A stretch of 64,000 nt of DNA from Pyrobaculum sp. 3827-6 (GTDB taxonomy: Archaea > Thermoproteota > Thermoprotei > Thermoproteales > Thermoproteaceae), in contig NZ_JAOTQN010000004.1 of NCBI RefSeq assembly GCF_025641885.1, positions 1 to 64,000 on the forward strand, given 5' to 3'. Position numbers and translations under genes: made by a program. Of the stretch, positions 1-64,000 are shown piece after piece (position 1 is the first letter of the stretch; each line of letters opens with the position of its first letter). The notes under the pieces were generated by a model. That model was not told the DNA's origin, ran no database searches, and saw nothing but the letters and a program-made list of their open reading frames with translations.

Positions 1-1
1 G

Positions 2-703
2 GAATACGCAGACGAACTAGGCATAGACACCATAGTAAAAGCCCTAGAAGAGTGGGTTAATATGGGGTTGGGAGGTTTTGCACCGGATCCCTTGTTGTTG
101 CAACTGGTGAAAGGGGGTAAGCTGGGTAGGAAGACTGGTGAGGGTTTCTATAAATATGCTGGGTCTGTCGTGGCGGCGGTCACTGAGACCCTTGAGAAGA
201 TGTATGGCGAGTCATTGAAGCAACTAGATATGCTAATTTCATCTACTGGGTTGCCTGTCTATAGAGATCCGAGAAGTGGAGCGTTGTTGTGGGTAGATGT
301 GAGGGAGATGAGACTTAGATTTACGCTTTCGGTGAATAAGCTAGAGAAATTTGTAGAGGGGCTTCAACAGGGCAAGTTGTTATACACACAGTGTAGGAAA
401 TGCGGCGCTAAGTACTTCCCGCCGCAGGTAGACTGTCCAAGGTGTAAGGCGTCTGATGTGGAGTGGCGTGAGGTTAGTGGAGTGGGGGAGTTAATTACAT
501 GGACTGTGATTAACGTAAAGCCGGGTAGCTTCTCTCACCATAAAGACTACATTGTTGGTATTGTCAAGATGCCGGATGGATTTAATATAACTGCGTGGGT
601 AGATGCCGATCCCAAAATCCTGAAGCCCGGCATGAAGATGAGGCTAGTGGTGGATAGGAGGCCGGGGGAGAACTACATTACGTATTGGTTCAAGCCGGCG
701 TAG
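2..703 (+). CDS. 3-hydroxyacyl-CoA dehydrogenase C-terminus fused to a DUF35 zinc-ribbon/OB-fold domain (5' partial)
   Basis: The frame is open to the window edge, so the gene begins outside. The first ~50 codons match the end of the C-terminal domain of 3-hydroxyacyl-CoA dehydrogenase, ending in GRKTGEGFYKY, the usual last motif of that family. Without a stop the frame continues through a ~55-residue linker into a DUF35-type acyl-CoA-associated protein: a zinc ribbon (CRKCG, then CPRC 17 residues later) followed by an OB-fold. DUF35 proteins normally accompany thiolases. A thiolase begins at the other end of this window but is not adjacent. An internal ATG at 308 could start a separate DUF35 protein. 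The dehydrogenase assignment is firm; a functional fusion is inferred from the uninterrupted frame. Confidence 0.75.
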   Translation, partial: EYADELGIDTIVKALEEWVNMGLGGFAPDPLLLQLVKGGKLGRKTGEGFYKYAGSVVAAVTETLEKMYGESLKQLDMLISSTGLPVYRDPRSGALLWVDVREMRLRFTLSVNKLEKFVEGLQQGKLLYTQCRKCGAKYFPPQVDCPRCKASDVEWREVSGVGELITWTVINVKPGSFSHHKDYIVGIVKMPDGFNITAWVDADPKILKPGMKMRLVVDRRPGENYITYWFKPA

Positions 704-713
704 TTTTTCATAA

Positions 714-724
714 TTTTTATAAAT
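714..724 (+). promoter_or_regulatory. TATA-like box of aif2b
   Basis: A TTTTTATAAAT element is centred 25 nt before the ATG at 744. The spacing implies a leaderless transcript and argues against the in-frame ATG at 723, which lies inside the box. Confidence 0.6.
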
Positions 725-743
725 GGTGTGGATTTCCCCTTTC

Positions 744-1148
744 ATGGATAGCGAGTACGTCGCTCTTCTAGATCGGGCGTACAAGCTGGTGGCGCCTAAG
801 GCCCAGCGCAGGGCGGAGATACCGAAGATCGAGGTGGAGAACATGCCCCGGAAGACGATAATCCCCAACTTTGGGCAGATTGCTAAGAGGCTCAACAGAG
901 ATGTGTACTTCATTGCTAAGTTTTTCCAGAAGGAGCTTGCGGTGCCGGGGACTCTGGAGGGGGACGTCTTTACGCTTCACGGCGAGAAGTCTCCCAAGGT
1001 CGTGGAGGCCGTGTACGAGCGTTTTATTAGGTACTACGTGGTGTGTCCAGTATGCAACTCAATAGATACAGAGCTGAGGAAGGAGGGGAGGATATTCGTA
1101 ATGAAGTGTCTAGCCTGCGGCGCCTCCACCCCCGTTAAGCCGCTCTAA
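744..1148 (+). CDS. aif2b: Translation initiation factor aIF2 subunit beta
   Basis: A 134-residue protein matching archaeal aIF2-beta in length and layout. It has an N-terminal helix, an alpha/beta core with the signature run [19 protein letters not shown], and a C-terminal C4 zinc ribbon (CPVC ... CLACG). It forms part of the aIF2 heterotrimer that brings Met-tRNAi to the small ribosomal subunit. The start at 744 rather than 723 is chosen from the promoter spacing and family length. The EamA-family ATG follows the stop codon with no gap (TAAATG), so the two are probably co-transcribed. Confidence 0.93.
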
Positions 1149-1979
1149 ATGGACGTCGCGGGACTGGCCGCCGTCTTCACGGCGGCGGTAATCTGGGCTC
1201 TTGTGATCTTCCTATACAAGAGACATATGGAGTCTCTAGACGCCGCTGTGGTGAACTTCTCCCGCCTGTTTTACGTCTCGGCTCTTATGTGGCCTGTACT
1301 GATACTTGCGAAGCCATCGGCCGGCGTGTGGGCAGCAGTGGCGAGCGGCGTCTTGACCCTATTCATAGGCGATAGTCTATACTTCTATGCAATACACAGA
1401 GTGGGCGGCTCGGTGGCGGCCCCCCTCACATATACCTACGTGGTGATAGCCCAGTACTTCGCCCTACTCCTGGGGGAGAAGGTTACCCCCATGTTACTAG
1501 TGTCCTCTCTGCTGGTGGTGCTTGGGGTTGGGTTGCTGGCCAGGGGAGGCGAGGCCAGGGTCAACGTCGCTGGCGTCGCCTCAGCCGCGGCGGCGGCGTT
1601 TATGTGGTCTCTCGGGATGACCGCCGTGAAGCTTGCCGCCGTGCAGGGCGTGCACCCCACCGCAGTTGCCTACCTCAGAGCGCTGTCCGCCTGTCTATTC
1701 ATGGCGCTTTACCTCGCGGCGAGGGGGAGGCTGAGGGTTGTCAAGTCGCCGCTTTTCGCCGCGGCGGCTCTCCTCGACCTCGGCCTCGGCTCGGCGCTGT
1801 TCGCCTACTCAGTAGAGAGGGTTGGCTTAGCCCTATCCACAATACTTGTCTCCGTGTCGCCCCTCGTTACTCAGCTCTACGCGAAATTCACCGGGATAGA
1901 GCCGCTGAGCCCGAGACAGATGGCCGGCGCCCTGGCTATATTCCTAGCAATCGCAGTGGCGATGGGCTCCCCGTCCTAG
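1149..1979 (+). CDS. EamA/DMT-family transporter
   Basis: A 276-residue integral membrane protein with about ten hydrophobic segments arranged as two five-helix EamA repeats. The second repeat starts near residue 148 (AAAAAFMWSLGMTAVK). The family exports metabolites, often amino acids or nucleotides; the substrate cannot be read from sequence. The start ATG abuts the aIF2-beta stop. The last 4 nt overlap the convergent tmcA gene. Two other EamA genes (6.1 and 10.4 kb) lie in this window. Confidence 0.85.
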   Translation: MDVAGLAAVFTAAVIWALVIFLYKRHMESLDAAVVNFSRLFYVSALMWPVLILAKPSAGVWAAVASGVLTLFIGDSLYFYAIHRVGGSVAAPLTYTYVVIAQYFALLLGEKVTPMLLVSSLLVVLGVGLLARGGEARVNVAGVASAAAAAFMWSLGMTAVKLAAVQGVHPTAVAYLRALSACLFMALYLAARGRLRVVKSPLFAAAALLDLGLGSALFAYSVERVGLALSTILVSVSPLVTQLYAKFTGIEPLSPRQMAGALAIFLAIAVAMGSPS

Positions 1980-4342
1980 TCCTTACCCTTCACCGTGCCG
2001 ACGACGAATAGGGGTACTTCAAACTCGCCGCCGTAGTAGTAAAACAGCAGGACTTTAACAACCTCTCTCAAAATAAGCATCAAGTCTCCCCTCCTAACGC
2101 CCGCGGCCTCGGCGGCCTCCTTCCAAGGCCTGGCCTGCAACACCTTGCTAATTAATATGCGCACGGCGGCGTCCGGGAGGGCTGGCCTCCTCTTCTTCGA
2201 CGAGTAGAAGTACTGCGTGGCTAGCATATACACGGCGTCGGTGACATTTTCATACGTCATGGGGCCGTAGGCGTAGGCCACAAGTCTGTCAAGCTGGTTT
2301 TTAGATAAGGCGGGCGCCCCGTCCACGTCCCACCCCCAGTCCTCTAGAAGCAACTGGACTTCCGTCGGCAGGAGGTCGACGTAGGGCCCCATGAGAGAGT
2401 GGATGAGGCGGCGCCTAAACTCAACGTTGGCGTACTTTACAAAAGCCTCGGCCCTCTCGTTCAGCGGCTTTACAAGCAAGACGCTGTACTCCCCGGAGGA
2501 GGGGTTGCGCTCCGGGGAGAGGTGTATCGGCACGTAGCCGTTCCGCACCCAGAACCTCAAGAGCCGGTCGTACACGCCGAAGCCCACGCCGACGTAGTCC
2601 ATGCCCAGCTCCCTAGCCTCCTCCTCGATCTTCTGCAACATGATTGTGCCGAGCCCCATGTCTTGTAGCTCTGGGTGCGTAGCGATTCTCACTATGCGCC
2701 ACCCCTTAAGCTTTGCGAATTCGGGGAGGCGCCAATACTTGAGAAATCTATCTGGTATAATATTGCCAGGTAGCTTCAGCCCCCTCAACGCTTGGTCTAT
2801 CGAAAGATCGTCGAGCCCGCCCTCGTAGGCCAGCTCTACCGACACCACGACTTTCCCGTTTGGGAGGGCGAGGGCGCGGGCGGTGTGGTGGGGGGCGTCT
2901 AGCAACATCCCGAGGTCGTCGGGTTCGTTGCGGTAGTGGGCCTGGACGTATATGCCGAAGAACTGTCTAAAAAGCTCCTCGCTCTTCATGACGTCCTCCT
3001 CCCTTAGGTACACCACCTCCCTCCTCTTGACGTATTCAAGATCTTCTGGAGCCACCTTGGCGGGCTCGGCGTTTAGGAGGAATGCGTCGAAGAGCCACTC
3101 CTCGACGGGATCCCCCCTGCCGTACCTAATCGGCTCCTCCATTTCGTAGAGGTGTACGTCTGTGTCTCTAGACTCCCTTAGATACTTCAAAAATCTTATA
3201 GAGAAGCCGCGCCCCGCCCCTTCGTAGCCGTGTATCGTCGTGGCGAACACCAGCCTGTCGAATTTCCTATGCACGGCGTACAGCACGGGGAGGGGCACCG
3301 CAGCGGCCTCGTCGACGGCGACGACGTCGGCGTTTTCCCGCTTGAGCAACATGTATGGCGTCACCACGTCGATGAAGATGCCGCTCGCCTTGATGGACCG
3401 TATCTCGCCCCCCTCCTTCTCAACGCCGGGCTTGTAGCCGAGGGCCTCCAGCCCCCTCAGCGCGAATTCTAGAAGCGTCTCCAAGTTCCCGTACTCCATG
3501 GCGCTAACCACGATCTGCACCCTGGCCTTGGCCTTCCTCAGCTTATGACCAATGCCGGCCAGCCCCAGACCCAGCGCGGCGCTCTTGCCCCTCCCCCTGT
3601 CGGCAATTACTACGAGTACCTGCTTCTTCTTAGGCCTCTGGTAGAAAATCTCAAAGAGCTTCAATACCTCCACCTGGTCGTGGGTGGCGGCAAGTCTGTA
3701 GATCTTCAGAGGGAGGACGGCCTTATCGGGGGGCGCCGGCTTCTTAGGCTCGTACGGCTCCACCTCCTCTATGCCTGAAGACTTGAGCAACTCCCTGCGG
3801 TCTACGTCGTAAACCACCACCCCCCTGTGGGTGTAGAGGCTCCGCCAGAACCTCTCCTTCAATCTGTGTCTAATGTCGCTGGGGGTGAACTGCGGCACCA
3901 GCAAGGTGGATTGAAACTTGGTAACGTACCTACGCCACGCCTCAAGCGGCGGCACCATTAGCACGTACAGCCCCCCGCCTCTAACCACGCCGCCCAGCCT
4001 CCCCACGTCATTAGGCTTCAAGTCATTTACCAGGTCCAAGACTGCGAAGTCGTAAGTCGTCCCGAGGAGCCTCGGCGTGTCTTTATATGGCCTGAACTCC
4101 ACCTCCAAACCAGTCTCCTCCAGCACGTCTCTAACGTAGTTCATCCGCTTATTTGCGTCGGCGAACTCCGGCTGGAACATGTAGAGCCCAGTGACCCCGC
4201 CGCCAGCCGCCTCAAAGCTCCTCAGCGCCTCCCCCACAGCCTCCGCCAGCCTCCTATCGTCAGAGCCCACAAGCACTAGAAGCCTCCTATGCCTCGCCAC
4301 CCGGGCCCTCTCCACCTCACCCCTAACCACATCAAAAATCAC
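1976..4342 (-). CDS. tmcA: tRNA(Met) cytidine acetyltransferase TmcA
   Basis: A 788-residue protein with the TmcA layout: an N-terminal DUF1726-like region, an RNA-helicase-type ATPase module with Walker A (DRGRGKSAALG, about residue 250) and Walker B-like DEAAAVPLPVL, then a GNAT acetyltransferase domain with acetyl-CoA loop QDMGLG (about residue 570) and a C-terminal tRNA-binding tail. The family makes N4-acetylcytidine from acetyl-CoA and ATP; in hyperthermophiles, Nat10/TmcA-type enzymes acetylate many RNA sites. A TATA-like AATATATAG lies about 25 nt before the GTG start at 4342. The 192 nt upstream, before the next minus-strand gene's end, holds this promoter and low-complexity C-rich sequence only. 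Confidence 0.93.
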   Translation of the reverse strand: MIFDVVRGEVERARVARHRRLLVLVGSDDRRLAEAVGEALRSFEAAGGGVTGLYMFQPEFADANKRMNYVRDVLEETGLEVEFRPYKDTPRLLGTTYDFAVLDLVNDLKPNDVGRLGGVVRGGGLYVLMVPPLEAWRRYVTKFQSTLLVPQFTPSDIRHRLKERFWRSLYTHRGVVVYDVDRRELLKSSGIEEVEPYEPKKPAPPDKAVLPLKIYRLAATHDQVEVLKLFEIFYQRPKKKQVLVVIADRGRGKSAALGLGLAGIGHKLRKAKARVQIVVSAMEYGNLETLLEFALRGLEALGYKPGVEKEGGEIRSIKASGIFIDVVTPYMLLKRENADVVAVDEAAAVPLPVLYAVHRKFDRLVFATTIHGYEGAGRGFSIRFLKYLRESRDTDVHLYEMEEPIRYGRGDPVEEWLFDAFLLNAEPAKVAPEDLEYVKRREVVYLREEDVMKSEELFRQFFGIYVQAHYRNEPDDLGMLLDAPHHTARALALPNGKVVVSVELAYEGGLDDLSIDQALRGLKLPGNIIPDRFLKYWRLPEFAKLKGWRIVRIATHPELQDMGLGTIMLQKIEEEARELGMDYVGVGFGVYDRLLRFWVRNGYVPIHLSPERNPSSGEYSVLLVKPLNERAEAFVKYANVEFRRRLIHSLMGPYVDLLPTEVQLLLEDWGWDVDGAPALSKNQLDRLVAYAYGPMTYENVTDAVYMLATQYFYSSKKRRPALPDAAVRILISKVLQARPWKEAAEAAGVRRGDLMLILREVVKVLLFYYYGGEFEVPLFVVGTVKGKD

Positions 4343-4534
4343 AACGCTGGAAGAGCCCCACTATATATTTTTGGAACCGGCACCGACCCCACGCGCCCCA
4401 CCGGCGGCCCCACAACCATCTCAGCAACCCCCGCCCCAGCACCCACTCCCCATCGCCCCCACGCCATCAAACAGCGAAAACCCCCGCCCCACCGCCAATC
4501 CTAGGCAAGGGCACAGGTCGTAAAGCCACCTATA

Positions 4535-5191
4535 TTACTCAATGACGGCGCCGTATACCGCGTCTATTCCCAGCTGTGTGGCTCTTTCCAGCGCCTCTTT
4601 GTCTATGTTTACTGCCACGATTATTAGGCGGTCTGCCTTTCTGCCGAGTATCTTCTCCACCGCCTCCGCCTTTTGGGCAAACCACTCCACATCTTCAAGC
4701 TCGGCGTGCGACTTCACCTCCAGCAAATACATCCTCCCGTCGTGGATATAGATGTCAACCTCGATGCGGGTCCCCGGCCTCATGAAGCGGCCGTCTACAT
4801 CTGTGTAGACGAACTTCTCCACTCTGCCGGGCTCAACCCCCCTCTTCTCCAACGCATCCCGGTAAATTTCGAGAACAGTGCGCTCCAAATCCCGGCCCCA
4901 CCTACGGCCAAGAGAGCCCATAGCCACCTTAAGCTCAGCCACAGCCTTGGTCAACTCATCAAGCCTCCTGCCGTGGTCAGCCAAAATCCTACCCTGCTCT
5001 TCAACTCTCTTGGCTAGCTCTGCTACCGTCTTGCCTAGCTCTTCTATTCTCTTGTTTGTTTCTTGGAATCCTGTTTTCATGTACTCGGCGAGGGTCTTCA
5101 CGGCCTCCGCCACCTCTCTAAGCTCTTCAGACCTAGCCCTCCTAACAGCCCTCTCCACAACCTCCTCAAGCCTACCCCAGTCCAGACTCAC
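4535..5191 (-). CDS. DUF3782-like coiled-coil protein with PD-(D/E)XK nuclease-like domain
   Basis: A 218-residue protein. Residues 1-95 are a highly charged coiled coil (repeats such as RIEELGKTVAELAKRVEE). The C-terminal ~120 residues carry a PD-(D/E)XK core: RIEVDIYIHDGRMYLLEVKS gives the catalytic D and ExK. Such proteins are common and multicopy in crenarchaea, annotated DUF3782; their role is unknown and a DNA-cleaving activity is an inference from the motif. The GTG start at 5191 has an ATTTATAAC box about 25 nt upstream. Confidence 0.75.
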   Translation of the reverse strand: MSLDWGRLEEVVERAVRRARSEELREVAEAVKTLAEYMKTGFQETNKRIEELGKTVAELAKRVEEQGRILADHGRRLDELTKAVAELKVAMGSLGRRWGRDLERTVLEIYRDALEKRGVEPGRVEKFVYTDVDGRFMRPGTRIEVDIYIHDGRMYLLEVKSHAELEDVEWFAQKAEAVEKILGRKADRLIIVAVNIDKEALERATQLGIDAVYGAVIE

Positions 5192-5275
5192 GAATGTTAC
5201 AGGTCGTGATGTTATAAATCTTGAGGGTATGTTGCTCAGGTTGGTGGGCTTGTTGGTGTTGCGTCTAGGTGCAGT

Positions 5276-6079
5276 CTAGGTGTATTCTGGATGGCATGCC
5301 GGGGTATGTCCCGCCTTGTGTGCACGTGTGAGTAGTTCCTCTATCGCCTCTCTGCCTCTCCGGCCCATGTCGCGGGTGTACGCGTTTACATACATGTCCA
5401 CGAAACGCGCAGTCTCTTCTAGAGTGAGCCCCCGCGAGAACTTCTGTGCGTATCTCAACGCCTCGACGCGGTTTTCGTCTGCGTATTTAATAGACTGGGA
5501 CAAGGCCTCGGCCACGGCTTCCGCCGTCTGGAGCCCCAGAGCCTTTCTGACCACGTCAAGCCCCAGGGGGGTGGGGAGGCCGGTCTCCTCCTTCCACCAC
5601 TCGCCTAGGTCGATCACCTTCTTCAACCCCAGGCGCTGGTAGGTTATCTGTCCCTCGTGTATGAGGACTCCGGCGTCTACGATCCCAGCCCTCACGGCGT
5701 CTATTATCTTGTCGAAGGGTATTTCCACCGTCTTTACGTGGGGGAGTGCTAGCTTTGTGAGTAGGGCGGCGGTGGTGTAGCGCCCCGGCACCGCCACATA
5801 CTTAATCTCGCTCCCCTCTCTGGCTGTGACGACTATGGGGCCGTATCCCTCCCCCATGGAGGCGCCTACCGACATGACGTAGTACATATCGCAGATGTAG
5901 GCCAGGGCGTGTGTGCTGACGGCGCTAACGTCGAGCAACTCCTCAAGAGCCAGTCTGTTGAGAGTCTCGATGTCGCTTAGAAACTCTACGAATGGCATGG
6001 GCATCTTCACCGCGCCCGTCGCAATGCCGTAGAACATATAGGCGTCGTCAGCGTCTGGGGAGTGGGCCACCTTCAGCAT
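5276..6079 (-). CDS. MqnA/MqnD-family (DUF178) protein, possible 1,4-dihydroxy-6-naphthoate synthase
   Basis: A 267-residue protein with the periplasmic-binding-like fold of the MqnA/MqnD family. The N-terminal AHSPDADDAYMFYGI motif and the later SVGASMGEGYGPIVV and TPLGLDVV segments resemble MqnD, which acts in the futalosine route to menaquinone. The family also contains sulphur-compound binding proteins, so the function is not certain; no other mqn gene is visible here. A GATTTAAATC box 25 nt upstream supports the ATG at 6079. Confidence 0.7.
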   Translation of the reverse strand: MLKVAHSPDADDAYMFYGIATGAVKMPMPFVEFLSDIETLNRLALEELLDVSAVSTHALAYICDMYYVMSVGASMGEGYGPIVVTAREGSEIKYVAVPGRYTTAALLTKLALPHVKTVEIPFDKIIDAVRAGIVDAGVLIHEGQITYQRLGLKKVIDLGEWWKEETGLPTPLGLDVVRKALGLQTAEAVAEALSQSIKYADENRVEALRYAQKFSRGLTLEETARFVDMYVNAYTRDMGRRGREAIEELLTRAHKAGHTPACHPEYT

Positions 6080-6104
6080 GGGCTTCCCCAGGAGGTGATT
6101 TAAA

Positions 6105-6923
6105 TCACTTTTTCGCCGCCACCACCGCGGCCGTTGAGATGAGGATATACGCCGCCGCCGTCAAGAGGCCGGGGACTCGTCCAAACAGGATAAAGTCCCA
6201 CAAGGCGGCTAGTAAGGGCTCCACCGACGCGATTACGGATGCCCTCGACCCCTCTATCTTCGAGACGGCTGAGGAGAAGAGGCGATACGGCACCACGGTG
6301 CCCAGCACACCCATGTAGAGCCCGGCCAGGGCCGTCAGGAGGGCTGGCGGCGCCGCCGCGGCGTGGATATACGCCAGCAGAGCCGGGGTTGTGACGACCA
6401 GCGTGTAGGGCATGGCGCCGTACGAGGCATCCGCTCCATAGCCCCTCCTAGCCATGAGGCGGGCCGCCGCAATGTAGAGGCCGTACAAGGCGCTGGAGAC
6501 GAGCCCCGCGGCTAGGCCCACCGGGGAGAGCTCCCCCCTCGCAGATGCGTATAGCATCAACACCACGGCGGCTAGGACCAGCGCCACCCCAGCCGTGTCC
6601 CGCGGAGTCGGCCTTTCTCCAAACGCCAGGAGGGCAATGGTTGTCCAGAGGGGGGCTGTGTAGAGAAGATACGCCGCCGGTCCCACGCCTGCCAGGAGGG
6701 CGGCGAGGGGGTATACCGTGAAGAGGCCTCCAAGAAGCAAGCCGGGCACCAAGCCGCGCCGAGTCGGCCAGCCGGCAACCGCCGTGGAGATGGCGGCGGC
6801 TACGAGAGACCGCAAAAAAGCCAGCCAGATGTAGTCTCTGCCGTATTGGGCGGCTACGCCCAGGGTGGACCACAGAGCCGCGGCGGCTACAACCTCGGCG
6901 TAGGCCCTGCCGGCGGTGCTCAA
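6105..6923 (-). CDS. EamA/DMT-family transporter
   Basis: A 272-residue polytopic protein with two EamA repeats and about ten membrane segments. The conserved EPLLAALWDF motif near the C-terminus marks the second repeat. The most upstream start is a TTG at 6923. No TATA box precedes it, and it lies 42 nt after the winged-helix gene on the same strand, so the two are probably one transcript. The substrate is unknown. Confidence 0.82.
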   Translation of the reverse strand: MSTAGRAYAEVVAAAALWSTLGVAAQYGRDYIWLAFLRSLVAAAISTAVAGWPTRRGLVPGLLLGGLFTVYPLAALLAGVGPAAYLLYTAPLWTTIALLAFGERPTPRDTAGVALVLAAVVLMLYASARGELSPVGLAAGLVSSALYGLYIAAARLMARRGYGADASYGAMPYTLVVTTPALLAYIHAAAAPPALLTALAGLYMGVLGTVVPYRLFSSAVSKIEGSRASVIASVEPLLAALWDFILFGRVPGLLTAAAYILISTAAVVAAKK

Positions 6924-6965
6924 GGCCTTGCACGAAGAGGGGAGTTCACTGAGGCTTGTAGGCGG

Positions 6966-7436
6966 CTAGAACTCTTCATCTGACCCCCAGGACTCCCATC
7001 CAGACTCCCCGCCCGCCTCGGTAACCTCATCGGCGATCGCCGGATACCCCTCCCCCAGGGCGGCGCTGTACAGCCAGAGGTCCAGAAGACCCATGGCTAG
7101 GAGAGCCGGGAGTATCGGCTCGACGGGGGCCAGCACCTCGTCGGCTCGTTGATCCTCGCCAGCCTTTCTCAGATGGGCGGCTTTTTCAAGCCGCTCCTTG
7201 ACCTCCCCCCGCCACTTGTACAACACCTCCCAACCCCTCTCGGTGAGGTAGTAGGCGGTCCTCCTCAGGATGAGTCCCCTCTCCCGGGCCTCCACGAGGC
7301 CGTGGGCCATGAGGGTGTTGAGCACAGCCTCCACGTCGTGTGGCGGCATATCCACAGACCTAGCCACCTCCTCCGCCGTCTTGCCGCCCTTGGCCAGCGC
7401 CTCCAGCACGAGGTAGTACTCGCCCTTAAACTCCAC
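6966..7436 (-). CDS. Winged-helix DNA-binding protein with C-terminal hydrophobic segment
   Basis: A 156-residue protein. Residues 1-75 form a winged helix (EYYLVLEALAKGGKTAEEVA, recognition region HDVEAVLNTLMAHGLV). A charged helix follows, then one hydrophobic stretch (ILPALLAMGLLDLWLY) and an acidic tail. A clear paralogue lies at 59615-59977. It may be a membrane-associated regulator; the neighbouring EamA transporter is a possible target. The GTG start at 7436 has a TTTTAAAA box about 25 nt upstream. Confidence 0.72.
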   Translation of the reverse strand: MEFKGEYYLVLEALAKGGKTAEEVARSVDMPPHDVEAVLNTLMAHGLVEARERGLILRRTAYYLTERGWEVLYKWRGEVKERLEKAAHLRKAGEDQRADEVLAPVEPILPALLAMGLLDLWLYSAALGEGYPAIADEVTEAGGESGWESWGSDEEF

Positions 7437-7507
7437 GACAATGGGGATACCCGCTTTTTAAAATCTTGTTGCTTAGAAAACTTTTATTACCGGGGCGGGG
7501 GCAATGC

Positions 7508-7888
7508 GTGGATGTGTTGAAGGAACGCGCCTTGCAGTTTTATGAAGAGGCCAGGTTTGCCATTGAGAGGGAGTTCTGCGAATTAGCCTTATTTAACGTA
7601 GAGCAGACACTCCAGCTCTATATAAAACACTTGTTGTATAAGAAGGTGGGGGATTTCCCCAAGACTCATTTTCTTCGTGACTTGGCTGATAGGTTAGTGG
7701 AGGTCTATGGAGATAGGTGCGGCCTCGCCCCTCTTTTCACTAAATGGAGGTATGTCTTAGCTCTGCTGGAGTATGCCTATATCTCCTCGCGTTATCTTCC
7801 TTTTAGAGCTAGGAGGGAGGACTGCCAAGAGGCGTTAAAATTTGCAGAGGAAGCTCTGGCTGTTTTCAAATGTCTAGAGAGTTTATAG
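7508..7888 (+). CDS. HEPN-domain protein (toxin candidate of a HEPN/MNT pair)
   Basis: About 126 residues, all helical, with the HEPN layout: an N-terminal helix (LKERALQFYEEARFAIE), a central FNVEQTLQLYIKHLL helix and a C-terminal SSRYLPF followed by EALKFAEEALAVF. HEPN proteins paired with MNT nucleotidyltransferases are toxin-antitoxin modules in which HEPN is usually an RNase. The frame is open further upstream, but a CTTTTATTA box centred about 25 nt upstream points to the GTG at 7508. The gene overlaps the downstream MNT gene by 19 nt. Confidence 0.75.
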   Translation: MDVLKERALQFYEEARFAIEREFCELALFNVEQTLQLYIKHLLYKKVGDFPKTHFLRDLADRLVEVYGDRCGLAPLFTKWRYVLALLEYAYISSRYLPFRARREDCQEALKFAEEALAVFKCLESL

Positions 7889-8226
7889 AGCTGTTGAGAC
7901 GCCGGGCGGAGGAGAGGAGGCGTATTGTGGAGAATCTCGAGGAGTACCTCAGGAGGGTTAGAGACGCGGCGAGGGAGCTGGACCCAGATGCCAGGGTCTA
8001 TCTATTTGGTAGCTATGCCCGGGGGACGCCGAGGCCCGACAGCGATGTTGACGTACTTATCGTGTCCGATGCCTACGGCGGGGAGGCGAGGCGCGCCGTG
8101 GAGATGATTCTACACATAACCGAAAGAGTTGGGGGCGTGGGGGTGTTTGAGCTCCACGTCGCGACTAGGGAGGAGTTCGAAAACTGGTACCGCCGCCTCA
8201 TAGACACCTATAGAGAGATATTTTAG
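7870..8226 (+). CDS. MNT-type nucleotidyltransferase (antitoxin candidate)
   Basis: A 118-residue protein with the canonical minimal nucleotidyltransferase signature GSYARGTPRPDSDVDVLIV at about residues 47-65 (GS, then DxD 10 residues later). A C-terminal acidic residue completes the site. In characterised pairs the MNT protein adds AMP groups to its HEPN partner. It overlaps the HEPN gene by 19 nt, so translation is coupled. Confidence 0.85.
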   Translation: MSREFIELLRRRAEERRRIVENLEEYLRRVRDAARELDPDARVYLFGSYARGTPRPDSDVDVLIVSDAYGGEARRAVEMILHITERVGGVGVFELHVATREEFENWYRRLIDTYREIF

Positions 8227-8247
8227 ATAGCAGAGATTGTAGATACG

Positions 8248-8298
8248 GTGATGTGAAGCGGCTGCAGGCGGATACGTGGCGAAGATGGGAAGAGCTGA
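8248..8298 (+). ncRNA. Possible C/D-box sRNA (weak)
   Basis: Between the MNT and ATPase genes, a C-like GTGATGT (8248-8254) is followed by a 14-nt spacer, a D'-like CGGA (8269-8272), 3 nt, a C'-like GTGGCGA (8276-8282), 12 nt and a perfect D box CTGA (8295-8298). A weak ATATTTTAG lies about 25 nt upstream. The size fits archaeal C/D sRNAs, but C and C' deviate from consensus. Confidence 0.3.
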
Positions 8299-8352
8299 CC
8301 TATTCCTCTCAGACCCCTGTTTAAAGATTTATGTAACTCGGGTATAATTCTT

Positions 8353-9696
8353 GTGGTACATAAATTTGTGAATAGGGAGAGGGAAATGGCGTGGCTTGAG
8401 GAGAGGTGGCGGTCTGGGAGGGCTGAGTTGTTGGTGTTGTACGGCAGGAGGCGTGTGGGGAAGACGGAGATTTTAAGGCGGTTTATAGAGGGGAAGAGGT
8501 GTCTCTACTTCTTGGCTTCGCGCACCTCGGTGAGGGATAACCTCTACATGCTTAGGGATAAAATGGCGGAGTTTCTGGGGAGGGAGATTTTTAGAAGGGT
8601 CGAGCCGGGAGGCCTGGGGGAGCTTCTGGTCTACTTTGCTGAGGAGGTGGACAGGCCGTGTCTGGTTATTGACGAATTCGGCTACCTAGTGGAGCTGGAC
8701 CGGGGGGTCGTCTCTGATCTCCAGAGGGCGTGGGACGAGGAGCTGTCCCGCCGGGGGTTTTTCCTAGTGCTCTGCGGCTCCAGCGTCTCGCTTATGGAGA
8801 CGGAGGTACTCGGCTACAAATCCCCTCTCTACGGGAGGAGGACTGGGAGCTGGAGGGTAAACCCGCTCAGCTTCAGAGAGGCGCGGGCTTTTGTGCCGAG
8901 GTACAGGTTTGTGGACGCTGTGAAGGTCTGGGCGGTGGCGGGCGGCGTGCCGCTGTACCTCGCCCAGTTCGACGATGGCAGGAGCTTCGAGGATAATCTG
9001 AGGGAGGCGGTTTTCCGGAAGGGCTCCCTCCTATACGACGAGGGGTATTTCCTCCTCCGAGAGGAGTTGAGAGAGCCGGCTACCTACCTCTCTATTCTCA
9101 AGTACATAGCTCTTGGCTACAGCTCGCTGGGGAAGCTGGCGGGGGCGCTTGGCATGGACAAGACTAACCTCACCAAGTACCTATCTGTGCTGGAGACCCT
9201 CGGCTTTGTGAAGCATGTTGTGCCCTACGGCCAGAGGCGGAAGGGGATCTACCAGGTGGCGGATAACTATATGTGGTTCTGGCTGAAGTTCGTACTTCCA
9301 AACCAGTCGGACCTGGAGCTGGGGAGGGTAGACGCGGTGGTGGAGAGGATTAGGCATGAGCTGGAGATGCACCTAGGCCTCGTCTTGGAGGAGCTGACGC
9401 GGCGGCTGATAGCAGAGGGCGTGATACCCCTCCCCTTCAAGCCCAGCTACGTAGGCCAGTGGTGGAGGGGAGGCGAGCAGATAGACGTGGTGGCGCTCGA
9501 CGATAGAAACGCCCTGTTTGCAGAGGTCAAGTGGGGGAGAGCCACCACACACGACCTAGACGCGCTTATAGAGAAGTCGCAGAGGGTAGACGTGGGCCAC
9601 CGCAAGAGGCATTATCTAGTAGTCGCAAGGGAGGGCGACGTGGAGGGTCTCATAGACTTCAACACCCTTGACAGGCTGACGGCTCCCACATTTTAA
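8353..9696 (+). CDS. Archaeal ATPase with C-terminal DUF234 (PD-(D/E)XK-like) domain
   Basis: A 447-residue protein. It has Walker A GRRRVGKTE (residues 31-39) and Walker B CLVIDEFGYL, with a sensor-like LVLCGSS and the FREARAF motif. A helix-turn-helix (SLGKLAGALGMDKTNLTKYL, about residue 260) follows, then DUF234 with IDVVALDDRNALFAEVKWG giving the nuclease-like D and ExK. Such ATPases are abundant in crenarchaea and their role is unresolved. The GTG start has a TTTAAAGATTTA box 25 nt upstream. It directly follows a HEPN/MNT pair, as does a related gene at 19.9 kb. Confidence 0.85.
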   Translation: MVHKFVNREREMAWLEERWRSGRAELLVLYGRRRVGKTEILRRFIEGKRCLYFLASRTSVRDNLYMLRDKMAEFLGREIFRRVEPGGLGELLVYFAEEVDRPCLVIDEFGYLVELDRGVVSDLQRAWDEELSRRGFFLVLCGSSVSLMETEVLGYKSPLYGRRTGSWRVNPLSFREARAFVPRYRFVDAVKVWAVAGGVPLYLAQFDDGRSFEDNLREAVFRKGSLLYDEGYFLLREELREPATYLSILKYIALGYSSLGKLAGALGMDKTNLTKYLSVLETLGFVKHVVPYGQRRKGIYQVADNYMWFWLKFVLPNQSDLELGRVDAVVERIRHELEMHLGLVLEELTRRLIAEGVIPLPFKPSYVGQWWRGGEQIDVVALDDRNALFAEVKWGRATTHDLDALIEKSQRVDVGHRKRHYLVVAREGDVEGLIDFNTLDRLTAPTF

Positions 9697-9717
9697 AGGT
9701 GGGTTCGCGGCCCCTCT

Positions 9718-10371
9718 GTGGACTGGTACAGTGACTTCGTTGCGCACCTCACGGCGTGTCAAAAATGCCCCAGGCTCGCGGCTTACAGGTCAACAGTCAA
9801 GCCTTTGAAGAAGTACAGCGGCCAGCCCTACTGGGCCAGGCCCGTGCCCCCGTGGGGCGATCTGAAGGCGAGGGTCATGGTGGTGGGCTTGGCGCCGGCG
9901 GCGCACGGCGGCAATCGGACAGGTAGAATGTTCACTGGGGACCGCTCCGCCCAGAACCTTTTCAAAGCCCTCCACCTCCTCGGCCTCTCCACGAGGCCCT
10001 ACAGCATATCGAGAGACGACGGCGTGGAGCTGAGGTGCGTCTACATAACCTCGGCGGTGAAGTGCGCCCCGCCGAGAAACCGCCCCACACAGAGCGAGGT
10101 GGAGAACTGCGTAGCGTGGCTCCGGGAGGAGATAGAGGCAGTGAAGCCCAGGGCCGTAGTCGCCCTCGGCGCGGTGGCGTGGGGCGCCGTGCTGAGAGCC
10201 CTGGGCGCGGCCGCGGCGGAGTTTAGACACGGAGCCGCCGTGGATCTAGGCTGGGTTAAGATATACGTCTCCTACCACCCAAGCCCCCGGAATATGAACA
10301 CCGGGAGGCTATCCGCCGAGGAGCTAGCCGAGGTGCTGAAGAGGGCCGCCGCCGAGGCGGGATGTATATGA
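9718..10371 (+). CDS. Type-5 uracil-DNA glycosylase (UDGb)
   Basis: A 217-residue family-5 uracil-DNA glycosylase. Motif 1 reads GLAPAAHGGNRTGRMFTGD, which lacks the catalytic polar residue of other UDG families, as is typical for UDGb. Four cysteines (CQKC near residue 14, then C in VKCAPP and VENC) supply an iron-sulphur cluster, and SYHPSPRNMNTG is motif 2. It removes uracil and hypoxanthine from DNA. The GTG start has a TTTTAAAGG box about 25 nt upstream. It overlaps the next gene by 10 nt. Confidence 0.92.
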   Translation: MDWYSDFVAHLTACQKCPRLAAYRSTVKPLKKYSGQPYWARPVPPWGDLKARVMVVGLAPAAHGGNRTGRMFTGDRSAQNLFKALHLLGLSTRPYSISRDDGVELRCVYITSAVKCAPPRNRPTQSEVENCVAWLREEIEAVKPRAVVALGAVAWGAVLRALGAAAAEFRHGAAVDLGWVKIYVSYHPSPRNMNTGRLSAEELAEVLKRAAAEAGCI

Positions 10372-11215
10372 GGGGGCGGGGGCTGGGCCTCCTACTGGCC
10401 ACCGTCTCCATAGTGTCTTGGAGCACTAACTACCTAGTGGGTAGATACATGGCATCGGGGGGCGTCGACCCCCTCGCTCTCTCCGTAGCTAGATTTGCCC
10501 TGGCGACACCTGCCGTATTTGCCCTAGCCCGCTTCCCGAGGTACAGAGGAGGGCTCGTCCTCCTTGCGGCGCTGGGGCTTCTTGGGGTGGCGGGGTTTAA
10601 CATATTTCTCTACAGCTCCCTAGTCTACATATCCGCCGCCGCGGCCTCTCTATTCGTGGTTCTGGCCAGCCCCGCGACCCAGCTGTTGCAGGCTTTGCTA
10701 CACCGCGAGGCGCCGAGCCGCGGGGCGTTGCTGGGCTCCGCTGCCTCATTCGCGGGGGCGTACCTCATCCTCGAGCCCTACATCACAATTAGGTCATTGC
10801 TGGGCCCCGCCCTGGCGATCCTCGCCACGCTGTCATGGTCGCTCTACACTGTCCTGGTTAGGCGGGTGTATAACTTCTACACCCCCGCCGAGGCCATGGC
10901 CTGGATCTCCCTCCTCGGCACTCTGGCCATGTCGCCGCTGGCCGCCTACGCAGACTACCACGCACTGCTGACCCACACACACACGCCGCTCTGGTAGTAT
11001 ACATCGCATTGATCCCGGGCGCCGTGGCCTACACGGCGTGGAACACCGCAGTAAAGCTGGCAGACCCGCAGTCGGCCGCCTCGCTACTGCCGCTGATGCC
11101 TGTAATAACCACCGCGCTCTCCGCCGTCCTCCTCCACGAAGGCCTCAGCCCCCTCCAGACAGTCGGCATGGCCCTCGCCATCGCAGGGGTCTACACAGCG
11201 TTAAGAGTTAAATAG
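10362..11215 (+). pseudogene. EamA/DMT-family transporter interrupted by a frameshift in a CA repeat
   Basis: The first frame gives 211 residues of an EamA transporter and ends at a TAG (10995-10997). The remainder (IPGAVAYTAWNTAVKLADP and on) continues in another frame from about 10982 to 11215. Reading across gives HAALVVYIALIPGAVAY, restoring a two-repeat protein of about 284 residues. The break lies in CCCACACACACACG (10972-10985). Removing one CA unit, or adding one base, repairs it. It could be a dead gene, phase variation or a sequencing error. Confidence 0.8.
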
Positions 11216-11233
11216 ACGCCTAATGCATAGGGC

Positions 11234-11692
11234 GTGGGGCTTAGGTCGGTGCTCGCCGTGGGGATTGACCGCATCAACGAATTTATCCACAAGGCCGAGC
11301 CCATAACGACCTTCCTCGGATACAGGCTCGTGGAACTGTCGGAGGGCCGCGCATGCGCCGAGCTAGACGCCAGCGAAAACGCCCAGAGGGTAGGCGGGAT
11401 GCTACACGGAGGGGTAATCATGACGGCACTAGACGAGACCATGGGATTCGCCGCGTTGACGGTAAACGACGGAGACGATCAGGTGACGGTGGAGCTGAAG
11501 GTAAACTTTCTAGAACCCGGCGTGAAGAAGCCCTTCAAAATCTGCGGACAAGTGGTGAGGCGGGGCAACCGCATAGCCGTAGTCGAGGGCGAGGTGAGAG
11601 ACGCCGACGGCAGGCTAGTAGCAAAGGCCCTCGGCACCTGGTACTACCTCAAAAATAACCCACAGCACAGCGGCGCCGAGGCAGGTCGGTAG
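11234..11692 (+). CDS. Hotdog-fold (PaaI-like) thioesterase
   Basis: A 152-residue 4HBT protein with the PaaI-type motif [20 protein letters not shown], where HGG and the later D/E are the usual active-site elements. It is expected to hydrolyse acyl- or phenylacetyl-CoA-type thioesters. Three in-frame GTGs (11234, 11249, 11258) could start it; a TTAAATAG element at about 11208 favours the first. The substrate is unknown. Confidence 0.82.
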
Positions 11693-11721
11693 TGTTTAAA
11701 TTTTGCAGTTGCCAATTGTAC

Positions 11722-11916
11722 GTGAGCACGACAATTACAATATCCCGGGAGACCAAAGCCTTGCTAGAGGCGTTAAAGAGGGGCAAGACATGGGACGAGT
11801 TCCTCAGAGAGCTGGCTCAGGAGGCTGTAAAAAGACGCAGAGAGGACGCTAGGAGGGCACTGGCGGAGATGCTAGAAGAGGAGGCTCTGGAGAGAGCTAG
11901 ATGGACAAGGTACTAG
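11722..11916 (+). CDS. VapB-like antitoxin (ribbon-helix-helix/AbrB-like)
   Basis: A 64-residue protein starting at GTG 11722 (STTITISRETKALLEALK), typical of archaeal VapB antitoxins, with a charged helical C-terminus. A TTTAAATTTT box at 11695-11704 fits a leaderless start. It overlaps by 16 nt a 19-codon frame that looks like the beginning of a VapC PIN toxin, so the pair appears broken. Confidence 0.72.
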   Translation: MSTTITISRETKALLEALKRGKTWDEFLRELAQEAVKRRREDARRALAEMLEEEALERARWTRY

Positions 11917-11960
11917 TAGACACCGACATCGTTAAGCTATACAGCGGCGCCCGCATGTAG
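11901..11960 (+). pseudogene. Truncated VapC (PIN-domain) toxin remnant
   Basis: Starting at ATG 11901 the frame reads MDKVLVDTDIVKLYSGARM and stops. The VLVDTDI start with its first catalytic Asp is the hallmark N-terminus of VapC PIN ribonucleases, which normally run about 130 residues. The remainder is absent and the cimA promoter follows within 25 nt. The toxin is probably deleted. Confidence 0.6.
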
Positions 11961-11980
11961 TGACGCGGCGGGAGCCAAAA

Positions 11981-11989
11981 TTTATAAAT
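11981..11989 (+). promoter_or_regulatory. TATA-like box of cimA
   Basis: TTTATAAAT is centred 25 nt before the ATG at 12010. It marks that ATG as the expected leaderless start, although it is out of frame with the rest of cimA. Confidence 0.6.
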
Positions 11990-12009
11990 CCCCCGCTTCT
12001 TATATAGCC

Positions 12010-13625
12010 ATGCCGGGGATTATGTAGAAGTTCTAGACACAACTCTCCGCGACGGCGCCCAGGGCGCCAACGTCTCCTTCACCCTCCAAGACAAGGTAAA
12101 CATTGCCCTTAAGCTAGACGAGCTGGGGGTAGACTACATCGAGGGCGGCTGGCCCTACTCAAACCCCAAAGACCTGGAATTCTTTAAACTAATGAAGGAG
12201 TACCCCCTCACCAGATCCAAGCTGGCCGCCTTTGGGAGCACGCGGCGCAGAGGCCTAAGGCCCCACCAAGACGAGAGCCTCAACTCCATAGTCAAGGCTG
12301 ACGTCCCGGCGGCTGTCATATTTGGCAAGAGCTGGACGCTACACGTCGACAAGGTGCTTGAAGCCACGAGGGAGGAGAACCTGTCGATGATTGCGGAGAG
12401 TGTGGAATATCTAAGGCAACACGGCATGGAGGTGGTGTACGACGCGGAGCACTTCTTCCAGGGCTACCAAGAGGATCCGGAGTACGCCCTCGCCACCGTC
12501 GAGGCGGCGTGGAGAGCCGGGGCGCGGGTGGTGGCGCTGGCAGACACAAACGGCGGCACGCCGCCCCACGAGGTGTATAGAATAGTGCAGGAGGTGAGGC
12601 GGAGGTTTCCAAACATGGCCCTGGGCGCCCACATGCACAACGATATTGGATGCGCCGTCGCCAACACGCTGATGGCTGTCGCCGCCGGGGCGAGGCACGT
12701 GCAGGGCACCATCAACGGAGTGGGGGAGAGGACGGGCAACGCCGACCTCGTGGCCGTGTTGCCTACCCTAGAGCTAAAGATGGGATTTAGAGTTCTCCGG
12801 GACGAGCCGGCCCCCGCTAAGTACAGCAGGCTGAGGGAGGTCTCCCGCCTGGTGTACGAGGCGCTCGGAGCGGCGCCAAACCCCTACCAGCCCTACGTCG
12901 GGGAGTTCGCCTTCGCCCACAAGGGCGGCGTCCACGCAGACGCGGTTATGAAGGTGCCTAGGGCCTACGAGCACGTGGATCCAGCCCTCGTGGGCAACAG
13001 GAGGGTTTTCGTCGTCTCTGAAATGGCGGGCGGCGCGAGCGTGGTGCTCAAAGCCGCGGAGGAGCTGGGGGTGGAGCTGGAGAAGAGAGACGAAGCCGTT
13101 AGACGCGCGCTGGAGGAAGTTAAGCGGTTGGAGAAGGAGGGCTACTCCTTCGATCTGGCCCCGGCGTCGGCGCTACTCATCCTCATGCGCCACCTCGGCC
13201 TCTACAGAGAGCGCTTCCAGCTACTAGAGTGGAAGGTGGTTACTGGACCCAGCGAGCACTCCTACGCGTTGGTAAAGGTTAGGGTCGGCGAATCCGTCCG
13301 GCTGGAGGCGGGGGAGGGCGTGGGGCCTGTCCACGCCGTAGACGTCGCTCTGAGGAGGGCGCTGACGGCGTCTTTCCCGGAGCTGGGCGACGTGGCTCTC
13401 AGCGACTACAAAGTGGTACTGCCCACAGCCAAGAAGAGCACGGAGAGCGTGGTCAGAGTCTTGGCGGAGTTTAGAGACGGGCAGAGGATGTGGAGAACAG
13501 TGGGGGTTTCTACAAACATCGTAAAGGCCTCTATAAAAGCCCTCACAGACGGCTACGACTTCGCCTTACAGATGAGAAACGGGTTGGGAAAAAAGCCTAT
13601 TGGGGAACAACGACGCGTTTACTAA
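12010..13625 (+). CDS. cimA: (R)-citramalate synthase / 2-isopropylmalate synthase family, start out of frame
   Basis: A DRE-TIM metallolyase of about 538 residues. It has DTTLRDGAQGANVSFT (catalytic R-D), the metal-binding HMHNDIGCA and NGVGERTGNADL motifs, and a C-terminal LeuA-type regulatory domain (from about EWKVVTGPSEHSYALVKV). It condenses pyruvate with acetyl-CoA in the threonine-independent route to isoleucine. The coding frame is open from VEVLDTTLRDG, but the promoter-positioned ATG at 12010 (ATGCCGGGGATTATGTAG) is one base out of frame and meets a stop after five codons. One extra G in GGGG (12015-12018) would give MPGDYVEVLD. No ATG, GTG or TTG start lies in frame between the upstream stop (11985) and the catalytic motif. 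Confidence 0.85.
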
Positions 13626-13781
13626 ATAGGCTAGGCCGATTCCTATCAACAGATCGATGCCGTAGGCGATGTAGAGGTTCCACAAACTGCACCGTCTCAT
13701 TAAGCTAAACCTAGTGTTTATGCCAATGGCCACGAAGATCAAGCCGAGGAACAGTACGCGGAATGAGCCAGCGCTCCCCAT
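13566..13781 (-). pseudogene. Membrane-protein remnant (possible end of a YeiH-like exporter)
   Basis: A 71-codon frame with two hydrophobic segments (VLFLGLIFVAIGINTRF and AYGIDLLIGIGLAYLV). It resembles the last helices of UPF0324/YeiH-type putative sulphate exporters, but is far too short and its end runs into cimA antisense. A second minus frame just upstream (about 13720-13866) has no recognisable similarity. The 300 nt between cimA and 13928 otherwise show no feature. The identification is weak. Confidence 0.3.
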
Positions 13782-13927
13782 TCACAAACACAAGAACTAC
13801 GGCGTTGGTACTCCCCGCCTCTGTTATTGGGTAGAAGTCTAATGCCGATGTGGTTACCACCGAGTTTACCTCTATGGCGGTTTTTTAGAGTAGGAGTGTA
13901 TTATTGAACTTTTAAATTTCTAAAAAT

Positions 13928-14314
13928 TTAGAAGTAGGTGGATGTAATCTGCCTAAGTCTTGTAGCAATTGGCAACTCAACGCTGGTGAGAATCAGTGTC
14001 AATATCATCGCCACAATTATAGCAGAGATCCACGCCGTCAATGGTAGTCGTCTGGTTTTTTGTATGTGGTAGATGAGGAAGAGTAACAGCCCAGCTGTGG
14101 CAAAGCCAATCACGTTGAGAACGCCTCCGAAGGCCATTTGGAGAGATTTGTCAGCTGCCCACGTCTTCAAAGCAATAGACACAAGAGTAGGTATAAAAAC
14201 TGCCTGCTGGACAGCCAACACCCCTGAGAGCCAGGACCGAGAGTAAAAAAGCAGTACTGCGAGGATCCAGAAGAGAAAAGTAACGGGATATGACCAGAAA
14301 AAAGCTTCAGACAT
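13928..14314 (-). CDS. Small membrane protein, third gene of the bd-type oxidase operon
   Basis: A 128-residue protein with four hydrophobic segments and no motif I recognise. It abuts the stop of the cydA' gene, so it is almost certainly co-transcribed with the two CydA paralogues. It could be an accessory subunit. A short inverted repeat (TTCTAAA/TTTAGAA, 13918-13933) overlaps the stop codon. Confidence 0.6.
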   Translation of the reverse strand: MSEAFFWSYPVTFLFWILAVLLFYSRSWLSGVLAVQQAVFIPTLVSIALKTWAADKSLQMAFGGVLNVIGFATAGLLLFLIYHIQKTRRLPLTAWISAIIVAMILTLILTSVELPIATRLRQITSTYF

Positions 14315-15415
14315 TTAAACCTCGGGTACCTCTGCAATGAACCTCCTATACAAGGCGTAGAACGCGGCCATTGTGAAAACCACAATTGACAGTATTAGAA
14401 AGGCCAGTATCACGTAGACAGCTGGCATGGGTATATCCATGTAGAAGTTGGCAAACAAGTCTGCAGACAGGCCCTTGTCGCCTAGAATCACCAGGTTGGG
14501 GTAGCGCCCCCCGTCGTTGAGAATCTCGCCGAGGGCAACTGTGAAGAGCGCAAGCGGCCCCAGCCACTTGACGTAGCTAGAAATTACGCCCGCCCTCGCC
14601 GCTTTATACGAGACGAATCCAAGCGCCAGGAGGGCGGCGACCGCGGCGAGTTTTATAACAAATAGCGGGAGGAACTCTCCGTTGACCGCCTTGAAGAGTA
14701 GCGGGGAGTACCAGTCAAGCGAGAAGTAGTACAGCGGGCCGAAGATGAGCTGAGCGGCCAAGAAGCCCACCCCCAGCAATAGGCCGGCCTTCACTCCCCT
14801 GGGGTCCTTATCCAGAGCCAGCAGGCTGGCGGCGACGAAGCCACCTGTAGATATCACAGCGGCCACTGTGTGGAGGTACAGGGTCCAGAACAGCGGGTTG
14901 GAATACGGCATGAAGCCGGGGTTGTGGCCAGTTTGGAGGTAGTACGCCACAGCCACGGGGTGGTTTATCTCGGCGAATATGGCCCTGAAGCCGAAGGGCA
15001 CGCCGAAGCCGGAGAGAGCCATCACCCACATCACCAGGGAGTGGGTCCGCGGGTGTATCTTGCCCCAGGTATACCAGCTAATCGCAATTGTGGGTATCCT
15101 AATCATTATGGAGGCGATGGCGATGGCTATGGGGATGAAGAGAGTATTTGTGGCCAGCGTCGTCACAGCGGTAAAGAAGCCGGCCAGGAATACAGTTATT
15201 ATTGTGCCCCACACGCCGGAGAACAGCTCAGACACTATCAACACCTTAAACACCTTCCTCGCAAAGAGCTCGGCCCACGGGTCGTTCTCCCTGTACGCCT
15301 TCCACCTATACAACGCGGCGAGGAGGCCACTGCCGATAGTCATCGAGACGAATATTACGTGTAGCGTAACGGCGAGGCCGAGGCCTACAAAGCCGATGAA
15401 GACCGCGGGGTTCAT
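14315..15415 (-). CDS. CydA' - second subunit-I-like subunit of an archaeal bd-type oxidase
   Basis: A 366-residue, roughly nine-helix protein homologous to cytochrome bd subunit I but shorter. It keeps His19 in helix 1 (VTLHVIFVSMTIGSG), the position of a haem ligand in CydA, and LHTVAAVISTGGFVA matching the second His region. It lacks the GRKPW quinone-side motif and much of the C-terminal half. In archaeal CydAA' enzymes a second CydA replaces CydB. It overlaps cydA by 4 nt. Confidence 0.78.
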   Translation of the reverse strand: MNPAVFIGFVGLGLAVTLHVIFVSMTIGSGLLAALYRWKAYRENDPWAELFARKVFKVLIVSELFSGVWGTIITVFLAGFFTAVTTLATNTLFIPIAIAIASIMIRIPTIAISWYTWGKIHPRTHSLVMWVMALSGFGVPFGFRAIFAEINHPVAVAYYLQTGHNPGFMPYSNPLFWTLYLHTVAAVISTGGFVAASLLALDKDPRGVKAGLLLGVGFLAAQLIFGPLYYFSLDWYSPLLFKAVNGEFLPLFVIKLAAVAALLALGFVSYKAARAGVISSYVKWLGPLALFTVALGEILNDGGRYPNLVILGDKGLSADLFANFYMDIPMPAVYVILAFLILSIVVFTMAAFYALYRRFIAEVPEV

Positions 15416-17001
15416 TGCCCAACCCCGGCGCCCTTCTTCAAAAGCTCTAGGAATTTGTACTCCCTAGTGGCCACTAGATACATGGCGTAGAGGCCGCCGA
15501 TGTTCACCGCCAAAATCACAAGATAGGCGAAGGCGAGGAAGCCGGGGCTGGCGGCATAGGGCACTGGCGTCACAATCTCCGAGGGGTACAGGAGGCCGTA
15601 GACGCTCCATGGCTTCCTCCCTATCTCCCTAACTGCCCAGCCGCCCACGGCAGGGATGACCGTGCCCAGCACCAGCAGAAGCGCTAGGAGAAACACCCTC
15701 CGCCTCTCGTCGCCGAATATTTTAGCAATGGCGCTGGCTATGGCTGAGAGGCCGGGCACCTTATAGAAGTAGAAGAAGAGGACAGCCGCGGCGAGGCCGC
15801 CGATTATCGCAAAGGCAACCTTGACATAGTAGGCTGTGTGTATCAGCGGCATATACGCCTTGGCCTTCTGCAGATCTGCGAGGCACAAGTCGCTTAGCTT
15901 TACAGAAGCTAGGGAGGAGATGTCCACAGTCTGTCCGGCTAGTTTCAGCGTCTGGGGCAGGTTGAGGGCCTTGGCCAAGTCGCCTACAGTCAAGGTGTTG
16001 CTCATACAAGCCTTCTCCAGCTCGTCGAAGCCGATTATGGGCTTGTTGGGATCTCCGTAGGCCACGAGGGCGATGATCGGGTCGTGGTAGGTCTGCTCGG
16101 CGCCTTCCATAAGGGCGAATTTGGTGGGGTTGTAGTGCACCACCGCCTCGCCCATGAAGTGCGCCACTATGGGAGCCTGTATGACGAACAGCACGGCGAA
16201 GGCGCCAGCCAGCGGCTTCACGATCTTGAGGTACTTCTGGTCGCCAGTCTTAAAGTACCTATAGGCCCACCCGGCGGTGGCCACGGCCATCCCGATTAGA
16301 ATCGCGGCGAGAATGTTGTGGAATATAGACACCAGAGCATAGGGGCTGTAAAGGGCGATCATCGGGTCTTTTAACACGATGCCCACTTCCTGGGCGAACC
16401 CCGGCTTCTCGATTAAGAGGGAGATGGGCTGGCCGGTGGCGACGGCGGCTAGCTTAAGCGCCACGAGCTTCGGGACGTCGACGACGTTGGGGCCGTACTC
16501 GGGCATGAATGGGTACAGAGTCTTGGCCACGGGGCCGACGCCCCAGGGCGCCTGCATCCAGCTGTTCACGGCGGTGATCAAGACGCCGGAGAAGTATGCA
16601 AAGGCGGCGTACAGCGCTAAAATGGCGATGCTGGTAGGCGGCTTGACCCTGCCTAGAGTTACTATAAAAAGTATTAAGAAGGCTATTTCGTTAGCGAAGG
16701 CGATCAGCTCCAGGGCGAGGGGGGCAAAGGCGAAGGTGGCTATGGCTAGGTTTACGCCGGGCCACACCTGGACTAGGCCGAACTCTACGAGTGTCCCGGT
16801 GATGGCGCCCAGTGCGAAGTTCACCCCAAGCACGGCCGTCATGATGCGGGCCGCCTTGTAGTAGTCGCGGTCTCCGGTGCGCCACCACTTCCAGAGCATT
16901 ACGCCTATCGCCACGGGGAGGCCAAATGTCAGCGATATGAACGTGCCGTGGAAGTAGATCCCCAACGCGCTTAATGGAAGAAGTGGGTTTGGATTCGTCA
17001 T
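15412..17001 (-). CDS. cydA: Cytochrome bd-type oxygen reductase subunit I (CydA)
   Basis: A 529-residue membrane protein with CydA hallmarks. These are His18 in helix 1 (ALGIYFHGTFISLTFG), GTLVEFGLVQVWPG, two acidic proton-path residues (APLALELIAFANEIAF), NSWMQAPWG, the second His (SIFHNILAAILIG) and the REIGRKPWSVYGLL quinone-side motif. The helix expected to hold the methionine ligand of haem b558 reads HTAYYVKVAFAIIG with no Met. It reduces O2 with quinol electrons at the membrane. A TATATAAAA box lies about 25 nt before the ATG; no cydB is present. Confidence 0.87.
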   Translation of the reverse strand: MTNPNPLLPLSALGIYFHGTFISLTFGLPVAIGVMLWKWWRTGDRDYYKAARIMTAVLGVNFALGAITGTLVEFGLVQVWPGVNLAIATFAFAPLALELIAFANEIAFLILFIVTLGRVKPPTSIAILALYAAFAYFSGVLITAVNSWMQAPWGVGPVAKTLYPFMPEYGPNVVDVPKLVALKLAAVATGQPISLLIEKPGFAQEVGIVLKDPMIALYSPYALVSIFHNILAAILIGMAVATAGWAYRYFKTGDQKYLKIVKPLAGAFAVLFVIQAPIVAHFMGEAVVHYNPTKFALMEGAEQTYHDPIIALVAYGDPNKPIIGFDELEKACMSNTLTVGDLAKALNLPQTLKLAGQTVDISSLASVKLSDLCLADLQKAKAYMPLIHTAYYVKVAFAIIGGLAAAVLFFYFYKVPGLSAIASAIAKIFGDERRRVFLLALLLVLGTVIPAVGGWAVREIGRKPWSVYGLLYPSEIVTPVPYAASPGFLAFAYLVILAVNIGGLYAMYLVATREYKFLELLKKGAGVGQ

Positions 17002-17159
17002 GTTGGCAGATAGGACTTCGATTTTATATACTTATTAGTACAAGTTATCGGGTCAAATCAGTTTTTGTGTACTATAAACGGTTTACTTTTAGCAACTGGT
17101 CTCACTCCCTCCACTGGGTGACTCTAACGGCTGAAGGTTTTTATATATGTTAAACGGCA

Positions 17160-17441
17160 GTGGCGGTGAAGTGGCTTTTTGTCCTTGGCACGGCGCTGGT
17201 AATAGCAGGTGTTCTACTCCTGGTGCTGGGCTCTGCGGCGTATGTATCCATGAAGAGCGGCGTCAAGGCTGAGGGAGGCGTGGTCGGCTGCGTGGTGGTG
17301 CTCTTCGTACCTATATGCTTCGGGGCGGGGAGCGAGTCCGCGGTGGCGGTGGGGTTGGTGGGCCTGGCGGCGTTGATAGCCGCCGTCCTGCTCCTCCAGT
17401 GGCTGTTTTGGAGGCGGAGAGAGGCGGCGGCTGGCGGGTAG
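17160..17441 (+). CDS. DUF131 (TIGR00304-like) small membrane protein
   Basis: A 93-residue protein with two membrane helices flanking a loop with GGVVGCVVVLFVPICFG, the conserved DUF131 core. The GTG start has a TTTTTATATATG element about 20-25 nt upstream. A divergent homologue lies convergently 5 nt away. The function is unknown. Confidence 0.7.
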   Translation: MAVKWLFVLGTALVIAGVLLLVLGSAAYVSMKSGVKAEGGVVGCVVVLFVPICFGAGSESAVAVGLVGLAALIAAVLLLQWLFWRRREAAAGG

Positions 17442-17445
17442 CGCC

Positions 17446-17697
17446 TCACCTAAGGAGCGGCAGTGTGAACAGAAGCAACGCCAGTGCTGTGAGTAGAATA
17501 GCCAGTATAAGGGTGAGCTGGGCTATCCTCTGGCTTGTGCCGAAGACGATGGGCACGGGCCCGATCAACACGACTCCTCCCGCCTCTGTTTTTGACTCTC
17601 CGCCCTCCTCTTTTTTCAACGCGGTGATGAGCATGGATAACGCCATGAGGAACACGCCGACGATGATCAACAACAACGCCGCTGTCAGCAAATCCAC
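17446..17697 (-). CDS. DUF131 small membrane protein
   Basis: An 83-residue protein with an N-terminal helix, a charged loop, the typical GGVVLIGPVPIVFGTS core and a second helix. It is homologous to the convergent gene at 17160, with only 4 nt between stops. The function is unknown. Confidence 0.72.
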   Translation of the reverse strand: MDLLTAALLLIIVGVFLMALSMLITALKKEEGGESKTEAGGVVLIGPVPIVFGTSQRIAQLTLILAILLTALALLLFTLPLLR

Positions 17698-17727
17698 GGA
17701 TAAAGCTGGAATGTGGTTTAAATATTA

Positions 17728-18129
17728 TTATTTGGAGAAGTGGTCGGCGAGAATTTTTAAGAGCGGTATGTTGTACACAACATCTCTCAAAGCCGCTACG
17801 CCGTACAGCTCACCGCTCTTAGTCACCACTAGACGCCTCACATTGGCCTCCTTCATTAGTAGCAACGCCTCGCCTATGTGAGCATCTGCACCTACTGTTA
17901 TAATTAGCTTGGACATAATTTCGCGCACCGGAGTCGAGGGATCCACCCCGGCCACATAAGCCTTTAGCAGATCCCTCTCGCCTACGATACCCACGGGTTT
18001 TGAGGGGTTAGCTGGGTCTACCACCACCGAGCCAATGTTTCTCGCAAGAATTAACTCCGCTACTTCACCAATCGGCGTGGTGGGGAGACAGGTAACTACG
18101 TTAGTTCCGGCCACAGCGGCAACTTTCAT
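17728..18129 (-). CDS. CBS-domain pair protein
   Basis: A 133-residue protein made of two CBS motifs (VVVDPANPSKPVGIVGERDL and VRRLVVTKSGELYGVAALRD). Stand-alone CBS pairs bind adenine nucleotides and may act as energy or redox sensors; the ligand and partner are unknown. A TATA-like AATATTTAG lies about 25 nt before the ATG. Confidence 0.82.
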   Translation of the reverse strand: MKVAAVAGTNVVTCLPTTPIGEVAELILARNIGSVVVDPANPSKPVGIVGERDLLKAYVAGVDPSTPVREIMSKLIITVGADAHIGEALLLMKEANVRRLVVTKSGELYGVAALRDVVYNIPLLKILADHFSK

Positions 18130-18326
18130 ATTTTATATGAGATGGCTAAATATTTATACATAGTTTCCACCACCGTAGATATAAAAATTGTCACGATAAA
18201 CAGCACAGGCGTAGAGAGCCAGAATCCGTCACAGGAGTCTTATCTTGATTGTTTTATGTATGATTTATCTTTTTAGTGTACATAATTTATAACCAAGTTT
18301 ATATTTAAAAGAAAATAAAAGATTTT

Positions 18327-19039
18327 ATGGAGATTCAGAAAAGAGAAGGTCGTCTGCACCGTAGCTCTGTTAGGAGCGGCGATACTCTCCTCTATCTTCA
18401 GCGGCACGTTCGGCTGGGTGCGGAGCTGGATGGCGGTGGGCATCGCACTGCTACTAATGGGCTATAGTCATTATGCTATTCCTCACGCCGAGGTATATAG
18501 CGGCCAACAGCGTGCTTGTAAGTATAGTTAACTCTAGGAGATATAATGTTCTGCTAGTGGTTGTTGGCTTACTCATTACAATATACAGCGGCTTCCTCGT
18601 AGCGGCGGCTCCCGGAGTCCCGTTCTGGAACACGGCGCTTATACCAGTCCTTTGGTTGCTCAGCGCCTCGGTATGCGCCCTGGCACTGGTAGAGCTCTTG
18701 CTACACCACGGCGATGTAACCCGTCAAGTGGTGCGAATAGGCGTGGCGCTTGAATCCGCCGAGCTAATCGCCATCTTGGCCCTTATCAACCTAGCGCTGT
18801 ATGGAGGCTCCACGGCGGCTAGGCTGAGCGCCCAAGCTCTGGCGTACGGGCCCCTGGCGGCGGCGTTCTGGGGCGGCGTCGTAGGACTAGGCGTGGTCAT
18901 ACCCCTGGCCATTGGGATAGTTTCGATGAAGAGACAAAACAGAGCGCTGACAGCGGCGGCTGCAGTGCTGGCGCTCATCGGGGCACTTCTGCTGAGAATA
19001 CTAGTTCTCCAAGCCGGCGTTTTTGAACCAATACCATAA
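18327..19039 (+). pseudogene. Decayed NrfD/PsrC-type membrane subunit
   Basis: The clean frame from 18473 encodes about 188 residues with NrfD features: RRYNVLLVVVGLLITIYSG, then PGVPFWNTALIPVLWLLSA, and four or more further helices. This is only the C-terminal part of a 300-400-residue protein. Upstream, an ATG at 18327 starts a short unrelated-looking frame. A hydrophobic stretch (VVCTVALLGAAILSSIFSG) lies in a second frame, and the main part is in the third. No molybdopterin or ferredoxin-like partner is nearby. I read this as a degraded remnant. Confidence 0.6.
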
Positions 19040-19085
19040 TCCTTCCACATGATACAAAGATTTATTTTTCCACTGTTCAAATTGC

Positions 19086-19469
19086 GTGCTTGAGGACTTT
19101 CCCTGGCAGAAATATGGTCTTGGATTCGCCGTGTTGTTTGGCTCGAGGGCGGGGTATAAGCCTGTTGTTAGGGGGGACTGGGACATAGCGGTTTGGCCCG
19201 ATCCTGGCGATAGATACGGCGATTTAGTGACAGATCTCGCCGCGCGTTTAGGCGTGCGGGAGGAGGATATTGACATTGTAGTGCTTGACGAAGACACGCC
19301 CTGCGCGTTGGTTCTAGAAATCGCCGGGGGAAGGCCGCTCTACTACAGAGATTTGAAGGAATTTCTAGACGTGCTCTACTTCCATGTGAATGTCTGTATT
19401 GATCACTTTATCACTCTCAGAAAAGTGGAGGCGTGGGAGACACAGCTTTCAAAGACATGGCGATCTTGA
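19086..19469 (+). CDS. MNT-type nucleotidyltransferase (antitoxin candidate)
   Basis: A 127-residue protein with FGSRAGYKPVVRGDWDIAVW at about residues 18-37, the GS...DxD nucleotidyltransferase signature, and EEDIDIVVLDE as the third acidic position. It starts at GTG 19086. It overlaps the downstream HEPN gene by 37 nt, the reverse of the order seen at 7.5 kb. Confidence 0.8.
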   Translation: MLEDFPWQKYGLGFAVLFGSRAGYKPVVRGDWDIAVWPDPGDRYGDLVTDLAARLGVREEDIDIVVLDEDTPCALVLEIAGGRPLYYRDLKEFLDVLYFHVNVCIDHFITLRKVEAWETQLSKTWRS

Positions 19470-19861
19470 GAGAGCTGGCTAGATACGTCTTCAGCTACGG
19501 GGCGGGGCTTGATAGATACACGGCAGAGGATTTAGAAGATTCAAAAAGGCTGTACGGCGCCATGTATCTCCTCATGTCTCAAAGCCAGGCGCTTATAGAC
19601 ATGGCAGAGAGGGCTGTCTCACTGCTGGGGCTCTCAGCCAGGTGTTGTGCAGACGCCGGCGGACAATTAATGATTCACGGAGTTTTTACAGAAAATGATT
19701 TTAAACTCTATATGAACATAGTTAAGTTTAGAAATGCTCTTGTTAATAAATATCAAGTTGTTAAAATAGAAATTGTTAAAGATATAGTATTAAACCGGCG
19801 CTATAAGCAGTTGATAGACTTGGCGCTAAAGATCGTGGAGAGATTTGGTGAGGATCTGTAA
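19433..19861 (+). CDS. HEPN/HepT-like protein with substituted catalytic His
   Basis: A 142-residue helical protein of the HepT/DUF86 type. The expected RX4HXY motif reads R100-NALV-N105-K-Y107, so the histidine is Asn. The Arg and Tyr (the residue AMPylated in characterised pairs) are kept. The substitution suggests a weak or non-nucleolytic HEPN. The 3' half is AT-rich. The start at GTG 19433 or ATG 19457 is undecided. Confidence 0.75.
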   Translation: MGDTAFKDMAILRELARYVFSYGAGLDRYTAEDLEDSKRLYGAMYLLMSQSQALIDMAERAVSLLGLSARCCADAGGQLMIHGVFTENDFKLYMNIVKFRNALVNKYQVVKIEIVKDIVLNRRYKQLIDLALKIVERFGEDL

Positions 19862-19891
19862 ATTTTTAACTCTTCTATATGTACTAGTCTG

Positions 19892-21058
19892 GTGAGAATA
19901 ATTCGACGTAGTGAATGTGGCCAGTTGGCCAGGGCCCGTAGCTGGACTTTGTTGTACGGTAGGCGGAAGGTTGGCAAGACCACGCTACTTAGGACTTGTG
20001 TCCCCCACGACCTCTACGTGCTGGTGGGCCACGGCGGGGGCCACGCCGTGGTGGGCGACGAGGTGGTGCCGGTGGAGGAGGCGGTTAGGGAGGTGGGCGC
20101 CGTGTTGAGGAGGGGCGGCGTCGCCGTGGTTGACGAATTCCAGCGGCTTCCCACGAGGTACTGGGATTTGGTGGCCAGCTGGTCTCCACGTGGGGTTTTG
20201 ATAGCGGCGGGCTCCAGCTACGGGATTGTTCACAAGGTATTTGACAAGTCCAGCCCCCTCCTCGGGCTCTTCTCCCCCCTGCACATAGACATAATTGCAT
20301 ACGAGGAGGTTCTGGCGCAGGTGGGGGACCCCCTCCTCGCCGTGGTGTGGAGAGATCCGTGGGCCATACCCCACATAAATAGCGTAGAGGAGCTCAGGGA
20401 GAGGGCGCGGGATCTGGCGCTTATCGCCAGGGGGCTCATCGGCGAGATCTTCACGGAGGAGGACAGGGAGCTGACCGACACCTACTGGAGGGCTATACTG
20501 CTGGTGGCAGAGGGGTACTGGAAGAGCACAGACGTGGCGGGGGCCCTAGGCCTTAGAGGCGGCCTCGCCTCGGCGTCCTCCATCCTCTCTAAACTTTCTA
20601 AGATGGGCGTTTTGAGGGCTGTGCCTACCCTCGGGCGGGAGAGGTACTACACAGTGAGGTCGCCGGTGCTCTCCCTCATACTCTACGCCGAGGCTAAGTA
20701 CAGCGTCAGCGACCTAGGCGCAGCCCCGCCCGAGTTGCCAATTGGGCGCGAGGTCCAGTTCACGGTGGGGGAGATGCTCGCCAGCTACTACGGAGCCGTC
20801 CAGCGGTACTCGCCCCGGGAGGATATCGACGTGGTGTTGACAAGAGGGCGTAGGAGGCTGTGGGCCTTTGAGGTGAAGCTAGGCCCCTTCACAAAGCCAG
20901 AGGCCGCCGAGGCGGTCACGAGGCTTAGAAAAGTGGCCGAGAAGGCGGGGCTCGTCAGCCTCTCGGAGAGGCCGCCGGAGGTGGGCGACGCCTCGCTTGG
21001 GCCCCAGGAGCTGTACCAAATGGCGAGGGAGCTCGCGAAAAGCCGAGGCGTCATTTAA
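19892..21058 (+). CDS. Archaeal ATPase with C-terminal nuclease-like domain
   Basis: A 388-residue protein with Walker A GRRKVGKTT (residues 23-31) and Walker B VAVVDEFQRL, with a sensor-like LIAAGSS. A winged helix follows (KSTDVAGALGLRGGLASASS), then a DUF234-like end with IDVVLTRGRRRLWAFEVKLG. It is a diverged relative of the ATPase at 8353. The GTG start has AATTTTTAAC 25 nt upstream. It lies 30 nt after an MNT/HEPN pair. Confidence 0.83.
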   Translation: MRIIRRSECGQLARARSWTLLYGRRKVGKTTLLRTCVPHDLYVLVGHGGGHAVVGDEVVPVEEAVREVGAVLRRGGVAVVDEFQRLPTRYWDLVASWSPRGVLIAAGSSYGIVHKVFDKSSPLLGLFSPLHIDIIAYEEVLAQVGDPLLAVVWRDPWAIPHINSVEELRERARDLALIARGLIGEIFTEEDRELTDTYWRAILLVAEGYWKSTDVAGALGLRGGLASASSILSKLSKMGVLRAVPTLGRERYYTVRSPVLSLILYAEAKYSVSDLGAAPPELPIGREVQFTVGEMLASYYGAVQRYSPREDIDVVLTRGRRRLWAFEVKLGPFTKPEAAEAVTRLRKVAEKAGLVSLSERPPEVGDASLGPQELYQMARELAKSRGVI

Positions 21059-21060
21059 AT
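21054..21060 (+). promoter_or_regulatory. TATA-like box before the C/D sRNA
   Basis: TTTAAAT overlaps the ATPase stop codon and lies about 22-25 nt before the C box at 21079, as expected for an independently transcribed sRNA. Confidence 0.45.
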
Positions 21061-21078
21061 ACGCCCCCCGTTATCGAC

Positions 21079-21127
21079 GTGATGAGTCGGTTCTAGGCGG
21101 AGCGGTGAAGTGTGCCGAGTTCGCTGA
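21079..21127 (+). ncRNA. C/D-box sRNA (2'-O-methylation guide) candidate
   Basis: In the 101-nt gap before coxG there is a perfect C box GTGATGA (21079-21085). A 12-nt guide, a D' variant CGGA (21098-21101), a 3-nt spacer, a C'-like GTGAAGT (21105-21111), a second 12-nt guide and a perfect D box CTGA (21124-21127) follow. Both guides being 12 nt and the 49-nt total match crenarchaeal C/D sRNAs. A TATA-like box is correctly spaced upstream. Targets were not determined. Confidence 0.65.
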
Positions 21128-21159
21128 CAATATTTAATAACCATCGAGAGCGGTAGGCC

Positions 21160-21600
21160 ATGCGCGTGGTGGAATCTGGCCAGTTTCAGGTGAACAAGCC
21201 GCCCCGGGAGGTTGTGGAGATGTTGAAAAAGCCTGAGGTTGTGGCGAAGCTCATACCTGGGGTCACCAACGTGCAGAAGTCCGGCGATGAGTACGTGGGC
21301 GAGGCGTTGGTGAGGCTTGGGCACCTCTCCGGCAAGATGAACGCCCGCTTCAAATACTCAGAGGTTCGCGACGACGGCGTAGTGGTCGTAGGGAGGGCCA
21401 CGGGGCTACAGACAACGGCAGACTTCAAAATAGAGGTCACTGCGACCCCCGGCGGCTCGGGGTCTGTGGTCAGCTGGAAATTCGAGGGCGAGGCCCGGGG
21501 CCTAGCCGCAACGCTGGCGCCCTCGCTTGTGAGCGGTGCTTTGAGAAAAATGGCCGAGGAGGCGGCGCAGAATTTAGCCCAGTACATCAATAAATCATAG
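21160..21600 (+). CDS. CoxG-family SRPBCC protein
   Basis: A 146-residue START/SRPBCC protein of the CO-dehydrogenase-subunit-G family: FQVNKPPREVVEMLKKPEVV at the start and SGALRKMAEEAAQNLAQYI as the long final helix. Such proteins bind hydrophobic ligands and are linked to molybdenum hydroxylase maturation, but no cox genes are nearby. ATG 21160 has ATATTTAATAA about 25 nt upstream. It overlaps the VKOR gene end by 6 nt. A degenerate copy lies at 22.1-22.5 kb. Confidence 0.82.
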   Translation: MRVVESGQFQVNKPPREVVEMLKKPEVVAKLIPGVTNVQKSGDEYVGEALVRLGHLSGKMNARFKYSEVRDDGVVVVGRATGLQTTADFKIEVTATPGGSGSVVSWKFEGEARGLAATLAPSLVSGALRKMAEEAAQNLAQYINKS

Positions 21601-22002
21601 AAGTAGAAAGACGGCGCATATAAGCCCAATTATGTGCGCAACTGTGCAGTATAGACACATCGCCTTAAGCTTCACCTCAATTCCGATTAACAACACTACG
21701 CCTAACACAGCCAGTAGGGCCCATATCTGTCCAAAACCTAGATGAAACGCAAGGGGCACGCCGCCGAACCACGCCGCCCCCACGTATTCAAGAGGTATCC
21801 CAAGAGGCCTCGCATATGGAGAGCCGAGCACCACCTCGCAACCGGTGAGTTTACCTCTTCTACACACATCTCCCGGCTTATTCAGGAGGGTGTGGGCCAA
21901 GCCCCCCGCCGCGAGTAGCCATATACCGAGTTGCTCGTACCCCGCTAACCTTGACAAGATCCCCGCGGCGGAGAGCGCCAATACGATGAATAGATATCTC
22001 AC
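21595..22002 (-). CDS. Vitamin K epoxide reductase (VKOR) family protein
   Basis: From the GTG at 22002 this is a 135-residue, four-helix membrane protein with the loop cysteines C47 and C55 (CRRGKLTGC), a conserved Ser-Pro loop and the active-site C116-LY-C119. VKORs reoxidise thioredoxin-like proteins with quinone, and some hyperthermophilic crenarchaea use them to sustain protein disulphides. An ATG at 22023 is in frame but lies inside the TATATAAATG promoter region, so 22002 is preferred. Confidence 0.87.
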   Translation of the reverse strand: MRYLFIVLALSAAGILSRLAGYEQLGIWLLAAGGLAHTLLNKPGDVCRRGKLTGCEVVLGSPYARPLGIPLEYVGAAWFGGVPLAFHLGFGQIWALLAVLGVVLLIGIEVKLKAMCLYCTVAHIIGLICAVFLLL

Positions 22003-22107
22003 GACAGCGACACGACACAGCATTTATATACTTATTACCCAGGGAAACAACCTTCACGAGGCTACAGCAGACAGATCAGCACACCACTATTGAAGTACCA
22101 TTAACCA

Positions 22108-22518
22108 AGGAATATCAGGCCAGTTTCAAACGAACCTCTTCAGAGATATGTGATGCTGATAACGACCTGAGGTTGTTGCTAATCTATATCCGGTCCAATG
22201 TACAGCAAAGTTGGCGGCGAATACTTAGGGGGAGGCCGCATATCAGGTAAAAAGAACGCTCACCTCAAAGATGGCGGAGAGTAAAGAGGTTAGCATAGCG
22301 GTGGCGGGAGGCGCCTCACGTTTACGTACCACGGCGAACTTCAGAATTGAGGTAAAGGCAACACTCAGCGGTTAGGGGTCTCTCGAAATTAGAAATTTGA
22401 GGGGGAGGCTCGGGGACTTGCCGTTGCGCAGGTACCTTTTCTGGTAAGCGGCGCTTGGAGAAAATGTGCTGAGGAAGTTGCCCACAACTTAGCCAGGTAC
22501 ATCAATACGGCGCCGTAG
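22108..22518 (+). pseudogene. Degenerate duplicate of the coxG gene
   Basis: This stretch aligns through its length with the coxG gene at 21160. GGCCAGTTTCAAACGAAC matches its start, CCTGAGGTTGTTGCTAA matches PEVVAK, TCAGGTAAAAAGAACGC matches SGKMNA and AACTTCAGAATTGAGGT matches DFKIEV. The end (GAGGAAGTTGCCCACAACTT, then GCCAGGTACATCAAT) matches the last helix. It contains several stops and frame changes. It occupies nearly all of the 620-nt gap between VKOR and glycerate kinase. Confidence 0.8.
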
Positions 22519-22644
22519 GACGTGGCTGAACAAGCCACTACACAACTTGAGACCAGAAGACGACCGCGCCGCGTGGGCTGGAGTAAGGTCCTCTCTGTAG
22601 GATAGGTAGGGGGGATAGGTATAAAGCCGTGATCTCGTATAAAT

Positions 22645-23979
22645 GTGTATATCCGTAACCGTGAGTCGCTTGTAAAACTACCCCGCGGCGAGGTGTTGAC
22701 AAAAGCGCTGGAGGACGCCCTGGCCGCGGCAGATCCCTACAAGGCGGTGGCCTCTAGCGTGAGGAGAAGAGGTGACGTGGTTGAGGTAGGAGGGAAGGCG
22801 GTGGAGGTGGGGGGAGGGGTCCACGTCGTGGGGTTTGGGAAAGCGTCGGGGAAGATGGCCGAGGCGTTGGTAGATCTACTCGGCGACTTAGTGAGGGGCG
22901 GGGTAGTCATAACGCCAACTGGAGGCGGCCGCGCCGGGCCTATCGAACTGGTTAAGGGAGACCACCCAATTCCTAAAGACAACACCTTGTCTGCTTCGCG
23001 CCGCCTTGTCGAGTATCTTGAAGGCGTGGGGGAGCGGGATCTCGTATTTGTTGTAATTTCGGGAGGTGGATCGGCGTTGTTTGAACTGCCAGAAGACGGG
23101 ATACAGCTTGAAGATATTGCCCACATATCTGGCGAGTTGATGAAGAGGGGGGCGGATATAGTGGAGTTAAACGCCGTTAGGAAAAGGCTGTCAAGAGTGA
23201 AGGGCGGCAAACTCCTAAAGTTCATAAAGGCTAGACATGTGGCGTCGCTGATAGTGAGCGACGTCGTGGGGGACCGCCTAGACACGATAGCGTCCGGACC
23301 CACAGCGCCAGACGGGACAACTAGGGAATTCGCCATAAGAGTGTTGAAAAAGTACGGGCTGTGGGAAGAGCTTCCTACCCGCATCCGTGCAGTTATAGAA
23401 AGTGGAGGCGACACTGTCAAGGAGGGGGACCCGGTACTATCCAAGGTGTGGAATATCGTCGTGGCCAATAACTTGACGTCGTTGCGTAGCGCCGGCGGCT
23501 ACCTAAAAGGCGTCGGCTACAGCCCCTTGATTCTCACCTCGATGCTAGAGGGCGAGGCCCGCGAAGCGGGGCGGGTCCTAGCCTCCGTGTCGAAGAGCGT
23601 TGTCTACCACGGCGTGCCCGGGAGGCCCCCACTTGCGCTACTGGCAGGGGGCGAGACCGTAGTCACGGTGAAGGGAGGGGGCCGCGGCGGGAGAAACCAA
23701 GAGCTCTGTCTATCCTTTGCACTCGCCATCAGAGGTATGCGCAACATCTCGGCCGCTTGCATGGGGACAGACGGCGTAGATGGAAACAGCCCAGCGGCCG
23801 GGGCTGTGGTAGATGGAGGAGTCGTGGAAGAGGCGGAGGCAAGGGGGCTAGATCCGCTGGAATACCTAAACAATAACGATAGCTACACCTTCTTTAACCA
23901 ACTAGGCAGGGCCATAATCACCGGGTACACAGGTACTAATGTAAACGACGTATTTATAGCAGTGATAGATCCCATCTAG
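22645..23979 (+). CDS. Glycerate 2-kinase (MOFRL family)
   Basis: A 444-residue GckA/TtuD-type kinase with GFGKASGKMAEAL, FVVISGGGSALFELP, LIVSDVVGDRLDTIASGPT and the MOFRL-domain KGGGRGGRNQELCLSFA. It phosphorylates D-glycerate to 2-phosphoglycerate, as in the non-phosphorylative Entner-Doudoroff route of Thermoproteales. The GTG start has GGTATAAAG about 22 nt upstream. It is monocistronic. Confidence 0.9.
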   Translation: MYIRNRESLVKLPRGEVLTKALEDALAAADPYKAVASSVRRRGDVVEVGGKAVEVGGGVHVVGFGKASGKMAEALVDLLGDLVRGGVVITPTGGGRAGPIELVKGDHPIPKDNTLSASRRLVEYLEGVGERDLVFVVISGGGSALFELPEDGIQLEDIAHISGELMKRGADIVELNAVRKRLSRVKGGKLLKFIKARHVASLIVSDVVGDRLDTIASGPTAPDGTTREFAIRVLKKYGLWEELPTRIRAVIESGGDTVKEGDPVLSKVWNIVVANNLTSLRSAGGYLKGVGYSPLILTSMLEGEAREAGRVLASVSKSVVYHGVPGRPPLALLAGGETVVTVKGGGRGGRNQELCLSFALAIRGMRNISAACMGTDGVDGNSPAAGAVVDGGVVEEAEARGLDPLEYLNNNDSYTFFNQLGRAIITGYTGTNVNDVFIAVIDPI

Positions 23980-24093
23980 GCATAGAAGACACCCCTAGGT
24001 GAATCTTCATAGTAAATCCAGTCGTCAGTGTTCTTTAGATGTGTACAGGCTTGGCGTTTTTAAATGCTTATTAACAGGGATCAACGATGGCCT

Positions 24094-27000
24094 ATGCGGG
24101 GCTACTACCTCCATCCAGATATCTACGGCGACGAGGTGGTTTTCGTAACTGAGGACGATCTCTGGAAGTACTCAGGCGGGGTGGGGCAGAGACTTACGTC
24201 GGACTTCGGCGTCGTGGTGAGGCCGAAGTTTTCTCCAGACGGGAGGTGGATTGCCTTTACAAGGCTACAGCAGACGGACCAGGGCACGACAGCCGATGTA
24301 TACGTGGTGCCGTCGGGAGGTGGGGAGCCGAGGCGCGTAACCTACTTCGGCACCCCCTTCACCAGAGTGGTGGGATGGACTCCCGACGGGAGGGTCCTGG
24401 TCTACAGCGACTTTAAAACACCCTTCCCCCAGTGGCGCGAGCTGTACGCGGTGTCGCTAGACGGCGTCTACGAAAAGCTGAACCTAGGCCCGGCCACTGC
24501 GCTGGTCTACGGGAGGGGTGGGGTGGTGGTGCTGGGCAGAAACACATACGACCTCCCCTACTGGAAGCGGTACAGAGGAGGCACGAGGGGGGTGCTGTGG
24601 ATAAGCAGAGACGGCGGGAAGACCTTTGAGAAGTTCCTCGACCTCCCGGGCAACATCACCTCCCCCATGATCGTGGGGGACAGAGTCTACTTTGTCTCCG
24701 ATCACGAGGGGGTGGGCAACCTCTACTCCGTGGATTTCGCAGGTGGGGATCTCAAAAGGCATACCAACTTCAAGGATTACTACGTGAGAAATGCCAACAG
24801 CGACGGGAGGCGGATTGTGTTCCAGGTGGCTGGGGAAATATGGCTGTACGACCTCGCGGCGGATAGGCTTGAGAAGCTAGACATCGACCTGCCCCTCTCC
24901 CGCAAGGCGAAGATGGCCAAGTTCGTAGAGGCTGTGAAGTACCTCGAGTACTTTGCCCTCGCCTCAGGCGAGAGAATAGCCCTAGTCTCCAGGGGGCAGG
25001 CCTTTGTCGTCCCCAGCTGGGAGGGGGCTGTGCTACAGCTAGGCGCCCGCGGAGGCGGCGTGCGCTACAAACACATAGCCACTGACGGGGAGAGAATCGC
25101 CGTGGCCACCTACGACGGCGCCGTGGAGGTGTACGGCATGGACGGCGCGTTGATAAAGAGGCTGGAGCCTGGGATAGGCATAATCGAGGCCCTGGCGCTG
25201 AGGCAGACGAGGCTCGCCGCGGCGAACCACAGAGGCGAGCTCTGGATAATAGACCTGGAGACGGGCTCGGCGCAACTGGCTGACAAGAGCGAGTACGGCC
25301 CCATCACCGAGATGGCGTGGCACCCCTCCGGGAGGTGGCTCGCCTACGCCAAGCCAGCCGGCGTCTACACCCAAAACATCAAGCTCCTCGACGCCGCCAC
25401 TGGGAGGACGTACGACGTTACTACGCCAAACGCCTACGACTACTCCCCGGCATTCGACCCGGAGGGGAGGTACCTCTACTTCCTCTCCAGGAGGGCCCTC
25501 AACCCCGCGCTGGACCCCGTGCAGTTCAGCTACATATTCGCCAAGCACTCAAACCCTATCTCGCAGTCTTGAAGAAGGGCGATACCTCGCCATTTGTCGA
25601 ATACAGAAAAGCTGAGGGTAAGACAGAGGATATAGACGTGGAGGGCATCGCCACGCGGGTGGAGCCGTTCCCCGTCGAGGAGGGCCTCTACGCCGCCGTG
25701 GTCGGCCTAAAGGGTGGGAAGGTGGCGTGGCTGAAGTACGACGTGGAGGGCGCCCTGAGGTACTATCTCTGGTCTGCCCAGGAGCGGAGGGGGGCCGTGG
25801 AGGTCTACGACCTGGAGACTAAGCTGAAGGATCAGCTGGTGTCCGGCGTCTCTGCGCTGAGGGCCTCGCCCGACGGTAGGTACGTCTTAGTCAAGGAGGA
25901 GAACAGGCTTAGGCTCATAGACGTAGAGAAGAAGCCCGACATCCAGTCCAGGGAGCCTGGGCGGAAGAGCGGCGTTCTCGACATGTCGCGGGTCAAGGTG
26001 TACGTAGAGCCGGAGAGGGAGTGGAGGCAGATGTTCCACGAGGCTTGGCTTTTGATGAAGGAGAACTACTGGCGGGGCGATTTAAACGGGGTGGATTGGG
26101 ACGCCGTCTATAGGAAGTACGAGCCTCTGCTGAGCCGCGTCGGCACTAGGTACGAACTCAGCGATTTGATAAACGAGATGCAGGGAGAGCTAGGCACGAG
26201 CCACGCCTACGAAATAGTGCCAGACTTCGAGGTGGACAAGCCCTATCTCGTCGGCGGGCTCGGCGCCGAGTTTAAGTGGGACGGCGGGTGCTGGCGCGTG
26301 GCGAAGATATACATGGGGGATCCCTCCTACGAAAACGAGAAGTCGCCTCTCCTCGCCCCGGGCGTCGACGTGAGGGAGGGAGACTGCGTAGTGGCCATCG
26401 CCGGCGTGAGGCTCGGCCCCGGGGCGCCGCCCGAGTACGCACTTCTAAACAGGACAAGCGACACGGTGGCCGTGGAGGTGGAGAGAGGCGGCGAGGTGAA
26501 GAGGTACGTCGTAAGGACGGTGCGCGACGAGAGGTACATCATATACCGCCACTGGGTCGAGGCAAATAGGCGCTACATACACCAGCGCACGGGCGGCGCC
26601 GTTGGCTACATCCACATACCCGACATGGGGCCTTCGGGATACGCCGAGTTTTTCAAATCGCTAAACGCCGAGGGGGACAAGGAGGCGTTTATAATAGACG
26701 TGAGGTACAACAGAGGCGGCCACACCTCAGGAATGCTGATCCTAAGAGCCGCCGTGGGCATATTCGGAAAATTCCTCACCCGCTACTTCAAGCCGTTCCC
26801 ATACCCCGAGCTGGTGTTGCCGAGGAAGCTGGTGCTTGTCACAAACGAACACGCGGGGTCAGACGGCGACATCTTCACCTACGACTTCAAGCGGCTGAAG
26901 CTCGGCCCGGTGGTGGGCAAAAGGACCTGGGGCGGCACAGTAGGCATAGACACCCGCTACAAGCTGATAGACGGCACCATAATCACCCAGCCGAAGTACG

Positions 27001-27146
27001 CCTTCTGGACAGACGACGTCGGAACCGGCATAGAAGGCTACGGAGTCGACCCCGACGTAGAGGTAGAAATAACGCCGCAGGACTACAGAGAAGGCCGCGA
27101 TCCCCAGCTAGATAAAGCCATAGAATTAATAAAGGGCGGGGATTAG
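24094..27146 (+). pseudogene. Tricorn protease homologue, interrupted by one frameshift
   Basis: About 1,018 residues when two frames are joined. The first frame (to a TGA at 25572) holds the N-terminal beta-propeller. The second, in frame from about 25545, holds the second propeller, the PDZ-like region and the protease. Catalytic elements match tricorn: GTSHAYE (Ser-His), NEHAGSDGDIF (Ser-Asp) and GIEGYGVDPD (Glu). The join lies at GCCAAGCACTC: one extra G would read FAKALKPYL. Tricorn degrades peptides released by the proteasome. ATG 24094 fits a TTTTTAAAT box about 30 nt upstream. It may be a sequencing error or a real lesion. Confidence 0.85.
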
Positions 27147-27163
27147 ATCGATATTCAAAACCA

Positions 27164-27372
27164 TCAAACTGTTAGGCTGGGTTTAGAGACAATGTACGGG
27201 TCCTGGAAGATTATCTCTGCCTTTCTCCTAAACTCCCTGAGCCTAGATCCCGACAGCTTGGTGACATCCTCCCCGTCGAAGTAAATCTTACCTGACGTCG
27301 GCCCTATCAGCCTCAGCACCAACCTGCCCAGGGTAGTCTCCCCGCAACCTGTCTCACCCACCAGCCTAAGTG
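27164..27372 (-). pseudogene. N-terminal fragment of an Opp/Dpp ABC-transporter ATPase
   Basis: The minus strand reads VGETGCGETTLGRLVLRLIG, then GKIYFDGEDVTKL and AEIIFQDPY, the Walker A to Q-loop part of an oligopeptide/dipeptide ATPase. The invariant Walker A Lys is Glu (GCGETT). The fragment stops after the Q-loop. Its C-terminal counterpart lies on the opposite strand from 27482. Confidence 0.75.
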
Positions 27373-27481
27373 TATCCCCTCGTCGTCTGTGGAGTCGTGG
27401 TGGGGGTTGTAGTCGGGGGCTCTTGGTTGTATCAGTAGCACAGCCATGGCCGCGATAAACAAAAGTAACAATAATGATACC

Positions 27482-27841
27482 GGTTTACCTATCTGTTTAT
27501 CAGCCACGACATAGGCGCGGTGAGGTACATGAGCGACAGGATCGCTGTTATGTACATGGGCAAAATCATAGAGCTCGGCCCCGCAGACGCCGTGATAAAA
27601 GAACCGTTGCACCCCTACACCCAAGCCCTCATATCTGCGCTACCCGTCCCAGACCCCAAGGCGGCTAGGAGTAGGAAGGTGATACTCCTCCAGGGCGAGC
27701 CCCCCGAGCCCTATAAACCCGCCGCCGGGCTGTAGATTCCACCCCCGTTGCCCAGTGGCAATAAAGGGGAAATGCGACCGCGAGGAGCCGGCGCTGAGAG
27801 AGGTGAAAAACGGCAGATTCGTCGCCTGCCACCTCTACTAG
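27482..27841 (+). pseudogene. C-terminal fragment of an Opp/Dpp ABC-transporter ATPase
   Basis: The plus strand opens abruptly with YLFISHDIGAVRYMSDR (the switch His region), then AVMYMGKIIELG and HPYTQALISALPVPDP. After one frame change near 27712 it reads PPPGCRFHPRCPVA and ends FVACHLY plus a stop, the standard OppF/DppF C-terminus. There is no start and no ABC signature. With the minus fragment it looks like one gene split by an inversion. Between them a minus-strand hydrophobic frame (SLLLLLFIAAMAVLLIQPRA) may be another transporter remnant. Confidence 0.75.
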
Positions 27842-27869
27842 GTATAAATATATCTACGGAAAGGCTTTC

Positions 27870-28601
27870 ATGAAGGAGGTAAATCCGGACCTTTTTCACT
27901 ACGTCATATATCCAGCCACAGTGCCTATTATAGCTACTAAACTGGGCGAGCTCGTCGGCGCGATGCCGGCTGTATGGACCACGGCTGTGTCCATAAACCC
28001 ACCGCTACTACTCACGGCGCTTGCGCCAGAGAGGAGAACATACCGCCTAGTTAGGGAAAGCGGCTACTTCACCGTGAACTATCTCGACTTCTCCAAGACA
28101 CAGACATTGGCCCTTCTAGGGGACGTATCTGCGAGATTTGCGTCTGAAAAATTCGACAAGGCTGGCATCAAGTTCACACCATCGAGAAAAATCCCCAGTG
28201 TCGCCATAGAGGGCGCCTCAGCCGTAATAGAGTGCTCCCTCAAGGCTGTACTCGACATAGGCGGCGATCACGATATTTTCATTGGGAGGGTGGAGGCAGT
28301 GGACGCTACCGACGACTTTACAGAGGGAGGTTGGATGCTCGAAAAATACAAGCCAATACTCTACGTGGGGAGAACAAGGAGGCCCGGCCCCGTGAAGAGG
28401 AGATTCGCCACCACTGGCGAATTTGTGGAGATCGAATATGGAGGCGGTATGAGAGAAGCGGTGGAGGCGAGGAGGCGGGCGTATCAAGCCGCCGAGGAGG
28501 CTGTGAAAGAGCTGGCCGGGAGGCTCGGGATGCCGCCAGAGGAGGTAGCCTACATACTCCTCGACGTTTTGAAAAACTTACTGGGAGGCCGCTGGAAGTA
28601 G
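27870..28601 (+). CDS. Flavin reductase-like (FMN-binding split-barrel) protein
   Basis: A 243-residue flavoredoxin-type protein: VGAMPAVWTTAVSINPPLLL is the FMN-binding start, and YFTVNYLD is typical of the split barrel. A helical C-terminal extension of about 60 residues (from about GGGMREAVEARRRAYQ) is unusual. ATG 27870 has TATAAATATA about 25 nt upstream. The end overlaps the convergent LUD-domain gene by 24 nt. The substrate is unknown. Confidence 0.82.
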   Translation: MKEVNPDLFHYVIYPATVPIIATKLGELVGAMPAVWTTAVSINPPLLLTALAPERRTYRLVRESGYFTVNYLDFSKTQTLALLGDVSARFASEKFDKAGIKFTPSRKIPSVAIEGASAVIECSLKAVLDIGGDHDIFIGRVEAVDATDDFTEGGWMLEKYKPILYVGRTRRPGPVKRRFATTGEFVEIEYGGGMREAVEARRRAYQAAEEAVKELAGRLGMPPEEVAYILLDVLKNLLGGRWK

Positions 28602-29732
28602 CTTCAGATACCTCCTCCTAACTTCGTGAATTACTTTGGGGATGTCGATGCCCATTGGGCAAACCTCTCTGCAGTTCCCGGCGTGGACGCATTTCAACGC
28701 GTGGGGGCCCGCCTCCTCTATCCCGCGGGTCACCGCCGTCCACATCACGCCCATGGGGCCGGTGTAAGGCGGCTTTCCAAACTCCTTCCCGAGGGCCCAG
28801 TAGACGGGGCAGTGGAGGTGGCAACGGCCGCATCTTATGCACAGCAACGCCTCCCAGAGGACTGGGTCGCGGGCGGCGGCCCTCCTGCCGTTGTCCACAA
28901 GCACCATGTGGTACTCCCTCGGCCCCTGTGCCGGCGAGACTCTGGTCATCTCTATATCGGCGGTGGAGCTGGGGCCGGCGGATATGTTAATGTACGTCGG
29001 CGGGTACAGGCCTGCATACGCCGACTGGAGGTCGGCCACCAGCTGGGCAACTATGAGAGTCGGCACGATTTTGTCAACCCCGTCGTAAACTATGTGAATA
29101 GGCGGGAGCACGGAGGTCATCCTAATGTTGCCCTCGTTCTCCACCAGCACCACGGCGCCCGTGTCGGCCGCAATTGCGTTGGCGCCTGTGATGCCCACAT
29201 CCGCCTTGATGAACTTATCCCGGAGAAACTCCCTGACCCGCGCCGCTATCTCAACAGCATCGGGAGGCACCGCTATGCCCAGCCTCTCCCTCAGCACTTG
29301 GGCAATCCTCTCCTTAGTGAGATGCACAGCGGGTGCCAGTATGTGGGACGGCTCCTCCCCGGCGATCTGCACAAGAAACGCCCCGAGGTCTGTCTCCCAG
29401 ACCTCGTTACCAGCGGCCTCGAGCCTCTCACGTAGCTTAGTCTCCTCTGCGACGTTGTTCTTGCTCATAACCACGACTTTTCCGCTTCCCACAATCTTCG
29501 CCGCAATTTCGGTGGCCTCCTGGGCCGAGCCGGCGAGGTAAAAGCGGCCTCCTATCCTCTCCACCGCCTTTCTAGTCTCCTCGATGTAGTGGTCGAGATT
29601 CTTCACCACCTCCTCCTTAGCCTCTCTAACCTGTCTCCTGATTTCCTGGAGGTAGGGATATCTCTTCAAAACATCGTACGTCCTCGGCACAATGGATGAC
29701 TTGGCCCGCTCGATAGCCTCTTCCCAACTCAT
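28578..29732 (-). CDS. LutB-like LUD-domain iron-sulphur protein
   Basis: A 384-residue protein. An N-terminal LUD domain (ITGANAIAADTGAVVLVENE) precedes a two-cluster ferredoxin domain (CIRCGRCHLHCPVYWA and CVHAGNCREVCPMGID). LutB carries electrons in the LutABC lactate oxidation complex. The ATG at 29732 overlaps the upstream CCG gene stop (ATGA), so that start is preferred over the longer open frame. It is the last gene of the malate synthase operon. Confidence 0.83.
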   Translation of the reverse strand: MSWEEAIERAKSSIVPRTYDVLKRYPYLQEIRRQVREAKEEVVKNLDHYIEETRKAVERIGGRFYLAGSAQEATEIAAKIVGSGKVVVMSKNNVAEETKLRERLEAAGNEVWETDLGAFLVQIAGEEPSHILAPAVHLTKERIAQVLRERLGIAVPPDAVEIAARVREFLRDKFIKADVGITGANAIAADTGAVVLVENEGNIRMTSVLPPIHIVYDGVDKIVPTLIVAQLVADLQSAYAGLYPPTYINISAGPSSTADIEMTRVSPAQGPREYHMVLVDNGRRAAARDPVLWEALLCIRCGRCHLHCPVYWALGKEFGKPPYTGPMGVMWTAVTRGIEEAGPHALKCVHAGNCREVCPMGIDIPKVIHEVRRRYLKLLPAASQ

Positions 29733-30658
29733 AGCTCCACCACCTCGGCGAGATCTCTCACCTCTACGACCCCGGTCCTGGATAGGTTGGCGAGGCATAT
29801 CGGGCAGGCCGATACAACAGTTCTGGAGAGCCCCGCGAGCTTTTTAGCCCTCCCCAGCGCAATTTTCGTGGCGAGTTGCGGGTTGATAGACTCAGCTGGC
29901 CCTCCACAACACCCAGAAGTCTCCCTCCCAGTGACGTAGGGATCCTCCACGGGGTTGCCCCCGGCGAGTATTTTCCTAACTAAGTCGTACCTTCCGAGGA
30001 ACCTCGCGTAGAGGCACGAGTCGTGTATTGCAAAGCCACTAATCTTCACCTTGACTCTCGACACGTCTATGTATTCAAGGTAGCTACGCACATCTAGATC
30101 AAACCCCGGCACGTACTGCGGGTAGATCCTCTCCAACACGTACTGAGTATGTGGATCCACGGTAATAACCCGACGCACCCCCCTCTCCTTGAAGTATTTA
30201 TAAACCTCGGCGGCGTAGCTGGCGAAGTCCTCCACGAATCCAAGCTCGTAGAGCAGAGCCCCGGAGTAGGGCTCGTCGGGCAGTAAGCCAACCTCTACGT
30301 TGCTCTTCCTAAGCATGTTGTAGATATTTCTCAGAATGCTGTATGCCCTTTCCAGATGCTCCTTATCTGGCCTCAGGACGAAGCCGCCGAAATACCTCGC
30401 CGCGATGGCGGCCACCCTAGACGCGGCGCCTCCCCGCGTCGCGCCGAACTTTTCCAAATTCTCCACAGCTTTCTGAATCATTGGCGTCATTTGATACATA
30501 CAGGACGTGTACAACACCGTCTCCCTGGGGCCGGAGGGGAGCCCCCGTTGCCACCCGCTACAGATCTCTCTATCGACGGGGATCGGGAGGCCTCTATCCC
30601 TGAGAGAAGACAGGACTAAGCTGCGTAGTGAAAAAATCCAGCTTGTTGACGGCTCCAT
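29729..30658 (-). CDS. CCG-domain iron-sulphur oxidoreductase subunit (GlpC/LutA/HdrB-like)
   Basis: A 309-residue protein with two cysteine-rich CCG-type motifs: a modified first one around VLYTSCMY and HDSCLYARFLGRYD, and ETSGCCGGPAESINP with CPICLANL. CCG domains bind a cubane or non-cubane cluster in heterodisulphide-reductase-like and 2-hydroxyacid dehydrogenases. It lies 22 nt downstream of malate synthase and overlaps LutB by 4 nt. It is a paralogue of the 34831-35751 protein. Confidence 0.82.
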   Translation of the reverse strand: MEPSTSWIFSLRSLVLSSLRDRGLPIPVDREICSGWQRGLPSGPRETVLYTSCMYQMTPMIQKAVENLEKFGATRGGAASRVAAIAARYFGGFVLRPDKEHLERAYSILRNIYNMLRKSNVEVGLLPDEPYSGALLYELGFVEDFASYAAEVYKYFKERGVRRVITVDPHTQYVLERIYPQYVPGFDLDVRSYLEYIDVSRVKVKISGFAIHDSCLYARFLGRYDLVRKILAGGNPVEDPYVTGRETSGCCGGPAESINPQLATKIALGRAKKLAGLSRTVVSACPICLANLSRTGVVEVRDLAEVVEL

Positions 30659-30679
30659 GGCGCTAACTGCCCTCTATTT

Positions 30680-33121
30680 TTATCTAATGTCGTGTATGTA
30701 GTCGTACAGCTCGAGGACAAAGGGCTTTAACCTGCTCTCCTTGACCATTCTCTCCACCTCCTCTCTGGGTGTGAACAGCGCCCTGAGCACAAGGTCTCTC
30801 TCTTCATCTGGTAGCGGCGACAGCGCCATTATCAGCCTGCCGCCGTGTTGCAGATACATGGGGGATTTCAGCTTTGTCTTTAGTATTTCCATGATAACGG
30901 GGGCGAAGGATCTGTCAAACCTCGGCTGGTTCTCCACCACGGCCCTCTCCACCTCCTCAACACGTACCGCCTCTACGATTCTCTTCGCCGCCTCCCTAGG
31001 TGACAAGTATCTAAACGGCCCAGCCCTGTACGCCTCGGCTAGTATCTTCTTGACGTCCCCGGCGAAGCGGCCCAGCACGCGTTCTGCGGCTATGCGGTCG
31101 AGGTCGTCGTAGAAGGCATAGGTCCACTCCATGTGGAGATCCCACAGCTTGTCAAACAGCTCTTCGGTGAAGCGCGTGCCGGCGGGGATCTTGACCCGGT
31201 CCTCGGCCGGTATTACTCCGAGGCTAGTCCTCCCAGGCCCCTTAAACGCGCCGTCTTTCGTAACGGTGGCTTTGTGGCGCAGGAGAGTCCACAGCCAGGT
31301 GGAGAATATGCGGTAGGTGGCGAGGTCGTTCATAAACCTCTGGCCGAGCTCGTAGTCGTCTATGGCGGCGGCTAGGTTGCCGTTGAGGAGCTGGAAGCCG
31401 TAGTTAGCCGCCATGTAGAAGGCGTGCTGGATGTGCTCAGCCGTGACGTCACCCCTAGGCGGCTCGTATAGGGCAGTCCACAGATCCCTCCCTCCCCACA
31501 GCTCTGGGTTGTCGAAGAGCTTCTCCGGGGTGTCCACCATGTCGGGGCGTATAACCCAGGGCGTTATGTTGCCAGCCTCGTCTATGAGACCCAGCCTCTG
31601 GAAGAGGGCCCTCTCCTGCTCCGTCAACCCGCTGTCGACGGCAGGTATCTTGACTCCGTCCGCCTCGACGTATTTAACCGGCCTGTTTATCATGGCCTGT
31701 AGCTCCTCTAGACTAGCCCTCAGCGGCTCGTTCCCAGCCTTGACGTAAGACTCCTCGGGGGTCGCCACCCAGCTCTGGCGGAATAAGTCGTACAGCCTTC
31801 CCCTCACCTTGCCCTCTAGTATATCCTTCAGAGTTACCTTTTTGACTGGCTCCTCTGTGTAGAAGATGAGGCCTATAAGCCTCTCCCTAAGCTTGTCCAG
31901 CCATATGGCCCTAAGCGCCCTGGCGTTAAAGCGGTTTCTCTGGTAGGGGTCGTCCGGCCTGTACAGCATAACCGCGGCCATCCCCCCCACCGGCCCGGCG
32001 TTTAGCCTCCCGTCTCTGCCGAGGCCCGCCATTAGGCACATAAGGGCGTTGTACTTCTGGTACGCCATCATGATGGGGTGCGTCATGGTGATGTTCTGGG
32101 GGTCGGGGTACACCGCCTCGTCTTTCCACATCTCTATCAGGGAGCCTAGGTAGTCCCAGCGCCCGTTGTTGCTCTTCACAAGCCTTTCTCTCCAAATCCA
32201 GAAGATGACCGGCAGGTGCAGGCCGGCCCTAGCCTCTTCGTACAGCATCGCGATTTTCAACTCGCCGCGCCTCAGCCCCAGCCTGTCCTCCACGCGGCGG
32301 AGGATCTTCTCCACAACCAAAGCCTCGTCGGCGGTCTGCACCTTAGGCACGTAGAAGTAGACGCCGGAGCCCGCCTTCTTCAACAAGTCGTAGTTATTAA
32401 CAGTGTAGAGCACAATAGAGGTGATTATGGCCGGGGCCGGCCTGCCGTCTACCCGTATGTCGAAGTCCAAGATGTGGAGGCCGGGGACGCGGTGTATAAG
32501 AGTGGGCCACCTCTCCCTCGGCTTCTTCAACCTGTACTCCTTCCCCCCCTCGTAGTACGGTTGCGGCACGTCCCCCCGCAGAACCCGGTTTACAATCCTC
32601 CGCGCCTCCCACACAGCGGCCACCGCGCGGCCGGAGCCCCGCGGGATGTACCACGCCGGCGAGGCGTCCTCCTCGTCCTCCATCATAGACATAACGTCGG
32701 CGTTTATCTGGTGAATGGCGCGGCTCATGGGGTACCAAGGCCCCGTTATCTCCAGCCCCGGGTTCTTAAGCGGGTGGAGATCGTCGGGAACCGGCATGTT
32801 CCAGTTCAGCCCCCACCTCAGCGGCGTATCCCGCCCCAGGAAGTTGTCTATCACCCCCTGGACAATTTCCCTAAACGTCTTGACGTTCCCATCCGCGTCT
32901 GTAAACTTGTCGTCCCACCGGGGGAAGGAGGCCTTCTCCCTCACGGGCCTCGGGTCGCTGAGCCACTCCCGCCTTGCCCTAATAACGCGATCTATCTCCC
33001 CCCGGAACTCCCTCACGAGCTCCTCCAAAAACTCCTCCACCACAACAACCCTCCCATTCACAACCTTCTTCCCAAACAGCTCTCCATACTCCCTCAGCAC
33101 GGCGGGGTTAATCTCAATCAT
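30680..33121 (-). CDS. Malate synthase (large archaeal type)
   Basis: A protein of about 813 residues resembling the long crenarchaeal malate synthase. RVPGLHILDFDIRVDGRPAP and YVPKVQTADEALVVEKILRR lie in the TIM barrel. The region around MLYEEARAGLHLPVIFWIWR and MTHPIMMAYQKYNALMC is catalytic by family comparison. It condenses glyoxylate with acetyl-CoA to malate. The ATG at 33121 is preferred to 33136 because a TATATTTAAG box lies about 25 nt upstream. The two following genes are co-transcribed. Confidence 0.86.
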   Translation of the reverse strand: MIEINPAVLREYGELFGKKVVNGRVVVVEEFLEELVREFRGEIDRVIRARREWLSDPRPVREKASFPRWDDKFTDADGNVKTFREIVQGVIDNFLGRDTPLRWGLNWNMPVPDDLHPLKNPGLEITGPWYPMSRAIHQINADVMSMMEDEEDASPAWYIPRGSGRAVAAVWEARRIVNRVLRGDVPQPYYEGGKEYRLKKPRERWPTLIHRVPGLHILDFDIRVDGRPAPAIITSIVLYTVNNYDLLKKAGSGVYFYVPKVQTADEALVVEKILRRVEDRLGLRRGELKIAMLYEEARAGLHLPVIFWIWRERLVKSNNGRWDYLGSLIEMWKDEAVYPDPQNITMTHPIMMAYQKYNALMCLMAGLGRDGRLNAGPVGGMAAVMLYRPDDPYQRNRFNARALRAIWLDKLRERLIGLIFYTEEPVKKVTLKDILEGKVRGRLYDLFRQSWVATPEESYVKAGNEPLRASLEELQAMINRPVKYVEADGVKIPAVDSGLTEQERALFQRLGLIDEAGNITPWVIRPDMVDTPEKLFDNPELWGGRDLWTALYEPPRGDVTAEHIQHAFYMAANYGFQLLNGNLAAAIDDYELGQRFMNDLATYRIFSTWLWTLLRHKATVTKDGAFKGPGRTSLGVIPAEDRVKIPAGTRFTEELFDKLWDLHMEWTYAFYDDLDRIAAERVLGRFAGDVKKILAEAYRAGPFRYLSPREAAKRIVEAVRVEEVERAVVENQPRFDRSFAPVIMEILKTKLKSPMYLQHGGRLIMALSPLPDEERDLVLRALFTPREEVERMVKESRLKPFVLELYDYIHDIR

Positions 33122-33164
33122 TGTCAAGTTGCGCAAGCTTAAATATAACGATTACTCCAAGCCC

Positions 33165-34553
33165 CTACTGGGAGGGTGGAAATATCTTCCCCGGATTAAA
33201 GACTCCGTAAGGGTCAAACACCTTCTTGATCCCCTCCATGAGTCTCAAGACTGGGGGCGATCCCCTCTTCTCGACACTCATCTTGAGCATATCTCTCTTA
33301 TGGAGCCCGATGCCGTGCTCTGCGCTTACCGTCCCCCCAAGCTCAAGCGCTATACTGCCGAAATATCTGTAGAGCTCCACGGCCCTCTTCTTACCCGCCT
33401 CGTCGGTTCTGTCGAACCAGAGCACTGGGTGTATATTCCCGTCGCCGACGTGGCCGCCGAATATAGTCGGCACGCCGAATTTCTCAGCCGCCCTCCTCAT
33501 GGCCAGGAGGGCCTCCGGGAGACGGGAGAGGGGCACCGCCACGTCTCCCATCCAAATCACGGCGTTTCCCCCATACGCCTCCACCGCCCTCTTGACAGGG
33601 GCCGGGTACAGAGCCCTCCTCGGCTCCAGTAGTTTAAAAAACGTCCTCCAGTCCCCCGCCTCCGCCGTCACGCGCCCCCCGGCGGCCTCCGCCACCTCCC
33701 TCAGCCGCGCCAGCACAGCCCCCTCAGATCCTTCCACCACGTCGATCCCCATCCAGAGGGTATATCTCCTCTCCAGCCCCACGAACTCAGAGCCTAGGTC
33801 GTCCATGAACTCGGCCACCATCAGCCACATACGCCTTCTCCTCGCCTCCACGACGGCCCTGGCCAGCGAGGCCGGGTCGCCGTACTGGGCCACCACCCCC
33901 ACGAAGGCCTCCGGCAAAGGCGCAAGCCTAATTGTGGCCTCGGTTACGACGCCCAGCGTCCCCTCGCTCCCCACGAATAGGTGCAGGAGGTCGTAGCCCT
34001 CTCTACACTTCAAAGTGCGGCACCCCAACCTAATCCTCTCGCCAGTTCCGATGACAACCTCCAGCGCGAGGACCCAGTGGGAGGCGGGGCCGTACTTGGC
34101 GCCCCTCATGCCGCCCCCGCCGTTGACAATCGCCCCGCCCACCGACGCGGTTTTAGAAGAGGCGGGGTCCACAGGCCACTGCAAGCCGTAGCCCATGAGC
34201 TCTAGATTAAGCTCGTCGATTTTTATACCCGGCTGGACCACCGCCAGCCAGTCCACGTCGGAGACTTCGAATATCTTATTCATCCTCTCTGAGGACAGGA
34301 CGATGGTCCTCCTGTCCACCGTGGCGGCGTTGCCGGAGAGGCTTGTGGAGTGGAACACCTGCGTGATGAAGAGCTTGTTCTCCACGGCGTAGTTGACGGC
34401 GGCCACCACGTCCTCGGCGCTCTCGGCATACACAACCGCCAGGGGCAGTTCGTAATCAAACGTGGCGGGGTCCCTTGCATATATCTTGAGGATGTCTACA
34501 TCGTCTACAACCTTCTCCTCGCCAAGCCTCCTCTTCAACTCGGCGAGGCTCAT
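33165..34553 (-). CDS. GlcD-like FAD-linked oxidase (glycolate or D-lactate dehydrogenase)
   Basis: A 462-residue FAD-binding type-4 oxidase: GLQWPVDPASSKTASVGGAI and NGGGGMRGAKYGPASHWV bind FAD, and EGTLGVVTEATIRLAPLP and GHVGDGNIHPVLW (metal/substrate His) fit GlcD/Dld. AEHGIGLHK precedes the C-terminus. It overlaps the iron-sulphur gene by 4 nt (ATGA). Whether glycolate, lactate or another 2-hydroxyacid is used is not readable from sequence. Confidence 0.85.
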   Translation of the reverse strand: MSLAELKRRLGEEKVVDDVDILKIYARDPATFDYELPLAVVYAESAEDVVAAVNYAVENKLFITQVFHSTSLSGNAATVDRRTIVLSSERMNKIFEVSDVDWLAVVQPGIKIDELNLELMGYGLQWPVDPASSKTASVGGAIVNGGGGMRGAKYGPASHWVLALEVVIGTGERIRLGCRTLKCREGYDLLHLFVGSEGTLGVVTEATIRLAPLPEAFVGVVAQYGDPASLARAVVEARRRRMWLMVAEFMDDLGSEFVGLERRYTLWMGIDVVEGSEGAVLARLREVAEAAGGRVTAEAGDWRTFFKLLEPRRALYPAPVKRAVEAYGGNAVIWMGDVAVPLSRLPEALLAMRRAAEKFGVPTIFGGHVGDGNIHPVLWFDRTDEAGKKRAVELYRYFGSIALELGGTVSAEHGIGLHKRDMLKMSVEKRGSPPVLRLMEGIKKVFDPYGVFNPGKIFPPSQ

Positions 34554-34834
34554 AAACCCAGCCTCTGCTGTATAATAAACGCCTTGAAGGCCCGTATCGT
34601 CTCCGTAATCCTAATTCCGGCGGGGCACTGGGGATCGCAGGCGCCGCAGGCCAGACACGTCAAGACGCCGCGGAGCGCCTCATCCGACAGCTTCCCCTCG
34701 AAGTTTTTAATAATGTTGATACGGCCCCTCGGGCCGAAGTGCCTCATCCTAACCGCCCGGTACGTCGGACACGCAAATTCGCAGAAGCCGCAGAACTGGC
34801 ACTTAGAGGCCTCTGCGACGAGCTTCTCAATCAT
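34550..34834 (-). CDS. Small 2[4Fe-4S] subunit of the 2-hydroxyacid oxidase
   Basis: 94 residues starting MIEKLVAEASK, with CQFCGFCEFACPTYRA and CLACGACDPQCPAGIR, two HdrC/GlcF-type clusters. The ATG at 34834 overlaps the upstream stop (ATGA) and is preferred to an upstream in-frame start inside the previous gene. Together with CCG and GlcD-like proteins it would form a three-subunit complex equivalent to GlcDF. Confidence 0.82.
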   Translation of the reverse strand: MIEKLVAEASKCQFCGFCEFACPTYRAVRMRHFGPRGRINIIKNFEGKLSDEALRGVLTCLACGACDPQCPAGIRITETIRAFKAFIIQQRLGL

Positions 34835-35751
34835 AGCAACACCTCCGGTAGGTAGTAGAGCCGCACCTCGCCGTTTGAGGCCCTCTTCAAATTCACGTAG
34901 CAGATCGGGCACTGCACCACTACGTCTTTAGACAACTTGGCGAGGTCCCTCACCCTGATCTGCGCCACCTTCCTTGCCACATCTGGGAACAGCGACTCAA
35001 TCGGCCCGCCGCAACAGCCGGAGGTATCCCTTCCCGTGTAGTACGGGTGCTCAACGGGCTCACCAGCGGAGAGGAGCTTCCTAACGACGTCGTACCTCCC
35101 GAGGAACCGCGCGTAGAGACACGAGTCGTGTATGGCGAAGCTTTTAACCGCGGTGCCGTTACTATCTATTAAATCTATGTAGCTCAGCACCTTAAAGTCA
35201 AAGCTAGGCACGTACCTTGGGTAGACCTTCTCAAGAATGTAGTGGGTGTGGGGATCCACTGTGATTATTTCCCTCACCCCCGCCTCTTTGAAAAACTTAG
35301 CCACCCTCTGGGCGTAGTCCGCGAAGTCCTTTTCCAGCCCCAGTTCATAAAGCAACGCGCCGGAGTAGACCTCCCTCTCTAGCAACCTAATTCTTATACC
35401 CCTCCTCTTCAATAAACCGTAAATCTTCCTAATAACCTCGTCGGCGCGCCGGATTTCCGACTGGTCGGGCCTCACCAGCAGTTGCCCAGCCGTCTTAGCC
35501 ACCACGCCCGCTAATCTACTTCTCAGACCCCCCTTTGTCACGCCGAATTTCTCAAGGTTTTCAACCGCCTTCTCAATAACGGGGGCGAGGTGGTACATAC
35601 ACGACGTGTAGAGAACCGTGCCAGACTCCCGATCCGACTCAAGTCCCTGCTTCCACGACTCGCAAATCCCGGCCTCGGTGGGAAACGGAAGCCAAGACTT
35701 CTCCAGAGAGTGGATGACAATACTCCGAAGCTCAGAGATCCAGCTCTCCAC
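34831..35751 (-). CDS. CCG-domain subunit of the 2-hydroxyacid oxidase (GlpC/LutA-like)
   Basis: About 306 residues from the GTG at 35751, which aligns with the start of its paralogue at 29729-30658. It has VLYTSCMYHLAPVIEKAVEN, HDSCLYARFLGRYDVVRKLL, DTSGCCGGPIESLFP and CPICYVNL. A CTTAAATAG box lies about 25 nt upstream, so longer in-frame starts are unlikely. It is the first gene of the three-gene oxidase operon. Confidence 0.8.
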   Translation of the reverse strand: MESWISELRSIVIHSLEKSWLPFPTEAGICESWKQGLESDRESGTVLYTSCMYHLAPVIEKAVENLEKFGVTKGGLRSRLAGVVAKTAGQLLVRPDQSEIRRADEVIRKIYGLLKRRGIRIRLLEREVYSGALLYELGLEKDFADYAQRVAKFFKEAGVREIITVDPHTHYILEKVYPRYVPSFDFKVLSYIDLIDSNGTAVKSFAIHDSCLYARFLGRYDVVRKLLSAGEPVEHPYYTGRDTSGCCGGPIESLFPDVARKVAQIRVRDLAKLSKDVVVQCPICYVNLKRASNGEVRLYYLPEVLL

Positions 35752-35897
35752 CAACTGACGGTCCAACTTACTATTTAAGACTTCCCCTATCCCACATACA
35801 TCTTGGACCACTTCTTCTTATGCCCAGAAAGCAAGACTCTAAGCCAGTTATGTCAAAAATTTATAAAACAAGCCATCTGCGGCGTCCCTGCGCCTTG

Positions 35898-36596
35898 TTA
35901 TTTAAAGTTTTTCAAGACTTCGGTTAGATACGGCACCAGGTCTTTATAATCCACAGCCACTGCGCCCGGGACAGCGAAGCCGCGGTTTAAACTGTGTCTA
36001 ACCAGAATCTTTACGTCTGCCTCCCTCCACGCGGGAAGGTCGTTTTCGCTGTCGCCCATATACGCCACGTGCCTCACCCCGAGGAGGGCCTTGAGTACCC
36101 GCACCGCGTCCCCCTTGTCGACGGTCGACCCATATACGTCCAGAAACGGGTGGCGGGAGTACCTAACCACCTTGAGCCCACGCCTCTCGGCCTCCTCCAC
36201 GACGTCGCCCAAGCCCTTTGGGGGCTCCGCGCGGCCGCGCCAGTCTACCGTGAAGCCGGCCAGCTCGCCCCTCCCAGTCCTCTTGGGCTCCAAATAGGCG
36301 TCCAGTCCGGACGCGAGCTGGTACACCTCCGACACGGCCGAGTGGTTTAGGTCGGCGGCTACGGCGACGTACTTACCGGCGCGTATCTCTATGCCGTTTA
36401 TACAGGCGTACGCAGAGGCGAAGGGGACCCTCTGCGTGACAAAGCCGCAGTCCTTTGTTGTCACTACGGCTAGGGGGATGCGCTTGGCTAGCTCCCTCAG
36501 AACCTCCTCAACCTCCGCCGGCAGGGCGCCACCCCTCCTAACCTCCTCCGGCGGCACCAGCGTCCCGTCGTAGTCTGTGAAGAGCGCTATGTCCAT
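35898..36596 (-). CDS. HAD-IIB family phosphatase
   Basis: A 232-residue HAD hydrolase: DYDGTLVPP (motif I nucleophile), VVTTKDC (motif II), the C2-type cap, K in STVDKGDAV and MGDSENDLPAW (motif IV). Relatives dephosphorylate mannosyl-3-phosphoglycerate, sucrose or trehalose phosphates or phosphoglycolate. The location next to TreT and near the glycolate oxidase suggests a sugar phosphate or phosphoglycolate, unresolved. It has its own TTATAATAAA box before the ATG. Confidence 0.8.
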   Translation of the reverse strand: MDIALFTDYDGTLVPPEEVRRGGALPAEVEEVLRELAKRIPLAVVTTKDCGFVTQRVPFASAYACINGIEIRAGKYVAVAADLNHSAVSEVYQLASGLDAYLEPKRTGRGELAGFTVDWRGRAEPPKGLGDVVEEAERRGLKVVRYSRHPFLDVYGSTVDKGDAVRVLKALLGVRHVAYMGDSENDLPAWREADVKILVRHSLNRGFAVPGAVAVDYKDLVPYLTEVLKNFK

Positions 36597-36665
36597 GGAG
36601 GCGCATACGGCGGGTTTATTATAATTGATGCTGAAGGGGGCGGAGCTAGCACAACGCCTCTACCG

Positions 36666-37874
36666 CTAAAGCCTGTGCCTCCCGGCGGCGTAGGCTATGG
36701 CCATTAGGTAGCGCCTCAGCTGGTGGGTTATTAGGAAGTTTCTCCTTACGTGTTCCCTGCCGGCGTTTCCCATTTCCTCTCTTACCTTCTTCTCACGTAT
36801 GAGGTAAGTCGTGTAGTGGGCCGCCGTCTTTGGGGAGGTGGCTAGGAAGCCCGTCACGCCGTGGATCACCTGTATCTTGATCCCGCCGGCTCTGCCCCCG
36901 ACTACGGGTTTGCGCTTCCAAAGCGCCTCAGACACCGTGAGGCCGAAGCCCTCTCTTATGGACTTCTGCATCACCACGGTGGCGGCGCGCTGGAAGGCGT
37001 TGACCTCCACATGGCTGTCGGGCGGGAGCATTAGTAGATGTATGTCGCGGTCGCCGCCCGCCGCCTTCACAGCCTCGTTGTACACCGCCTCGCCCTCGGG
37101 GTCGTCGTGGGCGGGGCTGCCGAGGTACACCAGCTGTAGATCCGGCACATGTCTTTTAGCCAGTCTGTAGGCCTCAACCACGCCTAGCGGGTCCTTGGCG
37201 CGGTCGAAGCGGGACACCTGGAGCAACAACGGCCTTTCGGAGTCCACGTCGAATTTACGCACTATCCTCTCCACCGCCGTCTGGGGTAGCTCCATGTTTT
37301 TTGGGCTGAGGGGGTCTATGGATGGGGGTATGAGGAGCTGGGGTATGTCCAGGTCGTCGCGGGCGAAGTCGGGTATGTGGAAGATGGCTAGGTTGTACTG
37401 CGAGACGTAGCGCCTTAGGTAGCTCCACACGTGGGGGTCCGGGGTGGAGAGATCTATATGGCAACGCCATATCCAGAGCCCCTTCTTCCGGTACTTCACG
37501 AGGCCAGCTGGCTGTGGGTCGTGGATGAAGACCACGTCGTAGTCTAGGTCTAGCTCGTTGGCGTTTATCTCCTGCCACTTTTCATATATGGTGTAGTAGT
37601 GCTCCGGCACTGCCGAGGTGATCCCCTGGAGGGCGTTGTGGAAGGTCTTCGTCACGGTGAAGAACTCCTGGTCTCCCCTTATCACCTTCCAGTCGGCTCT
37701 CAGCCCCAGCTCTCTCATCAGGGGTATGAGTCTGTTTAGTATCTCGGCCACTCCCCCGCCCGCGGCGGTTGAGTTGACGTGGAGTATAGACAGGTCTTCA
37801 AGCCTCTGGGCCAGCTTCACAATGGCGTCGATTTCATCTTCTCCGACGAACTGGGAGTATTTTTCAAGCATCAT
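36666..37874 (-). CDS. treT: Trehalose glycosyltransferring synthase TreT
   Basis: A GT4 enzyme of about 402 residues: HVNSTAAGGGVAEILNRLIP at the N-terminus, HIDLSTPD and FHIPDFARDDL, QVSRFDRAKDPLGVVEAY, and the EX7E motif IREGFGLTVSEALWKRKPV. TreT makes trehalose from NDP-glucose and glucose, reversibly. The start is ATG 37874 or 37871, overlapping the DUF5752 stop and preceded by GAGGT, a rare clear Shine-Dalgarno-like site here; the longer open frame upstream overlaps that gene. Confidence 0.9.
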   Translation of the reverse strand: MMLEKYSQFVGEDEIDAIVKLAQRLEDLSILHVNSTAAGGGVAEILNRLIPLMRELGLRADWKVIRGDQEFFTVTKTFHNALQGITSAVPEHYYTIYEKWQEINANELDLDYDVVFIHDPQPAGLVKYRKKGLWIWRCHIDLSTPDPHVWSYLRRYVSQYNLAIFHIPDFARDDLDIPQLLIPPSIDPLSPKNMELPQTAVERIVRKFDVDSERPLLLQVSRFDRAKDPLGVVEAYRLAKRHVPDLQLVYLGSPAHDDPEGEAVYNEAVKAAGGDRDIHLLMLPPDSHVEVNAFQRAATVVMQKSIREGFGLTVSEALWKRKPVVGGRAGGIKIQVIHGVTGFLATSPKTAAHYTTYLIREKKVREEMGNAGREHVRRNFLITHQLRRYLMAIAYAAGRHRL

Positions 37875-38536
37875 AGGAGGTACCTCTTGAGGGTCTTCAG
37901 TATGTCGCCTCTTAGGGACTCCTCGCTGTTGTACATCAGCGGATCTATGCGGGACAGAGCCTCGGCCACTTCGGAAAGGCCGAAGTTTTTCTCTAGCCAT
38001 GTGGAGAAGTCGTTGCGGCCCGTGCCCTCCAGAACTCTCCTAGTGACGAAGTGGTACACGATGGACTCCCCCGGCACCACCTCGACGAGGTCTAGAAAGT
38101 CGGCGAGGGTGTGCGCCACGTAGCTAGTCTCCACCACTACGGGCTCCATGGCCACGAATACAAATTCCGACTTGCCGGCTCTGTCGTCTGCGTGCGGCTC
38201 CAGCACTGCTACGAGCTCCTTCCTAATGTCTTCGATCGTCGCAGGTTCTGCGCCGGATATGTCTGACAAGGCGGCGGCCAGCTCCTCGTCGCCAACCTCT
38301 TCGCCTACCCAGTGGGCGAAGTCGTTGGTGTACCTCGGGGGGATGAGGTGCTTCGACCTGATGGTGTGGAATAGGTGGTGGAAAAGGGTGTTGGCGTCGG
38401 CGTCCTTAATCCCCTGGAGAAGCTGGCGCAGGGTCCTCGCCCTCATCTTGCTGTAGAGAGAAATGTAGTAAGCCGTGTAGAATTTAAACGGAGCTCCCCT
38501 CCCCCTTGTATCCAGCGCCTTTGCTCCCAAGCCCAC
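37871..38536 (-). CDS. DUF5752 family protein
   Basis: A 221-residue protein with the conserved start FKFYTAYYISLYSK and LFHHLFHTIRSKHLIPP, then DFAHWVGEEVGDEELA. DUF5752 genes are commonly next to treT or other GT4 genes; the function is unknown. The GTG at 38536 lies about 22 nt after TATAAATTA. The gene overlaps treT by 4 nt (a regulator or partner role is inferred only). Confidence 0.75.
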   Translation of the reverse strand: MGLGAKALDTRGRGAPFKFYTAYYISLYSKMRARTLRQLLQGIKDADANTLFHHLFHTIRSKHLIPPRYTNDFAHWVGEEVGDEELAAALSDISGAEPATIEDIRKELVAVLEPHADDRAGKSEFVFVAMEPVVVETSYVAHTLADFLDLVEVVPGESIVYHFVTRRVLEGTGRNDFSTWLEKNFGLSEVAEALSRIDPLMYNSEESLRGDILKTLKRYLL

Positions 38537-38556
38537 GTCTTTGCACAGCCGCTAAT

Positions 38557-38784
38557 TTATACTTTACCCCCCTTAGTGAATAGGGTGAGGGGGAGTGACT
38601 TCACCTCGCTCCTCCGCGGGGCGAAGCTGTAGCACTCGTGGCCGGTGTAGGGGGATATGGCAACCGCCAACTGCCTCTTAACGACGCCGTGTCTGTATCG
38701 TATCTCCACCTCCACCACTCTATAAGAGGTGGAGTAGAAGCCCCTGCCCGCGGCGATGTCGTAAAAACGAAGTGCTCTCCTCAT
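38557..38784 (-). CDS. Conserved-looking small protein of unknown function
   Basis: 75 residues from ATG 38784, basic, with a likely beta structure (YRVVEVEIRYRHGVVKRQLAVA). A GTTATATCC box about 25 nt upstream favours this ATG over 38793. It lies 20 nt upstream of the DUF5752 gene, whose TATA box sits inside this gene's tail. I do not recognise it. Confidence 0.5.
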   Translation of the reverse strand: MRRALRFYDIAAGRGFYSTSYRVVEVEIRYRHGVVKRQLAVAISPYTGHECYSFAPRRSEVKSLPLTLFTKGGKV

Positions 38785-38911
38785 TGTAAACACCTCACAG
38801 GCTGGATATAACCCAAATAGCTACAATATCCCCACAGGTACGTAGCTAACGACGGCCCGGGAGCGTCGGCCCAGGGGATCAGGTTTAAATTCTATGTCTC
38901 CAAGCGGCGCC

Positions 38912-39916
38912 ATGGCTAGCACGAGGGGGGTGTGGCTGGCGGCTGTGGGCAAGGTGGTGGGAGTCGTAGTCACAAGCTTCGCTATTTACTACTCGATTAA
39001 GTTTGCAGACTACCTGCTTCACCTGGGTATCACCCCTGACGTGTACGGCGTGCTGATAGCATTTATTGCCTCTGCGGCGGGCATCGTGATTTCAAACATC
39101 TTGGGCAACGCCGTGATTCTGCATCTTAAACCTGCACTCAAGGAGAGGGCGTTTTCCGTGGGCAACGTCATAAAGATCATCGGCTTCATGTTTTCGATAC
39201 TGGTGGCTTTTACGCTGGGGAAAATTGGAGCTGAGGCGGCATTGCTGGGCGGCACCGTAACGGGCCTCGTGCTGGGTTTAGCCCTACAGCCGGTGCTCAG
39301 CAACCTCTTCGCCGGGTTGGTGATTCTAGCCACTAGATTCGTCACAATTGGCGACGTGGTTAGAATAACGTCGACAGGGATCCCCTATCAGCTAGCCGTA
39401 CTGCCCCCCTACAAGTACTTCTCACCGGACTACGTAGTGCCGGGCTACAAAGGCCGCGTCGTGGAGATTGGGCTGTTTTATACAACCGTCATTTTAGACA
39501 CAGGCTACGAGCTGAAAATCCCCAACTCCATACTGCTGAACTCAGGCGTGGTGGACTACACGCCGCAGTGGAGCGAGAAGAGCACCGTCATGGTGAGGAT
39601 TGAGCTACCGCTCTCTGTAATAAACTTCGACGCAGTGGAGAGGGAGGTGAGGGAGGCTCTCGCGGAGTTTAACATCGTCGCTGTGGACTTCACAGAGCAG
39701 AGCGATAAAGACCACGTAATTCTGAGAATAAAGCTGGAGGTGCCCAGCGGCGCCGACTGGCGTGACTTAAAGAGCCGAGCTCTGAAGAAACTGCTGGAGT
39801 ACCGGGAGAGGAAGATTAGGGAGAACTACTACAGATACCTCTGCCTCACCCGCGCCGTCCTCTGCGACCGCTATGCAGAACAGCTGGCTAGGGAGGGGCC
39901 CCGCGCCTCTTCTTAG
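38912..39916 (+). CDS. MscS-family mechanosensitive channel
   Basis: A protein of about 334 residues with four N-terminal helices and the MscS pore helix region (ALLGGTVTGLVLGLALQPVL), then the FAGLVILATRFVTIGDVVRI beta domain and a mixed C-terminal domain. It opens under membrane tension. The ATG at 38912 is preferred to 38894 from a TTTAAATTC box about 27 nt upstream. It overlaps nreA by 4 nt convergently. Confidence 0.87.
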   Translation: MASTRGVWLAAVGKVVGVVVTSFAIYYSIKFADYLLHLGITPDVYGVLIAFIASAAGIVISNILGNAVILHLKPALKERAFSVGNVIKIIGFMFSILVAFTLGKIGAEAALLGGTVTGLVLGLALQPVLSNLFAGLVILATRFVTIGDVVRITSTGIPYQLAVLPPYKYFSPDYVVPGYKGRVVEIGLFYTTVILDTGYELKIPNSILLNSGVVDYTPQWSEKSTVMVRIELPLSVINFDAVEREVREALAEFNIVAVDFTEQSDKDHVILRIKLEVPSGADWRDLKSRALKKLLEYRERKIRENYYRYLCLTRAVLCDRYAEQLAREGPRASS

Positions 39917-41115
39917 GCGACGCGGCTCCTCAATAGGTGGACTAGGCGGGACTTGGCGAGCCACCTTTCCACCGGGATTTTCAGTAGGTAGGAGGCGGCC
40001 TCTAGGGCGTCCTCCAAAGTGTCGAACCGGGCGGGGGGCTCTCTAAACATCGCCCTGACGTTTTCCCGCACCCACCAGACACCGACGGGCAGTGTGAAGC
40101 CGGTGTAGACCTCGCGCCAGAGCACCGCCGCCGCCTGCCTCTTCATGCGGAGCAGAGCCTCGGCCACGGCTAGGCGGGCCGCGTAGTAGCACCCGCCGAT
40201 CTCCGGGTAGTCCCTCCTGCCGCCGTACAGCTCGTAGTCCACCTCTACCTCGACCCCCTCGCCGGGGTTCCACACGGTGTGCGGCTCGAAGGCCTCCCCC
40301 CACTCATACGCCCACCTAGAGGGGGCCAGTATCGCAATAAACAGATTGCCAACAGTCCTCCTCGCGTACAGGTAGTAGCCGTCTACCTCCGGCATTTCCT
40401 TGACCCTTTCAAGCAGGTGGTCAGACACTATCTTGTCCACTGCGGTGATGGCCCACCGGGTTGGGACGAGGCGGCGCCGGCGGCCTAGGGCCCCGGCGCT
40501 GAGGACGCGGGCTATGTAGCTCACGTCGAGGCCGGCCTCGTAGAGCTCCACCACGGCCTCTCTAGCCTTTACTTCTCTGTCGCCGTAGAGCTCCTCAGCC
40601 TTCCTAGGCAACTTCGGCTCGGTGGTGAAGCGAATGCTTTTAGCCGGCGCAGCTGGCCCCATGGGCGGCGCGTATTCGCTGAGGTACGCCCCCCTTGGCT
40701 CCCTGGCGAACTCCACCTCTGCGTCCACCGGCCTCTGGGAGAGGACGGCTAGCTGTATCTCCTGAAGCGCCCGGGGCGGGTTAGCGGCGTCTTCCACCCT
40801 TAGGTGGAGGGAAGCGCGGTATAGGGAGAGGCGCATCGCCACGAACCGCTCCAAGGGGAGGCCCAGCCACCTGGCCGGATCTTCGTAGATAGTCGTGTCG
40901 CCCAGCTCAGGAGGCGCGGCGGGGTATACCCTCACCTTGGGGTAGCCCACCCGGCCGACAAATAGAGACGGGGGGCTGGCCCCCCTCAGCTCCCTCACAG
41001 CCCCCAACCTGTGGGGCGCCGACAGCCGGCGGGCGAGGAGGGGGCAGTAGGCGAGCCCGCAGAGGTACCTACCGCCCCGGCACCTGACGCAGAGCTCAGG
41101 CCTCAGCCTATCCAC
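39913..41115 (-). CDS. nreA: Archaeal DNA repair protein NreA-like
   Basis: About 400 residues: an N-terminal zinc-finger-like CVRCRGGRYLCGLAYCP and the Nre core with VGYPKVRVYPAAPPELGDTT and VPTRWAITAVDKIVSDHL. Nre proteins act in archaeal repair of crosslinks, often with PCNA; the end (LLRSRVA) shows no obvious PIP motif. The GTG at 41115 overlaps the lysE end by 13 nt; the open frame upstream lies wholly inside lysE. Confidence 0.87.
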   Translation of the reverse strand: MDRLRPELCVRCRGGRYLCGLAYCPLLARRLSAPHRLGAVRELRGASPPSLFVGRVGYPKVRVYPAAPPELGDTTIYEDPARWLGLPLERFVAMRLSLYRASLHLRVEDAANPPRALQEIQLAVLSQRPVDAEVEFAREPRGAYLSEYAPPMGPAAPAKSIRFTTEPKLPRKAEELYGDREVKAREAVVELYEAGLDVSYIARVLSAGALGRRRRLVPTRWAITAVDKIVSDHLLERVKEMPEVDGYYLYARRTVGNLFIAILAPSRWAYEWGEAFEPHTVWNPGEGVEVEVDYELYGGRRDYPEIGGCYYAARLAVAEALLRMKRQAAAVLWREVYTGFTLPVGVWWVRENVRAMFREPPARFDTLEDALEAASYLLKIPVERWLAKSRLVHLLRSRVA

Positions 41116-41714
41116 GGTAGCTGTACGCCCGCGGCCTTTATTAGGAAGTAGACGCCGAAAAATAGGAGCGTCGCCACTGAGAAGATTTTTATAGCTAGCC
41201 ACGTCGCCCTGCTACTGAGCTCCCAGCCAGCCCTCACGGCGGCTGGGAAGGTGGTTATCCACGTTAGTATGGCCGTGAACAGGCCGGCGGCCCACTCCAC
41301 GCCGAACTGCGCAATGGAGCTGAGCCCCGCCGTGAGCCACCACCCCACCTGGTACGGATTTATGAGGCCCAGGAAGACGCCCAGGAGGTACCCCCTCGCC
41401 GGGGAGCCGCCTCCTCCCTCTCCCCTCCCGGGAGGTCTGGATTCGAATATCTTGTAGGCTAGGTATAGAAAGAAGGCGCCGCCCGCCGTGTAGAACGGCG
41501 TGAAGTACTCCGCCCCCAGCGCCTTTAGCCTGGAGTAGAGGGCGAGGGTAAGCACCATTAGTAGAAAGTCGGCGCTCATGGCCCCCGCTCCCACCGCGAA
41601 GCCGTGTCTAAAGCTCCTCAGCGACCACGCCGCGATCAGCGCGTTCATGGGGCCGGGGGGCACGGCGAGGCTGTAGCCGAGCATCAGACCAGAGATCAGC
41701 GAGCCGAAGCCCAT
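41103..41714 (-). CDS. LysE-family translocator
   Basis: A 203-residue six-helix protein beginning LMLGYSLAVPPGPMNALIAA, the LysE/RhtB signature, with GAFFLYLAYKIFES and GVFLGLINPYQVGWWL. It probably exports amino acids or similar. The ATG has a TATATAAAT box about 25 nt upstream. The 180 nt upstream are GC-rich and show no gene. Confidence 0.85.
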   Translation of the reverse strand: MGFGSLISGLMLGYSLAVPPGPMNALIAAWSLRSFRHGFAVGAGAMSADFLLMVLTLALYSRLKALGAEYFTPFYTAGGAFFLYLAYKIFESRPPGRGEGGGGSPARGYLLGVFLGLINPYQVGWWLTAGLSSIAQFGVEWAAGLFTAILTWITTFPAAVRAGWELSSRATWLAIKIFSVATLLFFGVYFLIKAAGVQLPWIG

Positions 41715-41896
41715 GTCGTGTATTTACAGGAAGATTTATATAATGTTGCCATCCGCGGCGCCGCCCGAAGACCGCGGCCGCGGGGATCCACCGGCGGTAC
41801 GCCCTCCTTATTGGCTTGACTTAGACGTCTAGTGCCATGGGCCGAGGTACACGTTGTGTGGACCCGGCGGATGCTGGGGGTCTCGCCCGGAGCTGG

Positions 41897-42967
41897 CTAT
41901 GGAATTACCTCGGTTGAGTCGAGCAGGGGATCGTAATCGAGGTCCTCCCTTCGGATGACTCCCGCCTTCATGAGCTCGGCGAGGCGCGGCGCGGCGGCTC
42001 TCAGCGTCTCGATGGTTTTTATTGTCACTCTGCAGACGGCGTCGAAGCCCTCCTCTCCCCAGTAGTCCTCGTAGTGCGTGTATAGACAGCGGCCCCCGCA
42101 GACGCCCCGGTACTCACATGTGAGACACCTATCCCTCAGCCTGGCGCCGTTGGTTATGCCGATTTTGATATGCCCCGCCGTGGCCCACTTCTCCGACACG
42201 GCTATGGGGCAGTGGAGCACCCTCCCGTCGGTGTTTATGGCAAAGGAGTACTTCCCCGCGCCGCACGGCACCCAGTCGTAGGGCCGCACCAGCAGAGCCC
42301 GGTAGATGCCCAGCAGGGGGATGACCCCCAGGACCTTGCCCCGCTCAGCCTCGGTGACGAACCAATCCCTCAGCCTAGCCACGTCTGGGAGGTAGCTGGA
42401 CTCGGCCCACTCTAGAAACTCCCGAGGCCCCCACTCGTCCGTCCATAGCACGTTCAGTTGCCAGTGCACCGCGTCGAATCCCAGCCCCAGGAGGTGCGCC
42501 ACGTCGCGGAGGAGGCTAGACCGCCGCGACACAGCCATCCTGGCGATTATTTTGCACCCACAGCCGACCTCCCCCCTCAGCCACCTCAACGCCTCCACCA
42601 CCCTCTTGTAGACGCCGGGGCCTCTGTAGAAGTCCGTCACCTCCGGCGGCCCATCGATGGAGAGAAGAACCGTCGACATCCTCCGCCAGTACTCAGGAGG
42701 CAGATTTCTGACAAGGGTGCCGTTTGTCTGAATCCCAAACCTCGCCCCCGGCAGAGCCTCCATTACCTCCACGACGTAGCGGGGGTTTAGGAGAGGCTCT
42801 CCCCCGTAGAAAAACACCACGGGGGCCGGGTCCCTCTGCGCTATGAAGCGCGCCACCTCCCGGGGCTCTACCTGCGGCCTCCACGGCGAGTGCCGGGGGT
42901 TGAACGACCCGCCGCAGTACCTACAGCTGAGGTTACACGCGCCGGTAGTCAGCAGAAACCACAGCAC
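41897..42967 (-). CDS. Radical SAM/SPASM protein (AF1577-like, possible peptide modifier)
   Basis: A 356-residue protein with the radical SAM motif CNLSCRYC at about residue 11 and FFYGGEPLLNP, and a SPASM region with CGAGKYSFAINTDGRVLHCP, CLTCEYRGVCGGRC and a final C in AVC. It resembles the AF1577-type putative peptide-modifying enzymes (TIGR04084). No convincing precursor peptide is adjacent. The GTG start has TTTAAATAAG about 25 nt upstream. Confidence 0.8.
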   Translation of the reverse strand: MLWFLLTTGACNLSCRYCGGSFNPRHSPWRPQVEPREVARFIAQRDPAPVVFFYGGEPLLNPRYVVEVMEALPGARFGIQTNGTLVRNLPPEYWRRMSTVLLSIDGPPEVTDFYRGPGVYKRVVEALRWLRGEVGCGCKIIARMAVSRRSSLLRDVAHLLGLGFDAVHWQLNVLWTDEWGPREFLEWAESSYLPDVARLRDWFVTEAERGKVLGVIPLLGIYRALLVRPYDWVPCGAGKYSFAINTDGRVLHCPIAVSEKWATAGHIKIGITNGARLRDRCLTCEYRGVCGGRCLYTHYEDYWGEEGFDAVCRVTIKTIETLRAAAPRLAELMKAGVIRREDLDYDPLLDSTEVIP

Positions 42968-43070
42968 AGCACCTCACCGACTGCCTTATTTAAACACTGT
43001 CGGAAATCCGCCATCTCCTCACCAATCAGAGGCTCAGACACACCCCACCCAAGGAGCCCAGAGCCCGGGT

Positions 43071-43101
43071 TTAAAAAATAAACCCCGGCTATCCGCCGGG
43101 G
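43071..43101 (-). terminator. Intrinsic-like terminator after the coiled-coil gene
   Basis: On the minus strand, 12 nt after the stop codon, CCCCGGC-GGATA-GCCGGGG forms a perfect 7-bp stem with a 5-nt loop. TTTATTTTTTAA follows. Such a GC stem and T tract fits a termination signal; archaea mainly need only the T tract. Confidence 0.5.
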
Positions 43102-43112
43102 GCCGGGGGGAT

Positions 43113-44324
43113 TTATTCAACCGTCGCCGGCCACTTGACTAGCACCTCTCTGGGGGCCTGTGGCTCTGGGCTCACCACCACCGCCGCCTTCACGGCGCCT
43201 GGCGGCGCCTGCGCCGTAGCTGGCGGAGGCGGCGGGGCGGCGTATCTCTTGCGGGTTAGGAACAGGGCAATTACGAAGAGGAGGGCTATGCCCAGAGCAG
43301 TGGCGGTGTTGATAGCCCATGTGAAGCCCGTGTTTAGCTCGCTGTACCTGCTCTCAAGCATCCTGTTCTGTTGCTGGAGCGCCTGGTATGACTTGGTGAG
43401 CTCGTCGTAGCGTCCGCTCAGCTCGCTGTACCTAGCCGAGAGGCTGTAGTAGGTCTCTCTGAGCTGTTGCTCAGCCTTTGTGAGCTCGTCGTATCTCTTC
43501 TGCAACTCGGCGAGCCTCGTCTGGAGCTCGGCTATCGTCCTCTGCGCCTCTGTGTACTGCCCTGAGAGCTTGTCGTAAGACGCCTTGAGGTCGGCCAGTT
43601 GTTTCTGAGCGTCGGCGAGTTGCGCCTCAAGCGAGGCCTTGGCCTGGCTGACTGCGTTCAGCTGTGCCTGGGTCTGCTCCAGCTGGGCCCGCAGGGCGTC
43701 TCGCTCCGCCCTCACCTGGGCCAGGGCCGCCGCCAGCCTGTCGTTGTCTAGCCTAGCCGCCGAGAGCAGGGCGGAGAGGTTGGCCACCTGGGCGTCCCTC
43801 TTCTTAAGCAGGTCCTGGACCTCGGCTATCTTCTGCTTCAGCTGGTCGATCTGCGCGCTGAGCTCCTTAACCTTCTGCTCAAGCGAAGCCGCGTAGCTGG
43901 CCAAGTCGTCGTAAGACATGGGTAGCACCCTCCCTATGTAGTAGTTGTAGGACACGGTGTAGTTGGAGAGGTATATCCAGATCTCCAGGAGTATGAGGGG
44001 GTCGACGGCCCTCCGGGGGCAGTAGTTGAAAGTCAGGGCTAGTTGCTTCATTTCCCCAGTCACGAGGCTGAAGCCGTCGAAGCTCCGCTTGTCGACCGTC
44101 GGCACGAGGTAGGGCTCTGTGTAGAACTTGGCCACCACCTCCACCTTATTTACCGTCACCGGCTGGAGGGCTTTTATCTGAATAGTGACGCCGTAGTCTT
44201 GGCAGAACACCCACTGGTCGGTGCGCGTCACCAGCACCTCCACGGGGGGCGACGTGAAGTGGTCGGTCAGCGTACCTGCGGCGGCTATCAACGCCAGCGC
44301 GACCACCGCTAGTACCCCTCTCAT
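43113..44324 (-). CDS. Secreted/membrane-anchored coiled-coil surface protein
   Basis: A 403-residue protein. It has a signal peptide (VLAVVALALIAAAGTL), a ~110-residue beta-rich domain with two cysteines (WVFCQDYG, TFNYCPRR) and a long heptad coiled coil from about 140 to 325 (for example LEQTQAQLNAVSQAKASLEA). One C-terminal helix (TATALGIALLFVIALFLT), then RKRY and a Pro/Ala-rich cytoplasmic tail follow. The layout resembles S-layer anchor proteins such as SlaB. ATG 44324 follows an AAATATATTT box; a terminator-like stem follows the stop. Confidence 0.7.
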   Translation of the reverse strand: MRGVLAVVALALIAAAGTLTDHFTSPPVEVLVTRTDQWVFCQDYGVTIQIKALQPVTVNKVEVVAKFYTEPYLVPTVDKRSFDGFSLVTGEMKQLALTFNYCPRRAVDPLILLEIWIYLSNYTVSYNYYIGRVLPMSYDDLASYAASLEQKVKELSAQIDQLKQKIAEVQDLLKKRDAQVANLSALLSAARLDNDRLAAALAQVRAERDALRAQLEQTQAQLNAVSQAKASLEAQLADAQKQLADLKASYDKLSGQYTEAQRTIAELQTRLAELQKRYDELTKAEQQLRETYYSLSARYSELSGRYDELTKSYQALQQQNRMLESRYSELNTGFTWAINTATALGIALLFVIALFLTRKRYAAPPPPPATAQAPPGAVKAAVVVSPEPQAPREVLVKWPATVE

Positions 44325-44373
44325 GAGTTAAAATAAACGTCGGAAATATATTTGTTTCCCGCCAAGGCGCGGC

Positions 44374-45252
44374 TCAAGTCGCCTTGGGCTTCGCCAGCAA
44401 CATCAACAACTGCACTAGGCCGATTGCGGCGCTGGGCCACAGCCACGGCAACAGCGTGTAGATGAAATGCGCCGCGGCCACGGAGAGGGCCGCCACGGAG
44501 ACCGAGGTAGGTATTATCCTGGCGATGCTCGTAGTGTACCTCGCGGCTATGGCGCCGGGCATAACCAAGAGAACGGCGGGCATTAGAGAGCCCAGGGTGT
44601 AGACGCTTGACGCCACCGCAAGGGACATGGAGATGAGGAATAGGTTATCCATGAGTCTGGGCCTCAGCCCGATGGCCTCGGCGAAGCTATCGTCGAGGGC
44701 AGCGTACAAATACCTCACGCCGTACAAAAGGGGGAACAGAGAGGCAAGTACGAGAAAGGGCGCCTGCGCCGCGACGTCGCCGAGGCCCACCAGTACGTAT
44801 TCGCCGGTTATTATGGCGATGGGGTCGACGGATGCTCCGTAGAACATCCGCACGGCGAATAGCAGGGCTATGGTTGCAGATATCTGCAGAGACATGACGA
44901 CCCCGGTGGCCACGTCCTCTCTGTATCCAAGCCTTCCCACCGCCAGCACCGCCAGGTTGAGAACAATGACGAACATCAGCACAAGCCCGTAGAAGGGCCA
45001 GGCCGACGCCGCGGTCTTCACGGCGGCGAGGACAAGCGCCGCGGCGAGGGCCGCCGTCAAGATGCTGTGCCCCTGGGCGTGGGCTAGGAACGTCATGCGT
45101 CTACTCAGCGCTAGGGGGCTGTGCATTGCGAGTACAAGCGACGTGGCCATGAGGGACACCAGCGGCCAGAACAGCAGGGGGGCCGCGAAGTAGGCGTGCC
45201 CCAGCGCCGCCAGCGCCGCCAGGGCCGCGGGGGCCTCAATGCGGATGCGCAT
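44374..45252 (-). CDS. ABC-3 family metal transporter permease (ZnuB-like)
   Basis: A 292-residue protein with about nine helices and the ABC-3 motifs AQGHSILTAALAA and GSLMPAVLLVMPGAIAARYT. It should pair with the ATPase encoded just upstream (17-nt overlap). Substrates of the family are Zn, Mn or Fe. No binding protein (ZnuA) gene is present in the window. Confidence 0.82.
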   Translation of the reverse strand: MRIRIEAPAALAALAALGHAYFAAPLLFWPLVSLMATSLVLAMHSPLALSRRMTFLAHAQGHSILTAALAAALVLAAVKTAASAWPFYGLVLMFVIVLNLAVLAVGRLGYREDVATGVVMSLQISATIALLFAVRMFYGASVDPIAIITGEYVLVGLGDVAAQAPFLVLASLFPLLYGVRYLYAALDDSFAEAIGLRPRLMDNLFLISMSLAVASSVYTLGSLMPAVLLVMPGAIAARYTTSIARIIPTSVSVAALSVAAAHFIYTLLPWLWPSAAIGLVQLLMLLAKPKAT

Positions 45253-45967
45253 AGTCCTCGGTCACGCAGACGTAGCCGTAGGACGTCTTGGCGAGGCGCA
45301 CGTAGCGGTAAACCTTCGCCAGGACGTCCTCTCGGAGCACCTCGTCTACGGAGCCGTACGCCACGACCCTCCTGTTGATGAGCAGAATCTTGTCGGCGAG
45401 GTCTGAGGGGAGGCTGAGCTCGTGCGACGTCATTAGTATAGTCCTGTCCCTCTTCAGCTCTCTAAGTAACTTAAGAAGCTCCACCCTGCCCTGGGGATCT
45501 ACGTTGGATAGAGGCTCGTCGAGAAGCAACACGTCGCCCCCAGCCGCCAGCGCCCTTGCTATAGACGCCCTCTGGAACTGCCCTCCCGAAAGCGCGGCGA
45601 CAGGGCGGTCCTTCGCGTCATGCAAATCCACCAGCTTCAAAGCCTCTTCGGCCCTCGCCGCGGCGTCGCTCAGCCCCCGGAACTTGGCGGGCAGGTAGAC
45701 GTACTCCCAGACGGTGCCGTAGGATCCCTTGGGTAGAATCTGGGGCACGTAGCCCACTCTGTAGACCCGCTCCCTACCGCATTCCTCGTCTATGCAGATC
45801 CTCCCCTCATAAGGCAGGAGGTTGAGTATAGCCATAAACAGAGTTGTCTTGCCAGCGCCGTTCGGCCCCGCCACCAGGACGAATTCCCTAGATGCGGCGA
45901 AGGACACGTCTTGCAACACGGGGCGGCCCCCCCGGTGCACCGAGACCCTCTCCAATCTGAGAGACAT
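45236..45967 (-). CDS. ABC-3 type metal transporter ATPase (ZnuC-like)
   Basis: A 243-residue ATPase with Walker A GPNGAGKTT, signature ALSGGQFQRASIARAL and Walker B VLLLDEPLSNVDP. It has an unusual C-terminus with Cys and His (YVCVTEDYAHPH), which could bind metal. It begins at an ATG 25-30 nt after CATTTAAATAG and overlaps the permease by 17 nt. It shares a divergent promoter region with the eIF2B-like gene. Confidence 0.85.
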   Translation of the reverse strand: MSLRLERVSVHRGGRPVLQDVSFAASREFVLVAGPNGAGKTTLFMAILNLLPYEGRICIDEECGRERVYRVGYVPQILPKGSYGTVWEYVYLPAKFRGLSDAAARAEEALKLVDLHDAKDRPVAALSGGQFQRASIARALAAGGDVLLLDEPLSNVDPQGRVELLKLLRELKRDRTILMTSHELSLPSDLADKILLINRRVVAYGSVDEVLREDVLAKVYRYVRLAKTSYGYVCVTEDYAHPH

Positions 45968-46099
45968 GTCACCCCACAGAATTTACTATTTAAATGCACA
46001 GAGCCGACGTAACCATAGAGACGTGGCAAGTGCGCCGTGCACAACTTGACCGCCGCACGCGTCGAGAAAGGGGATATATAACAACTCCCATCTCCCGAC

Positions 46100-46894
46100 A
46101 TGGACGAGCTGAGCCGTGAGTGGGTGAGAGGCGCCAGTTGGTACCTCGACAAGGCAGTGGAGGTTGTGATAAATTCGGACAACCCGGTGGCGCAGGCGGA
46201 GGCGCTTCGCCGCGTGAGGCCTGGCATGGCCCCCCTGGACTTCCTCTACCTAGTTCTAAAAAGGGCGGAGGACGCCGGCGTTGACCCCAAGTCGGCCGCG
46301 GTGGCGGTTTTGAAATACGCCGAGGGGGCGCGGCGGGGGCTTGACGAGGCTATTGCGAACTCCGGCTTCTGCCCGCGGCGGGTCGCCACCGTAAGCCTCA
46401 GCCGGGCCGTGGCCCGCTTCCTGGAGCTGGCGGGGAGGTGTGTGGAGAGGCTCTACCTGGCGGAGAGCAGGCCGGGGGTGGAGTTCCCAGAGGCGTACCG
46501 CACCTACTCTAGATACGTCGAGGTGGTCCCCGTGACGGACTCGGCGGTGGGAGCGTTGGAGTACGACGCGGCGGTGGTGGGGCTAGACGGCTTGTATCGA
46601 GACGCGGCGGTGAACAAGGTGGGCACCCTCCCCCTACTGGCGGCGGCTAGGGCCATTGGGGCGAGGGCGGTGGCGGTTTTCGAAAGCTACAAAGCCGTGC
46701 CGCTACCGGCGCCGCGGCCCGTGGAGGTGGAGGCCGACGTGTGGGGTGTAAAGGCCAGGGTGCCGCTGTTCGACCGGGCGCCTCCCGACTTAATCGACCT
46801 CTTCATAACCGACCTCGGCGCGTCTGCGGAGCTGGAGGCAGACCGCGTTTTTGACACTGTGCTTAAAAAGGTTTTTAAATTGGTAGTAGGTTGA
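46100..46894 (+). CDS. eIF2B alpha/beta/delta-like protein
   Basis: A 264-residue protein whose C-terminal half follows the IF-2B Rossmann-like domain: VATVSLSRAVARFLELAG, RLYLAESRPGVEF, VGLDGLYRDAAVNKVGTLPL and PDLIDLFITDLG. Archaeal relatives include ribose-1,5-bisphosphate isomerase and methylthioribose-1-phosphate isomerase. The N-terminal ~100 residues are helical. The catalytic identity is not clear. The ATG has GATATATAAC about 25 nt upstream. Confidence 0.72.
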   Translation: MDELSREWVRGASWYLDKAVEVVINSDNPVAQAEALRRVRPGMAPLDFLYLVLKRAEDAGVDPKSAAVAVLKYAEGARRGLDEAIANSGFCPRRVATVSLSRAVARFLELAGRCVERLYLAESRPGVEFPEAYRTYSRYVEVVPVTDSAVGALEYDAAVVGLDGLYRDAAVNKVGTLPLLAAARAIGARAVAVFESYKAVPLPAPRPVEVEADVWGVKARVPLFDRAPPDLIDLFITDLGASAELEADRVFDTVLKKVFKLVVG

Positions 46895-46897
46895 CAT

Positions 46898-47188
46898 GTG
46901 CTTTGCAGAGAGGCGGCGAAGAGGGCTGTCTTCGCCCTGGGCCAGGAGGTGTTTATAGAGAGGGTAGAGAGGCGTGGGCCTTGGCTCTACGCCGTCTCCT
47001 ACGTCAGGTCTGAGACCCGCCGCGACGTCTGCTACCAGGTGGTGCTCAAGATTAAGCTGGGCACTAGGTACTTCGTAGGGCGCTGCGAATGCCCCGACTT
47101 CAAATTCCGCGGGGGGCCTTGTAAACACATCGTCCGGGCCAAGGTGGCGTTGAGGCAATACTTAAAACTTGCCAAACGGAGTAGCTAG
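46898..47188 (+). CDS. SWIM zinc-finger protein
   Basis: A 96-residue protein with the SWIM motif CECPDFKFRGGPCKHIV (CxC...CxH) following a beta-rich half (FIERVERRGPWLYAVSYV). SWIM proteins bind DNA or protein; crenarchaeal small SWIM proteins occur with recombination genes, not seen here. The GTG at 46898 has TTTTTAAATT about 24 nt upstream, inside the end of the previous gene. Confidence 0.8.
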   Translation: MLCREAAKRAVFALGQEVFIERVERRGPWLYAVSYVRSETRRDVCYQVVLKIKLGTRYFVGRCECPDFKFRGGPCKHIVRAKVALRQYLKLAKRSS

Positions 47189-47524
47189 GTGAAGCTCTTC
47201 ACCCTCAAGGAGGCTAACGAGGTGGTTAAGCAACTCAGGCCCCTCCTCGCCCCCATAGTGGAGGCGGCGAGGCGGTGGGACGAGTTGACTCCCGAAGAAA
47301 TGGAGGAGGCAGAGAGGCAGGCCCAGTGGTTGCTGAAGGCTGCGTCTGAAAACGGCTTTATCATCAGGGATTTCGTGAATGGAATTGTGGACTTTCCCGC
47401 GGTGACGAGAGACGGCGAATTTGTATACCTATGCTGGAAAATAGACGAGCCGGAGGTTATGTACTACCACGGCCCCGAGGGCTTCGCCGGGCGGAGACGT
47501 ATAAAGCCGGGCCTCTTCGACTAG
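47189..47524 (+). CDS. DUF2203 family protein
   Basis: A 111-residue protein with FTLKEANEVVKQLRPLL at the start and the conserved GIVDFPAVTRDGEFVYLCWK and YYHGPEGFAGRR end of DUF2203. The function is unknown. The GTG follows the SWIM stop without a gap, so they are co-transcribed. It overlaps the convergent ATP-grasp gene by 4 nt. Confidence 0.8.
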   Translation: MKLFTLKEANEVVKQLRPLLAPIVEAARRWDELTPEEMEEAERQAQWLLKAASENGFIIRDFVNGIVDFPAVTRDGEFVYLCWKIDEPEVMYYHGPEGFAGRRRIKPGLFD

Positions 47525-48350
47525 CGCCTAGCCACCTCAGCCACCAGCTTGGCGATCTCCCCAGCCACATTTACGCCGGTGACCCTCTGCACGTTCTTAA
47601 ACTCTGGGACTCCGTTGACTTCGAGAACCATGTAGCCCCTCTCCGACTCCACCACGTCTACGCCCGAGTACAGCGTCCCCACGGCCCTGCTGGCCCTCAC
47701 CGCTATGTCCTCAAGCTCCGGGTCTATCTTGACCGGCTCGGCCCTCCCGCCCCTCGCGGTGTTGGTGCGCCAGTCCCCCTGGCTAATTCTATAGATGGCG
47801 GCCACCGCCCTGTCCCCCACCACGGTCACTCTGATGTCCCGCCCCGGCTTCTCCACATACTCCTGCACTAGGAAGAGGTGCATGTGGCTGTCCATCTCCC
47901 ACTTCTGCAAAACTAGCGACTGCAGATCTTCGGGGGACTTCACCAGATTTACAAACCGGCCCCACGACCCGTCGGTCGGCTTCACAATCACCGGGTAGTT
48001 CAACTTCTCCGCCACGGCCACCGCCGCCTCGCCCCCAAACACTAGGTAGGTGGCCGGGGTGGGCACCCCGGCCCCCACTAGGCGGAGGTAGGTGAGGTAC
48101 TTGTCGTGGGATAGGACAAGCGACATGGCGCTGTTTATAGCCACGCCGCCGCGGCTCTCGTAGGTAAACGCGGTGGGGATCACCCTAGACCTCGCGGCGA
48201 CGCGTATAACCCCCACCTCCCCCAAGCCGTCTGGCGCCACCACCTCCTCAATATTAACCGCCCTAACCCTAAGGCCAAGGTTCCTCAGCTCGGCTAGTAG
48301 AAGCTTCTCGTCGAGCCTGGCGACGTCGTAGACGAAATCAATTTCCCCAT
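47521..48350 (-). CDS. LysX/ArgX-type ATP-grasp ligase, start out of frame
   Basis: About 276 residues of an ATP-grasp enzyme: NSAMSLVLSHDKYLTYLRLV, PVIVKPTDGSWGR, VQEYVEKPGRDIRVTVVGD, WRTNTARGGRAEPV and VLEVNGVPEFKNVQRVTGV match LysX, which joins 2-aminoadipate (or glutamate) to the LysW carrier in lysine/arginine synthesis. The promoter-positioned ATG (48350-48348) is one base out of frame: ATGGGGAAATTG would need a fifth G to read MGEIDFVYD. A TTG at 48360 is in frame but only about 15 nt from the TATA box. The longer open frame upstream runs through the promoter and is unlikely to be translated. Confidence 0.82.
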
Positions 48351-48370
48351 GAAGCGGCAAAACGAGGCGG

Positions 48371-48378
48371 TATATAAA
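48371..48378 (-). promoter_or_regulatory. TATA-like box of the lysX-type gene
   Basis: On the minus strand TTTATATA is centred about 25 nt before the out-of-frame ATG at 48350. This supports that ATG as the ancestral leaderless start. Confidence 0.6.
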
Positions 48379-48439
48379 TCTCACTCCTATTACCCAAATA
48401 CTCCACACAGGGCTTATATAGATCCAGACGGATAGATAC

Positions 48440-48652
48440 ATGAAGAGCGGGGTCGTCACCGCCCTGAGCTTCGTGGCTATCGCCATGGGCGGGCTCTTCC
48501 TAGTATCCACACTAAGCAACCCCTCCCTCGACGTGTTTATCCTCGCCAGAGACCTTGGCCTCTCCCTCTCGGCCCTCGCCACGGGGGTCGCGGCCCCCCT
48601 CCTCCACAGAAAATTCACAAGCGACGAAGAGGGGAGGCAAGCCAACAATTAA
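48440..48652 (+). CDS. Small two-helix membrane protein (tandem copy 1)
   Basis: A 70-residue protein with two hydrophobic helices separated by STLSNPSLDVFILARDLGLS. It is clearly homologous to the next gene. A CTTATATAG box lies about 25 nt upstream, divergent from the lysX-type promoter. The function is unknown. Confidence 0.65.
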   Translation: MKSGVVTALSFVAIAMGGLFLVSTLSNPSLDVFILARDLGLSLSALATGVAAPLLHRKFTSDEEGRQANN

Positions 48653-48674
48653 ATACACCTACTTTACCCCCTTC

Positions 48675-48872
48675 ATGAACACCAAGCCGCTTGTATACGC
48701 CCTCAGCGCCGTCGCCATAATCCTCGGCGCCCTCTTCCTCATAAGCACCATATCAGCCCCCTCCCTAGATCCCCTCATATTAGCCAGAGACCTCATCACG
48801 TCCATCCTCGCGATTGTCCTCGGGGTGGTCGCCCCCCTGCTAATTAGGAAGTTCACAGCCCCGGAGGAATAG
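48675..48872 (+). CDS. Small two-helix membrane protein (tandem copy 2)
   Basis: A 65-residue paralogue of the preceding gene: STISAPSLDPLILARDLITS and VVAPLLIRKFT match STLSNPSLDVFILARDLGLS and VAAPLLHRKFT. The ATG at 48675 lies about 25 nt after TTAAATAC, so each copy appears to have its own promoter. Confidence 0.65.
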   Translation: MNTKPLVYALSAVAIILGALFLISTISAPSLDPLILARDLITSILAIVLGVVAPLLIRKFTAPEE

Positions 48873-48933
48873 TTTCAGCCAACTCTCCGTATTTCACAAG
48901 TAATATATTAATAACACGGCTAACACATACCCC

Positions 48934-49152
48934 ATGGAGTTTGTGGAGTTCCTAAAAACCCTTGACGACCCCCTCAAGTTCTACATCCACTACAGCCTCA
49001 AAAAAATAGGCCTAGACCTCGAGGGGTTAGAGGAGGAAGGCGCGCTGGCGGCTATTTCCAAGGCCGTGGGGCCCCACATAGCTGAGGTTCTCTACGGCAT
49101 GTATCTAGAGGCCAGAGCCGCCAAGAAGGAGATACTCCTCGTAAGTGCTTAG
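48934..49152 (+). CDS. Small helical protein of unknown function
   Basis: A 72-residue, soluble, helix-predicted protein (MEFVEFLKTLDDPLKFYIHY, then EVLYGMYLEARAAKKEILL). AATATATTAAT lies about 25 nt upstream of the ATG. Its end overlaps the GTG of the next gene by 8 nt, suggesting coupling. Not recognised. Confidence 0.55.
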   Translation: MEFVEFLKTLDDPLKFYIHYSLKKIGLDLEGLEEEGALAAISKAVGPHIAEVLYGMYLEARAAKKEILLVSA

Positions 49153-49577
49153 CCAACTCACCCCCCAGTCCTTCTCACCCCTACGCGCCCTGTTTAAAAA
49201 GGGCAGATTTAAAGAGGAGTACAACGCAGAGCTCTACATAGGCGAGGACCTCCTCTGCCACGTAAAGATCTTCACGGGGGGCGCCTTACTACGGCCCGTG
49301 GGCTGAGGTCTTCAACATAAACCCCAGGTATGTAGCCACGGAGTGGGAGCGCCACGTATACTGCGTATTCCACCGACACATGGAGCCGGGCGACGTGCTG
49401 TATGCAGAATACGTAGACGACCTCCAAACCTTCCAAGCCCTCCAGCGGGGAGAGCCGCCCGAGGCCACTAGATTGGGGAAGCTCCTCGTCCACTGCGGCT
49501 ACAGAATTGTAAAGAACTGGTACCACCCAGAGGGGTGGCTGGAGGGCGGCATGAAGCTACAGGCAGTGAAGGTGTAG
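49145..49577 (+). pseudogene. DUF1122-like protein interrupted by a frameshift in a G6 run
   Basis: From GTG 49145 the frame gives LSQLTPQSFSPLRALFKKG, then YNAELYIGEDLLCHVKIFTG, and stops soon after a run of six G (49276-49281). The second frame continues APYYGPWAEVFNINPRYVAT, then HVYCVFHRHMEPGDVLYAEY, to 49577. Removing one G joins them as FTGAPYYGPWAEVF, about 143 residues. It resembles archaeal DUF1122 proteins; I am not certain of the family name. Confidence 0.65.
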
Positions 49578-49683
49578 ACTCGGCCGCGGGCGGGCCCCTC
49601 ATCCAGCCGCATCCACGGCAGTCCAGCCCAACCCACAGTACAAACAAGGTTAAAATTCTTGACGACGCTAGGCGCGGAGCTGG

Positions 49684-50865
49684 CTAAGCCAGCGCCGCGG
49701 CGGCCCTCCTCCGCCTCTTCACGACTAGGTAGGCGCCGGTAAGAGCGGCGGCCGCCATGGCCACTGGCGCCGCGGTTGTGAGAGCACCCGCCAGTAGATA
49801 GAGGTCGACGTCAGCCGTAGATACGGCGTATATAAGCCACGCGTCGCCGCTCAGGGTATTTACAACGGTGGAGCCAACCATGTAGAGAGTACCTCTATCA
49901 AAACTCCCGGAGACCTTTTGCGGTACTTCTATACCATAGATGCGTTGATGTTTTTGGATCTCTGGCGGTAGGTATACCTCGCCGATTTTTCTAAGCTCTG
50001 TGTCCAGCACCAAGAGGCGGCTGATGTCCGCAATTACGTAGAGTCTGCCGCCTGCGTACGCCGCCTCCATGGCGTCGAAACCAACGGCCCTCGCCAGTTG
50101 CATGCCGTCTTTGCTGAACTTAACCACGCCGCGGTCGCCGTAGACGTAGGCGTTTCCCCCCTCGTCGAACACCACACCCAGCGCCCCTCTCTCCAGGCCA
50201 GGCCTCAGCACGGCGACGCGGCTGAGGTTCCTGTCGAGAATCTCTATGCGCCAGCCCGTCGCGTTGTTTCCAGCCACCCAGATGTAGCCGACGGGGCTTA
50301 CGCCGACGCCCCACGCCGCGCCCTGTCCCTCCGTGGAGTTTAGGAGAAGAGCCGACGCCAGGGAGAGGTCGTCTAGCCGCCTCTTCTCCACACGCCAATG
50401 AGGAACAAAGTCTATGTACTGAAAACCAGCTATGTAGAGATGCTGACCGTCTGAAGCCACGGATAGAGGCACGCCGGCCGCCCCCTCGACGTATCTCAAC
50501 GAGCTGAGGTCTATGTCGAGCTGGAGCACGGCCCACCTAAAACCGGCGTAGCCCACCACGTAGAGCCTGTCCCCCACCACCACACAGCTAGTGAGGACGT
50601 CGTAGCCGTCGGTTGGGTCGAGGGCCCACGTCTTGACAAGCCCCCCGCTAGACTTGTCACGCTTCTCAATACGCCACTCTGAAACGGCGCCGGGGCCGCT
50701 GTCAAACCCAACGACGTATACATACCCCCCACCTACACACGCGCCGTAGGGCCCGTCTATCCAACTCGACGGGTTCGACACAACTGCCCACTTCACCACA
50801 GCGGCGCCAGCCACAGCCGAAAACAATGCGACAAAAACCAGCAACAGCCTAGCCACGGACGACAC
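49684..50865 (-). CDS. Secreted, membrane-anchored beta-propeller-like protein
   Basis: A 393-residue protein with a signal peptide (LLLVFVALFSAVAGAAV). Six or seven repeats of about 45-50 residues containing YVVGF/YIAGF/YVYGD-type strands follow (for example GGGYVYVVGFDSGPGAVSEW), then one C-terminal helix and a basic RRRR tail. The repeats suggest an extracellular propeller held by its C-terminus. No ligand or enzyme motif is visible. Confidence 0.65.
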   Translation of the reverse strand: MSSVARLLLVFVALFSAVAGAAVVKWAVVSNPSSWIDGPYGACVGGGYVYVVGFDSGPGAVSEWRIEKRDKSSGGLVKTWALDPTDGYDVLTSCVVVGDRLYVVGYAGFRWAVLQLDIDLSSLRYVEGAAGVPLSVASDGQHLYIAGFQYIDFVPHWRVEKRRLDDLSLASALLLNSTEGQGAAWGVGVSPVGYIWVAGNNATGWRIEILDRNLSRVAVLRPGLERGALGVVFDEGGNAYVYGDRGVVKFSKDGMQLARAVGFDAMEAAYAGGRLYVIADISRLLVLDTELRKIGEVYLPPEIQKHQRIYGIEVPQKVSGSFDRGTLYMVGSTVVNTLSGDAWLIYAVSTADVDLYLLAGALTTAAPVAMAAAALTGAYLVVKRRRRAAAALA

Positions 50866-50895
50866 AGCGCCCCGTTTTAAATTATTTCCGCGCCC

Positions 50896-51576
50896 TTACA
50901 CGAGCCTCGCCTTCTTTATCACGTAGTAGCCCCAGCCAGCCTCACTCCACACCACGTCTCCCTCCACCACCTCAACTCTTCTGCCCCGGAATAGGGGGCT
51001 CTCCACCACGTAGGTCTCGTACTCGCCCCCCTCGCCCACGGGTGAGAAGCCGTAGAGGCGGCTCAGCTCGACGAGCCTCCTCGCCTCTGCGGGGCCCACC
51101 CTCGCCCCCAGCCAGCCCCGGCCCAGCCCCATGGCCATGGCCGCCACTATTATGAAGCCGAGGCGGGCCGCCTCCTCCAGCAGAAGCTCCTCCTGGCCCC
51201 GGCCCCAGAGCGGCGCGACGTGGCGGAGGCCCAGCCTCTCCGCGATTTTATCCACCCTCTCCTTCTGGTATCTAGACGCCACGGCCCCGGTCACCACAGC
51301 CTCCACGCCGCAGTCCCTAGCCGCGTATCGGAGAGCCTCGGCCAGCTCCTCCACCTCCACCTCCCTCTCCCCGGACACCTCCACGAAGTGGTGGGGCACC
51401 CCCATCGCCTCGCCGTGTAGCGACGCCCACATGACGTTCACCGTGTGGAACATGTAGGAGTCGTGCCTACGCGGCGCGGCCGTGACTAGGCACTTGATTA
51501 CGTGCCCCTCCTCCACGGCCCGGAGGGCGGCGTAGTGGCTGTCCTTACCCCCCGTGTAGAGCACCAAGACGTCCAC
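50896..51576 (-). CDS. dph6: Diphthine-ammonia ligase (Dph6-like)
   Basis: A 226-residue ATP-pyrophosphatase: the PP-loop LYTGGKDSHYAAL, MFHTVNVMWASLHGEAMGVP, and the family-specific GLGRGWLGARVG and VGEGGEYETYV. It completes diphthamide on elongation factor 2. The GTG at 51576 has a TTTATAAATTG box on the minus strand in the 44-nt divergent gap. Confidence 0.88.
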   Translation of the reverse strand: MDVLVLYTGGKDSHYAALRAVEEGHVIKCLVTAAPRRHDSYMFHTVNVMWASLHGEAMGVPHHFVEVSGEREVEVEELAEALRYAARDCGVEAVVTGAVASRYQKERVDKIAERLGLRHVAPLWGRGQEELLLEEAARLGFIIVAAMAMGLGRGWLGARVGPAEARRLVELSRLYGFSPVGEGGEYETYVVESPLFRGRRVEVVEGDVVWSEAGWGYYVIKKARLV

Positions 51577-51620
51577 CGGCTTCTCCTCAATTTATAAATT
51601 AATTAAATCCTCTTTTCTCT

Positions 51621-52094
51621 ATGAAGCTCTCGGCTGGTGCCAAGTGGGGCGCCTTGACGGGCCTCGTCTTCGGCCTGCTAAGCGGTGTCGTGGGGTACCT
51701 GGCCGTGGAGAGCATCAAGCCTCAGCTTTTGGAGAGTATGTATAGAAAAATTGTGGAGTCGGGCACCCCTCCGGAGGTCGCGAGACAGGCTGTACAGCTT
51801 GCGGCGGGTAACTTAGGGGTTTGGGCGTTGGTGGGTAGCGTTCTGGGCAACCTCATAGTCTTAACCATCGTGGGCTTAATCATGGCCGCGGTGTGGGATA
51901 GGCTGAAGCTTCCGTGGTATGGGAAGGGGGCAATTTTCTCGCTGGCGCTTCTCCTCATCTCTGTGCTACCAGCCGTATTAGTTAAGACACCTAACGAGCC
52001 TGCGCCCCCAGCGGTGTTCCAAGCCGTCGGCGCGTTGCTGACCTTCGCCGGCCCGCTGGTGCTTGCCTGGTTGCTGGAGAGGAGAGGTGGCTGA
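51621..52094 (+). CDS. Four-helix membrane protein of unknown function
   Basis: A 157-residue protein with helices near 8-28, 68-90, 100-120 and 130-152, and an amphipathic stretch ESMYRKIVESGTPPEVARQA between the first two. The ATG follows TTATAAATTAATTAAA by about 25 nt. The stop is 1 nt before the next ATG, so it heads a three-gene operon with the secreted protein and the FtsX-like permease. Confidence 0.6.
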   Translation: MKLSAGAKWGALTGLVFGLLSGVVGYLAVESIKPQLLESMYRKIVESGTPPEVARQAVQLAAGNLGVWALVGSVLGNLIVLTIVGLIMAAVWDRLKLPWYGKGAIFSLALLLISVLPAVLVKTPNEPAPPAVFQAVGALLTFAGPLVLAWLLERRGG

Positions 52095-52095
52095 T

Positions 52096-54102
52096 ATGTT
52101 GCGCGCTACGGCTCTGGCCGTCGCGTTGGCGGCCCTCGCGGCGGGGCAGGCTACTCTCTTCCAGCCGGCGGCTGATTTTCTCTTCCTCGGCGGGCAGTGG
52201 GTGGACCTGCCTAAGTACCCCGGCGACGTGGGGCTGTACAAACTGTCTTTCTACCTCGCCGCCCAGCATGTCGACGTAGGCGTGGAGCTTAAGTGCAGAC
52301 AAGCCTCGGCCGAGGCGGCCCGCGCCGCCTCCGCGGGGCCCGGTGTTTTTGAGGTGGTGCTGAAGGTGAGGGCGGAGGCGCTGGGGGTCTCGGAGGGGTG
52401 CCAGGTGGTGTTTAGGTCAAGGTACACGGTGAAGGCAGGGGCGCTTGGGGACGGCGTTGAGAAGGTGGAGTACCACGAGCTGGCGGTTCCGCACTACCCC
52501 TCCCCCGTGTTTAGGGTAAACGGCTCTCTCTATCTCGGGGTTGTGGGGAGGGTGTCGCTGTGCGTATACGACGGGTATACCTACAACGGCACCGTGGAGG
52601 TGTCCGCCGTTGGGGCGAGGCTGTACGGCGACGCGCGGTTTAGAGGCGAGCTGGGCAACTGGTGTGGATACGTGGCTGTGGCGCCTCTGGACTTCAACGC
52701 AGCGCTGGTGGTATCTGTGAGGACGCGGGACGCGCTGGGGAGGGAGGTGGCCGTGTCGCGGCAGATCCCCCTGGCGGTTAGGCCCAGGCCGGCCCCCCTC
52801 GTCGTGCCTAGGGTGAGGTGGCTGAGGGCTGGTCTCGTGGAGTCTGTGGGCTTCGCCGTAAGGTACAGCATACCGGTGAACGGCACGGTGTACGCAGGCG
52901 GCTCCTCGGCGCCGCTTGTAAACGGCGAGGCGGAGGTATGGGGCTCTGTATACGCCGCTCCCCCGGTGGTCTACGTGCCGGTGGTTGTGCAACTAGACAC
53001 CGGGGCTGTGGACCGGGTGGAGGTGCCCCTCCCGGTATACTCTGTGCCCGCCGACGTGGTGGAGATAGCCGTGTCGCCCACGACGCTGGTGGCCGGCGAT
53101 GTGAACAACGTCAAGATCTCCATCAAGTACCCCGGCGTTTTTGAAGGGTCTATCTCCGTGTCGGGCGGGGTGGCGCTGGGGGTCAACCCCGTGACCTTCA
53201 CCGCCAGCGACAAGGCCGAGCTGACTCTCCAGATAGTGCCCACCTCCAGCGTGGTTGCTCTAGACGTCACCGTGGTGAACCCTGGGGGCTACTCCACGAG
53301 GCGCGTGGTGAACCTCCTGGCGGCTCAGAGGCAGATATTCGACGTCTCCGTGGAGCCGTCTGAGGTGGCCTCCGGGGGGAGGCACGTCCTGCGCATCTAC
53401 GTGAAGCCCCTTGTAAACGTGTCGGAGGCTACGGTCACGCTGTTTCCTGTCAGCGGCTTGGTCTTCCCCCAGATCACCGCGAGGCTGGGGAGGGGAGGGG
53501 TTGTTGACATCCCCGTGGAGGTCCCCTCCGACGTCGTGGGCACAGCCGCCCTTGGGTACAAGATCGTGTACACCCTTGCGTCTGGAGTCTCCGGGGAGTA
53601 CGGAGGGACGCTGTACCTAGTAGCCACCCAGCGCCCGGTCCTGTCCCTCTCCGCCTCGGTCAGCCCCGAGAAGGCCGAGCCCGGCACCCCCTTCTACCTA
53701 ACGGTGAGGCTCTACAACTCCGGCGGTGTGGAGGCGAGGGACGTCAGGCTAAACGTCTCGGGCCCCGTCAAGGTGGTGAGGCAGCCCGGCCCGCTGGGCG
53801 CAGTGCCGCCCCAGACGAGCAAAGACGCCGTCTTCACCCTAACGGCTGACAGCCCCGGGAGGTACCAGGTAAGGGTAGCCGCGACGTATTGGGATAGGCT
53901 CGGCAGAAGCTACACAGCGGAGCAGACGGTGGAGGTGGTGGTCAACAAGACGGAACCTGCTTACGCCCCGGCGACGGCTACGGGCTCGGGAGGCGGCGGG
54001 GGGAGCAACCCGCAGCTCTACGCCGTTGCGGCGCTGGCGGCGGTGGCAGTTGCGCTGTTGGCGCTGGGCTTCAGGCGGGGCCGTGTTGCCAGACGTAGCT
54101 AG
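52096..54102 (+). CDS. Large exported protein with CARDB-like domain and C-terminal anchor
   Basis: A 668-residue protein: a signal peptide (ATALAVALAALAAGQA), several beta-sandwich repeats, a CARDB/APHP-like domain (SPEKAEPGTPFYLTVRLYNS, about residue 540), a Gly/Ser linker (TGSGGGGGSN), and a final helix with FRRGR stop-transfer. It is probably attached outside the cell. It overlaps the FtsX-like gene by 20 nt; bacterial and archaeal CARDB-permease pairs suggest a transport or envelope role. Confidence 0.7.
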   Translation: MLRATALAVALAALAAGQATLFQPAADFLFLGGQWVDLPKYPGDVGLYKLSFYLAAQHVDVGVELKCRQASAEAARAASAGPGVFEVVLKVRAEALGVSEGCQVVFRSRYTVKAGALGDGVEKVEYHELAVPHYPSPVFRVNGSLYLGVVGRVSLCVYDGYTYNGTVEVSAVGARLYGDARFRGELGNWCGYVAVAPLDFNAALVVSVRTRDALGREVAVSRQIPLAVRPRPAPLVVPRVRWLRAGLVESVGFAVRYSIPVNGTVYAGGSSAPLVNGEAEVWGSVYAAPPVVYVPVVVQLDTGAVDRVEVPLPVYSVPADVVEIAVSPTTLVAGDVNNVKISIKYPGVFEGSISVSGGVALGVNPVTFTASDKAELTLQIVPTSSVVALDVTVVNPGGYSTRRVVNLLAAQRQIFDVSVEPSEVASGGRHVLRIYVKPLVNVSEATVTLFPVSGLVFPQITARLGRGGVVDIPVEVPSDVVGTAALGYKIVYTLASGVSGEYGGTLYLVATQRPVLSLSASVSPEKAEPGTPFYLTVRLYNSGGVEARDVRLNVSGPVKVVRQPGPLGAVPPQTSKDAVFTLTADSPGRYQVRVAATYWDRLGRSYTAEQTVEVVVNKTEPAYAPATATGSGGGGGSNPQLYAVAALAAVAVALLALGFRRGRVARRS

Positions 54103-55213
54103 GCTTGCGTGGCTGGCGGTTAGGGAGAGGGCCGGCAGGTCGGCGCTAGCCGCCTTGGGCGTCTTCATCGCCTTCCTGGCCCTCGCGACGGCGCTCTCCA
54201 TAGGGGAGACCTTCAAGGGCGTCGTGGAGGAGGCCTTTCAGCGCCTTGGGCTAAACACGGTGTGGATACTGCCCCGGTTTAGGCCACTTACAGAGGCCGA
54301 CGTGGCCACGGTTTCCGCCCTCCTCCCAACGGCTGTGATTATACCGATGACGGGGGAGGGCGCCAAGGCGAGGTTGCCAGACGGCTCCGAGAGGGACGTG
54401 ATGATATACTACGTGCCGCCGGAGGCCGTGGACGTGTTAATTCCGCGGGACGCCTTGAAATCCGGCGTCATGTCGATAGGCGGCTCCCTAGCCCTGGTCT
54501 CCACCAGGGTCAAGATGGCCGGGGACGTACCGCTCGAGCCAGGCATGCCTGTTACGCTGGAGCGCTCGACGGGGCCGCCGCTGGAGGTGACAGCGGCGGG
54601 GGTGGTGGACCTCTCCGGCATCGCTGGTCCACTCGGCGGCGGCGACGTCTTTGTGGACAGAGCCCTCTCCGCGGTGGAGGGCTACGCCTTGATCTACGTC
54701 ATCACGGACAGCCCCCAGACGGCGGAGAAGGCGGCGGCCCGGCTGACGCCCTACTTCCCAGACGCCACCATTCTCTCCCCCCAGGTACTGGCGCGACAGG
54801 TTGGGCAGTTCGCCGCCATTGCCCAGCTGGGGCTCGGCGTCTTGGCCGGCGTAAGCGCCTTGATAACCGCTATGTGGCTCTACGACACCATGACAATATC
54901 TATTCTGCAGAGGACGAAGGAAATCGGCATAATGAGGGCCGTCGGGTTCAAGAGGAGGCACATCCTCGCGGTGATACTCGCCGAGTCTCTCATTGTAATA
55001 GCCATGGGCATCGCCGCCGCGCTACCGGCACTGTTCCTCATCTCGCAGATATCAATCCCCATAGGCTTCGGCGCCGCACTGAAACTCAGAATAGCCCCCG
55101 TGGCCGTGCTCGCCTCAGCCGCGGTGGTGCTGGCCGCCAATCTGCTAGGCGCCCTGGCCCCCGCCTGCAGAGCAAGTAGACTAAACATAGTAGACGCCCT
55201 CAGATACGAATAG
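54083..55213 (+). CDS. FtsX/MacB-like ABC transporter permease
   Basis: 376 residues: an N-terminal helix (LAALGVFIAFLALATALSIG), a ~200-residue extracellular domain, and three C-terminal helices with TKEIGIMRAVGFKRRHILAV, the conserved FtsX coupling region, ending in ASRLNIVDALRYE. A permease of this type needs an ATPase, but none is adjacent. The GTG at 54083 lies inside the end of the previous gene. The 250 nt downstream show no gene. Confidence 0.82.
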   Translation: MLPDVARLAWLAVRERAGRSALAALGVFIAFLALATALSIGETFKGVVEEAFQRLGLNTVWILPRFRPLTEADVATVSALLPTAVIIPMTGEGAKARLPDGSERDVMIYYVPPEAVDVLIPRDALKSGVMSIGGSLALVSTRVKMAGDVPLEPGMPVTLERSTGPPLEVTAAGVVDLSGIAGPLGGGDVFVDRALSAVEGYALIYVITDSPQTAEKAAARLTPYFPDATILSPQVLARQVGQFAAIAQLGLGVLAGVSALITAMWLYDTMTISILQRTKEIGIMRAVGFKRRHILAVILAESLIVIAMGIAAALPALFLISQISIPIGFGAALKLRIAPVAVLASAAVVLAANLLGALAPACRASRLNIVDALRYE

Positions 55214-55467
55214 AGATGCGAGAGGCAAGGGCTCCACAGCCGCCATCAACCTGGGCGTAGTGCGGTTTAGGGAGGGGTGCCGAACTACCAGCCGCGCGTT
55301 TCAAGTCTGTAGCCGCGGGTCAGACACGCGCCTACTGTACGACTTTCGGCATTGCTCCGGCAGTGTCCAGTGACCCCTCGTCCACGTTGCCGCCATCGTC
55401 ACGGCGGTGACGTAAAGTAGAGGAGACGCCTGGCGAAGACACGCCAGCTGTGGCAAGGGGCCCTGTT

Positions 55468-55755
55468 CTACTCGGTCGGCAGTATTTTAAAGTCTTGGAA
55501 CTCGCCGCGGTACTCCTCCCAGCGCACCTCCAAGTCCTCTACACGGGCGCCGGGGGGCCCCACCCGTGCCCACTGGAGGACCTTCTCCACCGCGTCCTTC
55601 GGCCCCTCCAGCACGGCCTCGACTGTCCTGCCGTCGGATCTGTTCCTGACCCAGCCCTTGACGCCGTGTCTAGTGGCGACCTCTCTCATAGACTGCCTGA
55701 AGAAGACGCCCTGCACCCTCCCCCTTATGAAGACGTGGGCTCTCACCATGTCCAT
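55468..55755 (-). CDS. acyP: Acylphosphatase
   Basis: A 95-residue acylphosphatase: VFIRGRVQGVFFRQSMREVA (phosphate-binding loop with the catalytic Arg) and GVKGWVRNRSDGRTVEAVLE (catalytic Asn). It hydrolyses acyl phosphates such as carbamoyl phosphate. ATG 55755 lies about 24 nt from a CTATAAAAAC box shared with deoC on the other strand. Confidence 0.93.
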   Translation of the reverse strand: MDMVRAHVFIRGRVQGVFFRQSMREVATRHGVKGWVRNRSDGRTVEAVLEGPKDAVEKVLQWARVGPPGARVEDLEVRWEEYRGEFQDFKILPTE

Positions 55756-55773
55756 GCCGGGTTGTGGGAGAAT

Positions 55774-55783
55774 GTTTTTATAG
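55774..55783. promoter_or_regulatory. Shared bidirectional TATA-like box (acyP / deoC)
   Basis: GTTTTTATAG is centred 23-25 nt from both the acyP ATG (55755, minus) and the deoC GTG (55802, plus), so one AT box could serve both leaderless transcripts. Confidence 0.5.
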
Positions 55784-55801
55784 ATGTGGCGCTTTTCCCC
55801 A

Positions 55802-56482
55802 GTGCTCCAGGTGGTGGACTACGCCCTTCTCAAGCCGTACCTGACCGTGGAGGATGTGGCGAGGGGTGCCGCTAGGGCTGAGGAGCTGGGGGTGGCCTCC
55901 TTCTGCGTCAACCCGGTCTACGCCCAGTACGTGAGGCCGCTTCTGAGGAGGGTGAAGCTCTGCGTGGTGGTCGACTTCCCCTTCGGCGCCTCCCAGACCT
56001 GGGAGAGGGCGCAAGCCGTCTCTAGGCTCGCGGAGGTGGCGGAGGAGCTGGACGTCGTGGCGCCGATCGGCTTGGTGAAGTCCCGGAGGTGGGTGGAGGT
56101 GAGGCGGGACCTCGTCAGCGTGGTGGGGGCGGCCGGCGGGAGGGTTGTCAAGGTGATCGTAGAGGAGCCTTATCTCACCGACGAGGAGAGGTACAGGCTG
56201 TACGACATAGTGGCGGAGGCCGGGGCCCACTTTATAAAAAGCTCCACCGGCTTCGCCGAGGAGGCCTACGCCAAGCAGCTGGGCAACCCCGCCCACTCCA
56301 CGCCTGAGAGGGCGGCGGCGATCGCCAGGTACATCAGAGAGAGGGGGTACAGACTGGGGGTGAAGATGGCCGGCGGGATTAGGACAAGGGAGCAGGCCCG
56401 CGCCATTATAGAAGCCATAGGCTTCGGCCTGGACCCGGCGCGGGTTAGGCTGGGGACCTCCACACCTGAGGCCCTCGCGTAA
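55802..56482 (+). CDS. deoC: Deoxyribose-phosphate aldolase
   Basis: 226 residues: DYALLKPYLTVEDV at the start, VVVDFPFGASQT, HFIKSSTGFAEEAY and GVKMAGGIRTREQA (Schiff-base Lys and phosphate loop). It cleaves 2-deoxyribose-5-phosphate to glyceraldehyde-3-phosphate and acetaldehyde. GTG 55802 is preferred to ATG 55784 from promoter spacing. The stop overlaps the next ATG by 1 nt. Confidence 0.92.
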   Translation: MLQVVDYALLKPYLTVEDVARGAARAEELGVASFCVNPVYAQYVRPLLRRVKLCVVVDFPFGASQTWERAQAVSRLAEVAEELDVVAPIGLVKSRRWVEVRRDLVSVVGAAGGRVVKVIVEEPYLTDEERYRLYDIVAEAGAHFIKSSTGFAEEAYAKQLGNPAHSTPERAAAIARYIRERGYRLGVKMAGGIRTREQARAIIEAIGFGLDPARVRLGTSTPEALA

Positions 56483-56898
56483 TGGGGGCCTGCCTCTCCG
56501 TACTCCAGAGGGCATCGGAGGCGCGGGGGGCCATAAACGACGCCTTGAGGATAGCCAGCCGCGGATTTGAGGAACTCAGCGACGAGGAGGTGTGGGCCCT
56601 TCGGTACCAGCTAATTGTGCTCGTGGAGACCCTCGCCTCTATGTGCATAAAGTTCGCGAGGGCGTCGTGGGGCCGCGTGTTTTCCTCCTACCGCGAGTGT
56701 CTAAGGGAGGTGGACAGGGGGCTGGGGACCGGCTGTGGAGAGGTCCTAGCCGCCTTGGTGGGGCTCCGCAACCTCCTCGTCCATAGATACTTCGCAGTGG
56801 ACGACAGAAGGGTGTACGACGCGGTGAAGAGCGACTTCAAATGCGTTCTCGAATTTATCAAGAGGGTTGAGGAAAATGCGCCCTGTCTACCAAGTTAG
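56482..56898 (+). CDS. HEPN/HepT-like protein with intact RX4HXY motif
   Basis: A 138-residue helical protein ending with a canonical motif R96-NLLV-H101-R-Y103, as in HepT toxins: Arg and His are RNase residues and Tyr is the AMPylation site. It begins in the TAATG overlap with deoC, so it may be co-transcribed with a housekeeping gene. It overlaps the MNT gene by 23 nt. Confidence 0.82.
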   Translation: MGACLSVLQRASEARGAINDALRIASRGFEELSDEEVWALRYQLIVLVETLASMCIKFARASWGRVFSSYRECLREVDRGLGTGCGEVLAALVGLRNLLVHRYFAVDDRRVYDAVKSDFKCVLEFIKRVEENAPCLPS

Positions 56899-57250
56899 GC
56901 TGGACGAGGTTCTGGAGAAGTTGAGGAGGGCGGCCGGCGGCAGGAGGCTGGCCGTGCTGTTCGGCTCCGCCGCGGAGTCGGAGGTGGTGCACGACATCGA
57001 TGTCCTCATCGACGGCTCGGATCTGGGAGAGGCCCTCCGCCTCGCGGCCGAGATAGAGGAGGCCCTGGGCGTCCCCGCAGACGTGGTGCCCGCCGGATTC
57101 GCGCCGCCTTGCCTCGTCGCCGAGGCCCTGACGCGGGGCGTCGTGGTGGCCGCCGACTGGGACTACTACGACGAGCTACTGTACCTCTCAGTGGGGCAGT
57201 GCCAAGACCTCAAGATTAAGCTTAGAGAAGCGGGGATTAACATCCCTTAA
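56876..57250 (+). CDS. MNT-type nucleotidyltransferase with shortened GS-DxD loop
   Basis: 124 residues from ATG 56876: LFGSAAESEVVHDIDVLIDG carries the GS and DxD of MNT enzymes, but only eight residues separate them, against ten in the other two MNT proteins here. It lacks the usual central Gly. It is the partner of the upstream HEPN protein (23-nt overlap). Confidence 0.78.
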   Translation: MRPVYQVRLDEVLEKLRRAAGGRRLAVLFGSAAESEVVHDIDVLIDGSDLGEALRLAAEIEEALGVPADVVPAGFAPPCLVAEALTRGVVVAADWDYYDELLYLSVGQCQDLKIKLREAGINIP

Positions 57251-57440
57251 CCCCCTTTTGTAGCACCTATTCGGCACAGACGCTACGTGGCCCACTTTCC
57301 CAGCTACGTGGGAACGGAAACTAGACCGCGTTCACGTACAGGCATGAGACTTAAGACTATGCCGTAGTCCATCGCCACGTTGACGGTATGTACATGGTGG
57401 CGCGTCACGCGGCAATCTATCAACGGCCTCACATTATCAA

Positions 57441-57456
57441 TAATTATATATAATTA
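57441..57456. repeat. 16-nt perfect AT palindrome
   Basis: TAATTATATATAATTA is its own reverse complement. It lies in an AT-rich 270-nt intergenic region, about 50 nt upstream of the TATA-like box of the membrane-protein cassette. Possible operator; no cognate regulator is proven. Confidence 0.6.
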
Positions 57457-57502
57457 AGAATTTCGAATTATTTAGTAACATTATATCCTAATAATCTAGA
57501 AA

Positions 57503-57512
57503 AAATTTAAAG
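57503..57512 (+). promoter_or_regulatory. TATA-like box of the membrane-protein cassette
   Basis: AATTTAAAGA is centred about 24 nt upstream of ATG 57531, in a leaderless arrangement. Confidence 0.55.
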
Positions 57513-57530
57513 AGAAAAATTTTGGGGCAC

Positions 57531-57851
57531 ATGCAAAGCGAAAGAATAGTATTAAATGCAATGTTACTACTAACGCTACTAGCAGTGAACATGGCAATAT
57601 ACGCTACACTCGCCACAGCAAAAACACCAGCCGTAACACCCAACGCAGGACTGTATATATATGGCACATTAGCGAATGATGAGAGAGCAATAAAAGCGGC
57701 AGATTACTTAACTGGTAGAGTAGTTACTGGTTGGGGCGCTGGCACATTTTGGACTTCGGTTCTTTTGAGAGCACTTGGATTTACAATATGGGCTGCTAGA
57801 TTTGCTATAGCTGGTGGAATAGGCATAATGGTCTTTTTCGGCATTGCATAG
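57531..57851 (+). CDS. Small secreted-looking hydrophobic protein
   Basis: 106 residues: a signal-peptide-like start (LNAMLLLTLLAVNMAIYATL) with a possible cleavage near ATLATA, a short polar middle (GTLANDERAIKAADYLTGRV) and a Gly/Ala-rich hydrophobic end (ALGFTIWAARFAIAGGIGIM). The layout resembles secreted amphiphilic peptides or bacteriocin precursors, but no homologue is recognised. Codons are AT-richer than most of the window. It is 4 nt from a gene for a membrane HExxH protein. Confidence 0.65.
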   Translation: MQSERIVLNAMLLLTLLAVNMAIYATLATAKTPAVTPNAGLYIYGTLANDERAIKAADYLTGRVVTGWGAGTFWTSVLLRALGFTIWAARFAIAGGIGIMVFFGIA

Positions 57852-57855
57852 GCTT

Positions 57856-58896
57856 ATGTCAATGAATAATAGAGTGAATCAATTTTTTTCTTCAGTTGGC
57901 GTATTTCTAATCAACTACGCTATATTCATAACTCTTGTAGTGGTATTTCTGATTTTAGAATTTGGGTTTTCAAGTTTTATAGAGAATATATTTATTAGAT
58001 TCATCATGTTTTTAATTATTATACAAACAATAAACGAGATGCTTTTATACGTTTTTGGATTGTGGTATAAAAAGTATTGTAGTTCGTTTTCTGTGAGTGG
58101 TCGAATTACGAAAACGTATATCTGCCTCCTAGACTACTCTCCATTTGGCGCCGTGTTTAGGGGGTTGTTCCTTACCCTTGTCTTAACGCCACGAGAAATT
58201 CTAAGACATGAGTTATACCACGCCCGTGACATAAAACCTCTCTTTGTTATCTTGCTAAGGAATATAGCACTCGCATATTCCGCTTCTCATATAGCCAGCA
58301 TTATGCCAAAAGGTCTAGGTGCGTATTTAAACGTTCTGACCATATATCTAATACTATTAGCAGTTATCGCCGCTGAGTTTGACGCCAGGAGATTTGGCGA
58401 GGGGAAGCCATTCTCGGTGCTGACCTACATGACCCATTCAAATTGGCGGGAGTATTTAAGAGTTGCAATAAAACCTAGAACGCCTGAAGAGGCTACAAAA
58501 ATAAGGTGGGACTTCGTCATACTGAAGCATTGGACAATTGCAATGGCCATGTCTGCGGCAGTTGGTAATGAGTTTTATATTGGGGAGCTTCTGAAAAGTC
58601 CTCCGCTGGTTGTTGTAGCTCTTGTTGGTAGTGTTTCTGCTCTTGCGGTATTTGTCTATATATTGAATGTGTTTTCTCGTCGGTTGTTTGGCGATGTGTT
58701 GGGGTGGTTTGCGGCGCCGGGGGCGGTTCTGGGCGGGGTGTTGCACCCCCTCGCCGGGCTGGCCCTCGCCTTTTTGTCTGTCTGGCTTGTGTCAGATAGG
58801 AAGACGGCTGTCGTCATGACGGCGCTGTCGGTTTTGGTTGTTGCCTATATCTGGGCTATATATCATGTTGCGTATCATTTTGTTAATATTTCTTAA
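57856..58896 (+). CDS. Polytopic membrane protein with HExxH zinc-peptidase motif (M48/M56-like)
   Basis: 346 residues with about eight helices. The motif REILRHELYHARD puts H118-E-L-Y-H122 beside a membrane segment. About 52 residues later, AAEFDARRF offers Glu174 as third zinc ligand, resembling the ExxAD-type motif of M48/M56 peptidases. The C-terminal half has four further helices. It is probably a membrane metallopeptidase; the upstream small protein is a candidate substrate. The first two-thirds is AT-rich. ATG 57856 is preferred to TTG 57844. Confidence 0.65.
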   Translation: MSMNNRVNQFFSSVGVFLINYAIFITLVVVFLILEFGFSSFIENIFIRFIMFLIIIQTINEMLLYVFGLWYKKYCSSFSVSGRITKTYICLLDYSPFGAVFRGLFLTLVLTPREILRHELYHARDIKPLFVILLRNIALAYSASHIASIMPKGLGAYLNVLTIYLILLAVIAAEFDARRFGEGKPFSVLTYMTHSNWREYLRVAIKPRTPEEATKIRWDFVILKHWTIAMAMSAAVGNEFYIGELLKSPPLVVVALVGSVSALAVFVYILNVFSRRLFGDVLGWFAAPGAVLGGVLHPLAGLALAFLSVWLVSDRKTAVVMTALSVLVVAYIWAIYHVAYHFVNIS

Positions 58897-59125
58897 TAAC
58901 TTTATATTTGCGGTGTTGATTTACTTGTCGCCTAGGCCTTACTCGATGGCATTGCTGGCGGCTGCCGGGGTTTTGTTAGTTGTTGTGGCCGTGACCGTCC
59001 CAGTGTCTATTGTCGTGACGTTGTTAGAGGGCGTAGCGTATTACGCGGCTTGGAGGCGGAGGCTTTATATAGCGGCGCCGCTTCTGGCCCTCGGTGCCTA
59101 CCTAGAGTGTATACAACTATGTTGA
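58865..59125 (+). CDS. Small three-helix membrane protein in the peptidase cassette
   Basis: An 86-residue protein: helices LRIILLIFLNNFIFAVLIY, ALLAAAGVLLVVVAVTVPVS and a short C-terminal one. It overlaps the peptidase gene by 32 nt and the next gene by 7 nt, so translation is coupled. Unknown function. Confidence 0.6.
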   Translation: MLRIILLIFLNNFIFAVLIYLSPRPYSMALLAAAGVLLVVVAVTVPVSIVVTLLEGVAYYAAWRRRLYIAAPLLALGAYLECIQLC

Positions 59126-59511
59126 AAGTTGCGATATATTACGGCTTTTTGCTCGGCTTGGCGCTGGGGGCGGCGCTGGGGGTTGTTGCATATTTCGAGA
59201 CTGTGGCGCTTGCCCGCGGGGCTGGGCTGGGAGAGGTGGAGGTCACAGCTTTCGCCGTCGCCGTGGCCGGGGGCGCCGTCGTGGGTGGGGTTATTCTTTG
59301 GAGTTTCGGCGGCTTGCTTGCCGGCTTGTTGTGGCGTCGGGTTGTTTTGCCGTGGCCTTTGTTTGGCGCCGCGGTTGGGCTGTTGGTGGCGGCGGTGGAT
59401 ATGGCTCTGTATATAGCAAGCCAGTTAGAACCCGATCCCAAGTTCATTCCGGTGCACGTAGCAATAGGCATAGCGCTAGCCGCTATTCTGAAGCGAAAAA
59501 AGACGAGCTAA
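59119..59511 (+). CDS. Four-helix membrane protein in the peptidase cassette
   Basis: A 130-residue protein with Gly/Ala-rich helices (GFLLGLALGAALGVVAYF, VAVAGGAVVGGVILWSFGG) and a basic C-terminus (LKRKKTS). ATG 59119 overlaps the previous gene. GC content is back to the level of the rest of the window. Unknown function; possibly a transport or immunity protein. Confidence 0.6.
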   Translation: MLKVAIYYGFLLGLALGAALGVVAYFETVALARGAGLGEVEVTAFAVAVAGGAVVGGVILWSFGGLLAGLLWRRVVLPWPLFGAAVGLLVAAVDMALYIASQLEPDPKFIPVHVAIGIALAAILKRKKTS

Positions 59512-59614
59512 GCCGTAGCGGCGTAGGAGCGAAATCGCCCTTCTGAACTAATCTTTAGTAGTCGGCTAAGTCCTTCTCGACGGCGCTGGGGGTGGTGTTG
59601 ATCTCTTGGGTCTA

Positions 59615-59977
59615 CTACCGCTTACCTGTGAGGAGTTTCCACAGGGCGAGGGAAACCACGCCGAGGCCTACGAGTATGGGGAGCGCGGGTAGCCACCTCT
59701 CCACGATTTCCCAGGCCTCTGCCTCTCTGCCGGCTCTGCGGAGCTCAACGGCGTCTCCCAGCTCTCTCCTGGCCTGTTCTCTCCACTCCTCCAGCGTCTT
59801 GCGCCCGGCTTCTGTCAAGACGTAGCGGGCGCCTCTTCTCTCCACGTAGCCCCTCTCCTGGAGGGTGTTGATTATAGCCTCTACGTCGTGGGGCTCCATG
59901 TCTAGCATCTTGCTGATCCTGCCGGGGGGCGTTCCTGAGGCGAGGGCCTCCAGGACGAGGTAGTACTCGATCTTCAC
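59615..59977 (-). CDS. Winged-helix protein with C-terminal membrane helix
   Basis: 120 residues from GTG 59977: EYYLVLEALASGTPPGRISK and HDVEAIINTLQERGYVERRG are clearly homologous to the protein at 6966-7436, followed by a charged helix and ALPILVGLGVVSLALWKLL, a single membrane helix ending GKR. A TATATATT box about 25 nt upstream favours 59977 over 59998. It is convergent with the peptidase cassette and a candidate regulator of it (inference). Confidence 0.72.
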   Translation of the reverse strand: MKIEYYLVLEALASGTPPGRISKMLDMEPHDVEAIINTLQERGYVERRGARYVLTEAGRKTLEEWREQARRELGDAVELRRAGREAEAWEIVERWLPALPILVGLGVVSLALWKLLTGKR

Positions 59978-60006
59978 GCAGGTGTCCCGCTCCGTCAATA
60001 TATACT

Positions 60007-61095
60007 TTACGGCCTTTTCCTATTCATCCAGAGGACGAAGAGAATTGCCGCTATGATTATCACCACCCATATCAGTATGTGCAGTCCGTAGCCGCCTCCC
60101 CTTGCGGCCGCCGTGGTGGTCGTGGGCTGAGTGGCGGCGGTTGTGGTGGGCTGGGTTCTCGTCGCGGGGGGCGTTGCGGGGGTTGTCGCCGTCTGTGTGG
60201 TGGCTGGCGTCCTGCCGCCGGCTTCTCTGTACCACTGTAGCACCAGGGCCTTGAGGCGCTGGGCTAGCTGGGGGTTGTGGATTAGGAGGCCGACTTCTCT
60301 GTTCCTCTGTATTGAGTAGTAGCCGATGTTTATCGAGCCGACGTAGACGTAGTCGCCTACTACAATTATCTTGGCTACGACGTCCTCGTCCACTGCGGTG
60401 TTTATGTCGGCGTCTGTCCTAGCCACCACGGCGTAGTACGTGGGGTGCTGGAGGATTAGGGGGACTAGGCCGGAGTCTGTGTATATCTGTTCCATGGCTA
60501 TGTACAGCTCGCCGGGCTGGCTGAGTATCCACTCGAGGCCGTCTTGGGAGTTTACCGGCGACACCAATACGCCGGGGTAGTTGTAGCGGGGGTACACCCC
60601 GCGGTAGTCGTTGAGGATTATGGTGGCCAGCTGGCGGGCGAGGGTGGCGTTGTGGATCACCAGCATCACCCCCTTGTTTTTGCCGAAGCCCGAGGCCGTT
60701 GGGTTGATGTTGCCTATTATGACTGTCTTGTTGTCTATGACGTATAGCTTTGTGTGGACGTTGGGGAAGTCGCCGTTCCACCTAACCTTCACGCCGTTGC
60801 TCTCCATGTAGCTGGCGAGCTCCTTTGCCTGCTGGGGGACTCCGCCGTATACCTTAGCCGAGAGGACTACGTAGACATCGACGCCCCGCTTGGCGGCCTC
60901 GACTAGGGCGTCGGCAAGGGGTTTGTAGGTGAGGACGTAGACCTCTACGTACACCGACTGCTTCGCCCCCTTGACGTAGTCTACAATTTTTGTAGTGTTT
61001 ACGGGAGAGATCAGCACCGAATTAACTTCAAGTCTTATGGGCGACGCGGCCAGTACGAATAACGCCGCCAGAAGCGCCAGTATTAAGAGGCGCAT
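60007..61095 (-). CDS. Extracellular, membrane-anchored phospholipase D-like protein
   Basis: 362 residues: a signal peptide (LLILALLAALFVLAAS) and a PLD repeat with intact HKD (VHTKLYVIDNKTVIIGNIN, H114, K116, D121). A second repeat follows in which the motif reads VAKIIVVGDYVYVGSIN, so His is Val and Asp is Gly. A Thr/Pro/Ala-rich linker and a C-terminal helix (ILIWVVIIIAAILFVLW) with RKRP follow. It could cleave phosphodiesters outside the cell as a dimer, or have lost activity. Confidence 0.78.
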   Translation of the reverse strand: MRLLILALLAALFVLAASPIRLEVNSVLISPVNTTKIVDYVKGAKQSVYVEVYVLTYKPLADALVEAAKRGVDVYVVLSAKVYGGVPQQAKELASYMESNGVKVRWNGDFPNVHTKLYVIDNKTVIIGNINPTASGFGKNKGVMLVIHNATLARQLATIILNDYRGVYPRYNYPGVLVSPVNSQDGLEWILSQPGELYIAMEQIYTDSGLVPLILQHPTYYAVVARTDADINTAVDEDVVAKIIVVGDYVYVGSINIGYYSIQRNREVGLLIHNPQLAQRLKALVLQWYREAGGRTPATTQTATTPATPPATRTQPTTTAATQPTTTTAAARGGGYGLHILIWVVIIIAAILFVLWMNRKRP

Positions 61096-61114
61096 ATAGC
61101 CGCCTCCGCACGTC

Positions 61115-61615
61115 TTATAAAGTTTTGCGTTTTAGAAGTCTGTACCAGAGGCGCCTCGCCGTGTATTCAAACCCCAGCGTCTTGGCTATCTCCACCGCCG
61201 TCTTCATCTTCTGCCTAAGCTCCTCGGGGCTGTGGGGATTTGTCACGCCGCCTGCCCCGGGCGCCCAGTCGTACACCACCACGAGGCGCCTCGCCACCCT
61301 CTCCATCTCCAGCAAGGCTCTGCGCACGTCTTTAAAGTGGTGTAGCGCCACGACGGAGATCGCGGAGTCGCACGCGGCGTCGCGGTAGGGCAGGGCCTCC
61401 GCCGGCGCCAGGTCTAGCCTAAGCATGCCGATCTCCACGAACTGCCGGAAGCGGCTCCTCAGGCTCGTCACCGCGCCGGGGTCGACGTCCACCGCGCAGA
61501 CCCTCACCCCCCTCCTCAGGAGGTACTCCGTCGAGGCGCCGAAGCCGGCTCCCACGTCGACTGCGGAACTCCCCAGATTCAAGGCGTCTAGGTCTTGGAA
61601 AATCTCCTCTATCAC
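61115..61615 (-). CDS. Class I SAM-dependent methyltransferase
   Basis: A 166-residue protein: motif I AVDVGAGFGASTEYL, CAVDVDPGAV and SAISVVALHHFKDVRRALLE match Methyltransf_11. The C-terminal lid is short. The substrate is unknown. It overlaps the upstream hydrolase gene by 4 nt (ATGA-like), so the two form an operon. Confidence 0.8.
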   Translation of the reverse strand: MIEEIFQDLDALNLGSSAVDVGAGFGASTEYLLRRGVRVCAVDVDPGAVTSLRSRFRQFVEIGMLRLDLAPAEALPYRDAACDSAISVVALHHFKDVRRALLEMERVARRLVVVYDWAPGAGGVTNPHSPEELRQKMKTAVEIAKTLGFEYTARRLWYRLLKRKTL

Positions 61616-62730
61616 AGTTGCCTCAGCGCGTACTCCGCCGCCTCCTCAGCTGTGGAGGCTTTTACAACCGCCATGAATCCCGTGACGTGTTTAAAAACCA
61701 CGGCGTCGCCCCTGAGCCTCCTCAGGTCTATCACGCTGGCGTATTTATCCGGGCGCCACACCGTGTATGCGCCCTTCGTGCGGCGATCCCTCACCACTAT
61801 GATCGCCGGCTCGTTTGACAACACGCCGGTGTCGAGAAGGGCGTTCCAGAGTGGGGCCGGGGGGATGTTGTCCTCTACGGCGATCGCCACGGCGGCGTCG
61901 CCCCGCACTAGGCTGTACCGCCCGCTGGTCACCAGTTCCACGGCCTTCGCCGCGTCGCCGAAGTACTTCTCCAAGCCCTTCAGCACATAGGGCTCCAGCT
62001 CGGGCACAGCCAGCACGGCGTAGGCGCCGAAGTCCACCCCAAAGCCGGTCTCGTAGGCCTCCTTCGTCGCGGCGGCCGCCACCGGGTCCCTAGCCGCCGA
62101 GAGCATGAGCCTCAGGTTTTGGAAGGTCCGGGGGAACCTCTCGGCGGCGTCGGCGTATGGTAGCCGCTCGGCGAGTTTAAAAGCCTCGTGGAAAGCCGGG
62201 AGGTCCACCTCCAGCCTGGCGTACACCGCCTCGGCGACGAGGTCTAGAAACTTCTCGTCTTTCACAACGCCGTGGAAGTCTGAGAAGTACTTCGTAAGGC
62301 CGTTGTTGAGGGAGTTGCCGTAGGGACCGGCCCACCTCTTGGCCCCGGGGCCGTATCTGTCGAAGAGGTCGAGGAAGTGTATCAAGGTGGCGACGAGCGG
62401 CGTGGGGCGGGCCCCCACGGCGTACATAACCTGCACGACGCTTGACGGCTCCTCCGAGGGGTCTGACACGCCGTGGTGGTCGAGGACGGCGTAGCGCTCC
62501 GGGAGCTTGTCTCTAAACGCGTCGCCGATGTCCGCCAACACCACGCCTCCGCCCACCTCGAGTACCTCCTCCACCGTGTTGAGGCGGTAGACGACCTCGG
62601 CGCCGTGCCGCCTCAGCAACGCGGCGGCTACGGTGTCGTCTGCGTGCGCCGTCCCTCCGTGGGTAACGGCCACAAACCCGCCCGACTTAATGAGGCGGGA
62701 GGCTTTGAGCACGTCGTCGAGCCACGACAC
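61612..62730 (-). CDS. MYG1/DHH-like metal-dependent hydrolase
   Basis: A 372-residue protein: VTHGGTAHADDTVAAALL, VVLADIGD and YAVLDHHGVSDP give the metal-binding His/Asp set of MYG1 (UPF0160), a family related to DHH phosphoesterases with exonuclease activity reported for eukaryotic MYG1. The GTG start is 55 nt from the divergent MalK-like gene. Confidence 0.75.
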   Translation of the reverse strand: MSWLDDVLKASRLIKSGGFVAVTHGGTAHADDTVAAALLRRHGAEVVYRLNTVEEVLEVGGGVVLADIGDAFRDKLPERYAVLDHHGVSDPSEEPSSVVQVMYAVGARPTPLVATLIHFLDLFDRYGPGAKRWAGPYGNSLNNGLTKYFSDFHGVVKDEKFLDLVAEAVYARLEVDLPAFHEAFKLAERLPYADAAERFPRTFQNLRLMLSAARDPVAAAATKEAYETGFGVDFGAYAVLAVPELEPYVLKGLEKYFGDAAKAVELVTSGRYSLVRGDAAVAIAVEDNIPPAPLWNALLDTGVLSNEPAIIVVRDRRTKGAYTVWRPDKYASVIDLRRLRGDAVVFKHVTGFMAVVKASTAEEAAEYALRQL

Positions 62731-62784
62731 GGCTTTCCCTATTTTTTCATTAATAACTTTTAAAGGTTGGTTATTGGTAGATAC

Positions 62785-63852
62785 GTGGTCTCACTCCAGG
62801 CGGAGAAGCTCGAAAAGTTTTTTCCACCAAATGTATACGCCTTGAGAGACGTAAACGTGTCTATCCGGGATGGGGAGTTTCTGGTGGTGCTTGGCCCCTC
62901 TGGCTCTGGCAAGACCACCTTTATCCGGTGCATCGCTGGTCTTGAAACCCCTACCAAGGGGCGGATTTTATTCGGCGACGTGCCGGTTGTGGACGTGGAG
63001 AGGGGGGTGAACGTCCCGCCGGCGAAGAGGAACGTGGGGATGGTGTTTCAGAACTGGGCTCTTTACCCCCACATGAAGGTGTTTGATAACATAGCCTTCC
63101 CCTTGAAGATTAAGAAGCTCCCGAGGCGGGAGGTTGAGAAGCGTGTGAGGGAGGTGGCCGAGGCGCTGGGCATCTCCGACTTGCTGAGCCGCTACCCCCG
63201 GCAGCTTTCGGGGGGCCAGCAACAGAGGGTGGCGATTGCCAGGGCGTTGGTTAAGGAGCCGCAGGTCCTCCTTATGGATGAGCCGTTTTCTAACCTAGAC
63301 GCGCGGTTGAGGATCTCGGCGAGGGAGTTTGTGAAGAGTCTCCAGAGGAGGCTGGGGATAACCACTATCTTGGTGACCCACGACCAGCACGACGCGTATG
63401 CCCTCGCCGATAGGCTCATGATTATAAACAACGGGGTGGTGCAACAAATCGGCACCACCGACGAGGTGCTTAACAACCCGGCTAACGTCTTCGTGGCGCA
63501 GTTCTTCGGCGATCCGCCTATAAACCTGGTGGAGGGCGAGGGCAGAGGGGACTTCGTCGACTTGGGCGATTTGAAGATACCTGTCCCGGCGCCACCGAGC
63601 AGGCTCCAGGTTGGAATTAGACCCACTGATATATACGTCGCTGATAGGCCCCTCAACCCCGGCGATATTGAGCTGACGCCGGGTAGGATAGTGTTGGTGG
63701 AGTACCTCGGCTTCACGCCGGTGGCCGTTGTGAGGTGGGAGAGGACTGAGATAAGGGCGGCTATGTACAACAAGTTGAGAGAGGGTGACGCCGCCAGGGT
63801 CTTTCTAAGGAAGGAGGGGGTTAAGCTGTTTAGAGACGGCGTACGAGTTTAA
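62785..63852 (+). CDS. MalK/GlcV-like ABC transporter ATPase
   Basis: 355 residues: Walker A GPSGSGKTT, Q-loop VGMVFQNWALYPHM, signature LSGGQQQRVAIARAL, Walker B VLLMDEPFSNLD and a C-terminal TOBE/MalK-type regulatory domain (VGIRPTDIYVADRP). It energises carbohydrate import (CUT1 type) and can serve several permeases; none is adjacent. GTG 62785 is preferred to TTG 62767 from the TTTTAAAGG box spacing. Confidence 0.87.
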   Translation: MVSLQAEKLEKFFPPNVYALRDVNVSIRDGEFLVVLGPSGSGKTTFIRCIAGLETPTKGRILFGDVPVVDVERGVNVPPAKRNVGMVFQNWALYPHMKVFDNIAFPLKIKKLPRREVEKRVREVAEALGISDLLSRYPRQLSGGQQQRVAIARALVKEPQVLLMDEPFSNLDARLRISAREFVKSLQRRLGITTILVTHDQHDAYALADRLMIINNGVVQQIGTTDEVLNNPANVFVAQFFGDPPINLVEGEGRGDFVDLGDLKIPVPAPPSRLQVGIRPTDIYVADRPLNPGDIELTPGRIVLVEYLGFTPVAVVRWERTEIRAAMYNKLREGDAARVFLRKEGVKLFRDGVRV

Positions 63853-63921
63853 TAAATGGCTAAATTTATAATTAATAATTGTTTAAGTGAAATTTAAAAA
63901 TTGAGGTTACTACATATTTAC

Positions 63922-64000
63922 ATGGGAGTAGTAATTGTTGGGTATGTGAGGACTCCCATTGGCAAATTCGGAGGCGCCTTGAAAGATGTAAAGACGCCCC
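63922..64000 (+). CDS. Thiolase (acetyl-CoA acetyltransferase), 3' partial
   Basis: The last 26 codons begin VVIVGYVRTPIGKFGGALKD, the typical N-terminus of thiolases, and run off the window. ATTTAAAAATTG lies about 25 nt before the ATG, and the intergenic region is AT-rich. Confidence 0.8.
   Translation, partial: MGVVIVGYVRTPIGKFGGALKDVKTP

What the first reader, a model, noticed from the sequence alone, without database searches (positions are those of the whole stretch)
57441..59511. Undescribed-looking four-gene cassette: small secreted hydrophobic protein plus HExxH membrane peptidase
Seen: four same-strand genes spaced by 4 nt or overlapping, all membrane or secreted. The first has a signal-like start and a Gly-rich hydrophobic end. 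The second has HELYH with a downstream EFDARRF, in the order of M48/M56 zinc peptidases. Two small membrane proteins follow. The first two genes and promoter are AT-rich against GC-rich surroundings, suggesting acquisition. Inference: a peptide maturation/export or antimicrobial-and-immunity module, or a membrane stress signal pathway. I know no described system with this set.
Basis: partly seen in the sequence, partly recalled or inferred. Interest (0 to 1): 0.75.

Follow-up and report, generated by a model that had tools for sequence, protein, structure and literature searches.

The report
Strain-specific archaeal peptide and membrane-protease pair
A 2.4-kb stretch found in only one of the Pyrobaculum-like hot-spring archaea compared carries an AT-rich pair of genes without known relatives, one for a small secreted or membrane peptide and one for a membrane protein with a zinc-protease signature, which may act together as a peptide toxin or signal and its processing enzyme, though nothing here proves that.

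Summary
The ORFs and motifs are real. The nearest relative (G004, about 96% DNA identity on both sides) lacks the whole stretch: 7 bp lie between the convergent MNT and wHTH genes there, against 2,361 bp here. No other genus member searched has genes 1 or 2, so the block is a lineage-specific gain. It has no integrase, tRNA or terminal repeats.

The four genes are not one foreign cassette. Gene 4 is a divergent paralogue of a membrane family present in most Thermoproteaceae genomes searched, including this window (51621-52094). Gene 3 has a relative in another genus, without genes 1, 2 or 4 beside it, and probably starts at TTG 58925 behind its own TATA-like box, so it need not overlap gene 2. 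The AT-rich, relative-less core is genes 1 and 2 only.

Gene 2 has HELYH plus E174-F-D-A-R with helices placed as in HtpX/M48. It is not an M48 member by profile (score within shuffles). Its peptidase role is plausible, not shown. Gene 1 is a signal-like start plus a cationic hydrophobic tail.

Best reading: a peptide and its membrane zincin protease in a "dark matter" slot, resembling published archaeal examples. Interesting but unproven.

The parts
57251..59611 (.). lineage-specific insertion between the MNT gene and the wHTH gene; 7 bp in the sister genome G004
   Evidence: blastn of the window against L031: 52002-57238 (96.8%) and 59615-64000 (95.5%) abut in G004; junction read base by base; no terminal direct repeat and only 6-nt inverted matches
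57500..57512 (+). AT-rich TATA/BRE-like element (AAAAAATTTAAAG) about 25 nt before ATG 57531; fits a leaderless transcript
   Evidence: read from sequence; inference, not tested experimentally
57531..57851 (+). gene 1: 106-aa small secreted or two-helix membrane protein, signal-like N terminus (residues 5-30, candidate ATA|K site after residue 30), cationic hydrophobic Gly-rich tail (63-106, 3 K/R, 0 D/E)
   Evidence: translation, hydropathy, composition, AF2 helical model pLDDT 73.6, pTM 0.32; no relatives
57856..58896 (+). gene 2: 346-aa multipass membrane protein with H118-E-L-Y-H122 and E174-F-D-A-R; about 4 N-terminal helices around the motif and 3 C-terminal helices
   Evidence: translation, hydropathy, motif statistics; AF2 unusable, pLDDT 49; no relatives
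58901..58908 (+). TATA-like box CTTTATAT, just downstream of the gene 2 stop, about 25 nt before TTG 58925
   Evidence: read from sequence; inference
58925..59125 (+). gene 3: small membrane protein, likely start TTG 58925 (66 aa); alternative start ATG 58865 (86 aa)
   Evidence: 40% identity over 62 aa to a 71-aa protein in L032, pairwise E 4e-08, which begins near the same point; the genome search E 3.7e-6
59119..59511 (+). gene 4: 130-aa membrane protein, short divergent paralogue of the DUF4199-like family also present at 51621-52094
   Evidence: family HMM score 52.6 bits against a maximum of 21.3 in 1,000 local shuffles; hhalign 97%, E 8.9e-11; pairwise E 3e-6
56482..57250 (+). flanking HepT-like HEPN and MNT nucleotidyltransferase pair, shared with G004; left neighbour, not part of the insertion
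   Evidence: Pfam PF01934 E 8.8e-14 and PF18765 E 6.7e-6, the latter just below its curated cut-off; present in L031
59612..61095 (-). flanking wHTH and PLD-family surface protein pair; right neighbour, conserved through most of the genus
   Evidence: Pfam, synteny

Best explanation
One Pyrobaculum-like lineage gained about 2.36 kb at a variable slot between the MNT and wHTH genes (shown by the empty site). Its AT-rich core is a two-gene unit, probably transcribed from its own TATA box (inferred). Gene 1 is exported or membrane-inserted through its signal-like start (inferred). Gene 2 is a multipass zincin-type membrane protease whose HELYH and E174 would bind zinc near the membrane face (inferred from motif order and helix placement). 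The most likely mechanism is that gene 2 trims or clears gene 1, releasing or controlling a cationic hydrophobic peptide that acts on membranes of neighbours or as a signal (inferred). Genes 3 and 4 are host-clade membrane proteins that sit in the same insertion; they may be passengers or could serve as self-protection.
For: Empty site in G004; absence of genes 1 and 2 from the other genus members searched; AT-rich composition and low GC3 of genes 1 and 2; 4-nt spacing and same strand; HELYH plus EFDA in only 0.005% of shuffled controls; helix pattern TM-TM-HExxH-TM-TM-E as in HtpX (and established knowledge of M48); gene 1 signal-like start and net-positive hydrophobic tail. Published precedent: Thermococcus dark-matter loci pair small secreted proteins with a zincin metallopeptidase that was proposed to cleave them, as bacteriocin-like or quorum-sensing loci (PMC4158269).
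Against: No relatives of gene 1 or 2, so residue conservation and linkage cannot be tested. M48 profile score (7.0 bits) is within local shuffles (129 of 500 reach it) and hhalign gives 0.2-0.3%. No usable fold. No transporter, modification enzyme or recognised immunity gene. The host already has three M48 peptidases.
Confidence: 0.33

Rival explanations
1. Ordinary ORFan turnover: the insertion is a patch of fast-evolving membrane genes without a joint function. Gene 2 may be a membrane quality-control protease or a non-enzymatic membrane protein, and gene 1 a small membrane protein of unrelated role.
For: [quoted passage not shown] PMC4158269). Genes 3 and 4 come from host-clade families. 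No profile support for any peptidase family.
Against: Tight pairing of genes 1 and 2, common AT-rich composition distinct from genes 3 and 4, and a motif combination rare by chance.
Confidence: 0.35
2. Remnant of a virus or small mobile element: gene 1 would be a holin-like or structural membrane protein and gene 2 a viral membrane protease.
For: AT-rich, relative-less block with an exact empty site; two-helix layout of gene 1.
Against: No integrase, att repeat, tRNA or terminal repeats; no PHROG, phage or IMG/VR relative of either, no plasmid relative of gene 2.
Confidence: 0.15
3. Four-gene operon with gene 1 as toxin, gene 2 as maturation or export protease and genes 3 and 4 as immunity.
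For: All four on the same strand and all inside one insertion; genes 3 and 4 are small membrane proteins, as immunity proteins often are.
Against: Gene 4 belongs to a family found in 15 of 19 family genomes; gene 3 has a relative without genes 1, 2 or 4 beside it; both have TATA-like boxes of their own and different GC3.
Confidence: 0.15

Closest known systems
Thermococcus dark-matter loci with arCOG10027/10028/10066 secreted proteins and a zincin metallopeptidase (Makarova et al. 2014, PMC4158269)
   Same: lineage-specific, variable loci pairing small secreted proteins with a metal peptidase proposed to cleave them
   Different: there the peptidase is a large protein with an Ig-like domain and the secreted proteins are multiple paralogues; here the candidate peptidase is a 346-aa multipass membrane protein with one small partner
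M48 family membrane zinc peptidases (HtpX/Ste24)
   Same: HExxH, later E-[FY]-x-A motif, about two helices before and two between the motifs
   Different: no profile similarity; HExxH-to-E spacing 56 rather than 70-81 in all but one of the 30 clade members used; D of ExxAD replaced by R; extra C-terminal helices
Sulfolobicins (crenarchaeal membrane-associated protein toxins)
   Same: membrane-associated archaeal proteins acting as toxins (PMC4609331)
   Different: sequences not compared here; only functional analogy
DUF4199-like membrane family (window 51621-52094 and relatives)
   Same: gene 4 is a divergent member
   Different: gene 4 is 27 residues shorter and sits in the insertion

Membership tests
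Peptidase M48 (PF01435) | HExxH zinc motif | tested here: met
   H118-E-L-Y-H122
Peptidase M48 (PF01435) | downstream ExxAD glutamate motif | tested here: inconclusive
   E174-F-D-A-R: E and A kept, D replaced by R; spacing 56 against 70-81 in all but one of the 30 clade members used (L057 at 137 is probably a spurious first HExxH in an overlong ORF pick)
Peptidase M48 (PF01435) | profile similarity above cut-off | tested here: not met
   no Pfam match; custom HMM 7.0 bits, 129 of 500 shuffles equal or better; hhalign 0.2-0.3%
Peptidase M56 (PF05569) | Pfam profile match | tested here: not met
   no match in hmmscan of whole protein or core; no dedicated M56 profile comparison was made
Peptidase M50 site-2 protease | NxxPxxxxDG second motif | tested here: not met
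   no NxxP or DG in the protein; HELFHAR in L034 belongs to an M50-like protein, not a relative
Archaeocin or bacteriocin families | match to a curated bacteriocin family | tested here: not met
   gene 1 has no Pfam or NCBIfam match
Archaeocin or bacteriocin families | antimicrobial activity with dedicated immunity | not testable with these tools
   needs experiment
DUF4199-like Thermoproteaceae membrane family (gene 4) | significant profile similarity | tested here: met
   52.6 bits against a shuffle maximum of 21.3; hhalign 97%

The most novel reading that the evidence does not exclude
A two-gene peptide-conflict or signalling system of hyperthermophilic Thermoproteales in which a membrane zincin protease of a family outside M48, M56 and M50 matures a hydrophobic cationic peptide encoded directly upstream.
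Probability: 0.18. Interest if true: 0.7.

Novelty: new variant of a known kind. Interest (0 to 1): 0.38.

Why it matters
Published crenarchaeal protein toxins are few, and the papers found here name the sulfolobicins of Sulfolobus; a search for archaeocins with Pyrobaculum found no paper. A compact peptide plus protease pair gained by one strain next to an exact empty site in a near relative would be a cleanly testable case of peptide conflict or signalling at high temperature, and would add a possible membrane zincin outside known families. If it is only ORFan turnover, it is still a well-delimited example of how such genes enter a fixed slot.

Tried and rejected
Relatives of gene 2: 81 relatives, 398 Thermoproteota genomes, GTDB contigs, IMG/VR, phages, plasmids; the few weak matches are short, mostly cross stop codons, and look like chance. 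Relatives of gene 1: 81 relatives, 300 phylum genomes, IMG/VR, phages. Degenerate DNA for HEL[YF]HAR in 398 genomes gave only an M50-like protease besides the window itself; HELYHARD in GTDB and IMG/VR gave no membrane relative (L090 and L092 did not yield the motif). AlphaFold of gene 2 alone was unusable, so no fold search was run. RNA families: nothing credible. M48 membership by custom HMM and hhalign failed; two earlier runs used badly oriented loci and are superseded, except the motif shuffle statistic. The first gene 4 HMM test crashed because a gapped row replaced the sequence and was redone. Whole-genome DNA search of the insertion gave only 28-41-nt pieces around the start of gene 4, best E 4e-4. 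Key papers on sulfolobicin genes and archaeal antimicrobial peptides were not held.

Full report
What is there. The long ORF is far beyond chance: the longest ORF in 1,000 simulations of the same dinucleotide make-up was 169 codons. Gene 1 alone is not beyond chance by length (86 of 1,000 reach 106), but it has a TATA-like box at the leaderless distance, a signal-like start and a 4-nt link to gene 2. GC falls from about 65% to 31-42% over the first two genes and climbs again along gene 2 and through genes 3 and 4 (GC3 0.30, 0.40, 0.47, 0.56, 0.65).

A clean lineage-specific insertion. The sister genome G004 aligns to the window from 52002 to 57238 (96.8%) and again from 59615 to 64000 (95.5%), with the two blocks meeting. 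Read base by base, G004 has 7 bp between the MNT stop and the wHTH stop, and the window has 2,361 bp. Seven other same-genus genomes keep a near full-length PLD gene; beside it, four keep both the deoxyribose-phosphate aldolase and a wHTH gene, two the aldolase only and one a wHTH only, and none has anything matching genes 1 or 2 there or elsewhere. So the block was most simply gained in the lineage of this genome, at a slot that had earlier also taken in the HepT/MNT pair, which G004 shares. No integrase, tRNA, target-site duplication or terminal repeats were seen, so the route of entry is unknown. The block lies inside a 197-kb contig with good flanks and the genome's contamination is given as 0.04%, so contamination is unlikely.

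It is not one four-gene foreign cassette. Gene 4 scores 52.6 bits against an HMM of the family of window ORF 51621-52094, against a maximum of 21.3 in 1,000 local shuffles, and hhalign gives 97%. That family is found in 15 of 19 genomes of the host family and touches DUF4199 in Pfam just below its cut-off. Gene 3 matches a 71-aa protein in another genus; that relative begins about where gene 3 would begin from TTG 58925, behind a CTTTATAT box just after the gene 2 stop, and it has no gene 1, 2 or 4 relative beside it. The relative-less, AT-rich core is therefore genes 1 and 2.

Genes 1 and 2 have no detectable relatives. Gene 2 was searched in 81 relatives, 398 genomes of the phylum, GTDB contigs, IMG/VR, phages and plasmids, and gene 1 in 81 relatives, 300 phylum genomes, IMG/VR and phages. 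Neither matches Pfam, NCBIfam, PHROGs, PADLOC or PDB sequences.

Is gene 2 a zinc peptidase? The motif pair HELYH(118-122) and EFDA(174) occurs in 0.005% of shuffles of its own composition. Hydropathy places about two helices before HELYH, one clear and one weaker between it and E174, and three after it, the order known for HtpX. But membership fails: no Pfam hit, and a custom HMM from 30 M48 proteins of the clade scores it at 7.0 bits, reached by 129 of 500 local shuffles. The spacing is 56 against 70-81 in nearly all clade members, and the D of ExxAD is R. It lacks the second motif of M50. So it may work like an M48 peptidase, but it is not filed as one. The single-sequence fold was too poor to use.

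Most likely working. Gene 1 is exported or inserted by its signal-like start, and a cationic hydrophobic tail (63-106: 3 K/R, no D/E, 82% hydrophobic or Gly) is left, trimmed or cleared by gene 2 in the same membrane. This is inference. Its closest published parallel is in Thermococcus, where loci with small secreted proteins and a zincin metallopeptidase were proposed to make bacteriocin-like or signalling peptides (PMC4158269). The same paper reports that small, membrane and secreted lineage-specific proteins are generally common in such islands, which is why plain ORFan turnover is given about equal weight.

Verdict. A real, sharply bounded, strain-specific insertion with a two-gene AT-rich core of unknown relatives. 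The idea of a peptide plus its membrane protease is reasonable and testable but unproven; the four-gene version is not supported.

Noticed in passing
window 56482-57250: HepT-like HEPN and MNT nucleotidyltransferase pair (likely toxin-antitoxin) at the same slot, shared with G004 but not found at this slot in the other relatives compared: the slot takes up genes repeatedly.
   Followed up: partly
L023 (G008:C1:285037-285726): In G008 an M48 peptidase gene (E 1.5e-22) lies about 750 bp upstream of the PLD gene, on the other side from the insertion slot.
   Followed up: no
window 51621-52094 and L066-L079: A DUF4199-like membrane protein family present in 15 of 19 genomes of the host family; here it is followed at once by a surface glycoprotein-like gene and a MacB-like permease.
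   Followed up: partly
window 60007-61095: PLD-family protein with signal-like start and C-terminal membrane anchor, paired with a wHTH membrane protein; conserved through most of the genus.
   Followed up: partly
L014 1885-2169: A 94-aa membrane protein with a DUF5658-like look (from memory) directly upstream of the gene 4 family member in G009.
   Followed up: no
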